64,000 nucleotides of DNA from a bacterium (GCA_021158465.1 JAGGUN010000037.1:91156-155155); one strand, 5' to 3'. Counted from the first letter of the stretch, positions 1 through 64,000 are shown. Notes: a model not told the origin generated them from the letters alone. Translations and numbers: made by a program.

Positions 1-1
1 C

Positions 2-1225
2 ATTCAGGCGACAAAGGGCAAGTTCCCTCAGGGCAGGAGGGAGAGGGGGATAAGCGAGTTGCTTGAGTTGCTTGTTCTCGGTGAACCCAAGGATGAGCAG
101 GAGAGGATAGCAGAGGAGAGACGGCTTTTCTTTGTTGCAATGACAAGGGCAAGGAAGCATCTTGTTGTATCCACAGTTCGTCGTGGTAGGGTAGATTTGA
201 GCCCGTTTGTTGAGGAAATGCTTGAGGCAGAAGGCTCTGTTGAGCAGAGACAGCTGTCGAGGGAGGATGTCCCTTGTTCTGCTGTGAGGTTTTTGAAAGA
301 GAAGGGGTCTTGTGGGGCTGGTCTGAGAGAGCATTTTCTCACCATCTGTTCCGAGATGCTTAAGGCTTCATCCGATAAGCAGAGACTGCTCGACGAGTTT
401 TCCTATATATTCAAGGATGATTTCCTCTCTTCCATTGAAAAGCCTGTGGCTGAGGAGTTTGCACCTGCATCTGAGCTCTTGCGCTTTATGGATGAGGTGA
501 GCTTTTCTGATATAAGCACCTATCGTTTCTGCCCGAGGAAGTTTTTCTACTCTGTGATACTTCATATCCCGACGGGCAAGAGATCTTATTCCCTTCTTCT
601 TGGAACGCTCATCCACAGCGTGCTTGCGGACTTTTTGCGAAGTGACGAGCAGGGCATGGACAGAGGTCTGGATACCCTCATCGGTCTCTTTAGGAAGAAG
701 GTTAGAGATGTTTCGGTATTTGATAGTTATCTACGCCAGAGGCTTGTGGACACAGGTGAACGGATGCTTGGCAATTTTTACAAGCATTGGAGCAAGAAAC
801 CTACATTTCCTCTCTGTGTGGAGAAGCGTTTTAGGGTTCATGTAGGTGGAGTTGTTGTCAGCGGCAGGATAGACAGGGTGGACACTTTGGGTGCGGCAGG
901 GATTGAGATAATAGACTACAAGACGGGTAAGCCACCTACAGATAGGAGGTCGAGGGAGGATGCTAATCTTCAGCTTATGATGTATGCTGTCGCTGCTGGT
1001 TCTCTATTTGACAAGAGGGTTTCACGTGTCTCTTTCTGGTATTTGGGTGAGGATGGTGTGAAGGTTGAGACGCTTTCGCCTGAGGAGGGCTGGAAGTCGG
1101 TTGTTAGGGATGCTGTGTCAGATTTTCTTGAAAATGTAAAGGCTCGCAGGTTTGAGAGAAAGGCTGACCTGTACAAGTGCAGAACCTGCGACTACAGAGG
1201 GTTTTGTGAGATGGAGGAGAGATGA
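2..1225 (+). CDS. UvrD/RecB-type helicase-nuclease, C-terminal part (gene enters from left edge)
   Basis: The reading frame is open from base 2, so the N-terminal helicase part lies outside the window and about 407 residues are visible. Near bases 115-165 the protein reads ERRLFFVAMTRARKH, which is motif VI of superfamily 1 UvrD-type helicases. The last third is a PD-(D/E)XK nuclease of the RecB/AddB kind: GTLIH (about base 602), GRIDRVD, IIDYKTGK (about base 905, active-site Asp and Lys) and LQLMMYA. One Cys in FCPRKFF and three in the C-terminal CRTCDYRGFC match the iron-sulphur cluster pattern of AddB-type nucleases. The likely role is double-strand break processing for recombination, in the cytoplasm. 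Whether the whole protein is AddA-like or another fusion cannot be told without the missing N-terminus. It overlaps the next gene by 4 bases. Confidence 0.85.
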   Translation: MQATKGKFPQGRRERGISELLELLVLGEPKDEQERIAEERRLFFVAMTRARKHLVVSTVRRGRVDLSPFVEEMLEAEGSVEQRQLSREDVPCSAVRFLKEKGSCGAGLREHFLTICSEMLKASSDKQRLLDEFSYIFKDDFLSSIEKPVAEEFAPASELLRFMDEVSFSDISTYRFCPRKFFYSVILHIPTGKRSYSLLLGTLIHSVLADFLRSDEQGMDRGLDTLIGLFRKKVRDVSVFDSYLRQRLVDTGERMLGNFYKHWSKKPTFPLCVEKRFRVHVGGVVVSGRIDRVDTLGAAGIEIIDYKTGKPPTDRRSREDANLQLMMYAVAAGSLFDKRVSRVSFWYLGEDGVKVETLSPEEGWKSVVRDAVSDFLENVKARRFERKADLYKCRTCDYRGFCEMEER

Positions 1226-2001
1226 AGCGGTTTTTTCTGGCTTTTGTTGTATTTCTTGCCTTTGGTTGTGCGAGACCACCTTCTCCTCCGCCTAAGCTGT
1301 TTGTCCCAACGGAGGATGTGGAGAATATTCTCGAAAAGGTTTATGCCAGGGAGGATTCGATAAAGGAGGTAGAGGCGGAGGCTTCGGTTACCCTTTCCAG
1401 TCCATCAAACCATTACAAAAAGCGGTTCCGTGTGTATATCTTCTCTGATACCCTTCGTTTCAAGGCGGAGCTTGCCCAGTTCTTCGGGCTTGTTTCGGGC
1501 GAGCTTGTCTGCTTCCCGGAAAGCCTCGTGGTATATGACCCAGCTAACAACAGGGTATATTACGAATTCTATGATTCTATTCGCTTGAATCCGATAACAG
1601 GCGTTCATATGAATATGAGGAGCATCCTTTTCGCTTCTTTGGGGAAGCTGTTTGCCTTTGATAGGCTTGACACGGTAGAGTCGCTCGAGGTGGCAGGGGA
1701 TACCTACACGATAAGAGGACGCAGAAATGGAGATGGTTTCATCTGCACATTCTCCGAGACGGGAATTCCTGCTTCTGTTCAACTTTACAACGATTCCCTC
1801 ACATCGCTTATTGACATCGGGTATGAGGGGGTAATCGAGGACAACGGGTTCTTTCTACCCCAAAAGGTGACAGTGATAAATGTTGCCAACGGTGATATGT
1901 TGACAATGGAGTACAAAAATGTTAAAATAAATAGAGGAGTTAGCGAGAAGATATTTGAGATGGACATTCCCGAGGATGTTGAGAGGTTTCTCTTGGAATG
2001 A
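1222..2001 (+). CDS. LolA-like lipoprotein, DUF4292-type
   Basis: This is a 259-residue predicted lipoprotein. The N-terminus MKRFFLAFVVFLAFGC is a short signal peptide with a lipobox ending at Cys16. The rest is rich in alternating beta-strand patterns. The order of segments (a VEAEASVTLSS strand, a 'FKAELAQFFGLVSGELVCFPESLVVYDP' type core broken by turns, then a long strand-rich C-terminus) resembles the DUF4292/LolA-like outer-membrane lipoproteins of Bacteroidetes. Such proteins are thought to bind or carry lipid or lipoprotein in the periplasm, but their substrate is unknown. Its ATGA start overlaps the helicase stop and its stop overlaps the next start, so the three genes are probably co-translated. 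The family call is from memory of the pattern and is moderate. Confidence 0.7.
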   Translation: MKRFFLAFVVFLAFGCARPPSPPPKLFVPTEDVENILEKVYAREDSIKEVEAEASVTLSSPSNHYKKRFRVYIFSDTLRFKAELAQFFGLVSGELVCFPESLVVYDPANNRVYYEFYDSIRLNPITGVHMNMRSILFASLGKLFAFDRLDTVESLEVAGDTYTIRGRRNGDGFICTFSETGIPASVQLYNDSLTSLIDIGYEGVIEDNGFFLPQKVTVINVANGDMLTMEYKNVKINRGVSEKIFEMDIPEDVERFLLE

Positions 2002-2363
2002 GAGATGAAGAGAAGAGCGGAGTAAGTTGGTTATATTTTCTCCTTTTATTCATAGTTTTCCTTCTTATTTTTCCTGTTTCCGAGCAGGATACCTATTATA
2101 AGGGTCGTATCTCAGAGGAAGGGAGGGTATCGGTTCCACCGAAGGTGTCGATAGACAGGCTTGTTGAGGAGCTTAAGAGCCGGGGTTTTGAGGTGGAGAA
2201 TCGGTTTCCAGCCTATGTTGAGGTCAAGGGCGAGAAGTTTATCGGCTCACCTGTGGATTTTGCCGGCGAGCTCTCCAGAAGGATATACCGTGAGACAGGA
2301 AAAAGGGTCAAGGTTATCCTGATTTGTGGCGATGAAAAGTTTGTTGGTTACTATTCTCCATAG
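1998..2363 (+). CDS. small single-pass membrane protein, unknown function
   Basis: This 121-residue protein is not recognised. Residues 9-27 (SWLYFLLLFIVFLLIFPVS) form one membrane helix preceded by a charged cytoplasmic tail, so the C-terminal 90 residues should face the periplasm. That part has a mixed alpha/beta pattern with SIDRLVEELKSRGFEVE followed by strands, suggesting a small alpha/beta fold. It overlaps the upstream lipoprotein by 4 bases and ends 3 bases from the convergent von Willebrand-type gene. Co-transcription with the lipoprotein suggests an envelope role, which is inference only. Confidence 0.7.
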   Translation: MRDEEKSGVSWLYFLLLFIVFLLIFPVSEQDTYYKGRISEEGRVSVPPKVSIDRLVEELKSRGFEVENRFPAYVEVKGEKFIGSPVDFAGELSRRIYRETGKRVKVILICGDEKFVGYYSP

Positions 2364-2366
2364 CTA

Positions 2367-4502
2367 CTACAGAAGGTCTGACCTTTTGCGGGTGAACCAT
2401 TCGAGAGATAGTGCCAGTATAAAGAGGAAGAGAAAAACAGGATAGTCCCATAACGGTTTCTCGATATATTCTGTTCCCGTCATATCTTCAAACTTGACAC
2501 AGTTAGAGAGCGAGTCTATTTCATCTGGTGTGAAGAATCTTCCGCCCGTCTTCTCAGCTACGGATATGAGTGCGGGTCTGTTCATTCTGGTATCCTCGAA
2601 CTCGAGTGAGTACTCCTCCACGATGAGCTTCCCGTTTGCCTTTCCTATGGTATCGAAGTTGAGTTTTGCTGCCGCATTGAAGCGGTATTCTCCTGGTGGA
2701 AGTGATGGTATAACCTTTTCATACTGCCCCTTCCCTATCTCGTCGAGTGTTATCTCCACGGTATCCTTTCCAAAGAGTTTTACCCCTACCGACGCTGCCT
2801 CCACAGGTTTCCCTGACTCATCTGATACCGTTGCTGAGAATAGGATAGACTCACCCGAGTGATATATCCGCTTATCCGTCCTCACCACGAGCGGTGATAC
2901 CTTTTCCTTTACCAGCAGCCACGCCAGCAGATTTTGCACAAGTTGATCGTAGCAGTCCTCGAATTTGTGAAACCCTTTTGCGAGGAAGCTCCATTTCCAA
3001 AGCGGATAAGCAGAGAAAACAGCCACTTTTCCCCTGCCTACGGTTCCGATAGAGTATACGGGGATATCTTTCAGTTCTGGATGAACCAGAAGCGGTATTG
3101 CATAAGGTTTTATTTCGCCAGCCATCAGGAACTCTTCAAGCGGTGGCAACCCACTAAACACTCTGTCGGCTGGTTCCTCGAACTGCATAAGTGTGTGCTT
3201 CTTCCCTTCAATTGTCGGGAGAGGCGAGAAGCTCTCGCTGACCATCTCCGTGTTTGCAGGGTATTCAAACGGTAGAATCTCTGCAAGAATGTTTCTGTCG
3301 GTTTCTGGAAGCCTTGAGGCGTTCTGTATAAGCATAAAGACCGACCCGCCAGATCTTATATAGTTGAGTAGTTTTTTAAGCAGATTATTTTTCGAGAGTG
3401 TCTCAACGGCGTTGAACAGGAATATCGCCTCATACTCCTTCATCCTGTCGACTGTTCGTGGGAAGGAGGATATCCTGTATCCCTTCTTTACTATCTCCTC
3501 TTTGATCTCGATGTTCTTGTTTTTCCCCAACGCCTCCCTGAAGAATCTGTATTCGTAGTTGAGCCTTCCCACGAGTAGCATAAGTTTTCTCTTACTTTTG
3601 AGGATATTGATACTGAAGCGTTTTCTGTTGTTTTTCCCTGTGAATTCCCCAGTGAGGGTTGGTATTCTTGCCGTTAGGTCGACTGTGCCAACTGTATCGA
3701 GCGATACAGAAAGGTTCTCCGAGTATATCCTTGTTCCTTTCGATATCTCCACTTCTTTCCCTGCCAGAACCTTCTTACCAGAGAGAATTTGAACCCTTGC
3801 CTTTCCCTTTTCGAACCCGCTTGCTTGGAATATCACCCTCACGGTGAACGGTGTATTCCTATAGGCTGTTCTATTTGTCTGGACATCCTTGATGAAGATG
3901 TCCCTCGTCGGTTCAGGGTCCCCCACACCGATAGTATATATCTTCTTTGGGAAATAGGAGGCAGCGAATACAGGGTCTTCGCCTGAGTTTGTCTCACCGT
4001 CTGTTATGAGTATCACGCCGCCTATATCTTCCATCTGAGATAATGAGAGGATTGCGTTCCCAATTGCTGTTACATCACCCGTGAAGTCCGGGGAGGGGCT
4101 TGTTGTGTCTATATCACCTGAGAAGAGCAGTGTTTCTGTTGGGTAGCGGGATTTGAGCTCCTTGATCGGCTTGCTTTCAAGCAGGGCTCGTACGGTTTCT
4201 GCTCTATCGCATATACGATCGGTTATTCCAAGGCTCTTTGAATTGTCTACCAGTATGATAAGTTTCGGTCTTTTTCTCCACTGCTTTATTCCGAACAGCA
4301 CAGGCTCGGATATGCTCAAAAACAGGAAGAAGAAGGCGAGTGAGCGTAGGATTACAAGGAGTTTTTTTTTCTTCTGTGGAACAGGTGGATTGGTTATCCT
4401 GTATGAAAGGTAGGCGAACCCGACGGATGCAAAGAATAAAAGGATTATCAGCCAAAACGCTCTACACTGAAATATGAGCCTTATCCCTTCATAATTTTCC
4501 AT
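2367..4502 (-). CDS. von Willebrand factor A domain membrane protein, BatA-like with GATase-like region
   Basis: A 711-residue membrane protein. Two N-terminal helices (about 14-34 and 46-66) are followed by a VWA domain with the metal site DNSKS (86-90), a Thr in GDVTAIG and LITDGETNSG. The middle part (KLMLLVGRLNYEYRFFREAL onward, with LNYIRSGGSVFML and GRGKVAVFSAYPLWKW) resembles the class I glutamine-amidotransferase-like fold found in similar 'VWA plus GATase-like' membrane proteins. Then come an Ig-like segment with SGESILFSATVSDESG and a final membrane helix. I chose ATG 4502 rather than the in-frame TTG at 4511, because that TTG lies inside the -10 box and the ATG sits 8 bases after it. 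No MoxR-type ATPase or second VWA gene is next to it. Function unknown; possibly an envelope stress or protein-assembly factor. Confidence 0.85.
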   Translation of the reverse strand: MENYEGIRLIFQCRAFWLIILLFFASVGFAYLSYRITNPPVPQKKKKLLVILRSLAFFFLFLSISEPVLFGIKQWRKRPKLIILVDNSKSLGITDRICDRAETVRALLESKPIKELKSRYPTETLLFSGDIDTTSPSPDFTGDVTAIGNAILSLSQMEDIGGVILITDGETNSGEDPVFAASYFPKKIYTIGVGDPEPTRDIFIKDVQTNRTAYRNTPFTVRVIFQASGFEKGKARVQILSGKKVLAGKEVEISKGTRIYSENLSVSLDTVGTVDLTARIPTLTGEFTGKNNRKRFSINILKSKRKLMLLVGRLNYEYRFFREALGKNKNIEIKEEIVKKGYRISSFPRTVDRMKEYEAIFLFNAVETLSKNNLLKKLLNYIRSGGSVFMLIQNASRLPETDRNILAEILPFEYPANTEMVSESFSPLPTIEGKKHTLMQFEEPADRVFSGLPPLEEFLMAGEIKPYAIPLLVHPELKDIPVYSIGTVGRGKVAVFSAYPLWKWSFLAKGFHKFEDCYDQLVQNLLAWLLVKEKVSPLVVRTDKRIYHSGESILFSATVSDESGKPVEAASVGVKLFGKDTVEITLDEIGKGQYEKVIPSLPPGEYRFNAAAKLNFDTIGKANGKLIVEEYSLEFEDTRMNRPALISVAEKTGGRFFTPDEIDSLSNCVKFEDMTGTEYIEKPLWDYPVFLFLFILALSLEWFTRKRSDLL

Positions 4503-4510
4503 AGGTTTCA

Positions 4511-4538
4511 AATATAATCAGGGGTTTAGCTTTTTCAA
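4511..4538 (-). promoter_or_regulatory. sigma70-like promoter, probably leaderless transcript
   Basis: On the minus strand TTGAAA (4538-4533), a 16-base spacer and TATATT (4516-4511) precede the ATG at 4502 by only 8 bases. The expected start of transcription falls at or within a base or two of the ATG, and no Shine-Dalgarno sequence is present. This fits a leaderless mRNA for the von Willebrand-type gene. Confidence 0.6.
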
Positions 4539-4557
4539 GGGAATAATTAGATTATAG

Positions 4558-4586
4558 TTGACTTTCGTCAGTTGAATAATTATTTT
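4558..4586 (+). promoter_or_regulatory. sigma70-like promoter for the DUF4013 gene
   Basis: TTGACT (4558-4563), a 17-base spacer and TATTTT (4581-4586) lie about 38 bases before ATG 4624, which has a good AAAGGAGGG ribosome site at 4612-4620. A second TTGACA at 4585-4590 has only a weak -10 partner that would overlap the ribosome site. Confidence 0.5.
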
Positions 4587-4623
4587 GACAAGAACCGGGT
4601 GATACTATTTTAAAGGAGGGATT

Positions 4624-5358
4624 ATGGACTTAGCGTTGGCATTTGGTGGACTTACCTATCTTTTTAAGGACAAATCCTGGGTGGGTAAGCTTCTCTTGGG
4701 TGCTGTTATTGCCCTTATCCCGATTATAGGCTGGCTTGCTATCGCGGGCTGGGGTATAGAGATGCTTCGCCGTCGTGCCAATGGCGAGGAGGGCATCCCG
4801 GATTGGGGAAACTTTGGGAAGAAGATAGCCGATGGGTTTTTGATATTTGTCATACTTTTAATCTATGCTATCCCGACGATACTTGCGTTCATCCCATGTA
4901 TCGGCCATGCGATAGCTGTTCTCTACGCTCTGTTCCTTGTAATCTGGATGTATCCTTGGATATTCATCCAGTATGCGATGGATGGCTTCTCTGCCGCCTT
5001 CCAGTGGAAGGAGTTCGGAAGCTATCTCAAGGAGAATGTCGTTGAACTGCTCAAAGCCTTTCTCGTTACCTTTGTCGCTGGGATAATTGTTGGCATAATC
5101 AATATGATAGTTTGGTCTATATTCGGTGTTGGGCTTGCCGGGCTTATGGCTCCCTTTGCCTCGAGATACTCTTATATGGGTGGGATGGGCTATCCCCCAG
5201 CTGGTGGCTCGCTCCTCGGTGGAGTCGGGTTCTTTGGATTGCTCGTTATCTTCTTTGTCTACGGTTTCCTGATGATGTATCAGCAGTCGGTTACAGGTTT
5301 TGTCTATGGGCTGCTTTACAGGTCGACATTCCTTAAGTCTGAGGGTGGAAACGAGTAG
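4624..5358 (+). CDS. DUF4013-type integral membrane protein
   Basis: A 244-residue polytopic membrane protein. It has a hydrophobic first third (VGKLLLGAVIALIPIIGWLAIAGWGIEML), then the polar RRRANGEEGIPDWGNFGKKIADGF segment, and four or more further membrane helices. The 'P-W/D-x-W followed by G-x-x-x' polar loop after the first helical pair is characteristic of the DUF4013 family. A Gly/Tyr/Met-rich loop (MGGMGYPPAGG) sits near residues 182-196. The ribosome site AAAGGAGGG is strong and the gene is the first of a two-gene unit with rlmN. The function of this family is unknown. Confidence 0.8.
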   Translation: MDLALAFGGLTYLFKDKSWVGKLLLGAVIALIPIIGWLAIAGWGIEMLRRRANGEEGIPDWGNFGKKIADGFLIFVILLIYAIPTILAFIPCIGHAIAVLYALFLVIWMYPWIFIQYAMDGFSAAFQWKEFGSYLKENVVELLKAFLVTFVAGIIVGIINMIVWSIFGVGLAGLMAPFASRYSYMGGMGYPPAGGSLLGGVGFFGLLVIFFVYGFLMMYQQSVTGFVYGLLYRSTFLKSEGGNE

Positions 5359-5363
5359 GTTAT

Positions 5364-6398
5364 ATGAAGGAAAACTTGCTGGGGCTTACCAGAGAGGAAA
5401 TTGAGCGGTTTGTTGTCTCGCTTGGTCAGAAGCCGTTTCGCGGCAGGCAGATTATGAAGTGGATTTACGGTAAGGGCGTATTTGATTTCGATGTAATGAC
5501 CGATATCTCTGTTCCGCTCAGGGATAATCTGAAGGAGGTTGCCTGTATCGAGGGGATCGAGCTTGCGGAGAGGGTTTCTTCACCTGATGGTTCTGTCAAA
5601 TATGCCTTTCGCCTTTCGGACGGGAACATAATTGAATCGGTTCTCATTTTTGATGCGTCGAGGGTAACGGTTTGTCTATCGAGTCAGGTTGGTTGTCCGC
5701 TTGGCTGCCTTTTCTGTGCGACAGGGAAGGTTGGTTTTGTCCGCAATCTAACATCGGGTGAGATTGTTGACCAGATAATACAGATTAAGAAGGATATACC
5801 GGGTAAGAGGGTAACCAATCTTGTCTTTATGGGGATGGGTGAGCCGCTTTTGAACTACGATAATCTGGTCCGAGCCCTTCGGGTGATAACATCTGAGTTC
5901 GGGTTATCCATTGGTGCGAGGCACATCAATGTTTCCACCGTTGGTATTCCTGATAGGATTAGGGCTCTTGCTGATGAAGGGTTTCGGGTTAAGCTTGCCA
6001 TTTCCCTTAACGCTACAACAAACGAGACTCGTTCCCGCCTTATGCCGATAAATGAGAAGCATCCGATAGAGGAGCTGCTGTCTGCTGCTTCCTATTTTGC
6101 ACGCAAGAGCAAACGTTGGGTGACATTTGAGTATGTTTTGATAAGGGGGATAAACGACTCTGTTGAAGACGCCTCTCGTCTTGCTGGGCTTATTGAGGAT
6201 ATTCCGTCGAAGGTGAACCTCATTCCGTACAATCCGATAGAAGGGGTCGACCTGTCTCGTCCATCGCTCGAGGTCGTCGAGCGGTTCCAGCGTGTTTTAC
6301 TGGATAACCATATCACAGCGACTATCCGTTTCTCTAAGGGAACAGCTATCTCCGCAGCCTGTGGACAGCTATCGGGCAGGCTCAAAAAGAGGAACTGA
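5364..6398 (+). CDS. rlmN: dual-specificity 23S rRNA/tRNA adenine-C2 methyltransferase RlmN
   Basis: A 344-residue radical SAM enzyme that methylates C2 of A2503 in 23S rRNA and of A37 in some tRNAs. The radical SAM cluster motif CPLGCLFC has its cysteines at 111, 115 and 118. The preceding VCLSSQVG and the following ATGKVGF, together with GMGEPLLNYDN and HINVSTVG, are typical of the family. The methyl-carrying Cys is present in the C-terminal AACGQL (Cys333). Length is normal. It lies 5 bases after the DUF4013 gene. Its 3' end overlaps the convergent capA-like gene by 17 bases. Confidence 0.97.
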   Translation: MKENLLGLTREEIERFVVSLGQKPFRGRQIMKWIYGKGVFDFDVMTDISVPLRDNLKEVACIEGIELAERVSSPDGSVKYAFRLSDGNIIESVLIFDASRVTVCLSSQVGCPLGCLFCATGKVGFVRNLTSGEIVDQIIQIKKDIPGKRVTNLVFMGMGEPLLNYDNLVRALRVITSEFGLSIGARHINVSTVGIPDRIRALADEGFRVKLAISLNATTNETRSRLMPINEKHPIEELLSAASYFARKSKRWVTFEYVLIRGINDSVEDASRLAGLIEDIPSKVNLIPYNPIEGVDLSRPSLEVVERFQRVLLDNHITATIRFSKGTAISAACGQLSGRLKKRN

Positions 6399-7419
6399 AT
6401 TCCCTCACCATAAACTCTCCGTTATACTCGATAAATTCCGTCCCGAAATCGTATGATATGTCGTTTAACAGGTCAAGCACAATATTTCTTATTTCCCCTT
6501 TTGCAAGACTGGGTGAGGCTTTGTGGCTTATCGTTTCTATCGGAATGAGCCTGACCTCGGCTGTGTCTGGAAGGATGTCAATCTCGGCGATGACCGATAT
6601 GTTGTTCTCGAAGTCGTTCTGGTCGAAGATGAAATTCCCGAGCGAGTAAAATATAATTCCGCCTTTGTAGAACTCGACCGGCTGTATCCTGTGTGGGTGG
6701 CTCCCGATGACGATGTCTGCTCCAAGCTCGATTGTCTCGTGTGCAAGTTCTATCTGCTCTTCATCGGGTAGAAAGCTATCCTCTTCTCCCCAGTGGAAGT
6801 GGACGATAAGTATATCGCAGCTCTGTTTTGCTGAGGGGACTGCTCTTGTTATATACTCCTTGGATGCTGGAGCGCATCCCCAGTTTCTCTCGCCCAAGAA
6901 GTTTGTCCCGGTTGCATTGAACCCGAGAAATCCGATTATATATCCTTTTATATTGAGCTGTTTCGGTTCGAGCATTGAATAGATATTTTCTCCTGCTCCG
7001 ACAACCTTCACGCCCGATCTTTCCAGAAGCCTTATCGTATCGAAGAAAGCATCCTTTCCGTAGTCGAAGGCGTGGTTGTTGGCGAATGTTACGCAGTCGA
7101 ACCCGACGCGGGATAGGATGTTTGCAAACTCCGGTTTTGCCCTGAATACATATTTCTTCTCCATCGGGATTCCCCTGTCGGATATTGTCGTCTCGATATT
7201 TCCTGTCAGGAGGTCTGCATCATTCAGTATATCGAATGTCCCGGCAAAGGGATAAAGATCCCCTGCTGTATCACAGATGGAGGCAACACCGCGGGCAAGC
7301 ATTATATCCCCAACAGCAAGAATTCTCACTGGGAGTTTATCCGTGAATGGATTCTCTCCCCTTGTAGTTGTCGGGATGAGGAATAACAGTATCAAGAATA
7401 GAGACAATCTCCTCAACAT
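6382..7419 (-). CDS. CapA-family metallophosphoesterase-like protein, secreted
   Basis: A 345-residue protein with an N-terminal signal peptide (MLRRLSLFLILLFLIPTTTRG). The body has the CapA/PgsA-type motifs: AVGDIMLARG, NIETTIS, FANNHAFDYG, HFHWGEE, GSHPHRIQ and SLGNFIFDQ. These form a calcineurin-like metal site. In Bacillus, CapA takes part in poly-gamma-glutamate capsule export, but many CapA-like proteins occur without the capsule synthases and their substrate is unknown. No capB or capC is in this window. The start overlaps the 3' end of the upstream DUF116 gene by 83 bases, an unusually long overlap, but the signal peptide supports the start. It is the last gene of the 15-gene minus-strand run. 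Confidence 0.88.
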   Translation of the reverse strand: MLRRLSLFLILLFLIPTTTRGENPFTDKLPVRILAVGDIMLARGVASICDTAGDLYPFAGTFDILNDADLLTGNIETTISDRGIPMEKKYVFRAKPEFANILSRVGFDCVTFANNHAFDYGKDAFFDTIRLLERSGVKVVGAGENIYSMLEPKQLNIKGYIIGFLGFNATGTNFLGERNWGCAPASKEYITRAVPSAKQSCDILIVHFHWGEEDSFLPDEEQIELAHETIELGADIVIGSHPHRIQPVEFYKGGIIFYSLGNFIFDQNDFENNISVIAEIDILPDTAEVRLIPIETISHKASPSLAKGEIRNIVLDLLNDISYDFGTEFIEYNGEFMVREFSSSF

Positions 7420-8110
7420 CGACCTCCGTATTGTAGCAGGGTCCGAACGGGCGGCGGTTCATCACGCCTATGATCGGTATCGGGTGAACATCGATTATCC
7501 CGGAAAACAGGTCCCTCTCGCAGGCAACGGCAACAATCATCTCCGGCTGTGTTTCCTTTACGATCCTCCTTGCTATTGTGCCGCCGGTTGCAACGAATGT
7601 CGGGATATTGTATCTGCGGGATATTTCTACGAACTTCGCTATACTGCATTTCCCACAGCCTTTGCAATTTTCTATGTTGAATGTTATCTTCCACGGGCAG
7701 TCCGCTGCCTGGAGGCAGTGTGGTAGGAGTAGAAGAACCTTTTTCGGCTTTTGTTTTGCTATCCGTTTTTTGTTTATCCTGTTTGAGAGGTCAATATATG
7801 ATTTCTCCAGCAGCTCCCTTTTTACCCCCAGAATCTTGCCCAAAAGCAGGGTTGATGGTACAAGATAAAAGACAGTTTTGAACGGTAGGTATAGGAAAAG
7901 GGGTAGATTTGTGTAGGCGAATAGAATGGTGAGGATGAAGGAGCCACAGAGATAAACGGAGAAGAAGATGATAAAGCCCCAGAATATCTTTCCGAGGGGA
8001 GAGAAGACGAGGGCGAGTCTCGGTGCAACGCTACCTGCTATGGTAATGAGTGCAGCGATGTATATGAGGATAACCAGTCCTGCGAGCAGAGTAAAGGTCT
8101 GTTTGCTCAC
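7337..8110 (-). CDS. DUF116 membrane protein
   Basis: A 257-residue protein with two or three N-terminal membrane helices (to about residue 90). A cytoplasmic domain follows with LLLPHCLQAADCPWKI, a cysteine pair in CKGCGKC, a glycine-rich segment ATGGTIARRIV, AVACERDLFSGI, and GVMNRRPFGPCYNT near the end. These are hallmarks of the DUF116 family, whose conserved cysteines suggest a metal or iron-sulphur site. In other bacteria DUF116 genes often lie beside fmt and def, as here. Function is unknown. It overlaps fmt by 4 bases. Confidence 0.88.
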   Translation of the reverse strand: MSKQTFTLLAGLVILIYIAALITIAGSVAPRLALVFSPLGKIFWGFIIFFSVYLCGSFILTILFAYTNLPLFLYLPFKTVFYLVPSTLLLGKILGVKRELLEKSYIDLSNRINKKRIAKQKPKKVLLLLPHCLQAADCPWKITFNIENCKGCGKCSIAKFVEISRRYNIPTFVATGGTIARRIVKETQPEMIVAVACERDLFSGIIDVHPIPIIGVMNRRPFGPCYNTEVDVEEIVSILDTVIPHPDNYKGRESIHG

Positions 8111-9039
8111 ATGAAGCTATCTCCCGCTTTTATTCTCAAGCCGTTCACAAGCTCCCTTCCGGAGACTGTCTGCCGGCTTTCTGGTCTTGCAAAGAGTATC
8201 CCTATAAGCCCCTTTCCTGTTTGGATAATTGGAATATCCTCGGTCGATACCACCTTACCGGGTTTGCCTTCTGTTCGTGTATCCAGGACGATGCTCTTCA
8301 GGATTATGACCCTTCTCCCCTTGAATGTCGAAAATGCGCCTGGTCTCTCGGAGAGTGCGCGAATCCTGTTGTGGATATCTTCTGCTCCTTCGCTCCATTT
8401 GATTATCCTATCACTCTTCTTTATCTTTGGAGCAGGTTTTATGTTTCTTATATCCGGCTGTGGGAAGCTTATGTAGTTCCCTTCGAATATCTTTTCGATG
8501 GTTTCTTTCATCGGCTTGATAGAGATTGCCGCGACCCTCTGCTCGAGTTCTGAGTGTGTTTCGTCTGGGTCGATAGTGATCTCGCTCTGGTAGATAATCT
8601 CTCCTGCGTCTACCTCTTTGTTTATGAAGAATATTGTAATACCGCTTCTCCGGTAGCCGTAGAGGATTGCCCATCTGAGCGGTGCAGGACCTCGGAGGTC
8701 GGGCAGAAGCGACGGATGAAGATTGATTGTCCCCTTCTCTGGGAGAGTGAAGATATCTTCTGGTAGTATCCTAAAGCCGATGACGACACCAAGATACGGC
8801 TCAACTTGCTTTATACCCTTTTTCAGCTGTTCTGAGTGTAGGTTTGTCTCTTCAAGAACGGGAATTTTGAGCCTTTTTGCAACAACCTTTGTTGGCATAG
8901 GGGAGAGTTTCCTTCCTCTTCCCTTCGGCTTGTCTGGATATGTGATGAGGAGCCTGACCGGGACGCCTGATGTAATAAGCCCCTCAAGGATTCTGGCGGA
9001 GAACTCCGATGCCCCGAAATAGACTATGCTATCGTTCAA
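8107..9039 (-). CDS. fmt: methionyl-tRNA formyltransferase
   Basis: A 310-residue enzyme that formylates initiator Met-tRNA using 10-formyltetrahydrofolate. The catalytic stretch is INLHPSLLPDLRGPAPLRWAI, split here as INLHPSLLPDLRG and PAPLRWAI. It is followed by GITIFFINKEVDAGEII. The N-terminus has the usual FGASEFSARIL. The C-terminal OB-like tRNA-binding domain (IRALSERPGAFSTF onward) is complete. It is translationally coupled to def upstream and to the DUF116 gene downstream by 4-base overlaps. Confidence 0.96.
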   Translation of the reverse strand: MNDSIVYFGASEFSARILEGLITSGVPVRLLITYPDKPKGRGRKLSPMPTKVVAKRLKIPVLEETNLHSEQLKKGIKQVEPYLGVVIGFRILPEDIFTLPEKGTINLHPSLLPDLRGPAPLRWAILYGYRRSGITIFFINKEVDAGEIIYQSEITIDPDETHSELEQRVAAISIKPMKETIEKIFEGNYISFPQPDIRNIKPAPKIKKSDRIIKWSEGAEDIHNRIRALSERPGAFSTFKGRRVIILKSIVLDTRTEGKPGKVVSTEDIPIIQTGKGLIGILFARPESRQTVSGRELVNGLRIKAGDSFM

Positions 9040-9554
9040 ACTTTGTTTCCGTATTTTCTTTTTATCTCTCTTAGTGTTTTTGTCAGAAGCTGTCGGCGGA
9101 TTCTTGATATCCTATCGATGAAGAGTATTCCGTTCAGGTGGTCTATCTCATGGCAGAAGACCCTTGCCGTCATTCCTCTTGTTTGGATTGACCGTATCTT
9201 ATTTTCACCGGGAATTTGTGCCTCGACAACTATTTCTCTCGGACGTTTAACATCCTCGAATATCCCTGGAATGGAGAGGCAACCCTCCTCGAGTGTTTCT
9301 GTTTCCTTGGATTCGCTCACAATTCTCGGGTTCACGAACGGGATTATCGTATCGAACAGCGGGTCATCCAGCTTTGAGTAGTCCACGAGGATGACCCTTA
9401 CATTTTCCCCGACCTGGGGTGCGGCAAGTCCCAGACCACCCTCATCTATCAGAACGGTCTTCATATCCTCGATGAGGTCTGCTACATCCTCGCTGGTAAT
9501 CTCCTTTGACATCCTCCGGAGAATAGGATTGCCGTAGTAGGTAAGGGTCCTCAT
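9036..9554 (-). CDS. def: peptide deformylase
   Basis: A 172-residue metalloenzyme that removes the N-formyl group from new proteins. The three family motifs are GLGLAAPQVG, EGCLSIPG and HEIDHLNG, supplying the metal ligands Cys and two His and the catalytic Glu. The residue before HEIDH is Cys in place of the usual Gln. The C-terminus has RIRRQLLTKTLREIKRKYG. It pairs with fmt in the same operon, the standard arrangement, and overlaps both neighbours by 4 bases. Confidence 0.96.
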   Translation of the reverse strand: MRTLTYYGNPILRRMSKEITSEDVADLIEDMKTVLIDEGGLGLAAPQVGENVRVILVDYSKLDDPLFDTIIPFVNPRIVSESKETETLEEGCLSIPGIFEDVKRPREIVVEAQIPGENKIRSIQTRGMTARVFCHEIDHLNGILFIDRISRIRRQLLTKTLREIKRKYGNKV

Positions 9555-9877
9555 CTCTCTGTTAGCTTTCCTGTGATATTCTCTCTTCTGACCTCGACCT
9601 TGGCATCTCCTGTCTTTATGATAAGGATGCTACCGTCTTCTTTGGTATCTGTGATAACACCGATAATTCCGCCTGATGTTATAACCCTGTCCCCTTTCTG
9701 AAGTGATTCGAGCATCTTCTGGTGTTCTTTCTGTCTCTTTGTCTGCGGCAGTATAAAGAATATGATGAAGACGACAAAGATGAGTATAATCGGCAGGAGT
9801 CCAACAATTCCACCTGTTTGTCCTGTTTCCCCCGTTCCCTGAGGTTGCTGACCGCACATCGCAATAAGATAGTTCAT
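9551..9877 (-). CDS. yajC: Sec translocase accessory subunit YajC
   Basis: A 108-residue single-pass inner-membrane protein. It has a short Gly/Gln-rich N-terminus, one helix (IVGLLPIILIFVVFIIFFILPQ) and then KRQKEHQKMLESLQKGDRVITSGGIIGVI, the family signature. YajC associates with SecDF-YidC. The secD and secF genes that usually follow are not here; the gene sits between comF and def with 4-base overlaps. Confidence 0.95.
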   Translation of the reverse strand: MNYLIAMCGQQPQGTGETGQTGGIVGLLPIILIFVVFIIFFILPQTKRQKEHQKMLESLQKGDRVITSGGIIGVITDTKEDGSILIIKTGDAKVEVRRENITGKLTER

Positions 9878-10551
9878 AGATTTTCTCCTTTGCTCTTGGG
9901 TCGTCCGATGCAGGCAACCCCAACTCTCCTGGCTCCTGCATCCTTGAGCACCCTTGTTATCTCTTTTGTAGTTGACCCCGTTGTTACCACATCATCGACT
10001 ATTATTATGTTTTTTCCGGTTATCTTGTCTGGAGCTTTCACCTTAAACGCTTCATACACATTCTTCCTTCTCTCCTTTTCGGATAGTTGTGTCTGTGAGC
10101 GTGTATTTTTTACCCTTACCACGGTTTTCTTTTCCACTGGTATTCCCAGTACCTCTGACACCCCTTCCGATATGACAAGCGACTGATTAAACCCGCGTTC
10201 CCTTTTTCTTGTGTTGTGTAAAGGGACAGGAAGTAATATATGGAATTCTCTCAGAAAATCAACCCTTGAGAGTTTTTCTCCGAGTGTTACACCCAGTTTT
10301 CTGCCGAGCCGTTTCCAGCCAGAGTATTTGAGGGTGTGTATTGCCTCCCGAACATCATCGAAGGGAGCCAGCGGTATAATAAATTCAAGCTCATCTATCT
10401 GTTCGATTTGGAGGTTGCTTCTGGCAAGTGCCTCAAGGCATCCTTTGCAGAAAAGGACATCATCCGGTTCGAGTTCTTTTCCGCAGACACTGCATCTGTT
10501 GTCGAAAAGGAAAGAAACAAGGCTGCGAAGAAGGTTATTTATTACTCTCAC
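9874..10551 (-). CDS. ComF-family phosphoribosyltransferase-like protein
   Basis: A 225-residue cytoplasmic protein. An N-terminal zinc-finger-like pair, CSVCGKEL and CKGC, is followed by a type I phosphoribosyltransferase fold with ERGFNQSLVIS and the PRPP-binding loop IIIVDDVVTTGSTTKE. ComF proteins are linked to DNA uptake during transformation in Bacillus and Haemophilus, where they act on incoming single-stranded DNA, but their exact reaction is unsettled. Prepilin genes exist elsewhere in the window (41381 onward), so natural transformation is possible but not shown. Confidence 0.92.
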   Translation of the reverse strand: MRVINNLLRSLVSFLFDNRCSVCGKELEPDDVLFCKGCLEALARSNLQIEQIDELEFIIPLAPFDDVREAIHTLKYSGWKRLGRKLGVTLGEKLSRVDFLREFHILLPVPLHNTRKRERGFNQSLVISEGVSEVLGIPVEKKTVVRVKNTRSQTQLSEKERRKNVYEAFKVKAPDKITGKNIIIVDDVVTTGSTTKEITRVLKDAGARRVGVACIGRPKSKGENL

Positions 10552-11354
10552 TTCCCTTTCCTTCTGCTATAGTATAGAAGGACAAAGTTACCTATGATGA
10601 ATAGCAATCCAAGAATTATATGGTTATTAACGATCTGGATATTTCCGATATGTCCTACTATAACATCCGGTGAATAGTATCTGATGGTATCGATTATCGA
10701 GCGGTTGACGGAGTATAGTATGAGAGTTAGCGCGAATGAGTATCCATCGAACCTCTTGTGTCTTTCGAGGAGCATAACAGCTGCGAACAGCAAGAACCCC
10801 ATAAATGATGAGATAAGCTGTGTGGCAAGGATTGGTGTTCCGAAGAACTGAGTTCCTGCTGGTGAGTTTGGGCTGAACACAAGACATAGGAATCCTTGAC
10901 AAGGCTTGCCATAGCAACAGCCGTTCAGGAAGCAGCCTATTCTTGTTATTCCGACGCCGAGCAGAAACTCTGGTGCAATTATGTCTGCTATCTTGAGAAA
11001 CGATAGCTTCTTAAGTTTTATGTAGATGAACGATGCAAGGATTGCAAGTGCTATGCCTCCCATCATAGAGAGTCCTGATATGCCGATTGTTCCGTCTGCT
11101 TGTATCGGTAGGAATGCTGTAAGTATCGTTTTATATGTCAACTCGCTGGTGTGTGAGGCGATATAGAACAGCCTTGATCCGACGATGGCGGATATGACGA
11201 TGATTACGGTGATGTTCAGGATAATATCGGATGGGAGTTTTTGTTTCTTTGCTCTCTTTGTTGCGAGTATGTATGCTGTTATGAATGCGATAGTGAGCAT
11301 AACTCCGTAGCTTCTGAGCTCGAACGGTCCGATGCGGAATAGGATAGGATGCAT
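10548..11354 (-). CDS. lgt: prolipoprotein diacylglyceryl transferase
   Basis: A 268-residue integral membrane enzyme that attaches diacylglycerol to the lipobox Cys of prolipoproteins. It begins MHPILFRIGPFELRSYGVML, typical of Lgt. It contains GSRLFY, the GISGLSMMGGI loop and the signature GVGITRIGCFLNGCCYGKPC. In the loop the His of E. coli SFHGG is Met here. The window itself encodes several lipoprotein substrates (1222, 31207 and 57491). It directly abuts uppS and overlaps comF by 4 bases. Confidence 0.95.
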   Translation of the reverse strand: MHPILFRIGPFELRSYGVMLTIAFITAYILATKRAKKQKLPSDIILNITVIIVISAIVGSRLFYIASHTSELTYKTILTAFLPIQADGTIGISGLSMMGGIALAILASFIYIKLKKLSFLKIADIIAPEFLLGVGITRIGCFLNGCCYGKPCQGFLCLVFSPNSPAGTQFFGTPILATQLISSFMGFLLFAAVMLLERHKRFDGYSFALTLILYSVNRSIIDTIRYYSPDVIVGHIGNIQIVNNHIILGLLFIIGNFVLLYYSRRKGK

Positions 11355-12110
11355 CTATTCTCCGGTAATTTGTTCTTCTGTCATACCGAAGCGCCGTTGT
11401 CTCCTTGAGTAGCTTCTTATTGCTTGCAGGAGTTCTTCTTCTGTGAAATCGGGCCAGAGTGTTGGGGTGAAGAAGAGTTCGGAATATGCTCCCTGATACA
11501 GGAGAAAATTGCTCAGTCGCATCTCTCCGCTTGTGCGGATGATAAGGTCTGGGTCAGGGATATCCTTTGTATAAAGGTATTTTTTGAACTGTTCGGTATC
11601 AATTTTTCTTATGTTTTCGGTGTTTTCGCTGGCGAGTTTCTTCGCAGCCTCGAGTATCTCTTCTCTACCGCTGTAGTTCAGTGCTAGGATGAGCGTCAGT
11701 CCGGTGTTGTTTTTGAGGCGGTTGATAGTGTACAAGAGCGCCTTTCTTTGTGCGAGTGGTAGCCCTTCGATGTTGCCGATTACTAACAATCGAACATTGT
11801 TCTTTTCCAGTTCTGCAGCCTCTTTTAGGGCGGATTCTCTCAGCAGCCTCATAAGCTCTTTCACCTCATATCTTGGGCGGCGCCAGTTCTCTTTTGAGAA
11901 GGTATAGAGTGTCAGATATTTCAATCCTATTTTTCCCGCAAATCGGACGATCCTTTTGACCGTTTTCACACCCTCTTTATGTCCCTCGGTTCTGGGGAGG
12001 TTGTGTCTTTTTGCCCAGCGCCCGTTGCCGTCCATTATGATGGCGATATGAACGGGAAGGTTTTTTATCGAACGGGCTTCTTCCGCGAGGGCATCAAGCT
12101 CTTTTTTCAT
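11355..12110 (-). CDS. uppS: undecaprenyl diphosphate synthase
   Basis: A 251-residue cis-prenyltransferase that makes the C55 lipid carrier for peptidoglycan and glycan export. The substrate motif HIAIIMDGNGRWAK with LPRTEGHKEG lies at about residues 21-45. The later LTLYTFSKENWRRP, LNYSGREEI and DLIIRTSGEMRLSNFLLYQ are all family signatures. The start overlaps the 3' end of the diguanylate cyclase gene by 17 bases. Confidence 0.96.
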   Translation of the reverse strand: MKKELDALAEEARSIKNLPVHIAIIMDGNGRWAKRHNLPRTEGHKEGVKTVKRIVRFAGKIGLKYLTLYTFSKENWRRPRYEVKELMRLLRESALKEAAELEKNNVRLLVIGNIEGLPLAQRKALLYTINRLKNNTGLTLILALNYSGREEILEAAKKLASENTENIRKIDTEQFKKYLYTKDIPDPDLIIRTSGEMRLSNFLLYQGAYSELFFTPTLWPDFTEEELLQAIRSYSRRQRRFGMTEEQITGE

Positions 12111-14154
12111 AGGTAATCACCATGTTTCTACCGGAGTTTTTGGCTCGGTATAGTGCCTCATCGGCACATTCTATTATTTTCTGCTCTTCTGTTGCATCCT
12201 CTGGGAAGCTTGCAACTCCGACCGATATCGTTACATTGATAGTCGTTATACCGTCTGGCGCAAAGAATTTTGTGCTTTCCACCTCCGTTCTTATCCCTTC
12301 GGATATCTCCTTTGCTTCTTCTTTTGAGGCTCTTGGTAAGATGACAGAGAACTCCTCACCACCGTATCTTGCGACGGTATCGATACCTTCTCGGCTGTTT
12401 TTTGCTATGATGTCTGCTACCGCTTTTAATATCTGGTCTCCTTTCGTATGTCCGAAGCGGTCGTTTATCCTCTTGAAATGGTCGATGTCTGCCATTATGA
12501 ATGAGAACTTCTCCGAGAAGCGGGAAGCCCTTTTTATCTCGGTCCTCAGTTGTTGGATGAGGTATCGATGGTTGAATAATCCCGTCAGTCCATCCGTTGT
12601 GGCAAGGTCCTCGAGTTTCTGGTATGCGGTGAGGTTTTCCAGTGCGAATGCAAACTGTTGGGCGAAAAGTTCCAGGAGCTTTGTGTCGAGGTTAGCGAGT
12701 TTATCGGCGGACCTTTCCGATATATCCATCACGCCAAGTACTCTTTCCTGTATCTTGATCGGTATAGCGAGTTCTGCCTTAACATTTGGGTCGGACCCGA
12801 TATACAGGGGGAACTTTTTTACATCCTCGATTAGCAGTGATTTTCCGGTGGAGGCAACGATACCTGTCACCCCCTCTTTTCCTATCTTTACCTTTGAGAA
12901 TTCGATTGCGTCGTCGGCATGTCCGGAGTAGGCTGTCATATTAAGCTCCTCGCCTGTTTCATCGACGAGGAAGACAGATATTGCGTACAGGTCGAATGTT
13001 CGGCGGATGATGTCCAGCCCTTTTCTGAGCATTCTCTGTGGGTTTCTTGCTGAGCTTATGAGGAGGGATAGTTCTTGTAGAGCATCTCTGGACCTTGCTT
13101 CCTGTTCCGATGATCGGCGGAGGTCATTCTGGTCCAGCAGGAATGCGATATGGTTTGCTATCGAGCGGAAGAATACCCTATCCTCCTGGGAGAATGCGTT
13201 TTCCCTTTCACTTTCTACATCGAGCACACCCCAGACCTTCCCTGCTCTTTTTATTGGGACAGCCAGCTCACTCTGAACCGAATCGAGAAGTTTTATATAG
13301 TTTCCGCGGTAGCTCTTGATGTCGTTTATGATCCGATAATGTCCTGACGATGCGACGGCACCTGCCACTCCTCCTCCCTCACCGATGGCGTATTTTACCC
13401 CACGGAATGAGGCGTCGTCCAATCCGCGTTGTGCAATGATTTGGAGAAACTCCCCCTTGGGGTCTGTCAAAAGCAGTCCGACCCAGGCGTAGTCTGTTCT
13501 CTCGTATATCATTTGCACAATGGAATCAAGGGTCCTGTTGAGGTCATATGAATCAAGGATTATCTTCGTAATATCGTACAGGAGTGAGAGTTGGGAATGC
13601 TTTCTGACGAGGTTCTGGTAGGATTCCAGATTCTGCATAGCGAGTACAGCAATCTCTGCAACGATCTCGAGCCTTTTTATAAGTTTCCCGTCCGGCAGGT
13701 TGCCGTCTTTCGGGCCATCGAGCGTGAAGAAGCCGAGAATTCCTCCTTTCTTCCCGTAGAGTGGGACGATGAGAAGGGTGTCAGGACCCCAACTACCGCC
13801 TGTTTTGGTGCGGGGTTTTAGCCTATGTATATATGGATCTTTCCGAATTTCTGGGACGCCCGTTAGAAGGTATGAGCGGCTTACCCTGAACCTCTCTATT
13901 GTATATTTTTTCAGGTGCCCTACTGGCACCGTAACCGAGGAGAGCTTCTCGAACTCCTTTTTTGACAGCCCATAGTAAGCCCTTCTTACATATTGGTTTC
14001 CGCTCTTTGTCCTGACACTTATGAGCACGGCATCAAAGCCGAATTCCCTGGCGATTATGGAGGCAAGCCGCTTCAGTAGCTCGTCGATCGACAAGTCATA
14101 GTGGAGCAGCTCGGTGATACTGTAGATCTTTTCTAGCTCTTTTTTGTCTGCCAT
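12094..14154 (-). CDS. three-GAF diguanylate cyclase
   Basis: A 686-residue cytoplasmic signalling protein with no obvious membrane helix. Three GAF-type sensor domains fill about residues 5-170, 180-345 and 355-510. Each shows the 'AVPI/IVPLY...GVLDV/GFFTLDG' ending of GAF modules. A helical linker and a GGDEF domain (about 520-686) follow, with TDGLTGLFNHRYL, the catalytic loop RYGGEEF near residue 598 and VGVASFPED. It should make cyclic di-GMP in response to ligands of the GAF domains. The inhibitory I-site RxxD is not in register: the residue at the Arg position is Glu (REGID before TVARYGGEEF). A sensor kinase was excluded, as there is no histidine kinase motif. Confidence 0.93.
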   Translation of the reverse strand: MADKKELEKIYSITELLHYDLSIDELLKRLASIIAREFGFDAVLISVRTKSGNQYVRRAYYGLSKKEFEKLSSVTVPVGHLKKYTIERFRVSRSYLLTGVPEIRKDPYIHRLKPRTKTGGSWGPDTLLIVPLYGKKGGILGFFTLDGPKDGNLPDGKLIKRLEIVAEIAVLAMQNLESYQNLVRKHSQLSLLYDITKIILDSYDLNRTLDSIVQMIYERTDYAWVGLLLTDPKGEFLQIIAQRGLDDASFRGVKYAIGEGGGVAGAVASSGHYRIINDIKSYRGNYIKLLDSVQSELAVPIKRAGKVWGVLDVESERENAFSQEDRVFFRSIANHIAFLLDQNDLRRSSEQEARSRDALQELSLLISSARNPQRMLRKGLDIIRRTFDLYAISVFLVDETGEELNMTAYSGHADDAIEFSKVKIGKEGVTGIVASTGKSLLIEDVKKFPLYIGSDPNVKAELAIPIKIQERVLGVMDISERSADKLANLDTKLLELFAQQFAFALENLTAYQKLEDLATTDGLTGLFNHRYLIQQLRTEIKRASRFSEKFSFIMADIDHFKRINDRFGHTKGDQILKAVADIIAKNSREGIDTVARYGGEEFSVILPRASKEEAKEISEGIRTEVESTKFFAPDGITTINVTISVGVASFPEDATEEQKIIECADEALYRAKNSGRNMVITYEKRA

Positions 14155-14166
14155 ATCAGTTTTCCC

Positions 14167-15312
14167 TCAGAACTCCCTTGTTATGGAGGAACCAATGATG
14201 GTCCTTAGGATCTGGTTTGTTCCCTCGTATATCTGTGTTATCTTGGCATCCCTCATCATCTTTTCGACGGGATATTCCTTCATATACCCATATCCTCCGA
14301 AGATTTGCACTGCGTCTGTTGTGACCCTCATAGCGGTATCGGATGCGAATATCTTCGCTATGGACGATATCTTTGCTATATCCTTTTCTCTTGAGTCAGC
14401 GTTTTTTGCGGCTTGGTAGACGAGTGCTCTTGCTGCTTCTATCTGAATCGCCATGTCTGCAAGCATGAACTGGACTGCCTGGAAGTTTATTATCCTTTTC
14501 CCGAACTGCTTGCGCTCCTTAGCATATTTCACAGCTTCTTCGTAGGCTCCTTGCGCTATTCCGACCGCCTGAGCTGCCACGCCTGGGCGGGATACATCGA
14601 ATGTTCTCATAGCGATGACGAAACCGAGCCCTTCTTTTCCGAGCAGGTTCTCTGCTGGGACTTGGCAGTTCTGGAAGATGAGTTCTCTTGTGGTGGAGCC
14701 GCGAATACCCATTTTATCTTCCTTCTTACCGAAATCTAATCCTTTTGTTCCCTTCTCAACAATAAGGGCGGAGATTCCTCGTGCTCCTTTTTCTGGTCTT
14801 GTAACGACGAACACGGTGTATATTTCTGCCTCTCCACCGTTGGTAATCCACTGTTTTGTCCCGTTTATGATGTAGTAGTTTCCCTCTTTTATTGCTCTTG
14901 TCTTCACGGCGGCTGCGTCGCTTCCTGCGTCTGGCTCGGTGAGTGCAAATGCGGCGAGTCGCTTCCCGGCGGCGATATCGGGAAGATACCGTCTTTTCTG
15001 CTCCTCTGACCCGAACAGAATAATCGGATATGCCCCGAGGGCACTACCTGCAAATGCAAGTGCTATCCCTCCGCATACTCGTGATAGCTCTTCTGTTACC
15101 AGTGCCATCTCGAATACTCCTCCGCCGAGTCCATCGTATTCCTCGGGGATAAACACCCTGAACATATCGGATCTTGCCAGGACCTCGACGATCTCCCAAG
15201 GGAATTCTCCTGTTCTGTCATAATGCTCGCGAACCGGCTTTATCTTCTCCTCTGCTATCTGTCGAGCCAGTTGCTTTATCATCTTCTGTTCTTCGGTCAG
15301 GTAATAGTTCAT
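14167..15312 (-). CDS. acyl-CoA dehydrogenase
   Basis: A 381-residue flavoenzyme of normal length. It carries FALTEPDAGSDAAAVKT and YIINGTKQWITNGGEAE in the middle domain, KMGIRGSTTRELIF, and the C-terminal QIFGGYGYMKEYPVEKMMRDAKI followed by IYEGTNQI with the catalytic Glu. It is closest in style to short-chain (butyryl-CoA-like) dehydrogenases. No electron-transfer flavoprotein genes are in the window. It lies between rnc and the diguanylate cyclase gene and overlaps rnc by 4 bases. It could work in fatty-acid breakdown or in a reductive direction; sequence alone does not say. Confidence 0.93.
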   Translation of the reverse strand: MNYYLTEEQKMIKQLARQIAEEKIKPVREHYDRTGEFPWEIVEVLARSDMFRVFIPEEYDGLGGGVFEMALVTEELSRVCGGIALAFAGSALGAYPIILFGSEEQKRRYLPDIAAGKRLAAFALTEPDAGSDAAAVKTRAIKEGNYYIINGTKQWITNGGEAEIYTVFVVTRPEKGARGISALIVEKGTKGLDFGKKEDKMGIRGSTTRELIFQNCQVPAENLLGKEGLGFVIAMRTFDVSRPGVAAQAVGIAQGAYEEAVKYAKERKQFGKRIINFQAVQFMLADMAIQIEAARALVYQAAKNADSREKDIAKISSIAKIFASDTAMRVTTDAVQIFGGYGYMKEYPVEKMMRDAKITQIYEGTNQILRTIIGSSITREF

Positions 15313-16070
15313 CTTTTCTCTCCCTTCGATTCTGGCAGATTAACCTTTCCAGACTTGATATTATTCAACGCATCCTTTGCAGCGCTTTGCTCCGCCAGTT
15401 TCTTACTTTCCCCCTTCCCTCTACCGAGCAATGTCCTCCCCACCCAGGCGGAGACGACAAACTCCTTGGACTGTTTATCTCCTATCTCTTTCTCCAGATT
15501 GTATGTTGGAGGGGAGAACCCCTTCGCCTGCAGATGTTCAATCAGTTCCCCCTTGTAGTTGATGAATGTATCATCTAATATGTCATCCTTTGTCTTCTTT
15601 ATATGTGTTCTCATAACGAATTCTTTTGCTTTCTTTATTCCGCCATCTATAAATATCGCTCCGACGAGAGCTTCATAGACATCGGAGAGGATGCTGTCTA
15701 TTCCTCGCTGTCCGAAGCTTTTCTCTTTGTTTCCGAGCCTTATGAACTGTTCCAGTCCAAGTGAGTGAGCCCTTTTTGTCAGCATATTCCTGGAGACCCA
15801 GACGCTCTTTTTCTTCGTGAGTTCTCCCTCGTTGCATTTGGGGAAGTTTTGGTACAGGTGTTCGCAGACGATAAGTTCGATAACTGCATCTCCAAGGAAT
15901 TCGAGCCTTTCGTAGGCAAACTCCGCTGGTAGTTTCTTGCTGTGTGTGAAGCTCTGGTGTGAGAGGGCTTTTTCCAGCAATGATAGGTCGTTGAAACGAT
16001 AGTTTATTCTCTTTTCCAGTTCGGTTGTTTTCCGCTTGCTCTTGAGAAATGCTCTGAAGGGGGATATCAT
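15309..16070 (-). CDS. rnc: ribonuclease III
   Basis: A 253-residue double-strand-specific endoribonuclease that matures rRNA. The catalytic signature ERLEFLGDA lies at residues 54-62. A second acidic patch, DVYEALVGAIFIDGG, follows, and then a C-terminal dsRNA-binding domain (from NYKGELIEHLQAKG to KKLAEQSAAKDAL). It follows fabF, the acpP-fabF-rnc order being common in bacteria, with 4-base overlaps on both sides. Confidence 0.96.
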   Translation of the reverse strand: MISPFRAFLKSKRKTTELEKRINYRFNDLSLLEKALSHQSFTHSKKLPAEFAYERLEFLGDAVIELIVCEHLYQNFPKCNEGELTKKKSVWVSRNMLTKRAHSLGLEQFIRLGNKEKSFGQRGIDSILSDVYEALVGAIFIDGGIKKAKEFVMRTHIKKTKDDILDDTFINYKGELIEHLQAKGFSPPTYNLEKEIGDKQSKEFVVSAWVGRTLLGRGKGESKKLAEQSAAKDALNNIKSGKVNLPESKGEKR

Positions 16071-17308
16071 TGCATCTTTTTGAAGACCAGTGAGATGTTA
16101 TGACCGCCAAATCCGAAGGAGTTAGAGATGGCGTAGTTGAGCTCGGCTTTTACGGCTTTGTCCGGGACGAAGTTGAGGTCGCATTTCGGGTCGGGATGCT
16201 TTATGTTGATTGTTGGTGGGATAATACCTGTTTTCAGCGACATTATCGTTGCAATAGATTCTACTGCTCCTGCGGCACCCAGTAGATGTCCCATCTCAGA
16301 CTTGTTAGCTGTGACGAAGATATCGTAAGCCCTTTTTCCGAAAACGGCTTTTATCGCATTCACCTCCGCTATATCACCTGTCGGTGTGGATGTGGCGTGG
16401 GCGTTAATCAACTGTATCTCCTCTGGTGGTATCTCTGCATCATTCAGGGCGTTCTGCATAGCGAGTGCTGCGCCGTTACCATCCTCTGGTGGTGCTGTTA
16501 TGTGATATGCATCTGCCGAGGCTCCAACTCCGACTATCTCAGCGTGAACCTTTGCACCACGGTTGAGCGCGTGTTCCATCTCCTCGAGCACAAGGACCCC
16601 TGCTCCCTCGCCCATAACGAAACCGTCTCGAGTGGCGTCAAACGGGCGTGAGGCAGTCTCCGGCTCATCGTTCCTGAAGGAGACCGCTCTGTTTGCCGAG
16701 AACCCGGCGAGGGATATGGGAACGATTGGCGCCTCCGTTCCACCTGTCAGCATAACATCTGCCATTCCAGTGCGGATGAGGAGCGTGGAATCGAGTATAG
16801 CGTGTGCTCCAGACGCGCAGGCGGAGGTAGTGGAGTAGTTTGGTCCCTTAAGCCCATATCGTATGGCAAGATATCCTGACGCCATATCTGCTATCATCAT
16901 GGTTATGAAGAACGGCGATACCCTATGTGCTCCTCTTTCGAGGAACCGTTTCTCCTGCACCTCGAAAGTACCTATTCCCCCAATTCCCGAGCCGACGATC
17001 GCGCCTGCCTTTGTGGTATCCAATTTTGAGAAGTCGATCTCTGCGTCTTCGATAGCCATCTTTGCTGCTGCCGCCGCATACTGTACGAACAAGTCGTTTC
17101 TGCTGACCTCTCTCGGAGGCATATACAGGCTCGGCTCAAACCCCTTCACCTCGCAGGCGATCTTACAGGGTATATCCTTTGCGTCAAATCTTGTTATGAT
17201 TCCACCTGCACTCTTGCCGGCAACGAGCTTCTCCCAAAAACAGGCAACATCGTTCCCCAGAGGGGTAACGACTCCCATTCCTGTGATAACAACTCTGCGC
17301 TTATGCAT
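16067..17308 (-). CDS. fabF: beta-ketoacyl-ACP synthase II
   Basis: A 413-residue condensing enzyme of fatty-acid elongation. The catalytic triad is seen as Cys in TTSACASGAHAI, His in NAHATSTPTGD and His in EMGHLLGAAGAVE. The start RRVVITGMGVVTPLGND and the C-terminus NSFGFGGHNISLVF are standard for FabF. Start and acpP stop share one base (TAATG), giving tight translational coupling. Confidence 0.96.
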   Translation of the reverse strand: MHKRRVVITGMGVVTPLGNDVACFWEKLVAGKSAGGIITRFDAKDIPCKIACEVKGFEPSLYMPPREVSRNDLFVQYAAAAAKMAIEDAEIDFSKLDTTKAGAIVGSGIGGIGTFEVQEKRFLERGAHRVSPFFITMMIADMASGYLAIRYGLKGPNYSTTSACASGAHAILDSTLLIRTGMADVMLTGGTEAPIVPISLAGFSANRAVSFRNDEPETASRPFDATRDGFVMGEGAGVLVLEEMEHALNRGAKVHAEIVGVGASADAYHITAPPEDGNGAALAMQNALNDAEIPPEEIQLINAHATSTPTGDIAEVNAIKAVFGKRAYDIFVTANKSEMGHLLGAAGAVESIATIMSLKTGIIPPTINIKHPDPKCDLNFVPDKAVKAELNYAISNSFGFGGHNISLVFKKMQ

Positions 17309-17550
17309 TATGGGGTTTTGCTCTTTTTCTTTTCGATGTATTTTATTGCGTCGCCTACTGTGCGGATATTTTCTGTGTCCTCGTCTGGTATCTCTATGTC
17401 GAACTTCTCCTCGAACGCCATCACAAGCTCCACCGTATCGAGTGAGTCGGCGCCCAGGTCGTCGATGAAGCTGGCACTGTCGACAATCTGTTTCGGATCA
17501 ACACCGAGTTTCTCAATGATTATCTGCTTTACCTCTTCCCTGATATCCAT
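17308..17550 (-). CDS. acpP: acyl carrier protein
   Basis: An 80-residue acidic carrier protein. The phosphopantetheine attachment Ser36 is in [12 protein letters not shown], and the following [14 protein letters not shown] is typical of fatty-acid ACP. A strong AAGGAGGT ribosome site lies upstream, in the 34-base gap after purC. It leads directly into fabF. Confidence 0.97.
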
Positions 17551-17584
17551 TCCTTGCTACCTCCTTGCAGTTTTTGCTTGAGAG

Positions 17585-18508
17585 TTAATTCTTAAATTTA
17601 AATAGAATTCCTTCCTTGTCAACATAATTTCTCCCGACAAGTCTGGAATAGAGGGTAAAGTAAAGCTTTTGTGTTCTGGCGACAATATCCTTTGGAAGCG
17701 GGGGTGGAGCTCCTTCTCCTGTCCAGTTGATGCTCCGCAGGTATCCTCGCACAAACTCCTTGTCAAAGCCATCCTGTTCCTTCCCCTCTTTGTATCTTTC
17801 CTTCGTCCAGAATCTGGATGAGTCCGGTGTCAGTGCCTCGTCAATGAGGATAATCTTATTTCCTCTCTTCCCGAACTCGAACTTTGTATCTGCAATGATA
17901 ATACCCTTTCTGTCTGCATACTCGGATGCTTCCCGGTAGAGTTCGAGCGATTTTTCCCTGATGAATCTTGCTGTTTCCTTGCCGACTAATCTTTCTGTCT
18001 CCTCGAATGTAATATTTATATCATGCCCTGTTTTGCTCTTTGTTGAAGGTGTGAATATCGGCTCGGGGAGCCGTGATGATATTTTGAGTCCGGCGGGAAT
18101 CTGCACTCCACAGATGGAACCATATCTTTTGTATTCCTTGTATCCTCCCCCTGCGAGGTATCCTCGGACTATGCACTCGACGGGAAGCGGATCTGCTTTC
18201 TTGACCAGCATCGAGCGGTGGATAAGCTCTTTCCTGTATTTTCCAAGCGGTTCGGGGAACTCATCGATATCGATCGTTATCCTGTGGTTCGGGACGATGT
18301 GCGAAAGCTTTCTAAACCAGAAATCTGAGATAAGGTTCAGTATCTTTCCTCTCCCGGGAATGGGTGTCGGCAATACCGAGTCGAACGCTGATATCCTATC
18401 TGTTGTGATGATGAGCAGCGTTTCACTGTCAATTTCGTATATATCCCTCACCTTTCCGCGTCGGACAAGTGGAAATTCCTGTATATCTGTTTCAGTCAAT
18501 CTGTCCAT
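17585..18508 (-). CDS. purC: phosphoribosylaminoimidazole-succinocarboxamide synthase (SAICAR synthetase)
   Basis: A 307-residue enzyme of purine synthesis that joins aspartate to CAIR. It carries RRGKVRDIYEI at the ATP-binding start, TTDRISAFDSVLPTPIPGRG, VECIVRGYLAGGGYKEY and IIADTKFEFG, with IDEALTPDSSRFW. The length fits the longer, yeast/Bacteroidetes-like type rather than the short Gram-positive one. It overlaps purN by 17 bases. Confidence 0.96.
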   Translation of the reverse strand: MDRLTETDIQEFPLVRRGKVRDIYEIDSETLLIITTDRISAFDSVLPTPIPGRGKILNLISDFWFRKLSHIVPNHRITIDIDEFPEPLGKYRKELIHRSMLVKKADPLPVECIVRGYLAGGGYKEYKRYGSICGVQIPAGLKISSRLPEPIFTPSTKSKTGHDINITFEETERLVGKETARFIREKSLELYREASEYADRKGIIIADTKFEFGKRGNKIILIDEALTPDSSRFWTKERYKEGKEQDGFDKEFVRGYLRSINWTGEGAPPPLPKDIVARTQKLYFTLYSRLVGRNYVDKEGILFKFKN

Positions 18509-19118
18509 CTATCCTTACCTTGTTGTCTATTACCGATATTTTCCCCGTAGCGAGTTTCTCGATTATCCTCGGATACAGGTAATGCTCTCTTTCAAGCACG
18601 CGAGCCTGAAGTGTTTCCGGTGTGTCTCCGAAGAGTATAGGAACGCATTCCTGATATATTATCTCTCCTCTGTCGTACTCCTCATTGACAAAGTGTATAG
18701 TAACACCTGAGAGTTTCATTCCGCTTGCGAGCACCCTTCTGTGCACCTCTATTCCGTAGAACCCTTTTCCGCCGAAAAACGGCAGGAGAGCCGGATGGAT
18801 ATTGACTATCCTGTGTCGGTATTCCTGTATTATCTCGGGTGGCACCTTTCTTGTGTACCCCGCCAGAGCGATGATGTCTATTCTGTGTTCCGAGAGCAGT
18901 TTTTTCAGTTTTTTGATGAACTCATCCCGTGTGTTGAAATCTCCTCTTGCAAACGAGAAGGTTGGGATGTTCGCCCTTTTTGCCCTGATGAGTCCGTAGG
19001 CGTCTTTTTTGTTTGAGAAGACAAGCGCCACCTGTGCAACGGTTGACTGCCTGAAGTAATCGATGATTGCCTGTAGGTTTGTTCCTCTTCCTGATATAAA
19101 GATTGCTATATTCTTCAA
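18492..19118 (-). CDS. purN: phosphoribosylglycinamide formyltransferase
   Basis: A 208-residue folate-dependent enzyme of purine synthesis. It begins KNIAIFISGRGTNLQAII, has VALVFSNKKDAYGL and LAGYTRKVPPEI, and carries the catalytic region NIHPALLPFFGGKGFYG with the His in GVTIHFVNEEYDRG. The start codon is TTG (19118), chosen because AGGAG lies five bases upstream and because it gives the conserved N-terminus. It is the first gene of the 15-gene operon. Confidence 0.96.
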   Translation of the reverse strand: MKNIAIFISGRGTNLQAIIDYFRQSTVAQVALVFSNKKDAYGLIRAKRANIPTFSFARGDFNTRDEFIKKLKKLLSEHRIDIIALAGYTRKVPPEIIQEYRHRIVNIHPALLPFFGGKGFYGIEVHRRVLASGMKLSGVTIHFVNEEYDRGEIIYQECVPILFGDTPETLQARVLEREHYLYPRIIEKLATGKISVIDNKVRIDGQID

Positions 19119-19145
19119 GGAAATCTCCTACTCTCTGTTGCTCAT

Positions 19146-19174
19146 TTAATATAGTTAGAAATTCCAAAAGTCAA
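19146..19174 (-). promoter_or_regulatory. sigma70-like promoter for the purN-to-capA operon
   Basis: On the minus strand TTGACT (19174-19169), a 17-base spacer and TATTAA (19151-19146) lie about 28 bases before the purN start. It would drive the long housekeeping run. It is divergent from the promoter at 19213. Confidence 0.6.
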
Positions 19175-19212
19175 AGCATTTATAGCCCTTCTGTTCAGAG
19201 CTGGTAATTTGC

Positions 19213-19241
19213 TTGACAATTGGTCAATTCTATGATAAATT
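19213..19241 (+). promoter_or_regulatory. sigma70-like promoter
   Basis: TTGACA (19213-19218), a 17-base spacer and TAAATT (19236-19241) precede the start at 19281 by about 40 bases. The -35 box is consensus. Confidence 0.6.
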
Positions 19242-19280
19242 GATGCATTGTAGAAATATTTGCAGGAAAGGCGGCATTCT

Positions 19281-19757
19281 ATGAAGGAGAAGGGGTATTT
19301 CTTACCATCGCTTCTTGGCGGACTGCTTCTCGCTCTGCTCTCTGTCACACCTTACATTATGGTGGGTAATCTTTTCTGCTTTATGTGGGTGATAGCGGGT
19401 GGGGTGGTTGCTGCTCTCATCTTCTATCACACGGCTCCGAAGATGATAACCCCCGGTCAGGGTGCGATGGCAGGCTTTTTGGCTGCCCTTTGGGGAACGC
19501 TGTTCGAGATTATTCTTGTCATTGTGCTCTGGAAACTGTTCTATGTCGGGAGACTTGCTCATCTGTCCGAGCTCTCGCTTGAGGGTATCCTACCGGAGGA
19601 ATTCGGGCAGTTCGCAGAGTTCGCATCTACGGGATATGCCGGCTTCTTCGCAGGGATTGCACTGTCCGCTATGTTCATAGTGAATATGGTGTTCTCTACT
19701 ATTGGAGGTCTCATCGTCGGGCTTATCCTGAAGGGAAAAGAGAAAGCGGAGGAGTAA
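19281..19757 (+). CDS. small polytopic membrane protein, unknown function
   Basis: A 158-residue hydrophobic protein with about four membrane helices: two in the first 50 residues, one at about 60-85 and one near the C-terminus. A short acidic loop (LSELSLEGILPEEFGQFAEF) lies between the last two. The ATG at 19281 was chosen over an upstream in-frame TTG because AGGAAAGG lies about ten bases before it. The glycine-rich helices and 'MITPGQGAMAGFLAALWGTLFEI' character, read in parts, resemble small uncharacterised membrane families, but I do not recognise one. It is followed by its own-promoter neighbour at 19833. Confidence 0.75.
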   Translation: MKEKGYFLPSLLGGLLLALLSVTPYIMVGNLFCFMWVIAGGVVAALIFYHTAPKMITPGQGAMAGFLAALWGTLFEIILVIVLWKLFYVGRLAHLSELSLEGILPEEFGQFAEFASTGYAGFFAGIALSAMFIVNMVFSTIGGLIVGLILKGKEKAEE

Positions 19758-19776
19758 TCTTGCTTAGGTTTTTTCC

Positions 19777-19806
19777 TTGACATCAGGTTCATTTTGGATT
19801 TAGTAT
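19777..19806 (+). promoter_or_regulatory. sigma70-like promoter
   Basis: TTGACA (19777-19782), an 18-base spacer and TAGTAT (19801-19806) precede the start at 19833, which has an AAGGAGGT ribosome site. The tRNA-Gly gene downstream may be on the same transcript. Confidence 0.5.
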
Positions 19807-19832
19807 AAAAGAAGATAAAACAAGGAGGTAAT

Positions 19833-20471
19833 ATGCCTGAAGGGGGTGAGATTGTTCAACAGCCCCGGAAGACCACAAGTGGACTGGCGGTAGCATCGCT
19901 TGTATTGGGTATTCTTGCTGTATTAACAGGCTGGATTGTTGTAGGTGGGGTTCTTGGCATCCTGGCTATAATCTTTGGTGCTGTCTCCCTGTCAAATATA
20001 AAGAAGGACCCGAGCAAAACTGGTAAGGGAATGGCAATTGCTGGACTTATAACCGGAATTATCGGGGTTATAATAACGGTGGTTGTTTTGTTTCTTGTTA
20101 CCAGCACGGGCTTTCTGATTTCGAGGTTCACAAGAGCAAGTGAGGAGGCGAGGGTCTCGGAGGCAAAAATGATACTTAAGCAGCTTTGGACGCTTTCCCA
20201 GACATATTATGAGGAGTATGGTTACTTTCCTGTCGATAGGGAATTTCAGCTCACGGATGAGTTTGGCTGGGCGTCCGATGAAGCAGAAAGCCTGGCTGAG
20301 CAGATGGGGTTTTCCTTGCCCTCTGGTGAGCGAAGGTTCAATTTTTACCTTTTGCCGGATGGTGGTGCAAGGGCTACACCAAATCTCAATGCTCGTGGAA
20401 AGCTCCGAAGCGTAACAGATATTGTTATTGATGGAGAAGGGAATATCACTGGCGGGCTATTTTTAGAGTAG
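19833..20471 (+). CDS. DUF4190-like membrane protein fused to a pilin-like domain
   Basis: A 212-residue protein. Residues 11-96 match the DUF4190 pattern: a TSGLAVASLVLGILA helix, a glycine-rich second helix, the GAVSLSNIKKDPSKTGKGMAIAGL loop and a third helix. The third helix runs straight into RASEEARVSEAKMILKQLWTLSQTYYEEYGYFP, which looks like the alpha-1 helix of a type IV pilin and its usual 'Y-x-x-x-x-G-x-Y-P' ending. The remaining 80 residues form a small strand-rich domain ending in VIDGEGNITGG. There is no prepilin peptidase motif, so it should stay anchored in the membrane. Start is supported by AAGGAGGTAAT. Function is unknown; pilin-like surface or periplasmic display is inferred. 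Confidence 0.8.
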   Translation: MPEGGEIVQQPRKTTSGLAVASLVLGILAVLTGWIVVGGVLGILAIIFGAVSLSNIKKDPSKTGKGMAIAGLITGIIGVIITVVVLFLVTSTGFLISRFTRASEEARVSEAKMILKQLWTLSQTYYEEYGYFPVDREFQLTDEFGWASDEAESLAEQMGFSLPSGERRFNFYLLPDGGARATPNLNARGKLRSVTDIVIDGEGNITGGLFLE

Positions 20472-20485
20472 GTTTATAGATTTAA

Positions 20486-20558
20486 GCGGGCGTAACTCAG
20501 TTGGCAGAGTGCTGGCTTCCCAAGCCAGTTGTCGCGGGTTCGATTCCCGTCGCCCGCT
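20486..20558 (+). tRNA. tRNA-Gly (anticodon CCC)
   Basis: A complete cloverleaf of 73 bases. The acceptor stem is GCGGGCG/CGCCCGC and the D stem ACTC/GAGT. The anticodon stem is CTGGC/GCCAG around loop TTCCCAA, so the anticodon is CCC and reads GGG. The T arm is GCGGG-TTCGATT-CCCGT with one G-T pair. The discriminator base is T and the 3' CCA is not encoded. It ends only 4 bases before the stop codon of the opposite-strand OmpA-type gene. Confidence 0.95.
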
Positions 20559-20562
20559 TCTT

Positions 20563-23340
20563 TTATTTCCCGACAAACTCTATCTCAACACGTCTGTTGG
20601 CTATCCTGCCTGCCGGGGTTCTGTTATCACCGTAGAGAATTTCGGTAAGATTTTCTCCCTGCCATCTGTTGATATGATATGGCTTGCTGTCGCTGTATCC
20701 TTTCGGGATAATCTGTGTCCTGTGAGCGGTGAGGAAATCGTTTAGGTCTTTTGTCCCTTTGAGATTCTCATACAGTATGAAGTATCGCTTGAGGTTATTC
20801 AGCTGTTCTTCGGCTCGTCTTTGTGATAATCTCTCGTTTCCGGCTTTCACCCCGACATTATCCGTATGCCCGGCGACGATTACCTTCTTCGGTGAGTCTG
20901 TTCTCTCTATCCTTGCGAGTATCCTCTTTGCCATCCTCTGGAGGCGTGCATCGTTGTATTCTGCCTCACTCTTTGTTCCCCCAAAGATAAACTGCACGAG
21001 TATAAACCGCTCGCTCAATTCCTCACGGTTTTTTACCTCCACATGGAGGGCTTCTGTTGTATCTGCCGCTGTCTGTCCTGCCTCGTCGGTAGCGCTCAGG
21101 ATGGCGAAATAGGTTCGCTCGGGGTCGGCAAAACTCCCATCAGGTAGTTTCCAGTCCCAGGAAAGCCTTTCTTTGAGCCTCTTTCCGCTTGCAAGCTTGA
21201 GAATGCTGTGTCCCTGGTCGTCTATTATCGTCACGGTAAATTTTTCTGGTTTCAGTTCGCCTTTGAATTTTGTATGGAAGCTGACACGGTTGAACTCCGG
21301 GTCGACCTCGAAATCTTTGTGCAGTTTTTTCCTCTTTGGGGGGTTGTAGAATATCCCGTCGGCAGTTAGCTTAAGTGATATGTTGAGCGGTTCCTCGATT
21401 GTTCTTTCCCCTCTTATGTAAGCTCTTCTTGCAATCTCTTCAGGAAGGCTCTTGCGGAACTCCTCTGCAAAGAAGAGTAACGAATCCACAAGATCGATCG
21501 TTGGATAGTTTCCTCTTGCTGTTATCTCCAGTTCGATGTCTGGATTCCGTGAGAATATGTTGGATAGCTCGTCCAGCTTATCCTCTGTGAGTGGTGGGAC
21601 GAGGGTAATCTCTGGTGGCAGGAGTGTTAGTTCCACCCTTCGATTTTCCTCTGCCACAAGATGCTTGCCCCTTCTTGTTCCTTCGAAGTCCTGCTTCTCG
21701 ACGCGCCTTTCCCACGGCTTGTATGACGATATGTCCGCAACGGTTATCTGGTCTTCTATCTTTGGGAATTGCTCGACAAACTTCTTCCGGACGAATTCTG
21801 CGCGTCTGTATGCCAGTTTCTCGCCCTCTGCCTTATCTCTGATGCTATCACCTATGGTATCGTAGAAGCCTGTAATCAGGAGTTTTACATCGGGGTTTCT
21901 TGCGAGTCGTTCACCTATAATCTTGATAGTCCTTTCCGAGTGGTCTATCTGTGTGTCCTCTGGCGGTGGGAGTAGTAGCGCCTTTCTGCTCTGAAAGAAC
22001 AAGAGCGGGACAATCGGCTCATCCTCGATGATTGAGGCGACCTGTGTCAGCTTCAGAACGGGCTTTTCTGCCGTGATCGAGACAGTTGGTCTCGGGTATA
22101 TGTGGAATCTCGCTGTCTTTGAGTTGTCGTCTTTGTATATCTCAAGATTCTCATTATTCGGGTCTGCTGTGGCGGTCAGTTCTATGTCGCCTGAATTTTC
22201 TGGCACAAACTCAAACTTGTGGATTTTCTTTTCTCCCTCTTTCAGCCCATGGAGCCTCTCTTTTATCGCTGTATCAGGGAGTGAAAGCTCTATCTCGAAT
22301 GCGCCTATATCCTTTTTCCCGTTATTCTCGAGTGTTATCTCAAGCGGCACAGGTTGTCCGGTTATCGGTTTGTCGGATTTTGCCTTGATGTCGACGATTT
22401 TTATGTTTGGGTATTGAGGGAGCGGTTTTCTGAACCGGTATCCGATGCTTATCCTGTGTGTTGTTCCTATTGAGAACGGGATTATGAGGCTATATTCGAC
22501 GAATATTCCTCCTTTCTCCCTTGCCGTAAAGTATGTTGCTCCTATCCCGCCGAATAGCCTGTTTACTCCGCCTCTGGCTACAAGTTTGCTATCTAAGAAG
22601 TATGCTTCTATCCCAGCTGCGGGGTTTATCCGCTCATCCACCGGTAGGTTGGGGTCGTTTGAGTACTCGATATTTGTGTATATTCTTGCCAAGTCGCGTA
22701 TATCGAAGCTTGCGCCGAGATTAGCTTCGAGAGGGACGGGGCTTTTCTCCTCATCGGATAGCGCTATACTTGGCTGGTTAGCATCCTTTAAGAATGCTCC
22801 GATACAGAGATTTCTCTTCCTGAAGATTACCCCGAGGTCGAATGAGAATACCCCTTTTGAATAGCCGTATTCCAAGAACAGCGGGTCGTCTGGGTTTTCC
22901 AGGCGGAACTTCTCCTTGATATAGTCCTCCATAAGGTATTTTATTCTCACTCCGGCAAATGTTCCCCATCGGGCTTCGTCTGCCTCAATTGTTTTCGGTG
23001 AAAGTAGCCTCGTCGATGCGGAGAGAGAGAATGTCTTTTCCTGTTGCATTTCATTCCCAAGAAGGCAGAAGGATGCTCCGATGGAGTGTGGGAAGAGATG
23101 GAAGAACCCGCCGACACTCTGCTGGTAGATATCTGTTTTTGCTCCCAGGTACAGCCTGCTGTAGTCTATGATAACAAAGCTCCTCTTTGCTGGTCCCATA
23201 CCTGCTGGGTTGTAGAAGGCTGACGAATAGTCCCAGCTTGCTCCTACCGATGAGTTTCCGAGTGAGCTTTTGCCGGAAAACCCTATCTGCCCGCAAAGTG
23301 GTGTAGGCAAAAGGAATAGAATAAGAATGAGCCTTCTCAT
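20563..23340 (-). CDS. outer-membrane barrel / multi-OmpA-domain protein of the PilM-PilN-like operon
   Basis: A 925-residue secreted protein. A signal peptide (to about residue 17) precedes a region (about 18-305) with the PorV/PorP-like start GFSGKSSLGNSSVGASWDYSSAFYNPAGM, read in parts, and many barrel strands. A CARDB-like Ig segment (about 312-410) is followed by an OmpA-like domain (about 440-585, ending ENRRVELTL). A second, degenerate OmpA-like stretch comes next (about 585-665). A FlgD-like Ig segment (about 695-775) and a clear C-terminal OmpA domain (about 785-925) end the protein. The last carries GHTDNVG, the LSQRRA helix and NRRVEIEF, which bind peptidoglycan in the family. It is last in an operon after PilM- and PilN/PilO-like genes, which suggests it anchors that complex to the cell wall and outer membrane. 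Confidence 0.88.
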   Translation of the reverse strand: MRRLILILFLLPTPLCGQIGFSGKSSLGNSSVGASWDYSSAFYNPAGMGPAKRSFVIIDYSRLYLGAKTDIYQQSVGGFFHLFPHSIGASFCLLGNEMQQEKTFSLSASTRLLSPKTIEADEARWGTFAGVRIKYLMEDYIKEKFRLENPDDPLFLEYGYSKGVFSFDLGVIFRKRNLCIGAFLKDANQPSIALSDEEKSPVPLEANLGASFDIRDLARIYTNIEYSNDPNLPVDERINPAAGIEAYFLDSKLVARGGVNRLFGGIGATYFTAREKGGIFVEYSLIIPFSIGTTHRISIGYRFRKPLPQYPNIKIVDIKAKSDKPITGQPVPLEITLENNGKKDIGAFEIELSLPDTAIKERLHGLKEGEKKIHKFEFVPENSGDIELTATADPNNENLEIYKDDNSKTARFHIYPRPTVSITAEKPVLKLTQVASIIEDEPIVPLLFFQSRKALLLPPPEDTQIDHSERTIKIIGERLARNPDVKLLITGFYDTIGDSIRDKAEGEKLAYRRAEFVRKKFVEQFPKIEDQITVADISSYKPWERRVEKQDFEGTRRGKHLVAEENRRVELTLLPPEITLVPPLTEDKLDELSNIFSRNPDIELEITARGNYPTIDLVDSLLFFAEEFRKSLPEEIARRAYIRGERTIEEPLNISLKLTADGIFYNPPKRKKLHKDFEVDPEFNRVSFHTKFKGELKPEKFTVTIIDDQGHSILKLASGKRLKERLSWDWKLPDGSFADPERTYFAILSATDEAGQTAADTTEALHVEVKNREELSERFILVQFIFGGTKSEAEYNDARLQRMAKRILARIERTDSPKKVIVAGHTDNVGVKAGNERLSQRRAEEQLNNLKRYFILYENLKGTKDLNDFLTAHRTQIIPKGYSDSKPYHINRWQGENLTEILYGDNRTPAGRIANRRVEIEFVGK

Positions 23341-23342
23341 GA

Positions 23343-24221
23343 CTACACAGAGTACACGGCGAGGCTGATGGTGAAGCTAAAACCTCCTACTACCTTTTCT
23401 ATTCCGAACCCTTCTACCTCGATGAGTTTCTCGCTCCTGTTGAGTTCTCTGATGAACTGGATGATTGCATTGGGCTTTCCAGTTCCGCGGATGACGAACG
23501 AGAGTTTCTTCCCCAACGGGGTTTTTTCCTCCTTGTATTTGGGGAATGAAAGGAGATCGACACCAAGTCTTTTTGCCTCTTCTATGATAGATTGGGTAAA
23601 GTTGTCGATGAGGTATTCCGGCACCACTCCATCTTGGAGGACTACGGTGCTTGGAACCTCGTATAGCGGTGCAATCCGCTTCGAAATAAGGACAAACTCT
23701 GTTCCTGTTCTTCTTCTCTTCTCCACGAGGGGTGAAAAGGGTAGTCCTTTCAGGTAACCACCTGTTGTGTCTGTGGTTGAGCCTTCGATATACAGTGCGG
23801 GTGCTTCTATATTGAAACACAGCCGATTAAAGGGCAGCGGGATGCTATCCAGGACCTGGAGGTATCCTAAGAGTGCAGCTCTTCTTTCATACAGGGTTTT
23901 GATTGGAGAACTGCTCGCCTCTGGTGGTTTGGTGGCGACTGGAGTGGGTGTAACCTGCGCTGTGGTCTCCACAGGGATGGTGGTTGTTTCCACGGGTGCA
24001 GCTGGAACCCGTGTTGTTGTATCAGCTTTTGCAACCTCTTCCTTTTCTGGTTTCTTCGACTCTTCTTTTATCTTTGGTGCAAGGAGGTATAATCCACCGA
24101 ATAGCGCCATTACCGCAGCCACGGGGATAATCAGGTATATTGGTTTAAACGGCAGTTCCTTTTTCGGTTTTGGGGTTTCGGGTGGTGGTGTCCAGAGGTT
24201 GAATTTGATGATGTCGGTCAT
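23343..24221 (-). CDS. PilN/PilO-like inner-membrane protein
   Basis: A 292-residue protein. Residues 4-12 read IIKFNLWTP, resembling the INLLP motif by which PilN docks into PilM. A single membrane helix lies at about 28-48, then a Thr/Pro/Val-rich periplasmic linker (60-106), then a helix from about 107. The C-terminal part (about 195-292), with FVIRGTGKPNAIIQFIREL and IEVEGFGIE, resembles the ferredoxin-like domain of PilO/GspM. PilN and PilO are normally two proteins, so this looks like a single merged form. I chose ATG 24221 because GAGGG lies upstream and its ATG overlaps the upstream TGA stop (ATGA). A longer reading from 24260 has no support. Confidence 0.75.
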   Translation of the reverse strand: MTDIIKFNLWTPPPETPKPKKELPFKPIYLIIPVAAVMALFGGLYLLAPKIKEESKKPEKEEVAKADTTTRVPAAPVETTTIPVETTAQVTPTPVATKPPEASSSPIKTLYERRAALLGYLQVLDSIPLPFNRLCFNIEAPALYIEGSTTDTTGGYLKGLPFSPLVEKRRRTGTEFVLISKRIAPLYEVPSTVVLQDGVVPEYLIDNFTQSIIEEAKRLGVDLLSFPKYKEEKTPLGKKLSFVIRGTGKPNAIIQFIRELNRSEKLIEVEGFGIEKVVGGFSFTISLAVYSV

Positions 24222-25153
24222 ACAGTTCCCTCGATTGCGAGTCCGACAGGGACAAGCCATTCGTCGATATCGTTCTCCTCGTATCCCACCTGTTTTGCAA
24301 CATGGCTAAGGTCCACCAGTGGAATGTTTATTGCAGCAGAGAGCAGTTTTCCGAACTGTGATGTTGCACCGACCTTTCCGGTTACAAGAAGCCCCTCGAA
24401 CTTGTGCTTGGTTGGGGAGAATCCGAGGCTCTTTGTGATAACGGTAAAGACCGGCAAGAACCCCTGAAGATAATCGTTGTTGCTGGTGGTTTTGATGAAG
24501 AAATGCCCGATGTATTTGAATCTCCCGTCGATCACAACAGAGACCGATGTGAACTGCTCGTCTATTACCATCATTAGAAGGTTTTTTGAATATTTCCTGT
24601 TGAAATAGGTAAATGCGTTATGCATGGCGATGGCGGATGGCTCAACGCCTTTTGGGGATACCCCTGCAAGTCTGAGCAGTTCTATTCTCTGGGATATGAT
24701 CTTCTTTGGGACTGCTGCTCCGTAGATGGATTTATCGTTTATCGAGAACCAAGAGACCGCATACTGCTCCACAGGTTTTATAAGGTAGTGCGATAGCTCC
24801 CAGTTCATCCAGTCAGGGACGATTTCTGGCAGTTCTGGTGGGATAGCAAACTCCTTTATGACGGTGAACTGGTCTGGGATATTAACATATCCTGCGGATG
24901 TCTTTATTCCTGCTCGGGTTATGAGGTCCATCGTGTAATCGCCAAGCTGTTCTGCTCTCGTAACGATTCCCCTGTGGAGCATACCGCTTGAGAATTCTCC
25001 TCGAACCCTATTCAAGAGCAGGATCTCTTCCATAGTAAAACCAAGCTCTACAACCTTCACTACATTCTCGAATAGGGCAATGCCGAGTGTTCTGTTCCTT
25101 ATCTTTCCTGCTGCTTTTTTCTGCTTTGTTCCGCTGGCAACGGTTTTTTTCAT
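24218..25153 (-). CDS. PilM-like (actin-fold) cytoplasmic protein
   Basis: A 311-residue protein of the PilM/GspL actin-like superfamily. After a basic N-terminal tail, RTLGIALFENVVKVVELG occupies the place of the phosphate-1 motif but lacks the usual Asp and GSS. LLMMVIDEQFTSVSVVIDGR corresponds to phosphate-2, and LLVTGKVGATSQFGKLL to the adenosine segment with its GGG reduced. VEPSAIAMHNAF and the final VPVGLAIEG are also PilM-like. The worn motifs suggest it may bind nucleotide weakly or not at all. I chose ATG 25153, just after the upstream stop, over an earlier in-frame codon at 25258. PilM normally recruits PilN at the inner membrane, and a PilN-like gene follows with a 4-base overlap. 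Confidence 0.8.
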   Translation of the reverse strand: MKKTVASGTKQKKAAGKIRNRTLGIALFENVVKVVELGFTMEEILLLNRVRGEFSSGMLHRGIVTRAEQLGDYTMDLITRAGIKTSAGYVNIPDQFTVIKEFAIPPELPEIVPDWMNWELSHYLIKPVEQYAVSWFSINDKSIYGAAVPKKIISQRIELLRLAGVSPKGVEPSAIAMHNAFTYFNRKYSKNLLMMVIDEQFTSVSVVIDGRFKYIGHFFIKTTSNNDYLQGFLPVFTVITKSLGFSPTKHKFEGLLVTGKVGATSQFGKLLSAAINIPLVDLSHVAKQVGYEENDIDEWLVPVGLAIEGTV

Positions 25154-25157
25154 ACCA

Positions 25158-25583
25158 CTATTTTTCCCAGGAGGCTTGTCCGTTGACAATGGCGCCATAC
25201 CCGTTTGGGTCAACGATGACGAAGTATGATGAGTCTCTGGCAAATATAATAAATTCACTACTATCCTTTGGGGAGACAGGGTGGAACCCCTCCGGCAGGA
25301 ACGGTTTCAACGAATCAAAACTTGTGGTGTAGAGGTGTGGATGAACAGCTGGCTGTGTTGCTTTTGCCTCTCCTGTTGTGTCTGCTTCGCTTGGCGGAAC
25401 GCCTCCAGTAGAGAAGTACCTTAGCTCAGCCTCGGATAAGAGTTTCATTCTCTCTCGGGTCTCTTTCTCCAAGAACTCTTTTCTCTCCTGGCGTGCCTTT
25501 GGGATGAGAAGTGCTGCGATAACTCCTATACCCAGAACAATTATCAGGGCATCGAGCAGAACAGATTGGAACTTCTGGGACAT
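25158..25583 (-). CDS. pilin-like single-pass membrane protein without prepilin motif
   Basis: A 141-residue protein, first of the PilM-like operon. Its helix (about 9-27, LLDALIIVLGIGVIAALLIPKARQ) followed by ERKEFLEKETRERMKLLSEAELRYF resembles the long N-terminal helix of type IV pseudopilins. However, there is no G/A-FTLIE peptidase site, so it should remain a bitopic membrane protein. The C-terminal 60 residues form a small strand-rich domain ending in FVIVDPNGYGAIVNG, the kind of ending seen in small pseudopilin domains. AAAGGAGG lies a few bases before the ATG. It could be a pseudopilin relative or a PilP-like partner; the family is not certain. Confidence 0.75.
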   Translation of the reverse strand: MSQKFQSVLLDALIIVLGIGVIAALLIPKARQERKEFLEKETRERMKLLSEAELRYFSTGGVPPSEADTTGEAKATQPAVHPHLYTTSFDSLKPFLPEGFHPVSPKDSSEFIIFARDSSYFVIVDPNGYGAIVNGQASWEK

Positions 25584-25628
25584 TTTGCCTCCTTTAGGGG
25601 GTTATATTTATCTACTCCGCTTCTAAAG

Positions 25629-25657
25629 AAATAAATCAAATTTGGGCGGTTTGTCAA
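25629..25657 (-). promoter_or_regulatory. sigma70-like promoter for the PilM-like/OmpA operon
   Basis: On the minus strand TTGACA (25657-25652), a 17-base spacer and TTATTT (25634-25629) lie about 45 bases before the start at 25583. It is divergent from the promoter at 25686. Confidence 0.5.
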
Positions 25658-25685
25658 ATAAAAACTCTATTTGCTGGATATTGTA

Positions 25686-25714
25686 TTGACTTTCGGTGAT
25701 GATTTTTTTATTAT
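25686..25714 (+). promoter_or_regulatory. sigma70-like promoter for the transglutaminase-like gene
   Basis: TTGACT (25686-25691), a 17-base spacer and TATTAT (25709-25714) lie about 37 bases before ATG 25752, with a GGAGGTGG ribosome site between. Confidence 0.6.
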
Positions 25715-25751
25715 TAAACTGCGTTACTATAAAAAGCTGGAGGTGGTAGAT

Positions 25752-27944
25752 ATGTGGCGTATATTTTTAGTCTTTGCTTTGGTCGTTCTGAGTTCGCCGG
25801 TTTTTGCCAGGGATGGGGTAACGATAAGGGAATTTCCTCCGCTTGTTTCTGTGGAGAGGGAACCTGTTTTTTGCGCTTATGAGCCGGAGAGGGCAATTTA
25901 TCCTGATGTGTTTTATGAGCCTCTTCGCTGGGAGCTTGTGGACACGGTATCTGCTCACATCATTGTTCCTCCTGGTTCGACATACTCTATTCTTGCTGAT
26001 GTTTGGGATAAGTCGCTCACTGAGTATTTGCCTGAACCGTATCTGACAGATTCTGCTCGAAGTGCGATAGAGCATTCTCCTGGCTGGCTTCGGCAAGATT
26101 TGGTAATCACATTCTCACGAATGAACGAGATATTTCAGGATATGTTTGCTGAGGTTATCCTTGAGGCTGATTCGCCGTATGTGGATGAGGTTGCTTTTTC
26201 TGTTGCGAGGATGCCAGCTGAGATCCTCTCCTGTAGTTATCTTTCCCCGGGGCTTCTTCTTGAGAACGCACAGGATATTTACTATCAGGCGAGCCTGCTC
26301 AGCTATGTTGAGCTGGTTGAGTATGGTGATTATACCACTGCTCGGTATCGCGTAGCTTCTGATGGCGACACATCCTGGGTCGAGATTCCGAGGGATATCT
26401 ACTACTGGTATGTTGTTCATCCGAAGATAACCGATGAGACGCCTATGTATCTTGACAGGTTTGTCTCGCTTGCCAGTGACCCGTTTGCGGGTTACAATGA
26501 GCCTCCGTTTGGTGCCTGGTGGCGGAGTTTTCTCTGGAGTGAGTCGGATGCGGGTTATTCACCCCTGTGTGAGTATCTTGATACGATAGATGTCCTGTGG
26601 GCGGGGCTATACAATACGATTGATGGTAATGGCGCGGTTGGGGCGGTCACGCAGTTTGTTCAGGATGTTCTCGAGTTTGATTCCGGGATGGAGAGACCTC
26701 ATCAGCCGTTGAGGATATATACGCTTCATATGGGTCGCTGTGGCGAGCATGAGGATTTCACAGTTGCTGCGGCGAGGACCGCTCTCATTCCGAGCCGGGG
26801 GGCGGAGGCGATCTCCACAGACCATGTCTGGAACGAATTCTATGATGGTTTTGGCTGGCATCAGTGGGAGCCTGTCAACACCTATATTGATGATTACTTC
26901 GTGTATGAGGACCGCTGGGGCAAGGTGTTTGCCTCTGTCTATGCTCCTCGCTCGGACGGATACACGGAGAATGTAACATACAATTATTCCCATGATACCT
27001 GTGATATAAAGGTGTATGTTTTGGACGGAGCGGGTCGACGTGTTGACGGAGCAGATGTTATACTTGCTGCTGAGTACGATGACCATTTATATTTTGATAC
27101 TTGGGGCACCACAGCCTCGAGTGGTGTTACCATTTTCAGGCTTGGGGCAGGTGTCAGGATGTATGGGCGGGTTGAGCACCCGATAGGTAGCTATCCTACC
27201 AGTCCATCGACCGTTGCGCCTCTTCTTTCTGGTCCGGGTTCAGACGGGCGAACATACACGAGGACGATGAACATCTCATCTGGTAGGATGCCGTATCTAT
27301 ATTACACAGAGGCTGAGCTGCCCGACACCGCCTGGGGTATGATGAAGCTTGTGGTGGACTATTCTGTTCCATATGAGAAGGTTCTTGGAACATCCTTCTT
27401 TGATGATGTCGATGATGCGATGTATATCCAAAAGGTCGATTCTGGTTCTATCTATTTGTTTGTTCTCGATGAAGCGAACTACTCGCTCTGTCTTGCTGGC
27501 GAGCCTTTTGAGGCATACTTTGCCGAGCCGGAGGCAGATTCAGGAAGCTTTGAGTTTGTCTTTCCGAGAGAGGAGAACGTATATCTTGTTCTTTCCAACT
27601 ATCCGAGGATGCGGACATACGAGGCGATCGATTTGGATGTCAAACTGTTCGATGGAGTATCTGAGATTGCAGAGTCTTCTACTTCTCATCCGAGAGTGGT
27701 TTCCATCTCTCCTGCTTATCCTAACCCGTTCAATGCAAAGACAAGTTTCAACTATAGCATAGGAGGTTCATCTGGCAGGCTCAGGATATACAGTCTTGCG
27801 GGTGAGTGTGTGTTTGACTGCGGGATAATCGGACCTGTTGGTAGGTTCACCTGGGATGCCGGTGGGTTCCCTTCGGGGGTTTATTTTGCTTCTGTGACGG
27901 ACGGGGAAAGGTCTGCCACCACACGCCTCCTCCTTTTGAAGTGA
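25752..27944 (+). CDS. secreted transglutaminase-like protein with C-terminal sorting domain
   Basis: A 730-residue protein with signal peptide MWRIFLVFALVVLSSPVFA. A transglutaminase-like core lies at about 320-380: Cys330 in GRCGEHEDF, His358 in DHVWNEFYDG and, where the third catalytic residue (usually Asp) is expected, Glu373 in WHQWEPVN. A carboxypeptidase-regulatory or Ig-like segment (about 415-500) follows. The last 80 residues carry PAYPNPFNAKTSF, a 'RIYSLAGECV' strand and PSGVYFAS, which is the FlgD-like/type IX C-terminal domain. It is probably displayed or secreted at the surface, where it could be a peptidase or crosslinker. Start ATG 25752 was chosen for its ribosome site and signal peptide. 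Confidence 0.87.
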   Translation: MWRIFLVFALVVLSSPVFARDGVTIREFPPLVSVEREPVFCAYEPERAIYPDVFYEPLRWELVDTVSAHIIVPPGSTYSILADVWDKSLTEYLPEPYLTDSARSAIEHSPGWLRQDLVITFSRMNEIFQDMFAEVILEADSPYVDEVAFSVARMPAEILSCSYLSPGLLLENAQDIYYQASLLSYVELVEYGDYTTARYRVASDGDTSWVEIPRDIYYWYVVHPKITDETPMYLDRFVSLASDPFAGYNEPPFGAWWRSFLWSESDAGYSPLCEYLDTIDVLWAGLYNTIDGNGAVGAVTQFVQDVLEFDSGMERPHQPLRIYTLHMGRCGEHEDFTVAAARTALIPSRGAEAISTDHVWNEFYDGFGWHQWEPVNTYIDDYFVYEDRWGKVFASVYAPRSDGYTENVTYNYSHDTCDIKVYVLDGAGRRVDGADVILAAEYDDHLYFDTWGTTASSGVTIFRLGAGVRMYGRVEHPIGSYPTSPSTVAPLLSGPGSDGRTYTRTMNISSGRMPYLYYTEAELPDTAWGMMKLVVDYSVPYEKVLGTSFFDDVDDAMYIQKVDSGSIYLFVLDEANYSLCLAGEPFEAYFAEPEADSGSFEFVFPREENVYLVLSNYPRMRTYEAIDLDVKLFDGVSEIAESSTSHPRVVSISPAYPNPFNAKTSFNYSIGGSSGRLRIYSLAGECVFDCGIIGPVGRFTWDAGGFPSGVYFASVTDGERSATTRLLLLK

Positions 27945-27950
27945 GACAGG

Positions 27951-29399
27951 ATGAAACGGTTATTGTCATTCTTGTTGATTCTGTTTCCGCTTTCCGCTCC
28001 TGCGATAGAGGGTAACAGACCTGTCCGTGGTGAGCATGCACCTGAGATCTCTGTAGAGGAGGATAAGATATCCTCACCTGATGAGCTTTATCTCCTTTTA
28101 TCCTCCTCCTTTGATGAGTATCTTGCCAGGCGTTTGCCTGATAAGCTCTCTTTGGGTGGGTACCTTGGTCAAGATGCGGTTTCGGGTATCTATTTCTGTA
28201 GGAATGTGTATAGAAAAGACACCTTTTTTGAAACCGATATTTTCTCAAGGACGGATTTCAATGCAGGTAAGGTCTACAACATCTCAGGTGAAGCGTCGGG
28301 TGGGTTTTATTTTCGGTGTGTTCGCATTCTACCCAGTTTTCGGGCGTTTTATATCAAGCGCGAGATGAGAGGGTCGTTTTGCCCGTTCAACTGGGCTTTA
28401 TTGCCTTCTTTTTCTGCTTCCGGCAAGTTTGGCAGATTATCTCTCTTGCTTCAGGGCAGATACTCCCTTTTCTCCCAGCGTCGGGAAACGGATTACTTTA
28501 GGCAGCACCTTGTCGTGTCTGATATCGGTTCATTCTATAAATTGTCGGAGCAGTTTTCTCCCGGTGTATACATTAGCATATCGAGGGGGGCTTTCTCCCA
28601 TATAGATTATTGTGGCAACAGGTACACGGTATCTTCTGTTGTTCCCTATGTTGGGCTCAGCCTCGGGAGCTTTGGTGTTAAGCTTGGCGGCTCATACAGC
28701 TGGTATGCTGGGGACAGCTTTATTTCACCTTATGCTGTTCTTGAGTGTGGTTTCCCTGCGGTTGACCTAAGGATTAATCTCTATTCATCGTATTCCATTA
28801 TAGACTACGCCGATTTTCCCGACCCGTTTCTCCGTTTCACTGAATCTATCTCTCCGCAGACGGAGAGGAACAGGTTAGAGGCAAAGCTAAATATCTTCAT
28901 CCCAGGAAACAACAGGCTCCTTGTCTCGGCTGTTCATTCGGATGTTGATAACAGCTATTTTTCGACATCATCCGGTGACTCGCTTATTGTGATCGGGGCT
29001 GATGTTGATATGACGGAACTGGAGTTTGCTCTCTTTAGTTTTCCGAGGAAGGGGGTTAAGAACATAGCCACGGTTTTGTACAGAAGGATGCTGACCGCGG
29101 ATGACAAGGAGCTTCCGTTTGTGAGCAGGTTAGCCATTGAGGATACGCTTGATGTTGTTTTTGGCTCAGCAGGTATAATGACAGCGGTCTCTTATGGCTC
29201 ACGTTACAAAACGCATCTCACCTATGAGGAGGACTACTGTAAGCCGTATTTTCTCTTCTCTGTTAGCGTTAGATATGGTGTTTCCCCGTTTGTCTTCGAT
29301 CTTGGGGTGGAGAATCTGTTTGATACGGTGATATTTCGGACGGAGGAATCCTTTTATTCTGGCAGATGTATCCGGTTTGGGGTTGGTCTGGAGTTCTGA
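27951..29399 (+). CDS. predicted outer-membrane beta-barrel protein, unknown function
   Basis: A 482-residue protein with signal peptide MKRLLSFLLILFPLSAPA, a short acidic region with DELYLLLSSSFDEYL, and then about 380 residues of alternating strands with aromatic girdle residues. The C-terminus ends in GVGLEF, a terminal Phe as in outer-membrane proteins assembled by BAM. No plug domain is seen, so it is not a normal TonB receptor. It sits 6 bases after the transglutaminase-like gene and its stop codon shares a base with the amidohydrolase start, so the three genes form one unit. It may serve that unit as a porin or receptor (inference). Confidence 0.75.
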   Translation: MKRLLSFLLILFPLSAPAIEGNRPVRGEHAPEISVEEDKISSPDELYLLLSSSFDEYLARRLPDKLSLGGYLGQDAVSGIYFCRNVYRKDTFFETDIFSRTDFNAGKVYNISGEASGGFYFRCVRILPSFRAFYIKREMRGSFCPFNWALLPSFSASGKFGRLSLLLQGRYSLFSQRRETDYFRQHLVVSDIGSFYKLSEQFSPGVYISISRGAFSHIDYCGNRYTVSSVVPYVGLSLGSFGVKLGGSYSWYAGDSFISPYAVLECGFPAVDLRINLYSSYSIIDYADFPDPFLRFTESISPQTERNRLEAKLNIFIPGNNRLLVSAVHSDVDNSYFSTSSGDSLIVIGADVDMTELEFALFSFPRKGVKNIATVLYRRMLTADDKELPFVSRLAIEDTLDVVFGSAGIMTAVSYGSRYKTHLTYEEDYCKPYFLFSVSVRYGVSPFVFDLGVENLFDTVIFRTEESFYSGRCIRFGVGLEF

Positions 29400-30607
29400 T
29401 GGCACGTTATCTTTCGAACATATTCAATCCGCTTTCGCCCGATGTTCATCGGTACTTTTTCCCTGGCGTGCTTGAGATAGATGGTGGCAAGATCATATCC
29501 GTTTCGGAATACAAGCGTAACATCCAGTATGATGAGGACTTGACGGAATATCTTCTCACTCCCGCCTTTGTTGACACACACACTCATCTGTCGCAATTTC
29601 GCATCCGCTCAAAAGCAGGCTTCACCTTGCTTGATTGGCTATCGAATTTTGTATTTGAGGAGGAAGCACGCTTTTCCTCGCGGGAATATGCAAGAGATGT
29701 TGCTCGTGAGTTCTTCAGGGAGGCGCTTTCCTGTGGGGTAACAAGCGTTGCGCTTTATGTAACCGTTCACGATTCCGCTGTTGAGGAGGTGTTCAATGTT
29801 GCTTCTTCTTTGCCTGTGAGGGGGTATATTGCCAAGGTCTGGATGGACAGGGATGCTCCTGATGCGCTGCTTGAGCCGCCGGATGTCTCGTATCGCTCGT
29901 CCTATGAACTGTTCAAGCGGTATAACAACACGGATAGAAGACTTTTCTTTTCTGTTGCCGTCCGTTTCCCGATAACATCGAGTGAATGGGGTATGAAGCT
30001 TGCTTCCCGCTTCCAGAATGAGACAGGAACCTTGCTGCAGCTTCACATAGCAGAGAACAGGGATGAGGTCAAGAAGGTGAAAAAGCTCTTCCCGAGTTTC
30101 TCGTATACTGAGCTCTACTGGAGGATGGGTCTCTTGTCCGACAGAACGGTTGTTGCACATGCTATTCATCTGGTGGATGATGAGCTTGATATCCTGAAAT
30201 CGAGCGGTGCGTACATCTCCCATTGTCCTGCTGCGAACCTTTTTCTGCATTCGGGGCGGTTCCCGCTAACCAGGATTAAGGGTAAGGGTATTCCTATTTC
30301 TCTCGGTTCCGATGTCGGAGCGGGTCCATATATGCTGCCGATTGCTCTTATGCGCGATATGTATTATCTCAATCCGACAGCACCGTCGGAGATGTTTTAT
30401 TACGCCACACTTGGTGGTGCAAACGCTCTTGGTTTTGGTAATGTTGTAGGAAATTTTGCTCCTGGCAAGGAGGCGGATTTTGTTCTCTTTTCTCCCCGTA
30501 TTCTCTCCCGTGATATAGAGACCACCCTCTCCAGTCTCATCTTTGAGGGGGAACGCTCGTCTGTCCGTTCGGTCTACTTCCGCGGCAGGAAGGTCAAGCT
30601 CCCTTAA
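29399..30607 (+). CDS. guanine-deaminase-like amidohydrolase
   Basis: A 402-residue cytoplasmic enzyme of the amidohydrolase superfamily. The metal ligands are in PAFVDTHTHLSQ (His61 and His63), LQLHIAEN, VVAHAIHL and SLGSDVGAG. The segment HCPAANLFLHSGRFPL closely resembles guanine deaminase (HCPTSNxxLxSGxF), which turns guanine into xanthine. Related TRZ/ATZ chlorohydrolases are an alternative. ATG 29399 was chosen because it overlaps the previous TGA (TGATG) and GGAG precedes it; a reading from 29366 would extend into the barrel gene without a ribosome site. Confidence 0.85.
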   Translation: MARYLSNIFNPLSPDVHRYFFPGVLEIDGGKIISVSEYKRNIQYDEDLTEYLLTPAFVDTHTHLSQFRIRSKAGFTLLDWLSNFVFEEEARFSSREYARDVAREFFREALSCGVTSVALYVTVHDSAVEEVFNVASSLPVRGYIAKVWMDRDAPDALLEPPDVSYRSSYELFKRYNNTDRRLFFSVAVRFPITSSEWGMKLASRFQNETGTLLQLHIAENRDEVKKVKKLFPSFSYTELYWRMGLLSDRTVVAHAIHLVDDELDILKSSGAYISHCPAANLFLHSGRFPLTRIKGKGIPISLGSDVGAGPYMLPIALMRDMYYLNPTAPSEMFYYATLGGANALGFGNVVGNFAPGKEADFVLFSPRILSRDIETTLSSLIFEGERSSVRSVYFRGRKVKLP

Positions 30608-30611
30608 TTTC

Positions 30612-30640
30612 TTGACAATATGTATAACTTGGTATATATT
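30612..30640 (+). promoter_or_regulatory. near-consensus sigma70 promoter, probably leaderless transcript
   Basis: TTGACA (30612-30617), a 17-base spacer and TATATT (30635-30640) stand only 10 bases before ATG 30651. Transcription would begin within about 4 bases of the ATG, and no Shine-Dalgarno sequence can fit. It heads the 11-gene run to 41220. Confidence 0.65.
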
Positions 30641-30650
30641 ATCAACTTCT

Positions 30651-31241
30651 ATGGTGGAGCGGAGGATTATATCATCTGCTGGTGAAGGTGTGATAAGTGT
30701 TAAGGGTTCGCGATTTTACTCCTTTGCTGTATCGGTTGTCTCGCAGGATGAGGTTAGGGAGTATCTTTCTGAGTTGCGTTCTCGTTTCCCTGGTGCAACG
30801 CACATTGTTTGGGCGTACAGATTGCTTTCCGATGAGGCGTTCTCGGATGCTGGTGAGCCGAGGAGGACGGCAGGATTACCGCTTTTGAACCTATTGAGAT
30901 CAAACTCTCTTGTCAACTCTGCCATCTTTGTTGTCAGGTATTTCGGTGGCAAGAAGCTTGGTATTCCTGGGCTTATTGAGGCTTACACCAAGTCAGGGAG
31001 GATTGCTCTTTCGGTAGCCAAAGTCAGCAGGTATGAGAAGAAACAGAATTTTTCCATTTCCGTCTCCTGGGCGGACTATAATAATATTCGGTCTCTTGTT
31101 AGCAGGCTTGGTTGCGATCTGTTAGATGAGGATTTCGGCGATAAGGTTACGCTTTCCCTATCTGTATCGGAGAGGTTGTTCCCTGCAATTAAGGAAAGGA
31201 TACTGGATGCGACATCTGGTAGGGTTCATTTTGGCTGTTAG
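30651..31241 (+). CDS. YigZ/IMPACT-family protein (UPF0029)
   Basis: A 196-residue cytoplasmic protein. The IMPACT-type signature is complete: SDAGEPRRTAGLPLLNLL followed by VVRYFGGKKLGIPGLIEAYTKSG. The C-terminal ferredoxin-like domain (from NFSISVSWADYNNIRSLV) is also present. The family is linked to translation control in eukaryotes and is of unknown function in bacteria. ATG 30651 was chosen because it begins the conserved domain and lies just after a consensus promoter; the longer in-frame reading would run through that promoter. Its end overlaps the next gene by 35 bases. Confidence 0.88.
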   Translation: MVERRIISSAGEGVISVKGSRFYSFAVSVVSQDEVREYLSELRSRFPGATHIVWAYRLLSDEAFSDAGEPRRTAGLPLLNLLRSNSLVNSAIFVVRYFGGKKLGIPGLIEAYTKSGRIALSVAKVSRYEKKQNFSISVSWADYNNIRSLVSRLGCDLLDEDFGDKVTLSLSVSERLFPAIKERILDATSGRVHFGC

Positions 31242-31683
31242 TTTTCTGCTGGTTTCCTGCTCGAGTGGTGGTAAGGTCGAGCCACCGGATACCGTTGCTC
31301 GTTTTAGGGTAAAGACATCCGACGGCAGAACGATAACGGAGAGGGATATACTTGGCAAGCCGACAGTTCTTGTCTTTGCTGTCTCCTGGTGCGATGCTTG
31401 CACACTTGAATTTGCCTTTGCGGAGTCACTCAAATCTGCCTGGGGAGATAGTCTCAATATCTTTATCTTCACACCTGAGCCGGAGAGTGTCTTTGCAAAG
31501 GGGTATAGGTTCTCTATACCTTATGCGAGTGTGGACAAGTCGATTTTCCAAGCGTTCGATGTTAGCTCTGTGCCGCAACGGATACTGTTGGATAAAGACG
31601 GGAATGAGCTCATCCGTGTTTTGGGTGCTGACCGGAGTATGGATGACGAGTTCGTGGCAAACCTTCTTGGGAATAAGGAATAG
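31207..31683 (+). CDS. thioredoxin-like lipoprotein
   Basis: A 158-residue lipoprotein of the TlpA/ResA-type thioredoxin fold. The signal MRHLVGFILAVSFLLVSC has a clear lipobox. The active site is SWCDAC (Cys62 and Cys65), with the cis-proline in SSVPQRILLDKDGNE. It should reduce disulphides or protect proteins in the periplasm. ATG 31207 was chosen for its signal peptide and the AAGGAAAGG upstream. It overlaps the yigZ-like gene by 35 bases and ends 2 bases before trxB. Such a pairing of a periplasmic thioredoxin with a cytoplasmic reductase needs an electron carrier across the membrane, which is not seen here. Confidence 0.88.
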   Translation: MRHLVGFILAVSFLLVSCSSGGKVEPPDTVARFRVKTSDGRTITERDILGKPTVLVFAVSWCDACTLEFAFAESLKSAWGDSLNIFIFTPEPESVFAKGYRFSIPYASVDKSIFQAFDVSSVPQRILLDKDGNELIRVLGADRSMDDEFVANLLGNKE

Positions 31684-31685
31684 AG

Positions 31686-32606
31686 ATGGATAGGGTGGAA
31701 TTAGTAGTTGTTGGTGCTGGTCCCGCTGGTATGACTGCCGCGCTTTATGCTGCCAGGGGTGGACTCTCGACGGTTGTCTACGATAAGGGTATGCCTGGTG
31801 GACTCATTGCATCGACTGACAGGATAGAGAATTACCCTGGTGTGGAGTCTATTTCTGGCTTCGAGCTTGCCGGTCGTATGAGGAAACAGGCGGAATCGTT
31901 TGGTGCGAGATTCAGGTCTGGTGAGTTGAAATCGATTAGAAAGGAAGGTTCCGTCTTTAGTATGGATTTCTCAGGGGAGAGTGTTGAATCAAAAGCGGTT
32001 ATCTTTGCTGCAGGTTCTGTCCCGAGGAAGCTGGGTGTCGATGGCGAGGAGAGGCTTACAGGCAGGGGGGTCTCATATTGTGCCACCTGTGATGGGCCGT
32101 TTTTCCGTGGTAAGGATATCGTTGTTGTCGGATGTGGGAGTTCGGGTTTGCAGGAGGGGCTTTTCCTGCTTGGATTTGTTCGCTCGATAACCTATGTTGA
32201 GTTCCTTCCGTATGTAACGGGAGAGAGGGTTCTCTATGAGCGTAACAAAGAGAGGGAGAATGTTAGTTTCTTGCTTAACCATAAGGTTGTCAGAATAGAG
32301 GGAGAAGACTCTGTCGAATCGGTTGTTGTAGTGGACAGAAGGACAGGAGAGGAGAAAAGGATTTCTGTTAGCGGGGTATTTATCTATGTCGGTTTTTTGC
32401 CGGCGAGTGGTCCTGTTGCTGGGCTTGTTGAGCGTGATAAGGATGGCTACATCATAACCGATGAGGGTATGGCAACATCTACTCCTGGTCTCTTTGCTGC
32501 TGGAGATATAAGGAAGAAGCCTCTTCGTCAGGTGGTGACAGCTGCTTCCGATGGAGCGAGTGCTGCATTTTCTGCAATTGAATACATAAAGGAGCTTGGA
32601 AAATGA
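31686..32606 (+). CDS. trxB: thioredoxin reductase
   Basis: A 306-residue FAD/NADPH enzyme. It carries VVGAGPAGMTAALYAARGG (FAD site), the redox motif CATC (Cys132 and Cys135) in SYCATCDGPFF, VVGCGSSGLQEGLFL (NADPH site) and GLFAAGDIRKKPLRQVVTAASDGA at the C-terminus. Length is normal. It follows the thioredoxin-like lipoprotein and overlaps the next gene by 4 bases (ATGA). Confidence 0.95.
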   Translation: MDRVELVVVGAGPAGMTAALYAARGGLSTVVYDKGMPGGLIASTDRIENYPGVESISGFELAGRMRKQAESFGARFRSGELKSIRKEGSVFSMDFSGESVESKAVIFAAGSVPRKLGVDGEERLTGRGVSYCATCDGPFFRGKDIVVVGCGSSGLQEGLFLLGFVRSITYVEFLPYVTGERVLYERNKERENVSFLLNHKVVRIEGEDSVESVVVVDRRTGEEKRISVSGVFIYVGFLPASGPVAGLVERDKDGYIITDEGMATSTPGLFAAGDIRKKPLRQVVTAASDGASAAFSAIEYIKELGK

Positions 32607-33436
32607 AGAAGATACTTTTGTTATCTTTTTCCGTTCTGTTCTTCTCATCTTATCTATGGGCCGCGTTTGACAGGCTTCCGCCGTCTCTCACGGACAACTC
32701 GGTGCTCTCCTCTCGTGCCGATGCAATCTTCTACAATCCAGCCCTGCTTGTCAGAAGGGATGGAGTTAGTTCGTCTGTTGCGTATCTTATGCCGTATGCG
32801 GAGTCGGAGCTTATTTTCGTGTCCGGAGCGTTCTCTTACCCGCTTGGACGGTGGGGAACGGTTGCAGTCGGTTTAGCCAATCTCTCCACAGGCTCGCTTT
32901 CTAATGAGTTTAGAGCATCGTTTGGGCACTCGCTTTTCCTGGGGAAAAAGGTAACCTATGAGATTGCCGGCGGATACTCTCTAAATATCTATAACCTATC
33001 ATTCGGGAAGAGCATCACAGGTGTCTCTTGTGGTTCAGCCTCTGCTGTTGACCTCTCTGTGGGGTTGTATGGGAGTGTGAATCCGGGCATCTCGTTTGGA
33101 CTCTTTGGCGACAACCTACTTGCCGCCAATTTCTCCGGTGAGCAAACAACAACGCTTGAAAGAAGGCTTATCTTTGGGGCATCGTATGCACCGTATGAGG
33201 AGCTGACAGGATTTGTCTCTGTGGAGAAGCTGGAGGGGAAAGATACCAGGTTTTGCCTTGGTGTTAGGTTCTTACCTGTAGAGTGGGCGAGGGTCTATTC
33301 ATCGATTAAATCTTCTCCTGAGGTATTTTCGTTGAATCTTGAGTTCGGCAAGGGTAGTTTCTGGTTTGGATACGGTGTCTCGACCCATCCGAGGCTTCCT
33401 GTTTCGCATACCGTGGGCATCTCCTACGAAGGGTAA
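32603..33436 (+). CDS. PorV-like outer-membrane protein
   Basis: A 277-residue protein with a signal peptide (MKKILLLSFSVLFFSSYLWA) and a strand-rich body. The early LSSRADAIFYNPALLVRRDG matches the 'A-D-A-x-x-x-NPA-x-L' start of PorV/PorQ and UPF0164 barrels, and the C-terminus ends in repeated barrel strands. The strict family is uncertain because no full-length comparison was possible. In type IX systems PorV carries cargo from the translocon to the attachment complex, but many relatives have no known role. It is coupled to trxB upstream and followed by a TolC-like gene. Confidence 0.72.
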   Translation: MKKILLLSFSVLFFSSYLWAAFDRLPPSLTDNSVLSSRADAIFYNPALLVRRDGVSSSVAYLMPYAESELIFVSGAFSYPLGRWGTVAVGLANLSTGSLSNEFRASFGHSLFLGKKVTYEIAGGYSLNIYNLSFGKSITGVSCGSASAVDLSVGLYGSVNPGISFGLFGDNLLAANFSGEQTTTLERRLIFGASYAPYEELTGFVSVEKLEGKDTRFCLGVRFLPVEWARVYSSIKSSPEVFSLNLEFGKGSFWFGYGVSTHPRLPVSHTVGISYEG

Positions 33437-33442
33437 GCGGTT

Positions 33443-34741
33443 ATGAAACATATTTTTCAGATTTTCGGTGGGGGACTGCTTTTGCTTATTTTGGCAAGCT
33501 GGGGTTTCTCGCAGGATACGCTTTTCCTTTCTGACTGTATCAGGATAGCGCTTGAGAGGAATCCTGAGCTTGCCTCGGAGCAAGAATCCTATCTTTCGGA
33601 GAGAGCTGGGTTTCTCGGTTCCTGGTCTAGATTTCTGCCGAATGCATCCTTGTCCGGTGGGTACTCGCGTTCCAGCGGAGGATCGATGAGGATGTCTGGC
33701 TCTGGTTTCGAGCCCTCGGATAAGGGTTATTCGCTCTCTTTTTCTGCATCCTGGAACCCGTTTCGTGGTGGCTCAAATGTTCTTGAACTGCTTTCAGACC
33801 GTGGCGGTGTCTTGCTTGCCCGTCTATCCTATCATTCGGAGATAAGAAGTATTATAAGCAATGTCAAACGAAGTTACCTTGACATCTTGAGATATCAAGC
33901 TCTTGTGGCTCTGGCGGATTCATCGCTTGTTAGAGCGAAGGTGGAGCGGGAATTTATCGAGGAGAAGAATAGGCTTGGTGCTGCGTCTGAGCTTGAACTG
34001 GCTCAGGCTCGCGTCGAGGAGAAATCGAGGGAACTTTCACTCATTCAGGCGAGGAATAGCTTGAACTCATCCAGGGAGCATCTCAATTTTCTACTCGGGA
34101 TACCTCCGGATACTGTATATACCGTTGTGTTTGATACGTCGCTTAGCATAGAGCTCCCGCCGCTTGAGGAATGTATTCGGATTGCACTTGATTCCTCCTG
34201 TGAATACCGCTCGGCTCTCATCTCCGAGGAGATTGCTCATATGAATTATCTTGCATCCTTTTCCTCCTTTTTACCGAATATCAGTTTTAGCTATAACTAT
34301 TCTTGGAACGGCTTATCATCCCCGAGAGGGATAGGTGAGATAAGGGATGAGGGGTATTCGACTGTTGGGATATCCGTTTCTCTGCCGGTGTTTGAGGGGT
34401 TGTCGAGGTTGTCTCGCACGGCGTCTGCCCGTCATCGGTACCTTGAGGCGCGCTGGCGGAGGTTGAACACAAGGGCTTCTGTTGAAGAGTCAGTTCGCTC
34501 GGTATATAAACGGATAGAGGAGGCAGATGCAAGCCTTTCGCTTTTCCGTATGAAGCTTGATGAGGCATCGCGTTCGCTTCGGCTCGCATGGGAGATGTAT
34601 CGCCTCGGTTCCATCTCTTACATTGAGCTTGTGGCAAGCGAGCTGGATTTTGTCCAGAGCAGAAGTGAGCTTATAGAGGGTCGGTATAACTATCTTGTTG
34701 CTATATCGGAGCTCGAGCTTTACACAGGGAGCCTGTATTAG
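33443..34741 (+). CDS. TolC-family outer-membrane channel protein
   Basis: A 432-residue protein with signal peptide MKHIFQIFGGGLLLLILASWGFS. The two-fold repeat of TolC is visible. LSDCIRIALERNPELASEQESYLSERAG opens the first half and LEECIRIALDSSCEYRSALISEEIA the second. Each is followed by long coiled helices (VEEKSRELSLIQARNSLNSSREHL in parts). It should form the outer-membrane duct of a type I secretion or efflux system. No membrane-fusion protein or inner-membrane pump is next to it. Start has only a weak ribosome site. Confidence 0.88.
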   Translation: MKHIFQIFGGGLLLLILASWGFSQDTLFLSDCIRIALERNPELASEQESYLSERAGFLGSWSRFLPNASLSGGYSRSSGGSMRMSGSGFEPSDKGYSLSFSASWNPFRGGSNVLELLSDRGGVLLARLSYHSEIRSIISNVKRSYLDILRYQALVALADSSLVRAKVEREFIEEKNRLGAASELELAQARVEEKSRELSLIQARNSLNSSREHLNFLLGIPPDTVYTVVFDTSLSIELPPLEECIRIALDSSCEYRSALISEEIAHMNYLASFSSFLPNISFSYNYSWNGLSSPRGIGEIRDEGYSTVGISVSLPVFEGLSRLSRTASARHRYLEARWRRLNTRASVEESVRSVYKRIEEADASLSLFRMKLDEASRSLRLAWEMYRLGSISYIELVASELDFVQSRSELIEGRYNYLVAISELELYTGSLY

Positions 34742-34749
34742 GGGGAGAT

Positions 34750-36522
34750 ATGAGGATAAAGCGGACGTTTACCTGTGGTGAATTGCGCTCTAAGGATGTG
34801 GGTAAAAAGGTGTCGCTTTCCGGTTGGGTTCACTCGAAGAGGCTTCACGGTGGGCTGATATTTGTTGACCTGCGTGACCGCTACGGCATAACGCAACTCG
34901 TTTTCAAGCCGGAAGTTGGTGAGGAGGTATTCGAAAGGGCGAAGCGTTTTCATCATGAGGATGTTATATCCGTTTCGGGCACGGTGAGGCTTCGTCCCAA
35001 AGGGTATAAGAACCCCAAGCTTGCGACGGGCGATGTAGAGGTTCACATCTCTGACCTCGAGGTGCTCAATGAGAGCGTTCCGTTGCCGTTTATGATAGAG
35101 GAGGAGACGACCGCATTTGAGGATTTGAGGCTCAAATATCGGTATCTTGACCTCAGGCGGCCACCTCTTCAACGAGCGATAATACTGATGCACCATATCC
35201 GACAAGCTGTTCGTAGTTACCTATCGTCTAACGGATTTCTGGAGATAGAGACGCCTGCCCTTATGAAATCGACACCCGAGGGGGCGCGGGATTTTCTCGT
35301 TCCAAGCCGGAAGCACAAAGGCAAGTTTTATGCGCTTCCGCAGTCCCCGCAGACATACAAGCAGGTTCTTATGATAGCCGGGTTTGATAGATATTTCCAG
35401 ATTGCGCACTGCTTCCGTGATGAGGATCTACGCGCCGACCGCCAGCCAGAATTCTCTCAGATAGACATCGAGGCTTCGTTTGTGGATGAGGAGGATATTT
35501 ACTCACTCATCGAGGGTATGTTTGAGTATGTTTTCAAGGAGACCCTTGGTGTCGAGCTTAAGAGACCGTTTCCTCGCATGGCTTACAAGGATGCGCTTTC
35601 TCGCTTTGGGACGGACAAGCCTGATACCCGCTTCGGTATGGAAATAGTGGATATAACTGCCGTTGTTCGTAATTCGGGTTTTGGTGTATTCCGCGGTGCG
35701 GTGGAGTCTGGGGGTGTTGTCAGGGGTATAAATCTGCCGGGTTGTGGGAGTTTCTCCCGCAGGCAGACGGACAACCTGATAGATGAGGCGCGTTCTCTTG
35801 GTGCTAAGGGGCTTGTTCTCTTAAGGTCTGCTTCTGGAGGGTTTTCGTCATCCGTTGCCAAGTTTCTGACGGAGGAAGAGATAAGGGGTATAAGGGATAC
35901 CCTTTCGTCCTCTGACGGAGACCTCGTTGCCATTGTTGCTGATAAGGAGGATGTGGCTTGTCGTGTACTTGGTGAGCTTCGTCTTCGGATGGCAAAGCGA
36001 CTTGGTCTTGTCCCCCAAAATTCGTTTAATTTCCTTTGGATTGTTGACTGTCCTATGTTTGAGTACAGCGAGGAAGAGGGTAAGATTGTTGCTTCTCATC
36101 ATCCTTTTACATCGCCCAAGCCCGAGCATATGGAGTTTCTCGAGAGCGACCCGCTGCATGTTCTTAGCCGTTCGTATGACCTTGTTCTGAATGGGGCGGA
36201 ACTCGGTAGTGGTAGCATAAGGATTCATCGACCGGAGGTTCAGAGACGGGTATTTCGTGTTCTTGGCTTGTCTGACGAGGAGATGGACGAAAAATTTGGT
36301 TTTCTCCTGCGAGCGTTTCAGTTCGGTGCTCCTCCGCACGGTGGGATAGCGCTCGGTCTCGAACGGATAGCCGCTATTATGGCTGGCAGAAGCTCCATTC
36401 GTGATGTCATCGCATTCCCAAAGACAACATCTGCTTATGCCCTTATGGAGGATGCACCGTCCACCGTCAACGATGAGCAGCTAAACGAACTCGGTATAAG
36501 ATTGGTGGAGGAAGAGGAGTAA
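34750..36522 (+). CDS. aspS: aspartyl-tRNA synthetase
   Basis: A 590-residue class II synthetase of bacterial type. It has the N-terminal OB-fold (GWVHSKRLHGGLIFVDLRDRYG), the catalytic core with LRLKYRYLDLRR and CFRDEDLRADRQPEFSQ (motif 2), a GAD insertion domain, and motif 3 GIALGLERI near the C-terminus. Whether it also charges tRNA-Asn cannot be decided here; that depends on the presence of asnS or gatCAB elsewhere in the genome. Ribosome site GGGGGAG is strong. Confidence 0.96.
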   Translation: MRIKRTFTCGELRSKDVGKKVSLSGWVHSKRLHGGLIFVDLRDRYGITQLVFKPEVGEEVFERAKRFHHEDVISVSGTVRLRPKGYKNPKLATGDVEVHISDLEVLNESVPLPFMIEEETTAFEDLRLKYRYLDLRRPPLQRAIILMHHIRQAVRSYLSSNGFLEIETPALMKSTPEGARDFLVPSRKHKGKFYALPQSPQTYKQVLMIAGFDRYFQIAHCFRDEDLRADRQPEFSQIDIEASFVDEEDIYSLIEGMFEYVFKETLGVELKRPFPRMAYKDALSRFGTDKPDTRFGMEIVDITAVVRNSGFGVFRGAVESGGVVRGINLPGCGSFSRRQTDNLIDEARSLGAKGLVLLRSASGGFSSSVAKFLTEEEIRGIRDTLSSSDGDLVAIVADKEDVACRVLGELRLRMAKRLGLVPQNSFNFLWIVDCPMFEYSEEEGKIVASHHPFTSPKPEHMEFLESDPLHVLSRSYDLVLNGAELGSGSIRIHRPEVQRRVFRVLGLSDEEMDEKFGFLLRAFQFGAPPHGGIALGLERIAAIMAGRSSIRDVIAFPKTTSAYALMEDAPSTVNDEQLNELGIRLVEEEE

Positions 36523-36540
36523 GAGGTTCTGATAGCTGGT

Positions 36541-37635
36541 ATGAAGGATTACTATAAAATTCTTGGGGTTCCTCGTGACGCTGGGATAGAGGAGATAAAG
36601 AGCGCTTATCGTCGGCTCGCGATGAAATATCATCCCGACAGGAATCCAGGCGATAAGGACGCAGAGGAGAAGTTCAAGGAAATAACAGAGGCATATGAGG
36701 TCCTTTCTTCCCCTGAGAAGCGCCGAAGGTATGACGCTGGTGCCGAGTTCGATTTCTCCGATTTCTTCTCAGGCGGTATCTCTGATGCTATCCGCTTCTT
36801 TATGGAACAGTTTGGGTTCGGTTATGAGCCATCTGAAGAGTTTATTAGGCAGAGGGGTGAGGATATTCGGGTTGTTGTTGAGCTTGAGTTGGAGGAAATC
36901 TTGACGGGTGTGGAGAAGAGAATAAAGCTGAAGAGGTATGTTAGCTGTCCTGTCTGTTTTGGTAGGGGTTATCCTCCTGATGCTCCCCCAGAGGTCTGCC
37001 CGACCTGCCATGGTCGTGGTCGGGTCAAGCGCGTTACGGAGTCGATATTCGGTTCCTTCTCGACTATTAGCACTTGCCCGACCTGTGGTGGAGCGGGTAG
37101 GATAGTTTCTAAGAAATGCCCCAACTGCCGCGGGACAGGCAGAGTGAAAGAAGAATCCACGGTCTCTGTTCGTATTCCTCCCGGTGTTTCTGATGGGCAG
37201 TATTTGAGGCTTTCTGGGAAAGGGGATGTTGGGGTTCACGGTGGAAGACCGGGTGACCTTATAGTTGTTTTCAGGGAGAAGCCGCACAAGGTATTCGAGC
37301 GTTCGGGGGACGACCTCCTTGTAACTGTGCCGATAAGTTTTGCCGATGCAGCACTCGGAACGAGGATAGAAGTCCCAACACTATCGGGGGAAGTGAGTTT
37401 GAAGATTCCACCAGGGACGCAGTCAGGACAGTTATTCAGGATAAGAGGAAAAGGGTTGCCTCATCTGAATACCGACCTGTATGGTGATATAGTCGTTGAG
37501 GTAATCGTTTGGGTTCCTCAGAAGCTCTCCAAGAGGGAGCGAGAGCTTATCAAGGAATTCTCTGCTGTCACATCTGTTCCCAAGAATCCTGATAGGAGTT
37601 TTTTCAAGAAATTAAAGAAAAGGCTTCTCGGATGA
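36541..37635 (+). CDS. dnaJ: chaperone DnaJ
   Basis: A 364-residue Hsp40 co-chaperone of DnaK. The J domain (1-70) has HPD at residues 31-33. The zinc domain holds four repeats: [24 protein letters not shown] and CPNCRGTG. The C-terminal substrate-binding domain (from [17 protein letters not shown]) is complete. The Gly/Phe-rich linker is short and mixed ([25 protein letters not shown]), without the long Gly/Phe run of E. coli DnaJ. It sits between aspS and rsmE, and dnaK and grpE are not in the window. Confidence 0.95.
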
Positions 37636-38363
37636 CCGGCTACCGTTTTTACATACCACCGGAGAGGATCAGTGGGAAGAAGGTTCTCTTCCCGGATGGT
37701 GAGCGAAACCATCTGATCGAGTTCCTTCGCTGTGGTGAGAAAGACGAGGTTCTGGTTACCGATGGTAAGGGCAGGCTTTTCCGTGTAGTGTTGGAGAAGG
37801 TTTCCAGTCACCGTGCAGTTGGGATTATAAAGGAGCTCGTCACCGAAAGGGAGCCTCCGACTCCGTTCATTACGCTTGCTTGTGGGATTATCGAAGGTAA
37901 GCGGCTTGAGGTGCTCGTTGACTCTGCTACCCAGCTCGGTGTGGGAGCTTTTTTACCACTTGCCTGTGACTACTCTACTGTTGAGTGGAAGGGTGATACC
38001 TACCGTCGAAAGCTCGAACGCCTCGGGCGGATTGTGATAAACAGTATGAAACATTCTCTCCGTCTTCATTTACCCCAGATTTTCCCGGCGTCTAAGCTTG
38101 AGGATGTGAACTTCTCGAGATACTCCACTATACTTTACGGGGATTACGAAGGGGTCCCTTCACTTGTTAGTTTTGGGAAAGAGGTTAGAGCAGGGGAGGT
38201 ATTTCTTGCGGTTGGTCCTGATGGTGGATTTTCCCATAGAGAAAAGGAGATCCTTGCTTCCCGTTATGCTATCCCGATACATCTTGGATACAACCGTCTT
38301 CGCCCTGAGGTAGCGGCGATAGCTCTTCTTGTCAAATTCCAGATAAAGGCGGGGAATATATGA
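37632..38363 (+). CDS. rsmE: 16S rRNA m3U1498 methyltransferase
   Basis: A 243-residue SPOUT methyltransferase. It has a PUA-like N-terminal domain (with [22 protein letters not shown]) and the knotted C-terminal domain with [20 protein letters not shown] and [16 protein letters not shown]. The final SAM loop reads [12 protein letters not shown], where the usual form is LGxRILRTETA. It often follows dnaJ or prmA in bacteria, as here, and overlaps its neighbours by 4 bases. Confidence 0.94.
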
Positions 38364-39292
38364 GCGAGAAGCTGAGCATAGGTGGACAGGCTCTCATTGA
38401 GGGGGTGATGATCCGCTCGCCTAAGAAGCTTGCTATGGCAGCGCGTAGACCGAGCGGCGAGATCGCAGTAAAGGTAGAGGATTTTATCCCTGTCACAAAG
38501 AGAAAAAAGATACTTGGATTACCAGTCATTAGGGGGTTTGTCACCTTCTTCGAGATGCTCATTGTTGGCATAAAGGCGCTCAACTGGTCTGCCGAGGTAG
38601 CATTATCCGAGGGAAAGCAAGAGAAGAGGCGAAGCTCGGACATATATCTCTTTGGTGTTTTGGTTCTTGCCCTTGCGTTTGGTCTTCTCCTATTCTTTTA
38701 TACTCCGATCCTTCTTTCGACCCTGCTTGGTTTTCGGAGCAACCCTGTTATATTCAATATAGTCGCAGGGTTCATTCGGGCTCTTCTTGTTGTAGGTTAT
38801 ATCGTTGCAATATCTTTTATGAAGGATATCCGTCGTGTTTTTGAGTATCATGGGGCGGAACACAAGTCTGTTTTTGCATTTGAGAAGGAGCGTAACCTTT
38901 CACTTGAGGCAGCTCGACGGTATCCAACGCTCCATCCTCGTTGTGGAACAAGTTTTCTCCTCTTTGTTGTTCTCGTTTCGATAATTGTGTTTGCCTTGTC
39001 TGATTCACTATTTTTTGTTATCTTTTCTCGTGCGCAGGTTGTCTGGGAACGTTTCTTGACACATCTGATCTTCTTGCCACTGGTTGCAGGTGCATCATTT
39101 GAGCTATTGAAGCTTTCCGATGCGTATCCTGAGAACCCTATGCTCAGACTATTTTCTTATCCGGGGCTTTTGCTTCAGAGGATAACAACCCGTGAGCCGG
39201 ACGATTTACAGCTTGAAGTGGCTTTAACTGCTTGCAAGAAATCGCTTGAGGGTGTAATCCCTGAGGAAGACTATGTCAAAAGAGATACTTGA
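38360..39292 (+). CDS. DUF1385 membrane protein
   Basis: A 310-residue protein that begins with the family signature [20 protein letters not shown]. Four or more membrane helices follow, with [15 protein letters not shown] and [12 protein letters not shown] in conserved polar segments rich in His, Glu and Cys. In many Firmicutes and other bacteria DUF1385 lies next to prfA, the arrangement seen here. Its function is unknown. The prfA start lies 20 bases inside its 3' end. Confidence 0.92.
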
Positions 39293-40337
39293 CAAGTTGT
39301 CTGGTGTGGTTGAGCGTTTCAAGGAGCTTTCGTCCCTGCTTGAACAGCCTGAGGTTTACAAGGACCCTCGTGAACTGGCTCGCATTTCCCAAGAACACAG
39401 TCGCCTTAAAAGGGTTATCGAGCTTATGGACGAGTATCGTTCCCTTCTGGACAGGATAGAAGAGGATAAACCGCTTCTTACTTCCGAGGATGCAGAGCTT
39501 GCTGGGCTTGCGCGGGAGGAGATTGAGAAGGCAAAGAAGCGTCTTGAGTTCCTCGAGCGGAAGTTGAAGAAGGAGCTGGTTCCCCCTGACCCGAACTCCG
39601 GTAGGGATATAATAGTTGAGATAAGGGCTGGCACGGGTGGTGAGGAGGCAGCTCTCTTTGCCGCTGACCTATTCAGGATGTATTCACGATATGCGGAGAG
39701 GAAGGGCTGGAAGCTTGAGGTAATGAGCGAGAACAGGACGGATCTTGGTGGTTTCAAGGAGGTTGTGTTCACGGTTTCTGGCTCTGATGCCTATGATAGG
39801 ATGCGCTTTGAGAGCGGCATTCACAGGGTTCAGCGTATCCCCCAGACGGAGGCTGGTGGCAGGATACATACATCTGCCGTATCCGTTGCGGTGTTGCCTG
39901 TTGCAGAAGAGAGAGAAGTTAATATCTCCCCAGAGGATTTAAGGATAGATACATTTTGTTCCTCCGGGCATGGTGGTCAATCGGTGAACACAACATACTC
40001 CGCTGTTCGCATAACGCATATTCCCACTGGAATAGTGGCTACTTGTCAGGATGAGCGTTCCCAGTTGAAGAACAAGGAAAAGGCGATGAAGGTTCTCCGT
40101 TCCCGATTGATGGAGTTGGAGAGGAAGAAGCGAAAAGAGGCAATATCTTCGAGAAGGAGGCTACAGGTTGGCACTGGCGACCGCTCTGAGAAGATACGAA
40201 CATACAATTTCCCTCAGAACAGGATAACCGACCATAGAATAGCTCTTTCCATTTATAGGCTGAAGGAGATACTTGAGGGCGACCTCGATGAACTGCTCGA
40301 GGCTCTTGAGTTAGCCTATCTCGAGGGCGAAAGCTGA
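39273..40337 (+). CDS. prfA: peptide chain release factor 1
   Basis: A 354-residue class I release factor that reads UAA and UAG. The codon-recognition tripeptide is Pro190-Gln191-Thr192 in [10 protein letters not shown], the P-x-T form of RF1, and the catalytic GGQ is at residues 234-236 in [11 protein letters not shown]. The coiled N-terminal domain and C-terminal [16 protein letters not shown] are complete. The gene for its methylase, prmC, does not follow. Start ATG 39273 is preceded by GAGGAAG. Confidence 0.96.
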
Positions 40338-40347
40338 AGGGAGGGGT

Positions 40348-41220
40348 GTGCCCCGATTTTTGAAACCTGTTGACCTTGCACTGATTATCTATCTTTTCCT
40401 GCTTAGCGCTTACATACTGCTTTTCCAATCGAATATTGACGGATATGTGTATCAGCTCCTTTTCAATCTATCTGTTCTGGTGGTTGTTCTTGGCGTTTCC
40501 TATACCGATTTCAAAGCTATGACCTCGTTATCTGCGTTTCTGCATATGTTCTATCCTGTCTTATTCCTTGTCCCACTTTACGAGCAGACCCATAGGCTGA
40601 ACCTGGCGGTCTTCTCTCATCCACTCGACAGTATCATCATCAGGTGGGAGAAGTTCATATTTGGTATACAGCCGAGTGTAGAGTTCTTTGAGCATTTCCC
40701 TCATCCTATTGTTTATGAGTATTTCTATTTTGCTTACTTCTCTTATTTTCTTCTCGTTGGATTAACCCCTCTTATCTTCTGGTTTCTTGGAAAGCGTCGT
40801 ATCAGCGAGGAGGTTGTTTTTGTTGCGACATCATCCTTTCTCGTCTGTTATCTTATCTTTTCCATTTTTCCGTTTTATGGTCCGAGGCTGATGCTCCCTG
40901 GTGCGAACCAGTTTCCTCTCGGTGGGATTTTTGTCTTCTCTCGTTTTATCAAGCTTATCTACGACAATGTTGCGATACATGGAGCCGCTTTCCCGTCCTC
41001 ACATGTTGTTGCTTCCACTGTTGTTATGCTCTTCTACCACAGGTATCTAAAAAAGGTTGCACCGCTTGTAACGGTTATGGTTATAAGCCTCATCTTTGCA
41101 ACCTTCTACTGCCGCTTTCACTATGCACTCGATGCTATTTCTGGTTTTTCCCTTGGATTGCTGTTTTTTGGAATCTTCAGGAGGCTCTTCCGCATGTGGT
41201 ATGCTCGCTTGGAAAAGTAG
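40348..41220 (+). CDS. PAP2-superfamily membrane phosphatase/transferase-like protein
   Basis: A 290-residue protein with six or so membrane helices. The PAP2 catalytic motifs are GAAFPSSHVVAST (motif 2, with the His) and CRFHYALDAISGF (motif 3, His and Asp). Motif 1 is reduced to FPFYGPRLMLPG. The layout resembles inositol-phosphorylceramide-synthase-like and undecaprenyl-diphosphatase-like enzymes of lipid metabolism, but the substrate cannot be told. The start codon is GTG, supported by AGGGAGGGG directly upstream and by the helix that follows. It ends the 11-gene run. Confidence 0.86.
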   Translation: MPRFLKPVDLALIIYLFLLSAYILLFQSNIDGYVYQLLFNLSVLVVVLGVSYTDFKAMTSLSAFLHMFYPVLFLVPLYEQTHRLNLAVFSHPLDSIIIRWEKFIFGIQPSVEFFEHFPHPIVYEYFYFAYFSYFLLVGLTPLIFWFLGKRRISEEVVFVATSSFLVCYLIFSIFPFYGPRLMLPGANQFPLGGIFVFSRFIKLIYDNVAIHGAAFPSSHVVASTVVMLFYHRYLKKVAPLVTVMVISLIFATFYCRFHYALDAISGFSLGLLFFGIFRRLFRMWYARLEK

Positions 41221-41248
41221 TTGCAACATCTCAAAAATTTTTTATAAT
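41221..41248 (+). promoter_or_regulatory. sigma70-like promoter for the prepilin pair
   Basis: TTGCAA (41221-41226), a 16-base spacer and a perfect TATAAT (41243-41248) follow directly after the stop codon of the PAP2-like gene. The leader to ATG 41381 would be about 125 bases, long for this window. I see no clear riboswitch fold in it. Confidence 0.55.
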
Positions 41249-41380
41249 AGATATTGCAGTGTTTTGCAAAATACAACTGGTTTTTCCGTTGACCCCAGCG
41301 AGGTGGTTGCAGCTGTTTACTCTCACGGCTGGGATTTATGGCACGCTTATTGCAGTTGAATAGTAACGGGTGGTGTAATT

Positions 41381-41875
41381 ATGTTTAGTAGAAAGCGAGG
41401 AGTTACGCTCATTGAGTTGATGGTGGTAGTTTTGGTCGTAGGTATTCTTGCCAGTTTAAGTCTTCTTCGTTTTTCTTCTGCGGCTATCAAGGCGAAGATT
41501 CAGGAAGCGGCTATACTCTTGAAGCACCTTTGGGAGCTGGAGGTTATATATTATTATGCCAATGGTTTTGCGATAACCCATGACGGTTATCCCTGTTATT
41601 TTGGAGTGACCCTCGGTAACCCGGTATATGAAGAGATGAACAGGAAGAAGCTATCTTATCTGGCTTTTTCTCCGCCTTCTGGGAAGCCTCGTTTCTGGTA
41701 TGTTTCCACGGAGGACGCGGTGGTTTTCGCTTTTCCGAAGACATCTTCTTCCCCGTTTGCCTTTCCTGATGATGAGATAGACCGTTCGCTGAGGAACCTG
41801 TCGTTAGCCATCGATAATGATGGAACAATCTACATTTATAATGAGAACAACGAAGGTGATATATGGGTACCGTAA
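41381..41875 (+). CDS. type IV prepilin-like protein
   Basis: A 164-residue prepilin. A short leader MFSRKRG is followed by the peptidase site G/VTLIEL with Glu at position 5 of the mature helix. MVVVLVVGILASLSLLRFSSAAIKAKIQEAAI then forms the long N-terminal helix. The globular part has two aromatic stretches and ends LAIDNDGTIYIY, with an acidic, aromatic tail. It could be a type IV pilus, type II secretion or DNA-uptake pseudopilin. It overlaps the next prepilin by 13 bases. No prepilin peptidase or pilus motor is in the window. Confidence 0.9.
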   Translation: MFSRKRGVTLIELMVVVLVVGILASLSLLRFSSAAIKAKIQEAAILLKHLWELEVIYYYANGFAITHDGYPCYFGVTLGNPVYEEMNRKKLSYLAFSPPSGKPRFWYVSTEDAVVFAFPKTSSSPFAFPDDEIDRSLRNLSLAIDNDGTIYIYNENNEGDIWVP

Positions 41876-42408
41876 GCAGGGAAGGGTTCACCCTTATTGA
41901 GTTGATGATAGTCATCCTGATAATTGGGGTTTTATCGATACTTTCTGTTCCGCGGTTCTCTACGATCAGGGATAAGGCGAAGTATTCGCAGGCTCGACTG
42001 TATCTGAAGGCGCTTTTTGAATCTTTGGAGCATTTCTCTGCCGAGCATGGTGCTTATCCTCCGGATGTCTATCCCAATATGCCGCCTCCGGGTCTTGTTC
42101 CTGGTTATGCTTCTGAGTGGCCATCTCCTGATCGCGACCCGTTTGGCTCAAGGTATGACTACGAAGCTTGGCCCCGCGCCGACGGCACATTCTGGGTGGG
42201 GATCGTATATTTCGGCAAGAACAGGATGCGTGATGACGGGATTTATGAAGGTAGTTATTATGTTACAAACGGCATAGATGGTCTCATTATGGAATACGGG
42301 GATGACCTGTTTATTCAGGCGGCAGCTCACGGGGCTATAACACACGATGTCGTCGACCTATCCAAGTACCGCAGGGTTAGCCCCTGGTGCTATGTTATGA
42401 GAAGGTAG
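41863..42408 (+). CDS. type IV prepilin-like protein
   Basis: A 181-residue prepilin. The leader MGTVSREG is cleaved before FTLIELMIVILIIGVLSILSVPRF, the classic motif. The following helix has FSTIRDKAKYSQARLYLKALFESLEHFSAEHGAYPPDVYP, typical of the alpha-1 helix and first loop of GspG-type pseudopilins. The C-terminal domain has DPFGSRYDYEAW, also GspG-like. Its start lies inside the end of the first prepilin gene. It ends 3 bases from the convergent secreted-protein gene. Confidence 0.9.
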   Translation: MGTVSREGFTLIELMIVILIIGVLSILSVPRFSTIRDKAKYSQARLYLKALFESLEHFSAEHGAYPPDVYPNMPPPGLVPGYASEWPSPDRDPFGSRYDYEAWPRADGTFWVGIVYFGKNRMRDDGIYEGSYYVTNGIDGLIMEYGDDLFIQAAAHGAITHDVVDLSKYRRVSPWCYVMRR

Positions 42409-42411
42409 ATC

Positions 42412-43902
42412 CTATTTTACAAACAGCAGTTTTCCCGTCTTTGAGTAAGGCCCCATATTGACCCTGTAAAGGTATATTCCTGTAGGCAGACCGTTGAACT
42501 CCACTATCACGCTGTTCTCTCCTGGTGTGATTCTATCCATATGGATTGTCCTTATCCTCTTGCCGCTTGCGCTATACAGTTCGATGTTTCCTGTAGCGGG
42601 TATGTTTCCGTTATGAATAAACCGGATTTTGGTCTTGGAGTTGAACGGGTTGGGGGAGTTTGGCAGGAGCAGGAGCATATTGTTAACCATACTCAGAAGA
42701 GCTTGCCGGACATAGAGTGTGTGTCCCGTTTCTACGGTATCTGCTCCGTCGCAGAAGCGGAAGAAGTATTCAAATGTCTCTTCCGGTGCTGGCACTTCTC
42801 TCTCAAACATTGCACCGTCGGAGAAATTATGATCTGTTGATGCCAAGTTGTAAACATTTTCTCCTATAACGAGCTGCCTGACGGTTGGAAAGTTGTTGTC
42901 AGCGTCGGTATATGTGATATAAAACCTGCAGGGGATTTCCTCTTCGTCCTTTGTTGGTAGGACATCGAACCCTCCGCCTGCGAGAGTGGGCGCTGTGTTT
43001 GAAAACGGTATGGATAGGTAGTGTGTCCTCGGGTAGAGCTTTGCAGGCAGTGTTGTGTCAACTGTAACCTGTTCACTCAGGGTTGCACTCACTGTATAGC
43101 CGCCGACATCAAGATATCCGAAGCTATTTGGCCAAGCGCCGAAATCAGGGTCGGAAGTGAGGTCCGACCAATGTCCTCTCATATAGAGATACTGTCCTGA
43201 GGTCTCGGCATCGATGTCACCTATATTTTCTACAGTGGATGGCGGGGTTATCTTGCTAATGCCAGTTGATAAAAATCCTGGTACATTCGCATAAACGAAT
43301 GCGTAGGCGCACTCTGTCTCCGACGCCGGATTGTGCACATACACCGCCCAGATATAAAACGGTCCAAATAGTCCACCGCTAAATTCCCAGTCTGTTGTTG
43401 CCTGCTTCATCGTGGCATACAGGTACTCATCGGAGTATGTATGCCATACCTCGAGTATATCTAATTTCTCTGGATAGCCGCTCACTCCGTCGCCTGACGG
43501 GTCATCTGCTGTCTGTACCTGAACATCGAAGGACGGAGTCCATGAGTCTGTTGTATTCTTCGGTGCTTCAGTTGCTATGTGACCTGATGTGGTTGTTACC
43601 TTGTGGTAGTAGTATACTGAGGATGAGAGGGTTGCGCTTCCCCAGTATGTGTTTTCCATCTCCAATATGGGTGAGAGTGGCACGGTTGTTCCCATTGGTC
43701 CAGATATACTGTTTCCGTATCTGAGCGTTGCAGACCCAATCGATACGGTGCTCTCCGGCTGTGCAACATCTATAAAGAAGGAGACTGCTCCATCTGTTCC
43801 CTGAGCTGAGTGTGTCGGATACAGAACAAGAGGTGGACTCTGACAGAAGGCTGTTCCTACCAATGTCAACAGAAATAAGAAGAGTGCTCCTATCCTTTTC
43901 AT
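42412..43902 (-). CDS. secreted protein with C-terminal type IX sorting domain
   Basis: A 496-residue protein with signal peptide MKRIGALFLFLLTLVGTAFC. The middle is strand-rich with Ig-like repeats and no enzyme motif I recognise. Segments such as DAPEETFEYFFRFCDGADTVETGH point to adhesin- or carbohydrate-binding-like folds only in a general way. The last 80 residues carry LLPNSPNPFNSKTKIRF, IELYSASGKRI and PTGIYLYRV, the FlgD-like/type IX C-terminal domain. Start ATG 43902 was chosen because GGAGGAG lies just upstream; a longer reading from 43995 runs into the promoter region. Confidence 0.85.
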   Translation of the reverse strand: MKRIGALFLFLLTLVGTAFCQSPPLVLYPTHSAQGTDGAVSFFIDVAQPESTVSIGSATLRYGNSISGPMGTTVPLSPILEMENTYWGSATLSSSVYYYHKVTTTSGHIATEAPKNTTDSWTPSFDVQVQTADDPSGDGVSGYPEKLDILEVWHTYSDEYLYATMKQATTDWEFSGGLFGPFYIWAVYVHNPASETECAYAFVYANVPGFLSTGISKITPPSTVENIGDIDAETSGQYLYMRGHWSDLTSDPDFGAWPNSFGYLDVGGYTVSATLSEQVTVDTTLPAKLYPRTHYLSIPFSNTAPTLAGGGFDVLPTKDEEEIPCRFYITYTDADNNFPTVRQLVIGENVYNLASTDHNFSDGAMFEREVPAPEETFEYFFRFCDGADTVETGHTLYVRQALLSMVNNMLLLLPNSPNPFNSKTKIRFIHNGNIPATGNIELYSASGKRIRTIHMDRITPGENSVIVEFNGLPTGIYLYRVNMGPYSKTGKLLFVK

Positions 43903-43940
43903 ATTCTCCTCCTTGGGTTTGGTGAATTTGTTAAATGATA

Positions 43941-43968
43941 AAGATAGTTTTTCTCTGCTCCAAGTCAA
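43941..43968 (-). promoter_or_regulatory. sigma70-like promoter
   Basis: On the minus strand TTGACT (43968-43963), a 16-base spacer and TATCTT (43946-43941) lie about 40 bases before the start at 43902. It is divergent from the promoter at 44004. Confidence 0.5.
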
Positions 43969-44003
43969 GTTTTTTAAAAAACAGGAGGAGCTCAATAAAG
44001 AAG

Positions 44004-44031
44004 TTGCGGTTTGGTGATTTTCTTTTATATT
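44004..44031 (+). promoter_or_regulatory. sigma70-like promoter
   Basis: TTGCGG (44004-44009), a 16-base spacer and TATATT (44026-44031) lie about 40 bases before ATG 44071, with GGAG in between. Confidence 0.45.
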
Positions 44032-44070
44032 GAAGTGGTGATTGGTGAAGTATAAGTGCTGGAGAGTAGT

Positions 44071-44592
44071 ATGAGAGACCTTTTTGAGCTACTTTCTTAC
44101 CATCTAAAGCGTTACCCTGAGATGGAGGTTCAGGATGTATATAAGCTCCTTTATCAGGGTGCGATTGGTGGAGCTCATATTCTTGATGATAGGTTTTCCG
44201 CTTTTGAGAGTTTCTTGCGGGAATTTGCAACATCTCCGTGCAGAGAGGAGGATGCGGTGATCTATGAGCCGGCTTCTCCGCTCCGGGATATCTTTAGGGT
44301 GCACATTGCCCCGTACAGGAATGCAGGTGGCGTTCCCTACATTCTTTGGAGGGAAATAGTGGAAAGTGCAAGAATTTTTCCTGAGAACAAGGGAAATCTT
44401 CTCTCCTGGTGGTCTGGTTTTCGAGAGTTGGTCAGGATGGGCAGATTGCCGTTTGATATAAAAGAGGTAGAGGAGTTTTCAGCTTACATCAGCAAGAAAG
44501 GCTTTCCTCCTGTTCATCATTCAGGAGTCTTCGTCGAAAAGTACAAGCCGTCTTACAGACTCATCTATTTTGAGTTTATCAAGGATTTGTGA
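44071..44592 (+). CDS. conserved hypothetical cytoplasmic protein
   Basis: A 173-residue soluble protein of unknown function. It has a pattern I have seen in scattered bacterial hypothetical proteins: RYPEMEVQDVYKLLYQGAIGGAHIL near the start, then FRVHIAPYRNAGG and, near the end, KKGFPPVHHSGVF with YRLIYFEF. The paired His in VHHS and the earlier His and Glu residues could form a metal site. There is no signal peptide or membrane helix. It stands alone between two secreted-protein genes on the opposite strand. ATG 44071 was preferred to GTG 44056 because GGAG fits it better. Confidence 0.72.
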   Translation: MRDLFELLSYHLKRYPEMEVQDVYKLLYQGAIGGAHILDDRFSAFESFLREFATSPCREEDAVIYEPASPLRDIFRVHIAPYRNAGGVPYILWREIVESARIFPENKGNLLSWWSGFRELVRMGRLPFDIKEVEEFSAYISKKGFPPVHHSGVFVEKYKPSYRLIYFEFIKDL

Positions 44593-44595
44593 ACC

Positions 44596-46395
44596 TCACC
44601 TCAGATATACTGCTTTGAAGTTTTTCTGGTCCGTATCTGTTCTGATGCGTATTAGGTATGTTCCGGTTGGTATGTTTTGGGTAGGTTTCCAAACGGTATG
44701 ATTTCTCGGTTTCTCTTCTAACCATACCCTCTCTCCAGTTATACTGAATATCTCGATGGAGATGATCTTCTCTTCCGTATAGACATTGAGTTGTGAGTTA
44801 AACGGGTTTGGGAATATCTTTATCCTGTTTTCGGTGGTTTTTTCTTCTATTCCCACCGGGGTTGCCCGGATGAGCATAACGGCATCCGAGACGACAACCT
44901 TTCCCGTTTCTGCTCCCTCATCTGTGACCGTTATGTAGTTCGTGCTGCCAGGGGCAAGTCTGTATCTGCCGAGATATACCCATCTTCTTCCGTTTATCGA
45001 CTGGTTAACATCCAGTGAATCTACCGCGCCATCGGCATAGTGTATTCTATATTTTGCGTTGCTTGCCCTGTTTGCTCCTGAGACATAGTAGGTATAAATG
45101 AGATATTCCCCCTCTTCTGGTATATATGGACACCAGGTGGTTGAATCTCCTTGGTATATTGTCGATGTCCAGTGGTAGTGGTCTTCGTATCCGCTTGAGC
45201 TCTCTGCCCAGCTTCCAAAAAGGGAGAACCCTGGGTCGAGGTCATCGATTATGATGGTATCTATGGGTGGTGCTGGACCGGTGCTGAATGAGTCCTGTAT
45301 TCCCTCCCAGAAATCCGCTCTTCCGCCATCGTATCCGGCAGCCCAGAACCCGACACCGAGAAGTCCTGCTCCGTTCACAAGCCCATATTTGTACGATAGG
45401 GAACGGGCATCATCGAACCATGTCTGGTGGTATGAGTTATAGACGAACCACGGTGATGATGAGTTTACATCCCAGATGTATCCGTAGGTGGCTGTATCCT
45501 CGAGGGCGCGATAATAGAGTACAACATCTCCTGTACCAGTCGTTGTAGCTCCACGTTCGGGTCCTGTGCAGGGCCAGTCAAAGCCGTAAGCTGGGCAACC
45601 AAGGATAAATTTGTTGTTCCTACCGGTTCTGGTGTATTCGCTCACCGTTCGGACAACATCATAGCTTTCTGTTGGGTCGTTGAACGGTGCCACAGGTCCT
45701 GTGGTTGATGCTCCTCCCCAGTGGTAATCGTATCCCATAATAAACAGGGCATCGGCGGCGTCCGCGAGATCAGGTAGCTTGTAACATCCCCGCCAATCGA
45801 TAGCGCCTATTGCAACTGACACCCAACCATCGGCGATATACGCTGTCAGTGAGTCTTTCAGCTCCTCAACCAGCAGGACAAGCGTTGTCGAATCGGCTCC
45901 TGTCGGCATCTCAAGATCTAGGTTCACACCATCTCCATTTCCATCGACGCAGAGCGAGACAATATTACGAACTAGGTTCGTCCTTGCTGAAGGAGAGGAA
46001 AGGAGTGCGTGCACATCGCTTCCGTCCCAGTCGAAGAGTGTGCAGACGAGGTCCACTTTCACATTGTGGGAGTGCGCCTCGGATATGAGTTCCTCCGGTG
46101 GCCACCCATGATTGTAGGATATGTCTCCGGACGAATTCACCGAGACGGAAAAGTAGGCGATGCGGCTCACCAGGTCCCAGCGCGGAAACATATATCCCCA
46201 GCCTGCGACCCAGTACGGATAGTAGAAATATGTTATCTTCTCGAGCTCGGTCCTTTCTGCTTTCACGGAGCGGACAGAAGGATACCCATCCGGGCGTGGT
46301 GGTGGGTTCTCATACTGGAGGTAATGTATCGACTGGCTCAAGAGAAGCCCGCAGGGAAGTAGTACAATCGATAGCCATAGGGCGACCCGTTTCAT
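44596..46395 (-). CDS. secreted GH18-like protein with C-terminal sorting domain
   Basis: A 599-residue protein with signal peptide MKRVALWLSIVLLPCGLLLS. About residues 55-360 have the glycoside hydrolase 18 fold pattern. A strand ends in DGVNLDLEMPTG (about 155-166), which keeps the catalytic Glu of the DxxDxDxE motif. YFSVSVNSSG, FIMGYDYHWGGAS and FWAAGYDGGRADFW also match. It probably cleaves a GlcNAc polymer such as peptidoglycan or chitin. A second strand-rich domain (about 390-510) resembles carbohydrate-binding modules. FPNPFNSQLNVYTEEK and PTGTYLIRIR close the protein as a type IX sorting domain. It follows the 1276-residue protein after a single base, so the two form an operon. Confidence 0.87.
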   Translation of the reverse strand: MKRVALWLSIVLLPCGLLLSQSIHYLQYENPPPRPDGYPSVRSVKAERTELEKITYFYYPYWVAGWGYMFPRWDLVSRIAYFSVSVNSSGDISYNHGWPPEELISEAHSHNVKVDLVCTLFDWDGSDVHALLSSPSARTNLVRNIVSLCVDGNGDGVNLDLEMPTGADSTTLVLLVEELKDSLTAYIADGWVSVAIGAIDWRGCYKLPDLADAADALFIMGYDYHWGGASTTGPVAPFNDPTESYDVVRTVSEYTRTGRNNKFILGCPAYGFDWPCTGPERGATTTGTGDVVLYYRALEDTATYGYIWDVNSSSPWFVYNSYHQTWFDDARSLSYKYGLVNGAGLLGVGFWAAGYDGGRADFWEGIQDSFSTGPAPPIDTIIIDDLDPGFSLFGSWAESSSGYEDHYHWTSTIYQGDSTTWCPYIPEEGEYLIYTYYVSGANRASNAKYRIHYADGAVDSLDVNQSINGRRWVYLGRYRLAPGSTNYITVTDEGAETGKVVVSDAVMLIRATPVGIEEKTTENRIKIFPNPFNSQLNVYTEEKIISIEIFSITGERVWLEEKPRNHTVWKPTQNIPTGTYLIRIRTDTDQKNFKAVYLR

Positions 46396-46396
46396 C

Positions 46397-49300
46397 TTAC
46401 TTGAGGAGGAGCATTCTCCTTGTCGCGCTGTAGTCTTCCGCTTTCATCTGGTAGAAATAGATGCCCGATGGAACAGGGGAACCGCTTTCGTCCTTACCGT
46501 CCCAGCTGACTGAGTGTTTGCCAGCAGGAACCGTCTCGGATATAACTGTTTTGACCCTTCTTCCGAGTATGTTGTAGACGCCAAGCTGGACGAACGCCTC
46601 TTTCGGTGTCTCGAATACGATTTCCGTCTTCAGGTTGAACGGGTTCGGTATGTTTTGCCCGAGCGAGAACCCCTTTGGTATACCAGACAGCTCCCATTTC
46701 AGAACTACCCTATCGGTTGCAGGGACAAACCTCTGAGAGCTCTTCATATCAACTGTCGTTATCCCATCGGAGATGCTCATTCCATCCTCTAACTCGTCAC
46801 TGTTCCAGCGGATTACGACCCCCGGCTCGGTTGGAAGTACCCAGCAGGATGTCTGCTTTACATCCCTTGAGAGGAACACTCCAGGTATGTTGCTTTCGAA
46901 CCCTTGTGATGTTTCACCTGGCACTGCTGGCGGGAGAGGTGTATCGAATCTGTCTATTCCATCGCTGGCTCTCGGATCGACCCCGAAAGAAAGTCTTGTT
47001 TCTCCAACGGTTATCGAGAACAGTCTTTCGGGCAACAGCAGGTTTTCTGTGGTGGTTGCCTTTGCCTCTGCATCTGTTCTGATTGTTAGCCTACCATCGC
47101 CTGAGGCGAGTAGCCAGTATCCATACCCGTTCAGCATCACAGAGGATATCTCGTAGGCGCGGGTCTCACAGTTGAATGAGTAAATGCTGGGTATTGCCAT
47201 TATCCCTTCGGGCTCGAATTCAAACGATGACACAGGAATCCCTGTCTCGGAGAATACTCCACCGATGAGGTTCCAGCCTCTGTGTATCGGTATTTCTATT
47301 TCTTGAACTTCCATTCCGGCCATATCTATCACGGAACTACCCTCGCTTAGCACCCAGTATCCCTTGCCAAGCTCAGCGTGTTCCTTCAGCTCGTATCCAC
47401 CAGTCTCAGGGTTGTACCAGTATCCGTTAGGTGTTGTGAGATTGGTAATCATATCTGCAATCCGTGTCGGAGTTGATGGTAGCACAGGGAACGAGATGAG
47501 GTTCCATCCTGGGCAAAGCTCTTCTGATGTGAACCTCTTGAGTTCGGGTCTGTCGTAGACTATCTCGACAAGTTCATTTAGCCCAAAGCGGTATTCTCTG
47601 TAAAGCTTCATATTGACCCCGCCGATGGTGGCAAGTCCTGGTGGCAGGAGCTCCGGTTCCCACTGGATTACACCATCCGGCTCGCCGACCGTCTGGAGAT
47701 ACCAGGTTATCGGCATCTCGTGAGAGTTCTGGATATCCCGTTGGAGCCTTCGAATGAGCGGGTACCGCGGGTCGAGGATGTCGAAGTATGCGTTCACCGT
47801 TCCCGGCACGGGTGGCAGTTGGACGACATCGAGTCCAGGGTCATACCCTTCTGACGCTCTGCTTGCCGCACCGAATGTAAGAACAGCCTCTGCCTGTCCA
47901 CTGCCTGAGCCTTGAATATGCAGGTCGACCATCCATTCTGGGGTTCCCCAGAGGACGGTGAAAAAGCCATCGACTGGCGCTCCGATAAGCCCACCGTCGT
48001 TGAAGCTTGTGCTGATGAAACGCAAACTTGTGAATGAACCATCTGCTGCCGTCGGATTGACGACGAAAACAATGTAGATAAGCACATTCTCCGAGCCCAC
48101 TGTGCTAGTGGTGGTATATGTCAGTGTAAGGCTACCTTCCGATACTTCGATGTTGGCGTCGTAGTCGCCGGCGTCCGATGCTGTTCCTTCGGTGGCAAGA
48201 CCAATAGGTATGAGAACATCAGGGTTGTAGCCTATGTCAAATTGATAAGTTGTTATCCTATATCCTGCCAGGTTTTCGGTGTATATCGGGATAAGGATCG
48301 TATCTCCCACATATCCGGATGTATCAGGTAAGGAGATATCGATAATATTTAAGGTAAAACTCCAGGTGGTAGGATTTTGGAGCGGGTTTGCGGGACAGTA
48401 CGCAGAGGGCATATCTTTTGCCTCGAGTAGTTCGCAGGTATATGTTTCACCATCCTCGCCTGTTATTCCTGCAACTGCAGGATGGAAGGTAAGTCTTCCC
48501 TCCTCGAATGTTAGAACGCTTCCATCCACGGTGAATGTATCCCCGTTGAAAACAAATATTATCGATGATGTGTCGACCTCCGTTAGGTTATCCGATATAT
48601 CGCAGTAAACATCCGGTAGGACAGTTGTTCCAAGGACTGTGCCGTCCGCTGGATAGAAGTTGTCGGCGACAGGACCGGACAGGTCGACGATGAACATCCC
48701 TGACACTGGTGCTACAAGTGCGCACCCAAGTGTATCGGCGAATGAGTTGAGCGAGTAGTAAACCGTATCACCATCCTCCCAGTTGGCGGATGGTGTGAAT
48801 CTCAGAGTGGAATCTCCAAGTTCGATCTCTGGGGATGTAAGGATGTATCTTTCCCCATTGACCTCGAAGTCGAACTCGAGTATATCAGGCTCGGCATAGT
48901 ATCTCAGTCTCATCTCTATATTCTGATCAGGGCAGGTGGTTCGCTCGCCGTATTCCGGTGTCAAGAGCTCTGCCTCTGGCCTGCCAGGTATTTCCGGGAC
49001 AAATATCGTTCCAGAGATTGTCATCGGCTCGATGTCAGGGGATGTTACCATAACATTTACCGTCAGGTCACCTATTACTTCACCGTTTGGTACAACCCTC
49101 CAGCCGGTAGAGCCTGTGCTTCTTGCTGGAATTGAATATGGAGAGACATGGTGTGTGGCGGTCTCACCAGGAGCAAGCTCCAGCCCTTCGGGTAGGAAGA
49201 TTGTTGCCTCGGTGCTGTCCATAGGTATCCAACTGGTGTTGGTAACAAGGACCGTTACCTCGAACTCCTCATACTCGCATCTCTCTATGGTAACACCTGG

Positions 49301-50227
49301 CGGAATGGCAAGCGATAACGCCCCCTCAGCAACTACATGTCCAAGACCATAGTATGTTGCAACGACCATAGTGTCCCCCGGTGCAAGAGTTCTCGGATAC
49401 CACCAGATAAGAACGGCGGAATCACCGTACGGGCTTGGTGGTACAGGATGATCCCATGCATCTATCCTATAGAAATCTGGCCAGCTCCCGACGGCAAATC
49501 TATCAGGTCGAACAGCATCGTAGGCGTCTAATATCCCCATCGCAATAAGCTGGTCAGGGTCACCGAGAGGAGGAGGACCAGCTGGGTCCTCATAGGCAAA
49601 CCAGAATGCGGGGATACTATCCGGTCCATAGAAATCCTCTGCAACACCAGAGTATCCAAATATCGTCCCGAGCGGTGCAGCATCGTTGTGGTTGATGTCC
49701 GTGTCCATCTCAAGGAGGACGCCTACATCGTGCGGAACATCATCGCGGTTCTCTATGTAATAATGAATAAAGATTGTTCCCGTTGTGTCCTCAGTATACA
49801 CAAGGTAAACAGGCATAACCGTCTGACGGCAGAAAACATTCCTCACTGTCCATCCGCCTGTTATCCTGTTCGAGTCCCCGGAGGCGGGAACGAGAACAAA
49901 AGGTTCTGTCACAGGCAGAAATCCTGTCCATGGAGAGCCAGGGGATGGTGGATTGTTGACATAAAGATAGCCGTCCACATTCAATGTAACCCAGGAACTC
50001 CAAGGGTAGGATGGATATGCGTAAAGAAGCATCCTTCCATCCGCTGTGCCGATGTTGAACTGACCATCCTCCGTGTCCAGCTGGATAGCGACATAGTCAT
50101 TGTTTGTGGAGATAATTACCTTCCCCTCATCATCTGGGGCAAGCGCCGCCTTTCTCGATGCATAACCTGAGGCAAATATAACCACCGGTATAAGGAGAAA
50201 TACGCCCAAAACTAATGTTTTCTTCAT
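46397..50227 (-). CDS. large secreted protein with cohesin domain and C-terminal sorting domain
   Basis: A 1276-residue protein with signal peptide MKKTLVLGVFLLIPVVIFAS. The N-terminal 300 residues contain strand-rich segments without an enzyme motif. Several Ig-like or invasin-like repeats follow (about 315-600). About residues 626-760 form a cohesin-type domain: SLPDTSGYVGDTILIPIYTEN in parts, a YQFDIGYNPDVL strand and YIVFVVNPTA. Then comes a region with two TPTRIADMITNL and WNLIGGVFS-type 'FCPGWNLISFP' repeats. IPNPFNLKTEIVF, LGVYNILGRRV and PSGIYFYQMKAEDYSATRRMLLLK, read in parts, make the type IX C-terminal domain. It is likely a surface or secreted scaffold. No dockerin partner was found in the window. 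Confidence 0.86.
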   Translation of the reverse strand: MKKTLVLGVFLLIPVVIFASGYASRKAALAPDDEGKVIISTNNDYVAIQLDTEDGQFNIGTADGRMLLYAYPSYPWSSWVTLNVDGYLYVNNPPSPGSPWTGFLPVTEPFVLVPASGDSNRITGGWTVRNVFCRQTVMPVYLVYTEDTTGTIFIHYYIENRDDVPHDVGVLLEMDTDINHNDAAPLGTIFGYSGVAEDFYGPDSIPAFWFAYEDPAGPPPLGDPDQLIAMGILDAYDAVRPDRFAVGSWPDFYRIDAWDHPVPPSPYGDSAVLIWWYPRTLAPGDTMVVATYYGLGHVVAEGALSLAIPPGVTIERCEYEEFEVTVLVTNTSWIPMDSTEATIFLPEGLELAPGETATHHVSPYSIPARSTGSTGWRVVPNGEVIGDLTVNVMVTSPDIEPMTISGTIFVPEIPGRPEAELLTPEYGERTTCPDQNIEMRLRYYAEPDILEFDFEVNGERYILTSPEIELGDSTLRFTPSANWEDGDTVYYSLNSFADTLGCALVAPVSGMFIVDLSGPVADNFYPADGTVLGTTVLPDVYCDISDNLTEVDTSSIIFVFNGDTFTVDGSVLTFEEGRLTFHPAVAGITGEDGETYTCELLEAKDMPSAYCPANPLQNPTTWSFTLNIIDISLPDTSGYVGDTILIPIYTENLAGYRITTYQFDIGYNPDVLIPIGLATEGTASDAGDYDANIEVSEGSLTLTYTTTSTVGSENVLIYIVFVVNPTAADGSFTSLRFISTSFNDGGLIGAPVDGFFTVLWGTPEWMVDLHIQGSGSGQAEAVLTFGAASRASEGYDPGLDVVQLPPVPGTVNAYFDILDPRYPLIRRLQRDIQNSHEMPITWYLQTVGEPDGVIQWEPELLPPGLATIGGVNMKLYREYRFGLNELVEIVYDRPELKRFTSEELCPGWNLISFPVLPSTPTRIADMITNLTTPNGYWYNPETGGYELKEHAELGKGYWVLSEGSSVIDMAGMEVQEIEIPIHRGWNLIGGVFSETGIPVSSFEFEPEGIMAIPSIYSFNCETRAYEISSVMLNGYGYWLLASGDGRLTIRTDAEAKATTTENLLLPERLFSITVGETRLSFGVDPRASDGIDRFDTPLPPAVPGETSQGFESNIPGVFLSRDVKQTSCWVLPTEPGVVIRWNSDELEDGMSISDGITTVDMKSSQRFVPATDRVVLKWELSGIPKGFSLGQNIPNPFNLKTEIVFETPKEAFVQLGVYNILGRRVKTVISETVPAGKHSVSWDGKDESGSPVPSGIYFYQMKAEDYSATRRMLLLK

Positions 50228-50284
50228 CTTTTCCCTCCCTGACTTGGGTTTGATCTATGCCCATAACTTGTAATTATCTGATAA

Positions 50285-50312
50285 AAAATATAAAAAAATA
50301 AAAAATAGTCAA
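50285..50312 (-). promoter_or_regulatory. sigma70-like promoter for the cohesin/GH18 operon
   Basis: On the minus strand TTGACT (50312-50307), a 16-base spacer and TATTTT (50290-50285) lie about 58 bases before the start at 50227. The -10 region is a long A/T tract, so its exact register is uncertain. Confidence 0.45.
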
Positions 50313-50318
50313 CAAGAA

Positions 50319-50341
50319 AAGCAAAAGCACAGATTTTGCTT
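50319..50341. repeat. 8-base inverted repeat between divergent promoters (possible operator)
   Basis: AAGCAAAA (50319-50326), a 7-base spacer and its exact complement TTTTGCTT (50334-50341) sit between the two divergent -35 boxes and touch the + strand TTGACA. A third copy of AAGCAAAA lies at 50389-50396, just before the ribosome site of the TonB-type receptor gene. It could be a regulator binding site for both operons. Confidence 0.5.
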
Positions 50342-50368
50342 GACATCGCTGGGGAAATCTATTAGTTA
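50340..50368 (+). promoter_or_regulatory. sigma70-like promoter for the TonB-receptor operon
   Basis: TTGACA (50340-50345), a 17-base spacer and TAGTTA (50363-50368) lie about 50 bases before ATG 50419, which has an AAAGGAGGAG ribosome site. Confidence 0.55.
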
Positions 50369-50418
50369 TTAACCCTTAAAGTTAAAAGAAGCAAAAGTAA
50401 TTAAAGGAGGAGTTTTAG

Positions 50419-53400
50419 ATGAGGCAAAAGGGTTTGTTGATATTATCGATTGTCCTGCTGTTTCTTTTTCCTGTGTTTGTGGCGTTGTATGCTGGCATCA
50501 CAGGGAAGATATCTGGTGAGGTAACCGATGCTGAGACGGGGGAGCCTATTATAGGTGCGAATGTTGTGGTCGAAGGCACGACCTACGGAGCGGCAGCCGA
50601 TCTCTTTGGTCAGTATTTCATTCTGAATATCCCGCCGGGGGTCTATAATCTTGTTGTGACTGCGGTTGGGTATGACACGGTAAGGGTGACCAATGTGACG
50701 GTATTATCTGACCATACCACTACTCAGAATGTGAAGATGCGTCCGACGGTAATAAAGGGTGAGGAGATTGTTGTTGAGGGGAAGCGTCCTCCTGTAGAGA
50801 AGGGTGTTACCTCCACGAAGTCGTATGTAACCACTGAGGCTATCGAGTCGATGCCGGTTGAGAGCGTTGGTGAGATACTGAGAACACAGGCAGGGGTGAC
50901 AGTTAGGGGAGGTACTCATTTTCGAGGTGGACGGAGTGGTGAGGTGCAGTATCTTGTTGACGGTATGCCAGTGAAAGACCCTGTTTATGGTCAAGGGCAG
51001 GCGTTAACCATCTCAACGAGCAGTATTCAGGAGATCTCTATTCAGACAGGGAGTTTTAATGCAGAATATGGGAATGCGCTCTCCGGTGTTGTGAATGTTA
51101 TAACCAAGGAAGGAAACCCGAACAAGTTCTCCGGGTCTGTTTCTTATTGGACGGACGATTACGGTTTCTCCTCCTTGAACAAAAAATCGACAAACTATGA
51201 CCGCTTTGAGCTTACTTTATCTGGTCCTGAGCCTGTGACATGCCATCTTTTCCCAATGTTCGGTGTAAGGCTTCCCAGGGATAAGAGGATTGCCTATTTT
51301 GCCTCCTTTTCTGCCTACAGTGAGGATACCTATTTCCAGTATAATAGGGAATACAGAAATGGTAGCCTTACGACCGATCCGATAAATACACCTTGGCGTC
51401 TGCAGTATGAGAAGTATAATTTCCTCGGTATATTTCACATCCCTGAGAAGAGGATTAATGAGCTTTCCTGGACGATAAAGCTTAAGCAGAACCTGTCTCC
51501 GAACCTCAAATACAGGCTTTCTTACATAGGTGATTGGGAGAAGTGGTATTCCTGGGATTGGGATTATCTTTACACGCCGATGTCTGCGTATCAGAACTGG
51601 TCGACTTCTCGCCAGCTGTCCTTCTCTCTCACGCACACACTTTCGCCGAGGGTGTTTTACGAGCTCCGTGTTTCCAACTTTTACACGACGCGGAAGCTCC
51701 TTCCTGGTGGACACACGCCTGACTGGTTTGCGGTTGACTCCTCTGCGGTTGGTGTTCTCGATGACTGGCGGGATGTAAACGGCGATGGTGAGCCACAGGT
51801 TCGTGTCCCTTGGTATGATGTCAACAACAACGGAAGATGGGACTGGTGGGAGCCATGGGATTCGGTTGTTACCCATGATTCGACAGTGTATGGAGTTGTC
51901 ATCGATGGGGATACTGTCCCTGTATATACTGTAGATAGGTGGCATGATATATGGGAGGGTGACACTCTGGTCAATTATTATATTCAGGATACCGTTATCT
52001 GGATAGATTCGCTCGGTAGGGAGTATGAGATCGTCTATTATAATGACGATTCTGCCTGGGTTTATGGTCCTGAGGATACATTGGTTACACTTTATACGCT
52101 CTATGGGATAGATACCCTTGGCATAGACACAGTTCCGCCCCGGCCTGGGGAGGAGCCGTGGACAGACTGGAACGGGAATTTCGCGTTCGAGCCGAGGTGG
52201 ACAAACTATCCGAGTTCTCTTTCCCCGTTAGACCAGCCCGAGCCTTACGATGATGGTGAGCCTTTCCGGGATGGTTGGCCCTATGATGTCGACTACTATG
52301 CAACTGGGGTTGTTCTTGAGGAGACCACCTGGGTGGATGCAAACGGTGACGGCTCACCACAGTTAGCGGAGTTCATAGATGTAAACGGTAACGGTGTCCT
52401 CGATTACAGGAACACATTCTGCGACTATGTTGACCTGAATGGCAACGGTCGATACGATGTCGGTGAGCCGGGTGAACCGTTCCTTGATTTGAACAACAAT
52501 GGTTATTACGACCCTCCAAACAACAAGCACGATGACTGGGAGCCTTACATAGATGTGAACGGCAATGGACGCTGGGATGACAAGGATGGCTTCTTTGATC
52601 GAGGGTTCGAGCGATGGGCTGTCTGGCATGAGCGTAGCTCTAACCTATGGATATTCAAAGGGGACCTAACCGCACAGGTTGATTTCCATAACCTTATAAA
52701 GAGCGGTTTTGAGGTCCAGCTGAACCATATGGAGATGAACGAGGTACAGTATCCAGAGGTCTGGTATGACAAGGAGCCTGACGGGCACGAGTATGGTAGG
52801 CATGGCGTTTTCCGCTCGTTTTATACGAGAAGTCCAAAGAATGCTGCTTTTTATGTTCAGGATAAGATGGAGTATGGTGGTCTGATTGCCAATATCGGTC
52901 TCAGGTTCGATATGTTCTTCCAGGCGCCGGAGGTGCTTGAAGATTCTGTGAGGCAGGAGACCGAGGATATTCTCAAGGGATGGGTGGATGAGGTCTATGA
53001 GAAGCGATACAAGTTATCTCCGAGGCTTGGCATGAGCTATCCGATAACCGAGCGGAGCAAGCTGTTCTTCTCTTATGGACATTTTTACCAGCTTCCTGGC
53101 TATGACAACTTTTATCAGACACCAACACAGGGCTCATCCGCTGGAAGGCTCCTTGGTAACCCATCGCTTGACTACGAGAAGACCGTTTCATATGAGATCG
53201 GTGTTGCCTATGCTATCACCAACGATATAACCGTTCAGGGGTCCGGCTACTACAAGGATATATACAATCTCTTGAATACGCTTCAGGGTAGGGTTGGCGG
53301 TGGCACGAGCCCTATCTCTCAGTCCGTGTATATGAACCTTGACTATGCTCGCTCGAGGGGTATCGAGGTATCTGTAACGAAGAGGTATTCTCACTATTGG

Positions 53401-53982
53401 TCTATGACGGGCAACTACCAGTATGCGTTTGCTTACGGCAAGAGCTCTTCTGACCGTTCAGGGTATGATGTCCTATTTGGTCGTGAGGCTATTCCGCTTC
53501 AGGATATGCCGCTCGATTGGGACCGTCGCCACGCTATAAATCTTAATCTGGATCTCAGAGCCAGGAAGGGTGACCATCCTGTTTTGTTTGGGCTTCGTCT
53601 TCCTGACAACTGGGGTGTGAACATCCTCTGGCAGTGGGGGACAGGCTATCCGTACACACCGAGCGAGAAAAACCCCTGGTATACCGGTACTCCCGGTGCG
53701 AAGGACTGGGAGAGAAACAATTCACTTAGGCTACCAAACTACTCGAGGATAGATCTGAAATTGAACAAGGATTTCTCACTGAAGAAGTTTGATGTGAGTT
53801 TCCTTGTGCAGATATACAACCTTACGAACAGGCGTAACATAAATAGTGTATACGAGGATACTGGTCTCTGGAACGATGCCGATGTTGAGGATGGGCTCGG
53901 CAACGGTGACCCGCACGATTGGGACCCTTCTCGAAGGACACCGGAGAGAAACATAAGGGTCGGTCTTGAATTAAGCTGGTAA
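50419..53982 (+). CDS. TonB-dependent receptor with carboxypeptidase-regulatory-like N-terminus and calcium-loop insert
   Basis: A 1187-residue outer-membrane receptor. After the signal peptide (1-27), GKISGEVTDAETGEPIIGANVVVEGTT in parts marks a carboxypeptidase-regulatory-like domain (about 28-115), as in SusC-type receptors. A plug domain (about 125-225) with VTVRGGTHFRGGRSGEVQYLVDG and YGNALSGVVNVITKEGNP leads to a large barrel. Between about 450 and 725 an insert carries seven EF-hand-like loops of the D-x-N-x-(D/N)-G form. They begin near residues 452, 467, 640, 654, 672, 690 and 712 (for example DVNGNGRWD and DLNNNGYYD). It should take up or bind a large ligand at the surface, with calcium. 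No SusD homologue is adjacent. The C-terminus RNIRVGLELSW ends in an aromatic residue. Confidence 0.92.
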   Translation: MRQKGLLILSIVLLFLFPVFVALYAGITGKISGEVTDAETGEPIIGANVVVEGTTYGAAADLFGQYFILNIPPGVYNLVVTAVGYDTVRVTNVTVLSDHTTTQNVKMRPTVIKGEEIVVEGKRPPVEKGVTSTKSYVTTEAIESMPVESVGEILRTQAGVTVRGGTHFRGGRSGEVQYLVDGMPVKDPVYGQGQALTISTSSIQEISIQTGSFNAEYGNALSGVVNVITKEGNPNKFSGSVSYWTDDYGFSSLNKKSTNYDRFELTLSGPEPVTCHLFPMFGVRLPRDKRIAYFASFSAYSEDTYFQYNREYRNGSLTTDPINTPWRLQYEKYNFLGIFHIPEKRINELSWTIKLKQNLSPNLKYRLSYIGDWEKWYSWDWDYLYTPMSAYQNWSTSRQLSFSLTHTLSPRVFYELRVSNFYTTRKLLPGGHTPDWFAVDSSAVGVLDDWRDVNGDGEPQVRVPWYDVNNNGRWDWWEPWDSVVTHDSTVYGVVIDGDTVPVYTVDRWHDIWEGDTLVNYYIQDTVIWIDSLGREYEIVYYNDDSAWVYGPEDTLVTLYTLYGIDTLGIDTVPPRPGEEPWTDWNGNFAFEPRWTNYPSSLSPLDQPEPYDDGEPFRDGWPYDVDYYATGVVLEETTWVDANGDGSPQLAEFIDVNGNGVLDYRNTFCDYVDLNGNGRYDVGEPGEPFLDLNNNGYYDPPNNKHDDWEPYIDVNGNGRWDDKDGFFDRGFERWAVWHERSSNLWIFKGDLTAQVDFHNLIKSGFEVQLNHMEMNEVQYPEVWYDKEPDGHEYGRHGVFRSFYTRSPKNAAFYVQDKMEYGGLIANIGLRFDMFFQAPEVLEDSVRQETEDILKGWVDEVYEKRYKLSPRLGMSYPITERSKLFFSYGHFYQLPGYDNFYQTPTQGSSAGRLLGNPSLDYEKTVSYEIGVAYAITNDITVQGSGYYKDIYNLLNTLQGRVGGGTSPISQSVYMNLDYARSRGIEVSVTKRYSHYWSMTGNYQYAFAYGKSSSDRSGYDVLFGREAIPLQDMPLDWDRRHAINLNLDLRARKGDHPVLFGLRLPDNWGVNILWQWGTGYPYTPSEKNPWYTGTPGAKDWERNNSLRLPNYSRIDLKLNKDFSLKKFDVSFLVQIYNLTNRRNINSVYEDTGLWNDADVEDGLGNGDPHDWDPSRRTPERNIRVGLELSW

Positions 53983-54000
53983 ATATATAGGAGGTAATCG

Positions 54001-56517
54001 ATGAGAGCAAGGCGGATAACGGGTTTCCTCTTTATTGTGTTGTTGCTTACAGGTTTGTGTTCGGTTCTCTTTGGAGCTAATTCTTCGATGGATACCGGTG
54101 ATCAAGTTTTGAGGAAACCGACTGGCTGTACACCGAATACAGTTTTGAGAACACACGATGTAGGAAATATGTGTCTTACCATCTCCAACTATGGTTTCTT
54201 TGGGAGTGGCAGACCTGATATTGACACTCCCATAAACCCAGAGACAGGCGAGATGTATGTTTCCTGTGAGGTTCCCTGCGGTTCAAATATCGAGTATCTG
54301 TTTCAAGGGGCACTCTGGATTGGTGCTATCGTTGATGGTGAGACGCTTGTATCTGTTGGTCAGGATGGCTGGGAACGAAACTGGAATCAGTTATATCCTT
54401 CCTGTATTGGACAGCCTTTCTCGGAGATAGAGGAGCGCTCGACAGAGACGGGTGACCCTTGCGCTGTTTCCCAACAGGACTTCATCGCTTACTACACCGA
54501 CACACTGATGGACCCTACCTGGGTTCCAACTGGACATAGACCGATAGGGATAGCGGTAACCCAGAAAAGCTATGCCTGGAGCTACGATTATGCAAAGAAT
54601 TTTGTCTTCTTTGATTACTGGTTCAAGAATATACGCAAGGATGGCAAGACGCTTGAGGATGTCTATATCGGGCTTTACATCGATGCTGATGTTGGGCATA
54701 TAGATACTGACGAGTTTGCCCAGGACGATATAACTGGCTTTATTCGGTATTATGTAGACTATTCTGTTGTTCCGCCTGAGACGACGGAGATAAATGTTGC
54801 CTGGATAGCGGACAACGATGGTGACCCGGAGGGCGGCAGGTTTACATATATGAGCCCTACTGGTGTTACTGGTGTCAGGGTTTTACGCTCGCCCAATCCT
54901 GAGCTCCAGTATTCGTATAACTGGTGGATATCGAATATCAATGAGGATTATGACTGGGGACCCGACCATTATCCGTTTGAGCCGGTTGATGGAACACCAT
55001 CGGGTAGCAAGAATAAGTATATTTATATGAGCAACGGGGAGTTCGATTATGACCAGTATCTGATAGGTGACTATATGGATAGCACAGGCTGGCTTGCCCC
55101 CCCTGACAACTGGGATAATCTGAGGGATGGTTATGACACAAGGTTTTTACTTTCCTTTGGTCCGCTTACTATTCCTCCTGGTGATTCTGTCCCTGTGACG
55201 ATCGCTTATATCGCTGGTGAGAACTTCCACACCGACCCAAGCAATGACCCGTCTGACAGGAACTGGTGGCGGAACTTTAATTTTGAGAGCCTCGCCTATG
55301 CCGCCAGATGGGCTGCTCTCGTCTACGACAACCCAAACACCGATTCACCTTTTGACGAAAACGGCGATTGCGAGATAGCCCTCATCGATAGCTTCTGGTC
55401 GGACTATTTTGGCAGGTATGTTTATCGCTACGAGGGTATGGACGGTTTCGGTGGTGAGGATGTCGGCACTGATGGTCTCGGTCCCTGGAATGAGGGGTAT
55501 CCTGGTCCTGATCCTGATGGGACGGAGAACAATGGCAAGCTTGACCCTGGTGAGGATACTTTTGGTGATCCTGGCAGGTTTGGCTACGGCAACGGCAAGC
55601 TCGACCTCGGGGATGGTGTTCCTGATTACAAGGGACCTGTTCCTCCTCCGTCTCCCGATTTTACATTCGAGACCATAAACAACTCTGTGAAGCTCATCTG
55701 GACGAGTGAGCCTGAGAATTTTGTTGACCCGCTCACGGGACTATCTGACTTCGAGGGTTACAGAATATATATGGCTGACAAGAACCTCGAGCCTTACTAT
55801 ACGCTTGTTGCATCGTTTGATAAGGTTGACTTCTTCCAGATGGACACGCTGACAGGGCTTCTGCGGGATACCCTCGCGGATGAGCCAGGAACAGATGTAG
55901 CACATATAGGGGCTATTGACAGCGTTTATGTCCGTCAGCCTGTTGATTACAATGTAGGTATGCCAACCCCAGACTCGATCGTTGTGAATGAGCGTGGGGA
56001 CACGATAAGGTATTATTCTTATACCGTTTCCAACTTGAGGACGGGCAAGGAGGTATACTTTACCATCACCTCATTTGACTATGGACAGCCATCGAAGAAG
56101 CTCGGTTCTCTGGAATCGAGCAAGACCTATTCTGCTAAGGGTGTAGTAGTCAGGGGAGCTGCCGAGACATCGGACAAGGTCTATGTTGTTCCGAATCCAT
56201 ACAAGATAAGCGAGAACTATGGTTCGAAGGAAGGGTTATGGTGGGAAGGTGACCCGACAAGGGTCTGGAGTGAGTACCAGAGGAGGATAAGATTCTACAA
56301 TCTTCCAGATAAATGCACCATCCGGATATACACTCTTGATGGCGACCTTGTGAAGGAGATGGAACATGACGAGTCGGTTTACGGGACGATGAGGGGCGCC
56401 CACGACTGGGATATGATATCTGCAAACGACCAGATGGTTGCATCGGGTATATATCTTTTCAGCATCGAGGATGAGGACGGTAGTGTTCAGGTTGGCAAGT
56501 TTGTAATCATAAAGTAA
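54001..56517 (+). CDS. secreted protein with C-terminal sorting domain, receptor-operon partner
   Basis: An 838-residue protein. The signal peptide (MRARRITGFLFIVLLLTGLCSVLFGA) is followed by a long strand-rich body with no enzyme motif I recognise. From about residue 455 to 550 the sequence is very rich in Asp, Gly and Asn: DPDGTENNGKLDPGED and GYGNGKLDLGDG look like calcium loops. A fibronectin-like segment follows (about 555-710, with FTFETINNSVKLIWTSE), ending in an FTITSFDYG strand. The last 115 residues contain VYVVPNPYKISENY, IRIYTLDGDLV and ASGIYLFSIED, a type IX-like C-terminal domain. The gene lies 18 bases after the TonB-type receptor and is likely its surface partner. Confidence 0.85.
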   Translation: MRARRITGFLFIVLLLTGLCSVLFGANSSMDTGDQVLRKPTGCTPNTVLRTHDVGNMCLTISNYGFFGSGRPDIDTPINPETGEMYVSCEVPCGSNIEYLFQGALWIGAIVDGETLVSVGQDGWERNWNQLYPSCIGQPFSEIEERSTETGDPCAVSQQDFIAYYTDTLMDPTWVPTGHRPIGIAVTQKSYAWSYDYAKNFVFFDYWFKNIRKDGKTLEDVYIGLYIDADVGHIDTDEFAQDDITGFIRYYVDYSVVPPETTEINVAWIADNDGDPEGGRFTYMSPTGVTGVRVLRSPNPELQYSYNWWISNINEDYDWGPDHYPFEPVDGTPSGSKNKYIYMSNGEFDYDQYLIGDYMDSTGWLAPPDNWDNLRDGYDTRFLLSFGPLTIPPGDSVPVTIAYIAGENFHTDPSNDPSDRNWWRNFNFESLAYAARWAALVYDNPNTDSPFDENGDCEIALIDSFWSDYFGRYVYRYEGMDGFGGEDVGTDGLGPWNEGYPGPDPDGTENNGKLDPGEDTFGDPGRFGYGNGKLDLGDGVPDYKGPVPPPSPDFTFETINNSVKLIWTSEPENFVDPLTGLSDFEGYRIYMADKNLEPYYTLVASFDKVDFFQMDTLTGLLRDTLADEPGTDVAHIGAIDSVYVRQPVDYNVGMPTPDSIVVNERGDTIRYYSYTVSNLRTGKEVYFTITSFDYGQPSKKLGSLESSKTYSAKGVVVRGAAETSDKVYVVPNPYKISENYGSKEGLWWEGDPTRVWSEYQRRIRFYNLPDKCTIRIYTLDGDLVKEMEHDESVYGTMRGAHDWDMISANDQMVASGIYLFSIEDEDGSVQVGKFVIIK

Positions 56518-56530
56518 GGAGGCGAGATAA

Positions 56531-57472
56531 ATGAAACGGGCAGTTGGTGTTTGTTTGCTTTTGTTTCTGCCTGTTTTGGTTTTTGCGCAGGCGAAGGTTG
56601 GCACATCACAGGCTCAGTTTCTGGAGATAGGTCCTGGTGCTCGCTCGTCTGGGATGGCAGGAGCGTTTCTGGGAGTAGCAGATGACATAACGGCGATATA
56701 TTACAACCCTGCAGGGCTTGCAAGGCTCACTGGTCCCGAGTTTGGAGCAGGGTATGTTAAGTATCCTGCTGGTATCAACTACTGTTATGCAGCGGCTGTT
56801 TATCCTGCCTTTGGTGGTATGATTGGCTCGGCGTTTTATGATCTTGGCACGGACAGGATGTCTGTCAGAACACCCTCTCATCCGGAGGGGACAGGGCAGA
56901 CATTCTCAGCCAATGACATGGCTTGCGGGGTGACATACTCTCGTATGCTCACCGACCGGTTCTCCGTTGGGGTTACCGCCAAGTTCATCGGAGAGTTCTA
57001 TGAGGATGAGACAGCTTATGGTTGGGCTGTTGACATTGGGACATTCTATCAGACGCAGTTCAAGAGCCTCCGCCTCGGTATGATGCTCTCCAACTTTGGA
57101 CCGGATATGGAGTTCATCGAGCAATCATATCCTGTGCCGATGGCGTTTCAGTTTGGTATGGCGGCAGAGGTTTTGCATGATGCGAACAACCGTTTGACCC
57201 TTTCGCTTCTGGGGACACATCCGAACGATAATCTCGAAAAGTTCGGTTTTGGTTTGGAGTATGCGTTTAGGGAGTATGCGTTTCTCCGTGCCGGGTATAG
57301 GTTGACGGGATACAGCTTTAAGGATATTGGCAAGTACAACTCGGAGGGTTTCTCCTTTGGGGTGGGGGTATCGGTTCCTGTTGGTATGAGGAAGCTCTGT
57401 CTCGATTATGCTTACACCGATTTTGGTTCTCTGACCTCCCTTCACAGGGTTTCGTTTGGTTTTAAATTCTAA
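56531..57472 (+). CDS. PorV/PorQ-family outer-membrane protein
   Basis: A 313-residue barrel protein. After the signal peptide (MKRAVGVCLLLFLPVLVFA) it reads VGTSQAQFLEIGPGARSSGMAGAFLGVADDITAIYYNPAGLARLTGPE, read in parts. This is the defining PorV/PorQ start (G-A-R-x-x-G-M-G-x-A-x-x-A-x-x-D-x-x-x-x-x-x-NPA-G). A strand-rich barrel ends in VSFGFKF with a terminal Phe. In type IX systems PorV shuttles cargo to the attachment complex. Its position between a sorting-domain protein and a lipoprotein gene fits that, but free-standing relatives exist. Confidence 0.88.
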   Translation: MKRAVGVCLLLFLPVLVFAQAKVGTSQAQFLEIGPGARSSGMAGAFLGVADDITAIYYNPAGLARLTGPEFGAGYVKYPAGINYCYAAAVYPAFGGMIGSAFYDLGTDRMSVRTPSHPEGTGQTFSANDMACGVTYSRMLTDRFSVGVTAKFIGEFYEDETAYGWAVDIGTFYQTQFKSLRLGMMLSNFGPDMEFIEQSYPVPMAFQFGMAAEVLHDANNRLTLSLLGTHPNDNLEKFGFGLEYAFREYAFLRAGYRLTGYSFKDIGKYNSEGFSFGVGVSVPVGMRKLCLDYAYTDFGSLTSLHRVSFGFKF

Positions 57473-57490
57473 TTTAAGGAAGGGTGAAAG

Positions 57491-59137
57491 ATGAAGAAGA
57501 TGGTCTTAATATTGGCGGTGACATCGCTTATGTTTCTTGTTTTTGGAGGGTGTGATACTGGTAAGAAGGGGAGTCTTAAGCCGAACCTTCCGCCGGCTGT
57601 GTTCTGGGCGAGCGTTCCGCCGGACAGCTGCGTATTTGGTACGGCTCCTGTCATTTCTTGGTACGGTACAGACCGTGACGGTGAGGTTTGGTACTACCAT
57701 TATGTTGATATCCCGCTTACCGGGCTCACGAGGGATGAGTATGATGGCTACCGCTCGAATCCGCAGACTATCCCTGATACCCTCTGGACTACCATTGAGG
57801 CAACATCGGACACCATTCTCCTCTCGCTTGAACCTGGCGACACGATAACCGAGCATACCTTCTTTGTTAAGGCGGAGGATAATCTTGGTGCAGAAAGCGA
57901 TATTATCTTCAGGACATTTTATCGCACCAATCAGCTTCCAACGGTTATGCTGGATAACTTCTACGAGGATTCTGAGACGCTGTTCTGTCTATCCGCTACC
58001 ACTACATACTGGAACGGGATAGTTCTTACCTGGCATGGTGAGGACCCGGACAACTCTATCTTCTTTGAGTACTACTGGTATATTGTAGATAGGAATAATC
58101 CCTCGGATACCGTGAAGAGATGTGATGGTTGGACGAGGGAGGAAAATGTTGTTCTGACGGATGTTCCCACAGGGAGCTACTTCTTTTATGTAAAATGCCG
58201 TGATGATGCGTTTGCGGAGAGTGTTTCGCCTGATTCTACATACCTTAACATCGTTAAACCTTACTATGACATAACCGATAGCACGATTGACCCTATGACC
58301 TTGCCGTTTAAGGTTTTGGTAGTTGATGAATCGAGCAGGGAGAGAGCTATATTTGACATTCCTAGCGAGGAGGCGGTAAACGAGTTTTACACAGAGATAT
58401 TTGATGAGCTTGTCTCTCGTGGGGTAGTTGACGAGTATAGCTACTTTGAGTGTTCTGATCCCGAGCATACCGATCTTCCCAAGTCGCTCCTCGCGCAGTA
58501 TCCTTGTATTTATTGGCACAACGCTGACGCTTCTACCAAGCGTATCGGGACTTATATGATGGCTCAGCTTGAGAAGTATCTTGACTCTGGTGGTTCTCTT
58601 CTCTTGGAGGGGAGGAAGCCTATTATAGACCTGTTTGGCAGTTCGACTGGTGCGACTTTTGCGATGGACTACCTTGGCATTGACCAGTTCCATCGTGCAC
58701 TTGAGACATGGCAGAACTCAAGGGATGCCTATGCCTTCGCTCGTGCTACCCCGTCTAATGAGGATTACCCTGAGCTGACTGTGAATGTTGACATGGTGGA
58801 TTCCGTTTTTCCGAACGATATTGTTGCGGGGATGCCTGAGACAGACTTTATCGGGAGCTATCAGGGTACGTCCGGTGGGGTTGAGTATACGGAGATACTT
58901 TACAGGATAGCTGTTTCTCCCGAGGTAGCCTCAGACACTGCTTACGCTGATGAATATCAGTACTACAATGAGAGACCCATTGCGGTCAGGCATAGTTCCA
59001 CCAACTTCCGAACGGCGCTTTTTAATTTCTCGATGTTCTATATGGACAATTCGACGGGTGCTGTCACCGATGCTATTGCCACGACTCTCTCCTGGATAAA
59101 GGATGGGATGAGGGGTGAGAGAACAGGGGGAGATTGA
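57491..59137 (+). CDS. lipoprotein with Ig-like and amidotransferase-like regions
   Basis: A 548-residue predicted lipoprotein (lipobox LVFGGC, Cys21). Residues about 35-250 hold two or three Ig/fibronectin-like segments with DNLGAESDIIFRTFY and SYFFYVKCRDDAFAESVSPDS, read in parts. From about 270 a Rossmann-like region starts with FKVLVVDESS and has YPCIYWHNADAS and LEKYLDSGGSLLLEGRKPI, similar to the DUF4350/GATase-like pattern without visible catalytic triad. It ends the receptor operon and is followed by a terminator. It could be a surface partner of the receptor or of the sorting-domain protein; its function is not known. Confidence 0.78.
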   Translation: MKKMVLILAVTSLMFLVFGGCDTGKKGSLKPNLPPAVFWASVPPDSCVFGTAPVISWYGTDRDGEVWYYHYVDIPLTGLTRDEYDGYRSNPQTIPDTLWTTIEATSDTILLSLEPGDTITEHTFFVKAEDNLGAESDIIFRTFYRTNQLPTVMLDNFYEDSETLFCLSATTTYWNGIVLTWHGEDPDNSIFFEYYWYIVDRNNPSDTVKRCDGWTREENVVLTDVPTGSYFFYVKCRDDAFAESVSPDSTYLNIVKPYYDITDSTIDPMTLPFKVLVVDESSRERAIFDIPSEEAVNEFYTEIFDELVSRGVVDEYSYFECSDPEHTDLPKSLLAQYPCIYWHNADASTKRIGTYMMAQLEKYLDSGGSLLLEGRKPIIDLFGSSTGATFAMDYLGIDQFHRALETWQNSRDAYAFARATPSNEDYPELTVNVDMVDSVFPNDIVAGMPETDFIGSYQGTSGGVEYTEILYRIAVSPEVASDTAYADEYQYYNERPIAVRHSSTNFRTALFNFSMFYMDNSTGAVTDAIATTLSWIKDGMRGERTGGD

Positions 59138-59173
59138 GGGTAACTGTTCTGAGCAAAAAGGTTACGTTAAAAC

Positions 59174-59209
59174 ACCAGCGGCTTGTATTCAACGGTCGCT
59201 GGTTTTTTT
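59174..59209 (+). terminator. rho-independent terminator of the receptor operon
   Basis: ACCAGCG (59174-59180) pairs with CGCTGGT (59197-59203) around a 16-base loop, followed directly by seven T residues. It lies 36 bases after the lipoprotein stop and ends 7 bases before the transporter start codon. Confidence 0.85.
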
Positions 59210-59216
59210 CTGAGCT

Positions 59217-60512
59217 ATGAGATTCCTTCTACAAAAGGAGGTCCTTTCTTGGGCATTTTATGATTTTGCTAACACGATATACTCGATGAATGTTGTTTCG
59301 CTTTATTTTCCACTCTGGGTAACATCCGATCTTGGCGGGAGTGACCTTGTTGTCAGCGTTGCAAACTCGGTTTCTATGCTTCTTGTTGCTTTAACCTTAC
59401 CCGTTCTCGGTATATTCTCAGATGCCTTAGGGAATCGGAAGGGGTATCTTTTTGGTTTCACATTATCTTGTGTTATTGCTGTTGCGCTTATCGGTTTTCT
59501 GGCTTCTTCTTCTGTTCCGGTTTCTTCTGCCCTGCTTTTTGGGACGGTATTGTATGTAATTGCTAACTACTCATATAACGGCGGGCTTGTTTTTTACAAT
59601 TCCCTTTTGCCAGGGCTTGTTGACTGGGGGAAGATTGGCAGGGTTAGCGGGTTTGGGGTATTTCTCGGTTATCTTGGCTCGATATTTGGAATGCTCTTTG
59701 TTATGCCGTTCAACACGGGGACAATCTTAGGGTATTCTCTCCCTGAATGGCTTGCTGGTGGTAGGGAAAAAACATTTATCCCCACGGCGGTGCTTTTCTT
59801 ATTGTTCTCGCTTCCTATCTTTATTTTTGTCAAGGAGGAGAGGATTAAGAAGAACCCTCCTCGTGAGACGGTTTGGTCGGCGTTTGCGAAGTTATGGGAG
59901 ACCCTGAAGGATACAGGAGGCTATCCGGGTATAAGGCGGTTTCTTGTTGCAAAATTTTTCTATGAGGATGCCATAGCGACCGCTATAATTTTTATGGCTG
60001 TGTATGCTGAGAAGGTTATGGGGCTTCCCGACCGTTCGAAGATAGCGTTTTTTGTTGTGGCGACCGTCGGTGCGGCGTTTGGTTCGCTTTTTGGTGGTAT
60101 CCTCGTTGACAGCTTCTCCCCGAAGAGGGTCTTGCAGGCAGCGCTCGTTGGTTGGATTCTATCCCTTTTGGCGCTCATTATAAGCAGGGATAGGCTCGTC
60201 TTCTGGATAATCGGAGCCTTCATAGGGACATTTCTTGGCTGGACCTGGACATCTGCCAGACCGCTTCTGCTCGAACTCTCACCTCCAGAGGCTGTTGCAA
60301 GGTTCTTTGGCTTGTACTCCTTTTCTGGCAGGCTCGCAGCCATTCTTGGCCCACTTATGTGGGGGTTGATTGTGAAGTTTTTGTCTCCGTATGGAGGGGT
60401 GTTTGCCTATCGGGTTGCTGTTCTGTATCTCGCCTTGATGATAGCAATAGGTCTTCTCATCCTCGAGCGTCTGAAATTTCCTAAAGCTTCCTTAGAAGTA
60501 TCCGATAAATAA
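59217..60512 (+). CDS. Atg22/UMF1-type MFS transporter
   Basis: A 431-residue major-facilitator protein with about 12 membrane helices. The start KEVLSWAFYDFANTIYSMNVVSLYFPLW, in parts, and LGFLGYLGSIFG-type middle are characteristic of the UMF1/Atg22 group, which exports amino acids or other small molecules. GNRKGYLFG between helices 2 and 3 is the usual MFS loop. The ATG at 59217 lies only 7 bases after the T-run of the terminator, with no ribosome site in front. AAGGAGGT falls inside the coding sequence at about 59235 but leads to no good in-frame start. Substrate unknown. Confidence 0.88.
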   Translation: MRFLLQKEVLSWAFYDFANTIYSMNVVSLYFPLWVTSDLGGSDLVVSVANSVSMLLVALTLPVLGIFSDALGNRKGYLFGFTLSCVIAVALIGFLASSSVPVSSALLFGTVLYVIANYSYNGGLVFYNSLLPGLVDWGKIGRVSGFGVFLGYLGSIFGMLFVMPFNTGTILGYSLPEWLAGGREKTFIPTAVLFLLFSLPIFIFVKEERIKKNPPRETVWSAFAKLWETLKDTGGYPGIRRFLVAKFFYEDAIATAIIFMAVYAEKVMGLPDRSKIAFFVVATVGAAFGSLFGGILVDSFSPKRVLQAALVGWILSLLALIISRDRLVFWIIGAFIGTFLGWTWTSARPLLLELSPPEAVARFFGLYSFSGRLAAILGPLMWGLIVKFLSPYGGVFAYRVAVLYLALMIAIGLLILERLKFPKASLEVSDK

Positions 60513-60541
60513 GATGAGTGTTGAGGGCGGGCACTCATCTT
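60511..60541 (+). terminator. hairpin after the MFS gene (possible terminator, no T-run)
   Basis: AAGATGAGTG (60511-60520) pairs with CACTCATCTT (60532-60541), a 10-base stem around an 11-base loop, starting at the transporter stop codon. A T-run is missing, so it may stabilise the mRNA end or act with another factor. Confidence 0.5.
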
Positions 60542-60555
60542 CTCCTCCTTGGAAA

Positions 60556-60580
60556 AGGGATGGGAAAGATTCCCATCCCT
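60556..60580. other. second perfect hairpin in tandem
   Basis: AGGGATGGGAA pairs perfectly with TTCCCATCCCT around a 3-base AGA loop (11-base stem). It follows the first hairpin by 14 bases and has no T-run on either side. It may be a processing or protection element for the transporter mRNA. Confidence 0.5.
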
Positions 60581-60616
60581 CAATTGTTAGGGAGTTCCTC
60601 AATATATCTTTATATC

Positions 60617-60645
60617 TTGACAACTTTACATTAGTTTGTTATTTA
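60617..60645 (+). promoter_or_regulatory. sigma70-like promoter for the FG-GAP protein gene
   Basis: TTGACA (60617-60622), a 17-base spacer and TATTTA (60640-60645) precede the GTG start at 60669. An AGAGG ribosome site lies between, giving a leader of about 17 bases. Confidence 0.6.
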
Positions 60646-60668
60646 TAGAAAACAGAAGAGGCAATGTT

Positions 60669-62471
60669 GTGCATAATTTAGTGACTACTTTTCTTCTATT
60701 ATTTTTGCCTATGACTGGTTTTGCAGGGGTTTGGATTGAGACCACGCAGGCGGATTTTGCAGATGGAGTGTGTGAGAAGAATCTTTATGCCTCGCACAGA
60801 GGAGATGGGGCAGTTGAGTTTGTCCCGAGGTTTGATATAAACCATGATGGCTATTTTGACCTCGTTGCTTGCGATGATTCTGGTCCTTATATTAGAATAT
60901 TCTATGGAGGAGCAGGAGGCTTCTCGGCTTCTTCTATGGATAGCCTGCCCAGCCCAGGCGGGGGTGGCGTAGATATTGCGGATATAAACTGTGATGATTA
61001 TCCTGACCTTATTGTTACGCATTATCGAGGTGGTAGGGTGTCCGTATATTGGGGGAGTGGGTCAGGTTTCTCACCATCGGCAAGGGCTGACCTTACATCT
61101 GTTTCATGGTCTGTAGAGAGTTGTATGCTTGCCGACCTGGATAAGGATGGCTACCTTGATATAGTTGCTGCCTGTCCGGGTAAGATATTCTGGGGCGATG
61201 CAACGGGTTATTCTGACAGTAGGAATACCCTTCTTGGTGGTGCGACCCCTCAGCACAATGTTGAGATTGCTGATTTTAACCGCGATGGGCTCCTCGATGT
61301 TATCCTTTGCAACAGAAACGCCTCATGGAACACAATCTATTACAATGACGGTGAGAGGTTTCTTCATCCAGATACACTTGCTCTCCCTTTTCTTGGGGAT
61401 ATCCCTCATGGTCTCTCCGTTGCTGACCTCGATGGGAACGGCTGGCTGGATATTGTTATGACGGGTCATGCCTCGATTCTGCAATCGTATATCTGGTATC
61501 AATATGATGGATATTTTCCGGTAGAGTCGTTGAAAGTGCTTGAGACAGGCTTCTCCTATGGTGGGAGTGCAACTGCCGACTTCAACTCCGATAAGTTCCT
61601 TGACATTCTCTTTCTATGCAGCAGTGGGACCGGGATACATTCGCATCCCTTGATATACTGGGGTAGTGATACAGGTTTTTACGATGCCTTAAGAACAGAG
61701 ATAACGACCGTGCTGCCTCTGGCAAGTGGTGGGCTTGTGGCAGATTTCGACTTCGACCAATCGCTCGATATCTTCATAGATAATGCAGAATATTCTTCTT
61801 TCGATTATATCCTCTATGGCCCGGATTTCTCGAGGCGTGATACTGTTCCTGTGAATATGGACCATCATTCAATGACCAGAGAGATCGGTAATGTCTATAA
61901 TAGGCGTTATGAGGAGGAATATTTATCTTCAATCTTCGATGCCGGGACCAGAGCATCTTGGAGATATGCGGAATGGGATGCTTATTGTCCGGAAAGGAGT
62001 TTTGTTTTTCTTCTGCTGAGGGCAGGGGAAACCCCGGAGCCGGACTCCACCTGGACTCGCTGGTATCACCTGACAGGTGGTGAGGAGATAACCGATACGA
62101 TCGTTGGGACTTATGCTCAATACAAGGCTCTCTTTGCATACACGAAGCCCACATATCTTCCCATCCTCTATTCGGTTCGGCTGGAGTATGATTCTCTCGG
62201 TGTGGATGAGACCGATGAGCTGGGGAGTATTCATTTTTATTCTCTATGTGTATCTGACCTATCCGCAAGGATTGAGCTTTCGCATCCGACAGATCTCTCT
62301 ATCTCCATTTACAACATTCTTGGAGAGAAGGTATGGTCGCTTCCGGATAGGTCGTGCTCTCCTGGTGTTTATGAAATACCGCCTATACCGGTTCCATCAG
62401 GGGTTTATCTCTACAGATTCAGATTGGATGGCAGGCTGCTTGTAAAGAGAAAGGTTGTATTGAGAGATTGA
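60669..62471 (+). CDS. secreted FG-GAP/VCBS repeat protein with degenerate C-terminal sorting domain
   Basis: A 600-residue protein with signal peptide MHNLVTTFLLLFLPMTGFAG (GTG start). About residues 45-400 hold seven FG-GAP-type beta-propeller repeats with calcium loops: DINHDGYFD, DINCDDYPD, DLDKDGYLD, DFNRDGLLD, DLDGNGWLD, DFNSDKFLD and DFDFDQSLD. A strand-rich segment follows (about 405-500). The last 80 residues have SISIYNILGEKVW and PSGVYLYRFRLDG, typical of the type IX sorting domain. The NPFN motif before it is missing; LGSIHFYSLCVSDLSARI is in its place. GTG 60669 was chosen because an earlier in-frame TTG lies inside the promoter. Confidence 0.85.
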   Translation: MHNLVTTFLLLFLPMTGFAGVWIETTQADFADGVCEKNLYASHRGDGAVEFVPRFDINHDGYFDLVACDDSGPYIRIFYGGAGGFSASSMDSLPSPGGGGVDIADINCDDYPDLIVTHYRGGRVSVYWGSGSGFSPSARADLTSVSWSVESCMLADLDKDGYLDIVAACPGKIFWGDATGYSDSRNTLLGGATPQHNVEIADFNRDGLLDVILCNRNASWNTIYYNDGERFLHPDTLALPFLGDIPHGLSVADLDGNGWLDIVMTGHASILQSYIWYQYDGYFPVESLKVLETGFSYGGSATADFNSDKFLDILFLCSSGTGIHSHPLIYWGSDTGFYDALRTEITTVLPLASGGLVADFDFDQSLDIFIDNAEYSSFDYILYGPDFSRRDTVPVNMDHHSMTREIGNVYNRRYEEEYLSSIFDAGTRASWRYAEWDAYCPERSFVFLLLRAGETPEPDSTWTRWYHLTGGEEITDTIVGTYAQYKALFAYTKPTYLPILYSVRLEYDSLGVDETDELGSIHFYSLCVSDLSARIELSHPTDLSISIYNILGEKVWSLPDRSCSPGVYEIPPIPVPSGVYLYRFRLDGRLLVKRKVVLRD

Positions 62472-63595
62472 ATATCCAGATAATCAGTCATTGTTATCCT
62501 GCATACGACGGTGATATTGCTGCTCCGTTTATACCTCCTTTTGCTAAGGTTCTCTCCTCCAATGGTGTAGGGGTTAGCGTTTTGACTCCAGCGCGGCATA
62601 GCTCGTCTGTGGACCCGAATGTTATCTGGTATCCCTGGCGTGCGATAGACAAGCCGCTTGGTAGGTTCAGGATGATAAGCCCGAAAGAGCTTCTGTCCCT
62701 TCGCTCTCTCATAGAAAATGGGGTCAACTGGGCAGCTCGTATTGGCAGCGAGAACAATATCGACCTGAACTTTGCCCTCTGGGCGTTTCCTTCTGGATAT
62801 ATCGCCTATCGTGTGAAGAAAAAACATAGCACGCCTTACGCTGTCTGGGCTCTCGGAAGCGACATATATGTCTATGGTCGGAAACCGATATTATCATCCA
62901 TAGTAAAAACCGTTCTACGGAATGCGGATATTCTCTTTGCGGATGGTTTCGAGCTTGCTGAGCGTGTCGAGGAGATATCGGGGAAATGTTGTCACTTTCT
63001 TCCGACGGGGAGAGATCTTCCAGATAAGCTTGATATGCCTGCTCTGGATAAATCTCGACTGAACCTTTTATTTATTGGTAGATGGGAACCTATCAAGGGT
63101 GTGGATATCCTCGTTCGCTCGTTTGCCCGTTCAGGGCTTAAGAATGCGCTTCTGCACATAGTTGGTGGTGGTTCCCTTGAGGGTTGGCTTGTTGATTTCA
63201 TCCGGGAGAATAACCTTTCAAACGGGGTTTTCCTCCACAAGAACATTCCGACAACATTACTCGTTGGTTTCTTGAGAAGCTGCGATTATCTTATTATTCC
63301 GTCCCGCTCGGAGTCCATACCGCTTGTTCTGTCTGAGGCTGCCAGGAATAATCTCCCTCTTGTTGTCTCCAATGTTGGTGATATGGGAATGCTCGTCGAA
63401 AAATACAGGGCGGGCTATGTCTTTCCAAGCGAGGATGAGGAGTCACTTGTTCGCATATTACAACAACTTCCTCAGGCAAAAGGTGAGAAATTTTTACCCG
63501 GTCTTTCGATGCTCGCTGATATCCTCGACATCGAAAAGGGAGCGATGAGGTTTATCAAGCGGGTATCTTCATTTTTGGAGGGTAAAGGTGGCTGA
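62468..63595 (+). CDS. family 4 glycosyltransferase
   Basis: A 375-residue GT-B enzyme. The N-terminal Rossmann half begins IQIISHCYPAYDGD. The C-terminal half has LLFIGRWEPIKGVDILVRSF and HIVGGGSLEGWLV, then the E-x7-E motif in SRSESIPLVLSEAARNNLPLVVSNVG. It transfers a sugar from a nucleotide donor, probably to a glycan or lipid; the acceptor is unknown. The start is TTG 62468, which overlaps the TGA of the FG-GAP gene (TTGA), so translation is coupled. It overlaps pyrD by 8 bases. Confidence 0.9.
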   Translation: MNIQIISHCYPAYDGDIAAPFIPPFAKVLSSNGVGVSVLTPARHSSSVDPNVIWYPWRAIDKPLGRFRMISPKELLSLRSLIENGVNWAARIGSENNIDLNFALWAFPSGYIAYRVKKKHSTPYAVWALGSDIYVYGRKPILSSIVKTVLRNADILFADGFELAERVEEISGKCCHFLPTGRDLPDKLDMPALDKSRLNLLFIGRWEPIKGVDILVRSFARSGLKNALLHIVGGGSLEGWLVDFIRENNLSNGVFLHKNIPTTLLVGFLRSCDYLIIPSRSESIPLVLSEAARNNLPLVVSNVGDMGMLVEKYRAGYVFPSEDEESLVRILQQLPQAKGEKFLPGLSMLADILDIEKGAMRFIKRVSSFLEGKGG

Positions 63596-64000
63596 TATTT
63601 CCGTTGAGATTGCTGGGATGAGGCTTAAGAACCCTTTTATTTTTGCATCAGGTGTTTTTGGAAAGGAGTACTCTGAGCTATATGCTCTCTCTGCTTGGGG
63701 GGCTGTTACAACGAAATCTTTGACCTATCATCCTCGCGATGGTAATCCGTCGCCGAGGATCGCTGAAACTCCTTGCGGACTGCTGAATTCAATTGGTCTT
63801 GCCAATCCAGGTGTTATGCGATTTATCAAAGAGGAACTTCCCTTTCTCAACACCCTATCTACCAGAAAGGTAATAAGTATTGCTGGTGAGACCGAGGACG
63901 AGTTTGCAAAGATTATGGATGCTCTTTCCCCTTATGAGGGTAGTTTCGATGCTTATGAGCTCAATGTTTCCTGCCCCAATGTCTCGAGAGGTGGGATGGC
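63588..64000 (+). CDS. pyrD: dihydroorotate dehydrogenase, class 1B type, N-terminal part (runs off right edge)
   Basis: About 137 residues are visible before the window ends. The start GTG 63588 gives MADISVEIAGMRLKNPFIFASGVFG, with GGAGGG just upstream. The following TTKSLTYHPRDGNPSPRI, NSIGLANPG and ELNVSCPNVSRGG, in parts, are typical of the class 1B enzyme that oxidises dihydroorotate to orotate in pyrimidine synthesis using the NAD-linked PyrK partner. The pyrK gene would lie outside. Confidence 0.93.
   Translation, partial: MADISVEIAGMRLKNPFIFASGVFGKEYSELYALSAWGAVTTKSLTYHPRDGNPSPRIAETPCGLLNSIGLANPGVMRFIKEELPFLNTLSTRKVISIAGETEDEFAKIMDALSPYEGSFDAYELNVSCPNVSRGGM

Follow-up and report, generated by a model that had tools for sequence, protein, structure and literature searches.

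A type IV pilus-derived operon with a type IX secretion-class outer-membrane barrel, and its possible link to SprA-type secretion

PilM, PilN and PilO make up the inner-membrane alignment complex of type IVa pili, in which PilN docks to PilM through its N-terminal peptide. A comparable pilus-derived inner-membrane module, GspL-GspM, occurs together with pseudopilins in the type II secretion system (T2SS), where GspL fuses the PilM and PilN parts. ComEA, a membrane-anchored helix-hairpin-helix protein found beside pilin genes, has its established role in DNA uptake during natural transformation. The so-called T2SS of the Bacteroidetes may be a separate secretion system derived from type IVa pili (PMC6668835). 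In the open-licence literature, the type IX secretion system (T9SS) is presented as confined to the Bacteroidota or the FCB group, with GldLM as its motor. In the Bacteroidota, type B cargo is partnered by PorP-like proteins, and the OmpA domain of PorE anchors PorP to the cell wall (PMC9143113); in Flavobacterium the energy-needing step is the extraction of carrier-cargo complexes from SprA, which is powered by GldLM (PMC10994853).

The window, a stretch of 64,000 nucleotides of bacterial DNA, contains on its minus strand a unit of four genes at positions 20563-25583, comprised of gene 1 (25583-25158, 141 aa), gene 2 (25153-24218, 311 aa), gene 3 (24221-23343, 292 aa) and gene 4 (23340-20563, 925 aa). 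The junctions in the 64-kb window measure +4, -4 and +2 bases, in agreement with the first-pass annotation, which had described four co-directional genes with gaps or overlaps of 4 bases or less. For genes 2 and 3, the listed open reading frames open at in-frame starts further upstream than the starts adopted here, which yield this spacing and match the alignments of relatives. The unit is flanked on the gene 4 side by a tRNA-Gly (20485-20560). A divergent neighbour outside the operon (25671..27944, plus strand) encodes a transglutaminase-like secreted protein (Pfam Transglut_core match) whose sorting tail is of T9SS type A (TIGR04183, 28.4 bits, cut-off 23). No gene for a secretin, ATPase, peptidase or platform protein is present in 20563-25583, as had already been recorded for the secretin, motor ATPase and prepilin peptidase.

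Gene 1 (25158..25583) encodes a pseudopilin-like protein with a type IV pilin-type N-terminal helix. Searched as a profile, it hits Geobacter PilA and GspG in their N-terminal helices (E 4e-4 to 2e-3), and no Pfam pilin match was obtained. The prepilin signature consists of Gly(-1), Glu5 and a hydrophobic helix; the alignment of relatives reads KG followed by (I/L)(S/M)LLDVII, with Gly(-1) kept and Asp at position 5, and the window protein has Asp5 and, having lost Gly(-1), a Gln at position -1. Judged from sequence, gene 1 probably encodes a degenerate type IV pseudopilin; the pilin likeness seen at first pass stands, and the label "pilin-like bitopic protein" is corrected accordingly.

The second gene (24218..25153) encodes PilM2, whose family profile matches the PilM structures 3jc8 (E 3.2e-23) and 5eox (E 8.8e-21) and bears out the earlier PilM-like assignment. 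As a single sequence, the window's PilM2 scores E 0.16 against Pfam PilM_2, below the cut-off; this model is matched by 14 of the 15 family members. The GxDxG (phosphate-1-like) motif, present in 13 of 15 canonical PilMs, is found in none of the 15 members of the PilM2 family and in none of four PilMs encoded near SprA in other lineages. Its loss suggests that PilM2 would not use nucleotide in the manner of canonical PilM. In the tree, the PilM2 subfamily is lineage-specific and far from canonical PilM, and at comparable score it was not found in 273 genomes outside the phylum (328-408 bits for its own members, at most 95 for others).

The gene 3 product (23343..24221) combines a cytoplasmic N-terminal peptide, one TM helix (residues 28-54), a Pro/Thr-rich linker and a periplasmic PilO-like domain. 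Its putative PilM-docking peptide MTDIIKFNLWT (24189..24221), so named by analogy with PilN, has a counterpart in 15/15 relatives and includes, at residues 4-10 and ahead of the TM helix, the IIKFNLW motif that had been pointed out previously. In the AlphaFold model (pLDDT 74.5), the ferredoxin-like C-terminal domain (residues 201-292, 23346..23621) superimposes on PilO 2rjz with Z 11.3 and rmsd 1.6 over 92 residues, ahead of PulM, PulL, EpsM and EpsL; at the profile level PilO is the top match, albeit a weak one (E 0.0013). The PilN/PilO-like assignment is therefore sustained, as is the PilO-like C-terminal fold that a structure prediction had been expected to reveal.

The module has in common with PilMNO the PilM fold and profile, the PilN-type N-terminal peptide and the PilO-type periplasmic domain; it differs by having a single protein in place of both PilN and PilO, by the loss of GxDxG, and by an operon without secretin, PilP or motor in a genome with a separate canonical set. 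With the T2SS it shares a pilus-derived inner-membrane module plus pseudopilin, but here it is the PilN and PilO parts that are fused, the operon lacks a secretin, ATPase or platform protein, and the outer-membrane partner is a PorP-class barrel, with SprA in that place in other lineages.

Gene 4 (20563..23340) encodes an outer-membrane protein in which a FadL/PorP/PorV-type barrel (residues 21-306, 22423..23280) is followed by a CARDB domain (residues 307-417, 22090..22422; Z 14.8), a first OmpA/Pal-like domain (residues 443-574, 21619..22014; Pal 4g4w, Z 14.7) and a second OmpA-like domain (about residues 779-925, 20566..21006). The latter has conserved GHTD..G...N..LS..RA and NRRVEI motifs and a Pfam OmpA match at 798-845. 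The Pfam matches to PorP_SprF (PF11751, E 1.7e-7), CARDB (3.1e-10) and OmpA (4.9e-11) are all over cut-off, and the barrel model matches FadL (Z 22.9) and the FadL-type protein that is chain F in the 8gl6/6h3i structures of the T9SS translocon (Z 21); the match to TIGR03519, the PorP family, is below that model's cut-off (E 1.8e-8). The earlier reading as a 925-residue barrel plus OmpA protein is upheld, and the barrel is of the T9SS PorP/PorV carrier class.

Every genome of the phylum encodes at least three members of this barrel-fusion family, among which the operon-type copies form one clade separate from the paralogues (support 100). The paralogues adjoin giant proteins with type-B-like T9SS tails at their C-terminal end; the one such protein tested matched CHU_C over cut-off. 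The full fusion was not found in 273 genomes outside the phylum, nine of which have barrel or OmpA parts only. Compared with PorP/SprF, PorV and PorE of the Bacteroidota, the similarities are the FadL-type PorP-class barrel, the wall-binding OmpA domains, the position of the paralogues beside type-B-like tailed cargo and the presence of SprA in the genome, while the differences are that barrel, OmpA anchor and CARDB are on one chain, that the operon partner is a pilus-derived module, and that GldL and GldM are not detected. The barrel class, the paralogues beside tailed cargo and the PorP/PorE precedent together lend support to a role in secretion.

The phylum of the window's genome is little studied; among genomes that bear a name, "candidate division Zixibacteria bacterium 4484_93" is the closest. 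A PilM-like gene is found in 16 of the 17 genomes of the phylum, including all nine of good quality, and the order pseudopilin-PilM-PilN is kept in all loci read, so the operon is not a chance arrangement. The barrel gene comes next in 11 of the 15 loci that extend far enough and is not downstream of the module in the other four (L039, L041, L044 and L047). The four-gene order first described can accordingly be retained for its first three genes, and no longer as a universal unit. Directly upstream, 14 of 16 operons have a gene for a TM-anchored ComEA-like protein, with HHH_3 over cut-off in L042 and L137 and TIGR00426 over cut-off in L137; all 14 operons from other genera have this gene, and neither of the two from the window's genus does.

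The phylum also encodes T9SS components. Its SprA is genuine (TIGR04189, 689 bits, cut-off 200), SprA_N is found in 14/17 genomes and in 9/9 good ones, and tailed cargo is encoded (TIGR04183, CHU_C and Por_Secre_tail over cut-off). None of the 17 genomes has a GldM or GldL match over cut-off; the GldM model detects G218 and G077. Across the 290 genomes sampled, SprA_N occurs in 86 and GldM in two, with a single genome having both. The lack of GldLM is hence not special to this phylum, as 85 of the 86 SprA-bearing genomes have no GldM match; it holds generally outside the Bacteroidota and may be due to how far the model reaches.

SprA loci taken from 58 genomes outside the phylum place genes of the same kind behind SprA. 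Counting same-strand genes within 7 kb, at loci with at least 2.5 kb of flank, type IV pilus or ComEA genes (ComEA, pilin, PilM, PilB/T/C) lie downstream of SprA in 16/51 loci (the other 35 have none) and upstream in 1/49 (Fisher p 8e-5), and the linked loci span 13 families. Before this final count, linked loci were added to the pilin and PilM profiles; the ComEA and PilB/T/C matches have a further basis. The starting profiles, which drew on the window's phylum and, for ComEA, on one G073 row as well, already matched the linked pilins (3e-20 for that of G073), as well as PilM (2e-21) and ComEA (1e-18 to 1e-40). Weak ComEA matches in proteins of 480-600 aa were left out as NusA-like. ComEA starts either 0-161 or 818-1052 bases past SprA, and the longer interval, which has room for one gene, encodes where read a peptidase M28/glutaminyl-cyclase-like protein; an M28-like gene lies within 3 kb in 22/52 SprA loci.

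Four of these outside loci, with the order SprA-(M28)-ComEA-pilin/PilM, have the counterpart of the window's module. G073 reads SprA-ComEA-pseudopilin-PilM, a 66-aa PilN stub (MIRINFL plus TM helix), RsmD and CoaD; G160 reads SprA-M28-ComEA-PilM-PilN-RsmD, with PilN over the Pfam cut-off; and G169 and G021 read SprA-M28-ComEA-pilin-PilM (the short PilN of G073 and the ComEA of G160 were found by six-frame reading). Five further loci (G076, G117, G282, G255 and G145) join SprA to PilB/PilT and mostly PilC, with ComEA in some. The SprA-linked PilMs fall outside the canonical PilM clade (89/87), and their own grouping is weak, with some long branches. In a quick SprA tree, the phylum's proteins belong to a 17-row clade in which six of the eight rows from other lineages belong to linked loci and a seventh to a truncated contig; the SprA proteins closest to those of the phylum are mostly of the linked kind.

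Within the phylum itself, none of seven SprA loci is linked to the module, SprA being located elsewhere in the genome. LptF/G, divergent beside SprA in 20/49 outside loci, is likewise divergent beside ComEA-pilin-PilM-PilN in five loci of the phylum. From this shared flank, the operon appears to fill the same ancestral slot, from which SprA moved away and in which the barrel was gained. RsmD and CoaD flank these loci as well, and since neither they nor LptF/G need have a functional tie, the adjacency may be inherited gene order. No report of SprA linked to pili or ComEA was found in the open-licence literature.

Taken together, these findings favour a type IV filament-like module with a tie to secretion over a passive scaffold. 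A functional link between the module and SprA secretion is likely; for the fuller reading, an envelope module derived from type IV pili that works with SprA-type (T9SS-like) secretion and exists apart from the ordinary pilus of the cell, we consider the case evenly balanced.

The constant ComEA-like gene outside the window's genus, the HHH_3 and TIGR00426 matches, the established role of ComEA and the presence of ComEC in 13 of the 17 phylum genomes would all suit a DNA-uptake pseudopilus, in which ComEA binds DNA, a short filament of pseudopilin with PilM2 and PilN/O2 pulls, and the barrel is the pore or anchor. This reading is nevertheless unlikely, as the operons of the window's genus lack ComEA and keep the remainder, no ComEC was found in two of the nine good genomes with the module, the barrel belongs to a class of protein carriers, and the ComEA-pilin-PilM block elsewhere accompanies SprA, a protein translocon. 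The ComEA-like protein resembles that of natural transformation in its anchor, its helix-hairpin-helix and its pilin neighbours, and departs from it by standing behind SprA in many lineages and by its absence from the window's operon.

The window's genome (G000; 2.04 Mb, 97.6% complete), which was read in chosen stretches, also encodes a canonical pilus: PilM, PilN, PilO, an AMIN-type protein and PilQ in one row (L013 11119-6576), and PilB, PilT and PilC in a separate row (L005). A single PilB and one secretin, the latter in the pilus locus, were found in the genome. The canonical locus is complete and has its own PilM, PilN and PilO, so that the possibility raised at first pass, of the operon supplying components missing from a pilus locus elsewhere, was rejected. 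The operon could instead form a second, auxiliary alignment complex that assists the ordinary type IV pilus and relies on PilB, PilC and PilQ of this genome and on a divergent minor pilin, as the full canonical gene set and the canonical-looking PilB/T/C of the five SprA-linked loci would allow. We rate this as quite improbable, given a PilM2 that is lineage-specific, distant from canonical PilM and devoid of GxDxG, the usual partnership with a T9SS-class barrel bearing wall anchors, and the SprA linkage; to our knowledge, no pilus uses such a barrel.

The passive scaffold of the first-pass annotation, which would connect the cytoplasm and inner membrane with the wall and outer membrane and have neither pilus nor transport, is very unlikely: its anatomy from the cytoplasm to the wall and outer membrane stands, with an actin fold, a bitopic linker and wall-binding and barrel domains in one operon, but it missed the pseudopilin-like nature of gene 1, the ComEA of relatives, the T9SS class of the barrel and the secretion context of the SprA-linked blocks.

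For a secretion-linked module, the components could be arranged as follows. PilM2 would lie on the cytoplasmic face and hold the N-terminal PilN/O2 peptide; PilN/O2 itself, like the pseudopilin, would cross the inner membrane and periplasm; and the barrel, tied to peptidoglycan, would serve at the outer membrane as a carrier or for docking. PilM2-PilN/O2 and the pseudopilin might then link cytoplasm and periplasm to the SprA/carrier stage by way of force, positioning or cargo handling, with the pilus-like element passing force or position to the pulling of carrier-cargo off SprA, ATP being spent by the genome's single PilB, and ComEA perhaps binding something other than DNA. The step that couples force or position to ATP is the weakest of the proposal, and that the module powers export is a guess.

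More broadly, these findings hint that pilus-like machinery may serve T9SS outside the Bacteroidota. Only tentatively, as a doubtful but possible extension, do we propose that SprA secretion there is both served and powered by a machine derived from type IV pili, comprised of pseudopilin, PilM, PilN/O, a PilB-type ATPase and a ComEA-like periplasmic protein, which would replace the proton-driven GldLM in a hybrid of T9SS and pilus. The disparity between SprA_N and GldM among the sampled genomes raises the question of what drives SprA outside the Bacteroidota, and the ComEA, pseudopilin, PilM/N and PilB/T/C genes found behind SprA in 13 families are a concrete and testable candidate for that driver. 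If this were true, two large families of envelope machines would be joined.

The barrel-CARDB-OmpA protein, the 925-residue product of the operon under study, has paralogues that form a multi-copy family, found at full length only in the phylum of the window, and these paralogues (loci L091, L092 and L093-L103) adjoin giant proteins with type-B-like tails. Three neighbouring genes of the window itself (42412-50227) each carry a T9SS-type tail: one at 42412-43995, one at 44596-46395 whose GH18 product includes a Golvesin_C domain, and one at 46397-50227 that encodes a cohesin-domain protein. The genome of the window also encodes, separate from its pilB/T/C locus, two additional PilT-like ATPases with reading frames of 384 and 362 aa (L002 on contig C31 and L003 on contig C11, respectively).

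Divergent LptF/LptG genes adjoin the gene for the T9SS translocon SprA in 20 of the 49 loci outside the phylum; within the phylum, five loci (L036, L038, L042, L043 and L045) have such divergent genes next to the ComEA-pilin-PilM operon. The complete genome G077 displays a strong match to the motor component GldM (L105; G077:C1:3473543-3475060) and no SprA_N match.

In the SprA operon of L137, PilM is followed by a 66-aa PilN stub (11712-11912) comprised only of a PilM-binding-type peptide and a transmembrane helix. Directly downstream of SprA, two or three tandem PilB-like ATPase genes were found in L184, L196, L199 and L201. A peptidase M28/glutaminyl-cyclase-like gene is located within 3 kb downstream of SprA in 22 of 52 loci (L137, L138, L167, L170 and L187, among others), and its product may be involved in the N-terminal processing of T9SS cargo.
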